DNA of 11,251 nt, taken from contig JALFGI010000257.1 of assembly GCA_022777455.1 (NCBI GenBank), positions 1 to 11,251 on the forward strand. Direction: 5' to 3'. A model generated the notes under the pieces. It ran no database searches. It had not been told where the DNA came from and was given only the letters and a program-made list of their open reading frames with translations. Of this stretch, positions 1 through 11,251 are shown one piece after another; position 1 is the first letter of the stretch, and every line of letters starts with the position of its first letter. Both the position numbers and the translations under genes were made by a program. Source of the stretch: Clostridiales bacterium. GTDB lineage: Bacteria > Bacillota_A > Clostridia > Oscillospirales > Oscillospiraceae.

Positions 1-257
1 ACCCCAATACGTGCTCGGCTGGTCTGTTGTCGTTACACTCCTGGGTATAAATTGTGGTATGATTGCCACCGGCAATCATCAGGATTCTGATTCGCTGCGC
101 GGAGCACCACGCTCGGTTCGTTTTTGCACGCCGTGATTGGATAATGCGTCATTTTTCCTGCGCAGAAACGTTACCGGGCGCTGCCCAGGAGTCCCGGATT
201 TCACACCAGCCCGGTGCGCCATTGGCCGCGGGCCCTGCCCGCCAAATTACATTTTGC
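1..257. other. Intergenic region left of the transporter gene
   Basis: I see no convincing gene here; the open frames have no ribosome site and no recognisable protein. Positions 59-79 form a 9-bp perfect stem with a 3-nt loop and no T-run. Positions 17-36 match 8265-8284 at 17 of 20 bases. Positions 237-255 carry a copy of the CCGCCAAATTACAATTT-like tail that also follows the three repeat elements further right. The stretch is probably a decayed member of that repeat family. A GCGGGC/GCCCGC hairpin (229-243) lies just past the transporter stop codon, but without a T-run it is a poor terminator. Confidence 0.4.
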
Positions 258-1196
258 CTACGAACCAACGAGGAACACCGCGGCCAGGGCGTAGACGGTG
301 ATGCTGATGAATACATACATGGAGCTCACCGCCGCGGCGTAGGCGCTGGCCTGGCGGGTGCGCAGGAAGGACTGCATGCTGAAGGTGGCAGGGGCGGACA
401 TGTAGATCACCACCGCCAGGATCAGCAGATCATCCCCGGGCATCAGGGCCCGCAGGCCCGCCACCGTAATGGCAATGGCTCCGGCCTGGACCAGAAAGCG
501 CAGGGCCACGGTTTGCAGGCAGGGCTTCCAATCCGTCAGGTCCGGCTTCAGGCTGTAGCCCACCACCAGCAAAATCATGGCGGTCATAGGCGCGGTGACC
601 AGGGCCTGCGTGTCCAGGTAAGCCTGCCCCAAGGGAGATGCGATCAGGGCCTCGGCGATGCCCGTCAGGCCGAAAATCACACCGGCGGCGCTGGCGATGA
701 AGGCGGGGTTGCGCAGGGCATCCCGCAATAGATTTTTGGCGCTGGGCTTGGTGCCGGTCTCCATCTCCTCCAGCAGGCCCATGTAGACGGAAAAACCGAA
801 CAGCAGTCCGGGAATATCCAGCATGGCCATCCGGGACAGATTCTCGCTGCCGCACAGATTGGCGTACAGGGGGTAGGCGATCATGCCGCCCTCATACAGG
901 CAGACCATGAAGGGGATGTACTTCCCGTAGGCCTGGGGCAGCAGCCGCCGGAGCAGAAAGCCTGCACCGAAGGTCGCAAGCTCCACGGCGAACACAAGCC
1001 CTACCACCACGGCGGTTTTGGAGGAATATTCCGCGGTGGACAAAGCGTGGAAAATGGCCACGGGGAGAATCACCTTGGTCACCAGTTTTTTGATGTTTTC
1101 AATGCCGGCATCGTTGAGAAAGCCGCTGGAGCGGCACCAGACGCCCACCCCGATCATCACGGCAATGGGCAGCAAAATTGTCAGAACCTGTATCAC
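258..1196 (-). CDS. AEC-family (auxin efflux carrier-like) membrane transporter
   Basis: A 312-residue, strongly hydrophobic protein whose length and hydrophobic spacing fit the AEC branch of the bile/arsenite/riboflavin transporter superfamily, with about ten membrane segments. The N-terminal half has the family look: an opening hydrophobic helix, then a segment around VTKVILPVAIFHAL; a loop with charged residues (EEMETGTKPSAK, about residues 143-154) divides it from the second half, which repeats the pattern (RNPAFIASAAGVIFG, later MSAPATFSMQSF). Bacterial AEC members export or import small organic acids and amino acids; the substrate cannot be read here. The start is GTG inside a GTGA overlap with the stop of the upstream gene, with an AAAGGAA ribosome site about nine bases upstream, so translation is probably coupled. 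No clear terminator follows. The family call is good, the function unknown. Confidence 0.85.
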   Translation of the reverse strand: MIQVLTILLPIAVMIGVGVWCRSSGFLNDAGIENIKKLVTKVILPVAIFHALSTAEYSSKTAVVVGLVFAVELATFGAGFLLRRLLPQAYGKYIPFMVCLYEGGMIAYPLYANLCGSENLSRMAMLDIPGLLFGFSVYMGLLEEMETGTKPSAKNLLRDALRNPAFIASAAGVIFGLTGIAEALIASPLGQAYLDTQALVTAPMTAMILLVVGYSLKPDLTDWKPCLQTVALRFLVQAGAIAITVAGLRALMPGDDLLILAVVIYMSAPATFSMQSFLRTRQASAYAAAVSSMYVFISITVYALAAVFLVGS

Positions 1197-2203
1197 GATT
1201 CTTTTCCTTTCCCCATTTGGAGCATCCCCAGCAGCTTATCGTCGGCAAAGGGCCGGGCGGAATAGGCGGCATTCAGAATGGCCTCCACATTATCGGCATC
1301 ATTTTCAATTTCCTTGGAAAAAAGCTGGGCCGTTTGCACATACTCCCCGCCCAGAAGTCCCACCAGCAGGCAGGAAATGACAATGAATTTCACCCGGCCG
1401 GCCAGATCGTAATCGCTCACCGCCTGGAGCCAGTAGCGCTCCACCAGGTATCGGGCCAGGGCCGCCGTTCGGGGTGGAAGGGCGGGGGTGTGGGGGCCCA
1501 AAAGCAGCTTCCGCCACTGGTCCGTGAGGATTTCCAGCCCTCGGAAAAATTCCAGAAAGCCCGCAATATCCGGCTGCTTTGCCAGGGATGCCGCCGTCTC
1601 CAGGGCCCCTTCCGGGTGGAATTCCTCTATCTCCGCCCCGTCCAGCTGGGCCTGGGCCCGGCAGCCATGGAACAGCAGCAATGTCAGCGCCTGGGCAGGG
1701 TCCGGATATGCTTCCAGCAGGGCCAAAGCCTGCTGTCTGGTTTCCAGCAGAATGGTCATGGCTTCCTCATCATAGTCCCCCGCTTCCCCGCCCTCTTCCC
1801 GGAAGGAAATCCGGGGTACGGCGGGAGCGGAGAGAATGAGCCGGGCAGCCTCCGGGCAGCTGAGCTCCAGCCCCAGCTCCACGAAATCGCCGTAGTCATG
1901 GCGCAGCCGGGGGAACTGACTGCACACATGGCACAGGGCCTGCTCCCCCAGCTCCGCCTGGATGCGGCACAGGCCGTCCTCCCGCCACATGGGGCAGCGG
2001 CCGTCCTGAATGGTCATCACGGTACCGCCGTCGGTATGGCGCAGCACCTGGCGAAGCCGGTCCCCCAGGGGGCCGGGGAGGCTGCGGTAAAGGGCAGCGG
2101 CTTCCTCGTCCACGTCCACATCCCACTCCTTGCAGCAGCTGTCCGGGCAGCGGCCGGCAATGCAGCGAAAATCGTCATAGTAGGAAGGCTTTGTCACATT
2201 CAT
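1193..2203 (-). CDS. FliB-like cysteine-cluster protein (annotated in relatives as flagellin lysine-N-methylase)
   Basis: A 336-residue protein. The N-terminus has a dense cysteine motif: C14, C19, C23 and C24 in RCIAGRCPDSCCKEW. A second set follows in DGRCPMW, GLCRIQ and ALCHVCSQFPR. This pattern is the hallmark of the FliB family, whose founding member methylates flagellin lysines. Many Clostridia carry homologues without flagella, and no flagellar gene is seen here, so I treat the methylase role as unproven. The cysteines suggest a metal or Fe-S site. A TTG start 15 bases upstream is possible but overlaps the ribosome site; GGAGGA at 2211-2216 sits eight bases before the ATG at 2203, which I choose. 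The gene overlaps the transporter downstream and has no promoter of its own, only a terminator-like hairpin right before it. Confidence 0.8.
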   Translation of the reverse strand: MNVTKPSYYDDFRCIAGRCPDSCCKEWDVDVDEEAAALYRSLPGPLGDRLRQVLRHTDGGTVMTIQDGRCPMWREDGLCRIQAELGEQALCHVCSQFPRLRHDYGDFVELGLELSCPEAARLILSAPAVPRISFREEGGEAGDYDEEAMTILLETRQQALALLEAYPDPAQALTLLLFHGCRAQAQLDGAEIEEFHPEGALETAASLAKQPDIAGFLEFFRGLEILTDQWRKLLLGPHTPALPPRTAALARYLVERYWLQAVSDYDLAGRVKFIVISCLLVGLLGGEYVQTAQLFSKEIENDADNVEAILNAAYSARPFADDKLLGMLQMGKGKES

Positions 2204-2216
2204 CCTGAAATCCTCC

Positions 2217-2251
2217 AAAAAAAGAGGGCCATTCCAGGGGAACGGGCCCTC
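2217..2251 (-). terminator. Intrinsic terminator or attenuator between the DivIVA-like gene and fliB-like gene
   Basis: Read on the minus strand, GAGGGCC pairs with GGCCCTC (2245-2251 with 2224-2230), with a further TTCC/GGAA pairing inside. Seven T residues (2217-2223) follow at once. The T-run is directly followed by the GGAGGA ribosome site of the fliB-like gene, so the hairpin would both end the upstream message and sit against the next gene's translation start. Because no promoter is visible between them, read-through is probably how the next two genes are transcribed. Confidence 0.8.
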
Positions 2252-2268
2252 AAAAGGGTATGATACAA

Positions 2269-2847
2269 TTATGCCTCGATTTCGGCGTTCAGGGCCTGGG
2301 CCATTCCGGCAGCATCGGCAACGGCCTGACGGCTGTCGGACACGGCCTGCTGCAGCTGGGCCAGCTGCTCCGTCACCTGGGCGGTGACCTGAGAAAGGCG
2401 GTCGGAAACGTCGTCCATCCGGGTGGTCATTTTTCCCAGGGCATCGGCGGTCTGCCTGCCCACCTGGCGGGCCCGCTCCTTGGCCATCCGCTCCACCCGC
2501 TCGGCCCGGCGATAGGCCTCCAGCTCGGATTCGGAAGGTGCGGCAGGCTGGGCAGGGGCAGCAGGCCTGGCCAGGGCTGCATTGGCTTCCTGCAAACTGT
2601 GCTCCAGAGCGGCAATGCGGTGCTTCAGCGTCTCGTTCTCCGCCTGGGCCGCGCTGAGCTGCTTTTCCAGCTCGGAAACCCGGTTGGAATCCAGAGTGTC
2701 CTGCTTGCCCTTCAGATATTCCAGCTCATTGGTCAGCTGTGCCACCTGGGCAGCGTGCTTATTATTGATGAATTCCAGGTAACGAACCACGTCTTCCCGG
2801 TTGAAGCCGCCCAAAGAGGAGCGGAACTGATTCGGCTGTTCCACCAT
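2269..2847 (-). CDS. DivIVA-like coiled-coil protein
   Basis: A 192-residue cytoplasmic protein. Residues 8-31 (FRSSLGGFNREDVVRYLEFINNKH) resemble the start of DivIVA/GpsB-type proteins, which bind curved membrane or divisome partners through this region. A predicted coiled coil covers about residues 32-92 (repeated ELEKQL, ENETLKHRI and ALEHSL heptads). A Pro/Ala-rich hinge at about 92-103 (LARPAAPAQPAAP) leads to a second helical stretch to the C-terminus. The role is probably in division, cell shape or polar scaffolding, but it could be a clade-specific relative. The start at 2847 is chosen because AGGAGG lies seven bases before it; a longer start at 2871 would contain the ribosome site. 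It has its own promoter (2880-2908), is transcribed away from the tRNA gene, and ends at a clear hairpin. Confidence 0.75.
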   Translation of the reverse strand: MVEQPNQFRSSLGGFNREDVVRYLEFINNKHAAQVAQLTNELEYLKGKQDTLDSNRVSELEKQLSAAQAENETLKHRIAALEHSLQEANAALARPAAPAQPAAPSESELEAYRRAERVERMAKERARQVGRQTADALGKMTTRMDDVSDRLSQVTAQVTEQLAQLQQAVSDSRQAVADAAGMAQALNAEIEA

Positions 2848-2879
2848 AAAAAATCCTCCTGAAAAGAACATTTTTCTGA

Positions 2880-2908
2880 ATTATACCACAGCAGCGGCAA
2901 GAAAACAA
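2880..2908 (-). promoter_or_regulatory. Sigma-A promoter of the DivIVA-like gene
   Basis: On the minus strand a TTGTTT -35 box (2903-2908) and a perfect TATAAT -10 box (2880-2885) are separated by 17 bases. TGG directly precedes the -10, which gives an extended TGn element. The gene's ribosome site follows shortly after, so the leader is short. Confidence 0.85.
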
Positions 2909-2973
2909 CCTTCTGTTTCGGCAATCGGAAAGAAATCCGTCGCCAGAAGAGGAAAAATTTTTCCGTTCGCCTC

Positions 2974-3002
2974 TTTACAAAACCGTTTTTTCCTGCTATA
3001 AT
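2974..3002 (+). promoter_or_regulatory. Sigma-A promoter of the tRNA-Arg gene
   Basis: A TTTACA -35 box (2974-2979) and a perfect TATAAT -10 box (2997-3002) are 17 bases apart, with TGC just before the -10 as an extended element. The tRNA begins 19 bases after the -10. It is divergent from the DivIVA-like promoter. Confidence 0.9.
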
Positions 3003-3021
3003 AGCTCCGCTGTAAACAAAT

Positions 3022-3097
3022 GCGCCAGTGGCTCAATGGATAGAGCATCGGATTCCGGTTCCGAGGGTTGGGGGTTCGAGTCCCTTCTGGCGTACCA
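3022..3097 (+). tRNA. tRNA-Arg (anticodon CCG)
   Basis: The 76-nt sequence folds as a cloverleaf with an encoded CCA. The acceptor pairs GCGCCAG with CTGGCGT, where the first pair is a G-U wobble. The D-stem is GCTC/GAGC. The anticodon stem is TCGGA/TCCGA around the loop TTCCGGT, so the anticodon at 3055-3057 is CCG, reading CGG. The T-arm is GGGGG-TTCGAGT-CCCTT with two G-U pairs. A promoter precedes it and a terminator follows directly. Confidence 0.95.
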
Positions 3098-3341
3098 AAA
3101 ACGGGTCATCCCATTCGGGATGGCCCGTTTTTGATGTGTCAGGCGGGACTCGAACCATTTCATGCAGATGTCCGGTGGACATCTGCTCGGCGGCGGCTGG
3201 ACGACGCCGACTCCTTAGTGTAACGAGTCCCTTCTGGCGTACCGGCAACGAGTCGCCCTATCGGGATGGCCCGTTTTTGATGTGTCAGGGGGACTCGAAC
3301 CATTTCATGCAGATGTCCGGTGGACATCTGCCCGGCGGCGG
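3077..3341. repeat. Imperfect tandem duplication containing a broken tRNA 3' end
   Basis: Unit one (3077-3196) begins inside the tRNA T-arm; unit two (3224-3341) repeats it about 147 bases later with a few substitutions and one small gap. Each unit holds the last 20 bases of the tRNA up to ACC, a terminator-like stem (degenerate on its left arm in unit two), an inverted T-arm sequence (GGGACTCGAACC), and a perfect hairpin with 10-bp arms (GCAGATGTCC/GGACATCTGC at 3164-3186 and 3309-3331). Only the first tRNA is complete. The second is a remnant of about 20 bases and cannot fold as a tRNA. Confidence 0.85.
3098..3132 (+). terminator. Intrinsic terminator after tRNA-Arg
   Basis: AAAAACGGG and CATCCC pair with GGGATG and CCCGTTTTT around an ATTC loop; one unpaired or mismatched position (T/G) separates the two helices. 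The stem ends in five T residues. It starts at the base after the encoded CCA. Confidence 0.9.
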
Positions 3342-3369
3342 ATTGGGCGGTATACGGTTCGTCCATCTC

Positions 3370-3529
3370 GTAGGGAACGGCCTGTGTGCCGTTCCGCCCA
3401 GCCCCGGTATTTGCACGGTACGATGAAGGGTATTCCGTCCGTTCAAACCGCGTCCCATTCAACCGGATATTCCGGCCCGTTAGGTTATGGCCGCTGTGCG
3501 GACGGAACGGCACATAGGCCGTTCCCTAC
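3370..3529. repeat. MITE/REPIN-like element, copy A (160 bp)
   Basis: Both ends carry near-identical inverted sequences of about 28 bases (GTAGGGAACGGCC... and its complement). Each end folds by itself into a hairpin with an 8-bp stem (GGAACGGC/GCCGTTCC). The core matches copy B (10725-10895) in the same orientation. TTCGTCCA occurs on both sides (3358-3365 and 3533-3540). No open frame of substance lies inside, so it is non-autonomous. Confidence 0.85.
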
Positions 3530-3684
3530 AGATTCGTCCAACATAATCCCATTCTTCCTACCGCCAAAGTACAATTTCTCCCCTTGGTGGATTCACCCGA
3601 AGGGAACGGGGCACATTCAGTCAAACACACAAATATGGCAGGGAAAATTCTCTGCTGTCCGGGGGATTTTTCTGAGAAAAAGGG
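3530..3684. other. Intergenic tail of copy A and upstream region of cooC
   Basis: It holds the shared tail motif (ACCGCCAAAGTACAATTT, 3560-3577), located 30 bases after the element end, as in the other copies. A short A/T palindrome, TTTTTCT-G-AGAAAAA, lies at 3667-3681. No gene is seen in this stretch. Confidence 0.5.
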
Positions 3685-3724
3685 TTGAATTTCCGGGCTG
3701 TGTATGATACGATATCGTCGTATC
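3685..3724 (+). promoter_or_regulatory. Candidate promoter and inverted-repeat operator of cooC
   Basis: TTGAAT (3685-3690) and TACGAT (3708-3713) are 17 bases apart with TGA before the -10, a plausible sigma-A promoter. A perfect inverted repeat, GATACGA-TATCG-TCGTATC (3706-3724), covers the -10 box and the likely start site. An alternative pairing, ATATCG/CGATAT (3712-3717 with 3724-3729), overlaps it. This position is typical of a repressor operator. I cannot name the regulator. Confidence 0.55.
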
Positions 3725-3782
3725 GATATGGGTGCCCGTGCGCCCTTTTGATGCGCCAATTTACGCAAAGGAAGCATTTATT

Positions 3783-4553
3783 ATGGCTACACCCCATACC
3801 ATCGCAGTCGCCGGCAAGGGCGGCGTGGGCAAAACCACCACCTGCGGTATGATCATTGATTATCTGTGCAAGAAGCACGCGGGCCCCGTTCTGGTGGTGG
3901 ACGCGGATGCCAACTCCAATCTGAACGAAGTGCTTGGCGTGGAGGCGGAAGTCTCTTTGGGCCAGATTCGGGAGGAAATGGCCCAGGCGGAGCTGAAGGG
4001 CACCATTCCCAAGGGCATGACCAAGGCGGACTATGCCGAGATGAAATTCAACGATGCCCTGATCGAAGAGGACGACTTCGACATGCTCATCATGGGCCGC
4101 ACCCAGGGCAAGGGCTGCTATTGTTATGTCAACGGCGTGCTCAAGGCCCAGGTGGACAAATACGCCAAGAATTATTCCTACATCGTCATGGACAACGAGG
4201 CCGGCCTGGAGCATGTGGCCCGGGGCACCCTGCCCCATGTGGACACCATGCTGCTCATCTCCGACTGCTCCCGCCGGGGCATTCAGGCGGTGGCACGGCT
4301 GGCGGAAATGATCCACGAAATGGAGCTCAATCCCACGCAGATGGGCCTGATCGTCAACCGGGCCCCCGGCGGCGTGCTGGAGGACGGCGTGAAGGCCGAA
4401 ATTGAAAAGCACGGCCTGACGCTCTTCGGCGTGCTGCCCCAGGACGACGCGGTTTACCGCTGCGACTGCAACGGCGAGCCTTCCGCCCTTCTTCCGGATT
4501 CCGACGACATGAAGAGCGCCCTGAAGGGAATCCTGCAGAACATCGGCCTGTAA
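3783..4553 (+). CDS. cooC: CooC/AcsF-type nickel-insertion ATPase (CODH/ACS maturation)
   Basis: A 256-residue soluble MinD/SIMIBI-class ATPase. The deviant Walker A (GKGGVGKTT, residues 11-19) carries the signature lysine of this class, VVDADANSNL (38-47) is the switch region, and MDNEAGLEH starts at about 136. A CxC pair at C112/C114 matches, as I recall, the CxC used by CooC dimers to bind nickel or zinc. Such proteins use ATP to load Ni into CO dehydrogenase (CooC) or acetyl-CoA synthase (AcsF); its location with acsB rather than acsA makes the AcsF role attractive, but sequence alone does not decide it. A second CxC (C227/C229) near the C-terminus is unusual in my memory of the family. 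The start at 3783 has AAAGGAAG about nine bases upstream; an earlier ATG at 3732 lacks one. It heads the gene cluster behind its own promoter. Confidence 0.92.
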   Translation: MATPHTIAVAGKGGVGKTTTCGMIIDYLCKKHAGPVLVVDADANSNLNEVLGVEAEVSLGQIREEMAQAELKGTIPKGMTKADYAEMKFNDALIEEDDFDMLIMGRTQGKGCYCYVNGVLKAQVDKYAKNYSYIVMDNEAGLEHVARGTLPHVDTMLLISDCSRRGIQAVARLAEMIHEMELNPTQMGLIVNRAPGGVLEDGVKAEIEKHGLTLFGVLPQDDAVYRCDCNGEPSALLPDSDDMKSALKGILQNIGL

Positions 4554-4565
4554 ACTCATATTCTT

Positions 4566-4687
4566 CGAAAACCGGCCGGAGGCCGCTTCGGAAGGTGCGA
4601 TTTCCCAGTTCCCCACGCCGGGGACTTGGGAAATCGTCCCTGCCCAGCGGCAAGGCGGCAATTCTTGCCCAAGCCGGACGATTTTCG
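4566..4687 (+). promoter_or_regulatory. Structured leader RNA candidate upstream of acsD
   Basis: The 178-base gap between cooC and acsD can fold as a closed multi-branch structure. The closing stem pairs CGAAAA (4566-4571) with TTTTCG (4682-4687) and CCGGC (4572-4576) with GCCGG (4673-4677). Inside lies a long hairpin (4598-4636; a 10-bp perfect base CGATTTCCCA/TGGGAAATCG and a CCCC/GGGG tip) and a 6-bp hairpin GGCAAG/CTTGCC (4649-4669). No T-run follows. The acsD ribosome site lies about 30 bases downstream. It matches no riboswitch class I know, and I see no cobalamin box. It may also be an mRNA-stabilising or processing element. Confidence 0.45.
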
Positions 4688-4731
4688 TGAATAAAAATTT
4701 CAGAAAGTAAAAACAAGGGGGAAACATTACA

Positions 4732-5673
4732 ATGGCTTTTACACCCAAGAAGGTGGCATACCGCGGCGCCATCAACGCTGTCACCCTGGGCACCGGTGAT
4801 AAGGCAATCGTCATCGGTGGTCAGAACGTACTGCCCTTCTACACCTTCGATGCTCCCATCGAGAACGCACCCAAGATCGGTGTGGAAATCTCCGACTGCG
4901 CTTCCGAGTGGACCGCTCCCGCGCTGAAGGAATTCTACGCCGGCTGCACCACCATGGTTGACTACGCCAAGAAGGCGGAGACCATGCCCGGCGCCGACTT
5001 CCTGTGCCTGCACTTCGAGTCCGCCGATCCCAACGGTGCCAACCGTCCTGTCGCTGACTGCGTCGCCGATGCCAAGGCAGTGGCCGAGGCCGTTACCATG
5101 CCCATCGTGATCATGGGCTGCAAGAACATCGAGAAGGACGGCGAGCTGTTCTCCAAGATCGCCGAGGCCCTGCAGGGCAAGAATATCCTGGTGCTCTCCG
5201 CCCGCAGCGAAGACTACAAAACCGTCGGTGCTTCCGTCGCCCTGGCTTACGGCCAGAAGGTTGGCGCCGAGACCGCTGACGACATCAACCTGGCCAAGCA
5301 GCTGAACATCATGCTCAAGGGCCTGACCGTTCCCGCCTCCTCCATCGTGATGAACGTGGGCACCGCTGCCGTGGGCTACGGCTATGAGTACGTGGCCTCC
5401 ACCCTGGACCGCGTCCGTCTGGCCGCTCTGGCTCAGTCCGATGCCGACCTGCAGATGCCCATCATCGCCCCCGTGTCCACCGACACCTGGAGCGTGAAGG
5501 AAGCTACCGCTTCCGAAGAGGATGAGCCCACCTGGGGCAACGCCGAAGAGCGCGCCATCGGCATGGAAGTTTCCACCGCTGCCGCCAACCTGACCGGCGG
5601 CGCCGATGCCGTGATCATGCGCCATCCCGCGGCTGTTGCAACCATTAAGCAGTTCATCACTGAGCTGGTCTGA
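4732..5673 (+). CDS. acsD: Corrinoid iron-sulfur protein small subunit (CODH/ACS delta subunit)
   Basis: A 313-residue protein, near the usual length of about 310-320. It forms a TIM-barrel that, with AcsC, holds the cobalamin which carries the methyl group from methyl-THF to acetyl-CoA synthase. Recognisable family segments are FDAPIENAPKIGVEISD (about residues 39-55), DFLCLHFESADPN, MPIVIMGCKN and SSIVMNVGTAAVGYGYEY. It is cytoplasmic, with no signal peptide. AGGGGGA lies about nine bases before the ATG. The next gene starts 20 bases after its stop, so the two corrinoid protein subunits are clearly co-transcribed. Codon use is strongly biased to C- or G-ending and a few preferred T-ending codons (GCC, AAG, CTG, GCT), fitting high expression. 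Confidence 0.96.
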   Translation: MAFTPKKVAYRGAINAVTLGTGDKAIVIGGQNVLPFYTFDAPIENAPKIGVEISDCASEWTAPALKEFYAGCTTMVDYAKKAETMPGADFLCLHFESADPNGANRPVADCVADAKAVAEAVTMPIVIMGCKNIEKDGELFSKIAEALQGKNILVLSARSEDYKTVGASVALAYGQKVGAETADDINLAKQLNIMLKGLTVPASSIVMNVGTAAVGYGYEYVASTLDRVRLAALAQSDADLQMPIIAPVSTDTWSVKEATASEEDEPTWGNAEERAIGMEVSTAAANLTGGADAVIMRHPAAVATIKQFITELV

Positions 5674-5693
5674 TTGGAAGGAGGATACATACA

Positions 5694-7979
5694 ATGGCTC
5701 TGAAAGGTCTTGACATTTTTAAGCTGTCTCCCAAGAAAAACTGTAAGGAGTGCGGCAGCCCCACCTGTATGGCATTCTGCATGAAGGTGGCCCAGGGCGC
5801 TATTTCCATCGACAAGTGCCCCTACTTCTCCGATGACGCAAAGGCAATGCTCAACGAGCAGACCGCTCCCCCCATGAAGACCATCACCGTGGGCGAGCAC
5901 AAGCTGGGCGGCGAAACCGTCCTGTTCCGTCACGAGAAGACTCTGGTCAACAAGAACCTGTACGCCGTCTGCGCCTGCACCGATTGCAGCGAAGAAGCGG
6001 TGGATGCCAAGCTGGCCAATATGGCAAAGATTGACTACGAGCGCATCGGCGAGCGGATGTACGTGGAGTTCGTCTATGTTGCCAACAAGCAGTCCGATCC
6101 CGCCGTCTACGCCAAGCTGGTGGAGAAGGCCGCTGCCACCGGCCGCAGCCTGATTCTGGCCTGCTGGGATGTGGAGTGCGCCAAAGCCGCTCTGGCCGTG
6201 GCCGGTAAGGACGTCATTCTCGATGGCGCCACCCCCGACAACTGGGAGGCCATGAACGCCGTTGCCACCGCTGCGGGTGTGACCCTGGGCGTTTGCGCTC
6301 CCAACGTGTCCGACCTGTATGACCTGGTGAAGAAGCTGGAAGGCGCCGGCAACAAGAACCTGGTTCTGGATGTCACCGGTGAGACTGCCAAGGAGACCCT
6401 GGCCGCTGCCGTTCAGGTCCGCCGTACCGCTCTGGCTGACGGTGACCGCAGCTTCGGCTATCCCTCCATCGTGAACGTCGCCAAGCTGGCCAAGGGCAAC
6501 AAGCACCTGCAGACCGCTTACGCCTCCATGTTCACCGAGAAGTACGCTTCCATCATCGTCATGGAGGATATGGACTACGCTCAGGCTCTGCCTCTGTACG
6601 GCCTGCGCCAGAACATCTACACCGATCCTCAGAAGCCCATGAAGGTGGAATCCAAGATTTATCCCCTGAACGGTGCCGACGAGAACAGCCCCTGCGCTCT
6701 GACCGTGGACTTCGCTCTGACCTACTTCCTGGTCTCCGGCGAACTGGAGCGCTCCAACCAGCCCGTGAACCTGATCATCACCGACGCTTCCGGCATGTCC
6801 GTTCTGACTGCCTGGGCTGCCGGCAAGTTCTCCTCCTCCACCGTCAAGAAGACCTTCGAGGCCCTGGACATCGAGAACAAGATCAAGAACCGCACCCTGA
6901 TCATCCCCGGCAAGGTTGCCGTGATGAAGGGCGAAATCCAGGAGAAGCTGCCCGGCTGGAACGTGGTGGTCGGTCCCACCGAGGCTGTCCAGCTGCCCAA
7001 GTACATGAAGGACAAGGAGTACGAGGCTGCCGCCAAGGCCGCTGCCGCAGAGAACGCCGCCAAGGCTGCTTCCACTGTGGAAGTCAAGGAGCTGTCCTTC
7101 GACGAGCTGCTGGCCACCAAGGTGCCCGCCATTGAAGTGGTGGACATGGGCGTGAAGTACGGCGGCTACAACCCCGAGTCCTCCACCTTCGTCACCATCG
7201 GCGAGCGTATCCACTGCATCGCTCCCGTGATCCGGAAGGCCATGGACGAGCGGGATCCCGCTCCCATCCTGAAGCGTGCCGCCGAGCAGATCGCTGCCGG
7301 TGCCACCTATCTGGACGTGAACATCGGACCTGCCGAGAAGGACGGTCCCGAGCGCATGATGTGGGCTGTCAAGCTGCTGCAGGAGAACTTCAACAACGTG
7401 CCTCTGGCTCTGGATACCGCCAACAAGAAGGCCATCGAAGCCGGTATCAAGGTCTACAACCGTTCCAACGGTAAGCCCATCGTCAACTCCGCCGACGCCG
7501 GCTCCCGTATCTCCTACATCGACCTGGCTGCCGCCAATGACGCCATCTGTATCGCCCTGTGCTCTGCCGACGGCATTGCCAAGGACAACGAAGAGCGCAT
7601 GATGCACTGCCGGAACATGCTGGAGCGCGGTATGTCCCGGGGCATGGAAGCCACCGACCTGTGGTTTGACCCCCTGTTCCTGGTGGTCAAGGGCATGCAG
7701 GACAAGCAGATGGAAGTTCTGGAAGCCATCAAGCTGTTCTCCAACGAGGGTCTGAAGTCCACCGGCGGTCTGTCCAACAACTCTAACGGTGCACCCAAGA
7801 AGGTCCGTCCCATCATGGACTCCGCTCTGGTTGCCATGTGCATGATGCAGGGTCTGACCTCCGCCATCGTCAACCCCAACGACCTGCGGCTGATGGAAAC
7901 CATCAAGTCCTGCGACATCTTCAAGAACCACACCCTGTACTCCGACAGCTACCTGGGCGACCGTCCCGACCTGCTGTAA
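5694..7979 (+). CDS. acsC-acsE: Fusion of corrinoid protein large subunit (AcsC) and methyl-THF:corrinoid protein methyltransferase (AcsE)
   Basis: A 761-residue protein joining two enzymes normally made from separate genes. Residues 1-440 are AcsC: an N-terminal [4Fe-4S] motif C17-x2-C20-x4-C25-x16-C42, a TIM barrel, and a C-terminal corrinoid-binding part with LRQNIYTDPQKP, LSVLTAWAAGKF-like and VVVGPTEAV segments. An Ala-rich helix (about 441-460) and a further linker (461-498) lead into AcsE at 499-761, which is 263 residues against about 262 for the free enzyme. AcsE starts with FVTIGERI and keeps LDVNIGP (D541, N543), FDPLFL and GLSN (N695, equivalent to the catalytic Asn near methyl-THF). 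It would move the N5-methyl of methyl-THF to Co(I) within one chain. The reading frame is continuous and no internal ribosome site is visible at the junction. AGGAGG precedes the start by about eight bases. Confidence 0.95.
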   Translation: MALKGLDIFKLSPKKNCKECGSPTCMAFCMKVAQGAISIDKCPYFSDDAKAMLNEQTAPPMKTITVGEHKLGGETVLFRHEKTLVNKNLYAVCACTDCSEEAVDAKLANMAKIDYERIGERMYVEFVYVANKQSDPAVYAKLVEKAAATGRSLILACWDVECAKAALAVAGKDVILDGATPDNWEAMNAVATAAGVTLGVCAPNVSDLYDLVKKLEGAGNKNLVLDVTGETAKETLAAAVQVRRTALADGDRSFGYPSIVNVAKLAKGNKHLQTAYASMFTEKYASIIVMEDMDYAQALPLYGLRQNIYTDPQKPMKVESKIYPLNGADENSPCALTVDFALTYFLVSGELERSNQPVNLIITDASGMSVLTAWAAGKFSSSTVKKTFEALDIENKIKNRTLIIPGKVAVMKGEIQEKLPGWNVVVGPTEAVQLPKYMKDKEYEAAAKAAAAENAAKAASTVEVKELSFDELLATKVPAIEVVDMGVKYGGYNPESSTFVTIGERIHCIAPVIRKAMDERDPAPILKRAAEQIAAGATYLDVNIGPAEKDGPERMMWAVKLLQENFNNVPLALDTANKKAIEAGIKVYNRSNGKPIVNSADAGSRISYIDLAAANDAICIALCSADGIAKDNEERMMHCRNMLERGMSRGMEATDLWFDPLFLVVKGMQDKQMEVLEAIKLFSNEGLKSTGGLSNNSNGAPKKVRPIMDSALVAMCMMQGLTSAIVNPNDLRLMETIKSCDIFKNHTLYSDSYLGDRPDLL

Positions 7980-8004
7980 CAGAAGCTTTATTCCCTGCAT
8001 TTCT

Positions 8005-8044
8005 TGGCTGGGAGGGGTCCTCCCTCCCAGCCATCATCCTTTTT
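8005..8044 (+). terminator. Hairpin with weak T-run after the acsC-acsE fusion
   Basis: A 12-bp perfect stem TGGCTGGGAGGG/CCCTCCCAGCCA (8005-8033) with a 5-nt loop. Five T residues come seven bases later (8040-8044), so termination may be partial. It could also protect the 3' end of the acsD-acsC-acsE message. Confidence 0.65.
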
Positions 8045-8058
8045 CGGAAGCGAATCGT

Positions 8059-8089
8059 GAAAAGGAAACGGAAGCGCCGTTTCTTTTTC
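8059..8089. terminator. Second hairpin before acsB, A-rich and T-rich arms
   Basis: A 13-bp stem with one G-U pair (8059-8071 with 8077-8089) around AAGCG. The arms are A-rich on the left and T-rich on the right, a shape common in bidirectional intrinsic terminators. With the hairpin before it, it marks a transcription boundary between the fusion gene and acsB. Confidence 0.6.
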
Positions 8090-8114
8090 CTGCTTCACTT
8101 CATTTTGTAGTACA

Positions 8115-8266
8115 CCACTGTAGGGGCGGCTCGCAGCCGCCCGCGCAGTACCGACCCACGCAATCATCCAGGTTGGGCGAATCCGCACCATGTCAGACAT
8201 GATACCATTCAACCAAACACTCACGTTCGTCAGCCGGCGGGAGGCTGATAGCCTCCCCTACAGTGG
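8115..8266. repeat. MITE/REPIN-like element, copy C (152 bp)
   Basis: The ends are a perfect 12-bp inverted repeat, CCACTGTAGGGG/CCCCTACAGTGG. Each end folds into its own hairpin, GGGCGGCT/AGCCGCCC on the left and GGGAGGCT/AGCCTCCC on the right. The architecture is that of copies A and B but the stem sequences differ. The shared tail (ACCGCAAAATTACAAAT, 8301-8317) follows about 35 bases after the end. Confidence 0.8.
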
Positions 8267-8340
8267 CTGGGCGATTGTCGTTACCGGGTTCCATTCACCC
8301 ACCGCAAAATTACAAATCGTATATTCAGCCGTTTCCGGCT

Positions 8341-8349
8341 TGATATAAT
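8341..8349 (+). promoter_or_regulatory. Extended -10 promoter candidate for acsB
   Basis: TGA-TATAAT (8341-8349) is a perfect extended -10. No good -35 box lies 16-18 bases upstream. It lies 32 bases before the acsB start and beyond both hairpins, so acsB can be transcribed alone. Confidence 0.6.
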
Positions 8350-8380
8350 TATCCCCAACTATTATTAGGAGGAATCATTC

Positions 8381-10507
8381 ATGAGCGTATTAACCGATCT
8401 GATTTACGGCGGTTCCAATGCGGTTGCGGGCCTGACCGAAGGCGCCGTCAACAATGCCATCGCCAAGTACGGCGCTGACAAGGAAATTGCATTCCCCGAT
8501 ACGGCATACTTCTTCCCCACCATCTATGCCGCTACCGGTGTGAAGGTCAAAACCCTGGGTGATCTGCCCGCCTGTGTGGGTGTGCTGAAAAGCCTGATCA
8601 CGAACCAGGAGGACCTGGGTCAGGCGCTGAACGCGGGTCTGGCCACCGCCGTGGGCGCAGAGATCATCGAGGGCCTGAAATACGTGGAGGGCGGCAACCC
8701 CTACGAAAATGAGTCCGGCATCGGCTTCGTGCCCGACCCCATCATCCGCTCCCTGGGCGTGCCCCTGGTCACCGGCGACATCCCCGGCGTGGCCGTGGTG
8801 CTGGGCAAGGCCGAGAACCCCGCCGACGTGGTGAAGGTGGTCAAGGACTACCAGTCCAAGGGCATCATGACCTTTATGGTGGGCGACTGCATTGAACAGT
8901 GCGCCGAAGGCGGCGTAAAGATGGGCCTGGAGCTCCGGGTTATCCCCCTGGGCCATGACGTGACCTCTGTCATTCACGTGGTCACCGTGGCCATCCGTGC
9001 CGCCCTGATCTTCGGCAACATCCAGCCCGGCGACCTGGCCGGCCTGCTGGAGTACACCAAGACCAGAGTGCCCGCCTTTGTGAATACCTTCGGCGCCATC
9101 GACGCCGTGGTGGTCTCCGCCGGTGCCGGCGCCATTGCCCTGGGCTTCCCCGTGGTGGTGGACATCGACCTGGGCGAAAACCAGGTGCCCGGCGCGCTGG
9201 AATCCGTCACCGATCACAACGAGACGGTGAAGAAGTCTCTGGAGCTGCGCAACATCAAGATCAAGACCACGGAGCTGCCCATCCCTGTTGCTTTCGCCGC
9301 CGCCTTCGAGGGCGAAATCATCCGCAAGTCCGACATGCACAACGAGTGCTGGTCCTCCAAGAACCCCACCGCCGAGCTGGTGCTGATGCGGGAGATGAGC
9401 GAAATTGAGGACCACAAGATCAGCATCATCGGGCCGGACTTCGACGAAGCCAAGGACCTGGCTCTTGCCACCTTTGTGGAGGTTGCCGGCAAGAAGATGC
9501 AGACCGACTTCGAGTCCGTCATCGAGCGGAAGTTCCACGCCTGGTTCAACTATATGGAAGGTGTGATGCACACCGGCCAGCGCAATCAGGTCCGTGTCCG
9601 TGTGAGCAATGCCGCTTATGAAGCGGGCCTGCGGCTGAAGGACTTCGCCGAGGTGCTGTATGTGATGATCATGAACGAGTTTGATGCCGTGGTGGACAAG
9701 TGCCAGGTCACCATCATCACCGACCCCGCCCAGGCAGAAAAATTCCGGGACGAGGTAGCCATGCCCCGCTACAACCAGAGAGACGACCGCCTGGCTTCCA
9801 TGACCGACGAGGCCGTGGACCGCTACTACACCTGCATCCTCTGCCAGTCCTTCGCCCCTGCACACTGCTGCGTGGTTACCCCCGAGCGTCTGGGCCTGTG
9901 CGGCGCCGTTAGCTGGCTGGATGCCAAGGCCACCAATGAGCTGAACCCCAACGGCCCCTGCCAGCCCATCTTCAAGGAAGGCTGCACCGACGAGCGTCTG
10001 GGCCGGTACGATTCCGTCAACGCCGCCATCGCCGAGGCAACCCACGGCGCGGTGGAGAATGTGACCCTGTACTCCCTGCTGGAGGATCCCATGACCTCCT
10101 GCGGCTGCTTCGAATGCATCTGCGGCATCGAGCCCATGAGCATGGGTGTCATCGTGGTGAACCGCGAATTCAAGGGTATGACCCCCGTGGGCATGACCTT
10201 CGGCGAGCTGGCCTCCTGCACCGGCGGCGGTGTCCAGACCCCCGGCTACATGGGCCATGGCCGTCACTTCATTTCCTCCAAGAAGTTCGTCTCCGCCGAG
10301 GGCGGCATCCAGAGAATCGTGTGGATGCCCAAGGAGCTGAAGGACGATGTGGCCGAGCGGCTGAACAAGACCGCCCAGGAGCTCTATGGCATTGAGAACT
10401 TCACCGATATGGTGGCCGACGAGACCATCACCACCGACGGCGAGGAGCTGCTGAACTGGCTGACCGAGAAGGGTCACCCCGTCCTGGGCCTGGAGCCTCT
10501 GATGTAA
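8381..10507 (+). CDS. acsB: Acetyl-CoA synthase (CODH/ACS beta subunit)
   Basis: A 708-residue enzyme of bacterial full-length type (the Moorella protein is about 729), including the N-terminal CODH-contact domain that archaeal versions lack. It joins a methyl group, CO and CoA into acetyl-CoA at the A-cluster, a [4Fe-4S] bridged to two nickels. All expected ligands are present: C485, C488, C497 and C507 in YYTCILCQSFAP...GLC, and C574-G-C576 in TSCGCFEC for the distal nickel. An extra Cys (C496) sits next to C497. It is cytoplasmic and normally works with CO dehydrogenase AcsA, which is not seen here. AGGAGG lies eight bases before the ATG. It follows two hairpins, a repeat element and its own promoter candidate, and ends at a strong terminator, so it is probably a separate transcription unit. 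Confidence 0.97.
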   Translation: MSVLTDLIYGGSNAVAGLTEGAVNNAIAKYGADKEIAFPDTAYFFPTIYAATGVKVKTLGDLPACVGVLKSLITNQEDLGQALNAGLATAVGAEIIEGLKYVEGGNPYENESGIGFVPDPIIRSLGVPLVTGDIPGVAVVLGKAENPADVVKVVKDYQSKGIMTFMVGDCIEQCAEGGVKMGLELRVIPLGHDVTSVIHVVTVAIRAALIFGNIQPGDLAGLLEYTKTRVPAFVNTFGAIDAVVVSAGAGAIALGFPVVVDIDLGENQVPGALESVTDHNETVKKSLELRNIKIKTTELPIPVAFAAAFEGEIIRKSDMHNECWSSKNPTAELVLMREMSEIEDHKISIIGPDFDEAKDLALATFVEVAGKKMQTDFESVIERKFHAWFNYMEGVMHTGQRNQVRVRVSNAAYEAGLRLKDFAEVLYVMIMNEFDAVVDKCQVTIITDPAQAEKFRDEVAMPRYNQRDDRLASMTDEAVDRYYTCILCQSFAPAHCCVVTPERLGLCGAVSWLDAKATNELNPNGPCQPIFKEGCTDERLGRYDSVNAAIAEATHGAVENVTLYSLLEDPMTSCGCFECICGIEPMSMGVIVVNREFKGMTPVGMTFGELASCTGGGVQTPGYMGHGRHFISSKKFVSAEGGIQRIVWMPKELKDDVAERLNKTAQELYGIENFTDMVADETITTDGEELLNWLTEKGHPVLGLEPLM

Positions 10508-10514
10508 TATCACC

Positions 10515-10557
10515 AAATGCCTGGCTGGCCGCAAAGAAAGCCAGTCAGGCATTTTTT
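10515..10557 (+). terminator. Strong intrinsic terminator after acsB
   Basis: AAATGCCTGGCTGGC pairs with GCCAGTCAGGCATTT (15 bp, one G-U), with a 10-nt loop, ending in six T residues. It starts eight bases after the stop codon. Confidence 0.92.
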
Positions 10558-10724
10558 AGAAAACGCATTGTCATGCGAAAATCAAGGAACCATGATGCAT
10601 TGGAAAATTGGTATTTGGCGGGCACAAATTACGTCCACGCCATTCGTAGGGCGGATTTCTGACCCCGCCGATCAGGTTACGAAACCTGCCAGGTCGGATG
10701 AATGGAACAATGTTGGACGAATCC
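10558..10724. repeat. Left flank of copy B with an inverted tail motif
   Basis: No gene is seen. AAAATTGGTATTTGGCGG (10604-10621) is the reverse complement of the shared tail found to the right of the elements. A short GTAGGGCGG start with a GGCGG/CCGCC pairing (from 10646) looks like part of another element end. Positions from about 10690 to 10724 match, inverted, the right flank of copy A. The stretch seems to be built from nested repeat fragments. Confidence 0.5.
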
Positions 10725-10895
10725 GTAGGGAACGGCCTGCGTGCCGTTCCGCCCCGCCCCCGGAATTGGCACGGTCCGTTGAATGGGTAACAGGTGTTTT
10801 CGGTGGGGACGAACCATATTCTATTCAACCGGGCATTCCGTCCCGTCAGGTAGGTGCCGCTGCGCGGATGGAACGGCACACAGGCCGTTCCCTAC
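10725..10895. repeat. MITE/REPIN-like element, copy B (171 bp)
   Basis: Inverted ends GTAGGGAACGGCC.../...GGCCGTTCCCTAC each fold into a GGAACGGC/GCCGTTCC hairpin. The core aligns directly to copy A. TGGACGAATC occurs on both sides (10714-10723 and 10900-10909), like a target duplication though not flush with the ends. The shared tail (CCACCGCCAAATTACAATTTTT, 10924-10945) follows about 29 bases later, just before acsV. Confidence 0.85.
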
Positions 10896-10991
10896 GAAAT
10901 GGACGAATCATGCGCCGTTCAATCCACCGCCAAATTACAATTTTTCGTTTATTTGGAGAAAAAACATACCAATTGAAAGGAAACTTATCCC

Positions 10992-11251
10992 ATGAAGGTA
11001 ACCTTCCAAATTGAGGGCGGGAGCCCTGTTCAAGTTGAATGCAACGCCGGAGACAATCTTCTGGAGCTGGCCCGCCGCAGCAATGTGGCCATTGATGCCC
11101 CCTGTGGGGGCAACGGCTCCTGCGGCAAATGCAAGGTCCAGCTGATCGAGGGTCAGCTGGAATCCCCCAAGAGCCGCCATTTATCCGACGAGGAATATGA
11201 GGCTGGGTGGCGGCTGTCCTGCTGCTCCAAGGTGCTGTCGGATGTCACCGT
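10992..11251 (+). CDS. acsV: Reductive activator of the corrinoid protein (RACo/AcsV), 5' part only
   Basis: The first 86 residues are present; the gene runs off the window. They form a [2Fe-2S] ferredoxin domain: C38-x5-C44-x2-C47 in APCGGNGSCGKCKV, and a fourth ligand at C77 or C78 (RLSCCSKV). In acetogens the protein with this N-terminus followed by an ASKHA ATPase domain (RACo, DUF4445 type) uses ATP to reduce Co(II) of the corrinoid iron-sulfur protein back to Co(I). The location after acsB supports this over a plain ferredoxin, but the ATPase part is not visible. AAAGGA lies about ten bases before the ATG. It follows a strong terminator and copy B, so it needs its own promoter; I see no convincing one between 10896 and 10991. 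Confidence 0.85.
   Translation, partial: MKVTFQIEGGSPVQVECNAGDNLLELARRSNVAIDAPCGGNGSCGKCKVQLIEGQLESPKSRHLSDEEYEAGWRLSCCSKVLSDVT

Follow-up and report, generated by a model that had tools for sequence, protein, structure and literature searches.

The window, the whole 11,251-nucleotide stretch of DNA that was analysed, carries genes of the Wood-Ljungdahl pathway in the order cooC-acsD-acsCE-acsB-acsV (Table 1). This is the order described for T. kivui (cooC, acsD, acsC, acsE, acsB; PMC4320612), except that the acsCE locus has a join where acsC meets acsE; the Moorella-type order, which the preliminary description gave for known acetogens, was rejected for the window on the basis of this match. 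The acsV gene is represented by its 5′ end, which gave a partial match to positions 1-82 of the 632 of NF040756 (106 bits), the whole-protein cut-off of 800 being unreachable for such a piece. The name cooC, denoting CODH/corrinoid protein maturation, was assigned to the first gene from its position and family. A cooC gene was located upstream of acsD in most of the fused loci whose flank extends that far.

Table 1. Genes of the window and subdivisions of acsCE. Residue numbers refer to the fused protein.
Feature	Position	Strand	Details
cooC-type P-loop ATPase	3777..4553	+	Pfam AAA_31, CbiA; frame listed with a start at 3732, alignment to homologues beginning at 3777
acsD, corrinoid protein small subunit, 313 aa	4732..5673	+	NF040759 WLP_AcsD, 465.8 bits (cut-off 430)
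acsCE fusion gene	5694..7979	+	one ATG-to-TAA frame, 761 aa plus stop
AcsC part, residues 1-440	5694..7013	+	4Fe-4S domain (C17, C20, C25, C42), barrel, B12 domain
Connector helix, residues 441-459	7014..7070	+	follows last AcsC helix (431-439); helix 442-459 in the model
Hinge, residues 460-468	7071..7097	+	least conserved part; block 461-470 at pLDDT 76
Conserved arm, residues 469-498	7098..7187	+	P478, I480 and Y489 invariant (24/24); blocks of 471-500 at pLDDT 94, 94 and 91
AcsE part, residues 499-756	7188..7961	+	methyl-THF:corrinoid protein methyltransferase TIM barrel
acsB, acetyl-CoA synthase, 708 aa	8381..10507	+	NF040764, 999.7 bits (cut-off 800)
acsV 5′ end, corrinoid reactivation protein	10992..11249	+	runs off the window; Fer2 (Pfam)

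The proposal that a single 761-residue frame holds both the large subunit of the corrinoid protein and the methyltransferase that methylates it was borne out by the frame itself and by profile searches. No stop codon interrupts the 761 codons of acsCE, and Pfam placed the domains FeS (residues 13-44), CdhD (70-436) and Pterin_bind (520-727) along the encoded chain. Of the NCBIfam profiles, AcsC PRK04165 matched the AcsC half at full length (residues 1-441; 511 bits against a cut-off of 306), and CODH_ACS_meth likewise matched the AcsE half at full length (residues 498-754; 465.7 bits against a cut-off of 370). The 4Fe-4S cysteines C17, C20, C25 and C42 and the AcsE residues D541, D574, N598, D659 and N695 were invariant in all 24 aligned fused proteins. 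Residues D574, N598, D659 and N695 of the AcsE half aligned with D75, N96, D160 and N199, respectively, of the Moorella enzyme 2e7f. The first three of these Moorella residues we take to be pterin-site residues; N199 was assigned to the pterin site from the title of structure 2ogy. The profile spans and the invariant residues bear out the earlier claim that both halves are complete and have their Fe-S and methyl-THF residues intact.

The AcsC half has the CFeSP fold and its AcsD partner is encoded immediately upstream, and the AcsE half has the TIM-barrel fold of MeTr, here as part of the 761-residue chain and not as a stand-alone protein of about 262 residues. Compared with the separate AcsC and AcsE of acetogens (the CFeSP/MeTr complex 4djd and CODH/ACS with CoFeSP, 9fzy), the domains, folds, key residues and operon partners are alike. 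The difference is that two chains are replaced by one, with a connector (residues 441-498) that includes the arm.

To place the fusion among its relatives, 526 stretches encoding related proteins were collected by a genome scan and the best 80, ranked by similarity to the fusion, were kept. The frame from AcsC to AcsE was uninterrupted in 79 of these best 80 of 526; the exception, locus L049, is interrupted at the junction by an in-frame TAG. A protein search gave a comparable picture, with FeS, CdhD and Pterin_bind all present in each of the 120 matches listed, of 7,999 scored. After removal of six repeats, the window and the fetched loci provided 88 fused rows, a few of which have the same sequence as one another. 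Within the main group, dN/dS was 0.29 for the connector (414 equal-length pairs of 1,335), 0.12 for AcsE (1,058 pairs) and 0.39 for AcsC (216 pairs); by this measure the connector is evolving as coding sequence. The whole-codon lengths of the linkers were forced by the cutting procedure and carry no evidential weight.

These results bear on the possibility that an error of sequencing or assembly produced the joined frame. The relatives are mostly metagenome bins, and two of the proteins recovered (P0121 and P0193) resemble misassembled members, both of which would be in keeping with an error. Against this, the 79 loci that have the frame in common include records not titled MAG (L033, Pseudoflavonifractor sp. 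MSJ-30; L068, POC01), and the connector shows the coding-type evolution described above, so that the chance of an artefact is negligible. As judged from the genomes compared, the joined frame is neither a product of chance nor one assembly's error. A stop or frameshift at 7005-7190, the weak point named in the preliminary description, is likewise made unlikely by the uninterrupted frames of the relatives and by codon-wise evolution.

The connector between the AcsC and AcsE halves is 58 residues long. It had been described as an Ala-rich linker of about 55 residues; the approximate length was right, but the sequence is Ala-rich only in its first 20 or so residues, after which it continues into the conserved arm. 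The AlphaFold2 model used was built from 67 alignment rows and had a mean pLDDT of 90.4 and a pTM of 0.53; an earlier model (pLDDT 68.6) was set aside. Since the pTM was just 0.53, the mutual placing of the AcsC and AcsE halves is not predicted by the model. The arm was modelled as a helix (residues 469-475) followed by an extended stretch to residue 499, with block means of 91-94. In solved structures, the CFeSP chain stops at the equivalent of model residue 440-443, and the start of the MeTr chain corresponds to 495-499. Mean column conservation was lowest in the hinge (0.40), higher in the helix (0.57) and the arm (0.65) and highest in AcsE (0.90), and the distance from residue 441 to the GERI motif was 61-63 residues in 78 of the 88 fused loci (range 44-68). 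The arm was absent from the N-termini of the eight free AcsE proteins examined, which begin directly before the barrel. The connector is predicted to consist of a helix leaving the B12 domain, a short hinge and an ordered-looking arm, and not of one floppy tail.

A fused gene could nevertheless yield separate working proteins if AcsE were released by internal initiation in the connector or by cleavage. The length of the connector and the poor conservation of its hinge are compatible with such a release, and 68 of the 88 fused loci have an ATG at the DMGV position, which lies 12-18 codons ahead of GERI. However, this ATG is preceded by a Shine-Dalgarno sequence of at least 4 bases in only 7/88, any connector start with a Shine-Dalgarno sequence of at least 5 bases occurs in 2/88, and none of the connector starts in the window has one of at least 4 bases. 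For reference, the acsC start has a 6-base Shine-Dalgarno sequence in 80 of 86 fused loci, and of 39 starts of separate acsE genes, 23 have one of at least 5 bases. At the DMGV position, Met is missing from several branches (VVDTGV and VVPQEV, for example), and the arm residues are kept. A conserved internal start in the connector was rejected on the scarcity of Shine-Dalgarno sequences and on the Met-less branches, which also speak against the concern, raised at the outset, that internal initiation might split AcsE off. We regard the release of separate proteins, by either route, as very unlikely.

The distribution of the fusion was followed through samples at several taxonomic ranks. In the order sample (295 genomes), AcsC-type proteins were present in 14 genomes among the matches listed, four of them fused (G004, G013, G280 and G296); four others had close but separate genes (G110, G136, G250 and G270), and six had distant AcsC-like proteins. 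Genomes G110 and G136 were candidates for fusion, with frames of 745 and 725 aa, and were rejected when direct translation showed a stop between the genes. In the family sample around G270 (120 genomes), AcsC was present in 38, with a joint frame of at least 640 aa in 11, shorter frames in 26 and a single 229-aa piece in the remaining one. Ten of the 11 fused cases were also translated directly; G747, which is cut by a contig end, was counted as fused. In the class sample, 22 of 391 genomes had AcsC and a fused-length frame was found only in the centre genome, G013; similarly, AcsE exceeded the cut-off in 19 of the 398 genomes of the phylum sample, and only the centre genome, again G013, was fused.

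A search with the AcsE region among fusion-length proteins returned 6,450 matches of 7,919 candidates, and the Pfam domains of both AcsC and AcsE were present in 119 of the 120 listed. Four of those 120 were inspected: P0130 and P0138 belong to the AcsCE family, P0121 is a piece of AcsCE with duplicated stretches and P0193 is chimera-like. An independent fusion may exist below the 120 listed matches or in phyla outside the samples. A single record of the plasmid collection covered more than 80% of the query sequence, split into two pieces at 58%. The titles of the best 80 loci name Oscillospiraceae, Faecousia, Avoscillospira, Pseudoflavonifractor, Butyricicoccus and Lachnospiraceae, and many name gut samples. 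On this sequence evidence, acsCE is a genuine gene fusion that is fixed in a single Oscillospiraceae-type group, whose members are gut bacteria and mostly uncultured.

In the split loci, acsC and acsE shared a strand, and the gap separating their matched parts measured 13-188 bp, except for 864 bp in L151; acsE was on a different contig in G250, G702, G705, G772 and G792. Because acsC and acsE are separate neighbours in most relatives, acsCE can be described as a fusion of neighbouring genes. Adjacent acsC and acsE, as in T. kivui (PMC4320612), are the likely ancestral layout, and from this layout no rearrangement would have been required for the fusion.

For phylogenetic analysis, rows L001-L059 were thinned to every third, by which L049 was lost, and repeats and the short AcsC of L094 were excluded. 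The AcsE tree united the 45 fused rows in a single clade (support 100/99.9), to which the unfused L145 was sister. In the AcsC and AcsD trees, the fused loci L077, L143 and L144 grouped with L145, apart from the main fused clade, and a single clade for fused AcsC was rejected (p-AU 0.02). The fusion may have arisen more than once, in the main clade and in the clade of L077, L143 and L144; this would agree with the latter two trees, in which the starred branches force two changes, and with the linker sequences, which differ between the two groups. A single fusion with a later exchange of the AcsE half would instead agree with the union of the fused rows in the AcsE tree and with the end of the arm, which is common to both groups (V.Y.GHDP or GHNP, then F). 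All three trees are compatible with one fusion and one transfer in which an AcsE half moved to a different AcsC. Repeated fusion is a serious possibility, but the balance of this evidence inclines us to the single fusion.

The preliminary description had pointed to a separate acsE in the same genome as a feature to look for, and the search was run on 29 fused-group genomes, which are relatives and do not include the window's own genome. No second AcsE over the cut-off was found in 28 of the 29, among which set is G018, the genome of L049. The 29th genome, G001, had two AcsE over the cut-off, both of them fused. Weaker matches to other pterin-domain proteins were present in 10 of the 29.

The arrangement of domains suggests how the fused protein would work. 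AcsC and the methyltransferase would be made as one chain and AcsD supplied by the upstream gene. AcsE would hang on the C-terminus of the mobile B12 domain of AcsC through the helix, hinge and arm, and dimerization of AcsE would generate a (AcsCE-AcsD)2 particle of two AcsCE and two AcsD chains in which every cobalt would have its own methyl-THF donor site on a tether. For methylation of Co(I), the donor domain would swing in; it would swing out via the hinge for acetyl-CoA synthase or AcsV to reach the cobalt. The tether would raise the local concentration of the donor and keep the ratio at 1:1; indeed, as long as the chain stays whole, the ratio of AcsC to AcsE is fixed. We infer this tethered-donor mechanism, with its swing and its dimerized corrinoid protein, from the gene and domain layout. 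Overall, a fixed one-chain AcsCE with a tethered methyl donor, which would also be the probable cause of the non-detection of acsE discussed below, is with high probability the best explanation of the data.

MetH offers a precedent, as its methyl-THF and cobalamin domains are tethered in one chain and the donor domain swings to the cobalt. AcsCE resembles MetH in having folate and cobalamin domains in one chain, by analogy and not by membership, the corrinoid domain being of the AcsC type. It differs from MetH in its reversed order, with the B12 protein first, in its 4Fe-4S domain and in its AcsD partner, and no homocysteine (PF02574), B12-binding_2 (PF02607) or reactivation domain was found in the AcsCE chain by Pfam at E values up to 0.001. 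A second likeness is to the methanol system MtaA-MtaC, the proteins of which presumably belong to families different from those of the methyl-THF/CFeSP pair. In the acetogen Moorella thermoacetica, the mtaA and mtaC genes are fused (Mothe_c14370; PMC13391211), and a methyltransferase gene is likewise joined to that of its corrinoid partner. In A. woodii, where the proteins are unfused, the AcsE homodimer has been described as a binder of two CoFeSPs, and surplus AcsE is presumed to be an assembly aid (PMC8407422). A 1:1 lock would leave no excess AcsE and therefore no such aid. Methylation of CFeSP is the meeting point of both halves of the Wood-Ljungdahl pathway and relies on a mobile B12 domain that visits several partners; with a natural tether to one of these partners, the traffic of the B12 domain becomes testable in one purifiable chain.

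Some carriers of AcsCE do not resemble acetogens. Among 23 genomes (20 fused-group and 3 unfused; drafts, and possibly incomplete), cooS over the cut-off was present in 18, the exceptions being G013, G026, G028 and G280, with G029 having it in two pieces; acsB over the cut-off was present in 20, the exceptions being G013, G028 and G280. The last three genomes, with neither gene over the cut-off, have nevertheless kept acsD-acsCE. Unless these drafts are incomplete, acetyl-CoA synthesis would not be the sole role of acsCE. Next to acsCE are cooC in L033 (G013), cooC and metF in L079 (G028) and, by eye, an apparent metF end in L084 (G280).

Methionine synthesis was considered as a further role. 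PF02574 was found in 27 of 30 fused-group genomes, within a MetH-length frame in only 3, and PF02607 was not found in 19 of the 30. A stand-alone PF02574 protein without PF02607 and without a second pterin domain was present in 16 of the 30. Second pterin domains were found in 15 of 38 genomes of the fused group and in 9 of 11 without the fusion (p 0.018, kinship ignored). Among solved structures, the nearest to the stand-alone PF02574 protein of G028 was the homocysteine domain of MetH (169 bits, versus 57 for 5dml). For the three stand-alone proteins compared with NCBIfam, the best match was bifunctional homocysteine methyltransferase/MetF at 242-253 bits, short of the cut-off of 453, with MetH at 140-143; this best match makes another methyl source possible. 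MetE (PF01717) as the partner of CFeSP was rejected, as a search of 23 genomes for PF01717, including 10 of the 16 with stand-alone PF02574, gave no match.

This gene pattern, drawn from bins that may be incomplete, suggests that AcsCE may also serve methionine synthesis. The methyl group would pass from MetF to AcsE, on to the cobalt of AcsCD and from there to the stand-alone homocysteine-methyltransferase domain. That AcsCE and AcsD would also act as the half of a split methionine synthase that handles folate and cobalamin, and would do only this where CODH/ACS is missing, is a tentative reading that we consider rather doubtful. In Dehalococcoides, direct transfer from CoFeSP to homocysteine by core-MetE has been proposed where CODH is absent (PMC7005905). 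That system has core-MetE and no acsE, whereas in the AcsCE group acsE is fused and the homocysteine-methyltransferase domain stands alone.

The one-chain AcsCE also bears on published surveys. Katayama et al. (2024) reported that, of the gut Oscillospirales genomes in which cooS and acsB were present, 78% had no detected acsE (7/9 genera; PMC11338639). Genes in this human-gut survey were called as METABOLIC KOs, Faecousia was among the genera, and no explanation for the missing acsE was found in the sections of the article consulted. All 8 Faecousia-titled loci among the best 80 of 526 were fused, in a set that was chosen by similarity to the fusion and is hence biased, and no other acsE over the cut-off was found in the 4 Faecousia-titled genomes tested. 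The fusion is probably the reason that acsE was scored as undetected in gut Oscillospirales (PMC11338639), presumably through a KO miss. No description of an AcsC-AcsE fusion was found in the open-licence literature; as far as that literature shows, the parts of acsCE are ordinary and their joining is new. In a rumen study that required acsE and five other genes, 69 of 449 acsB-bearing genomes were kept (PMC12449052). Gene-by-gene criteria that demand a separate acsE may misjudge carriers of acsCE.

Among the 23 genomes surveyed for acsB and cooS (17 of G001-G029 and 6 further genomes), many carried two acsB genes, the first adjoining cooS and the second lying within the acsD-acsCE-acsB-acsV operon. 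In others, including G017 and G019, the sole acsB was the cooS-linked copy. The acsB between acsCE and acsV encoded the N-terminal domain alone at two loci, L016 and L048. In three genomes, G013 (locus L033), G028 (L079) and G280 (L084), an intact acsD-acsCE was found without acsB and without cooS above the cut-off. In these genomes it encodes an orphan corrinoid protein-methyltransferase. The gene metF adjoins acsD-acsCE in L079 and, apparently, in L084.

The bin G001 held two differing fused acsCE operons (L001 and L010) on two contigs, reflecting either a true duplication or a mixed bin. In L049, a fused-group locus from G018, an in-frame TAG where AcsC meets the connector sits among a few closely spaced, unusual mismatches to L003, and represents either a sequence error or a genuine re-split. 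P0193, a protein of fusion-like length recovered by the AcsE-region search, begins as a carboxyltransferase, passes into AcsE at the Ala-rich connector and has a C-terminal end (SYLGDRPDLL) resembling that of the window protein; it is probably an assembly chimera.

The acs genes of the window are flanked by related dispersed intergenic repeats, of the GTAGGGAACGGCC type in two places and with a different hairpin at 8115. Near the tRNA-Arg (CCG) gene, whose 3′ end recurs, a 52-bp repeat (3145 and 3290) adjoins the recurring end; the region may be an old integration site.

Repeats, tRNA gene and acsB variants in the window and in related genomes
Feature	Location	Length	Character
Dispersed intergenic repeats	window 3369-3562, 8115-8266, 10692-10931		long inverted arms
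tRNA-Arg (CCG) gene	window 3022-3097		
Repeat region by tRNA-Arg (CCG)	window 3077-3341		
Recurring tRNA-Arg (CCG) 3′ end	window 3224-3278		
In-frame TAG	L049 9327-9329		
Shortened acsB	L016 10054-10992	312 aa	CODH_A_N as sole domain
Shortened acsB	L048 10863-11816	317 aa	CODH_A_N as sole domain
acsB example contigs	G003 C67; G024 C1; G008 C12 and C44
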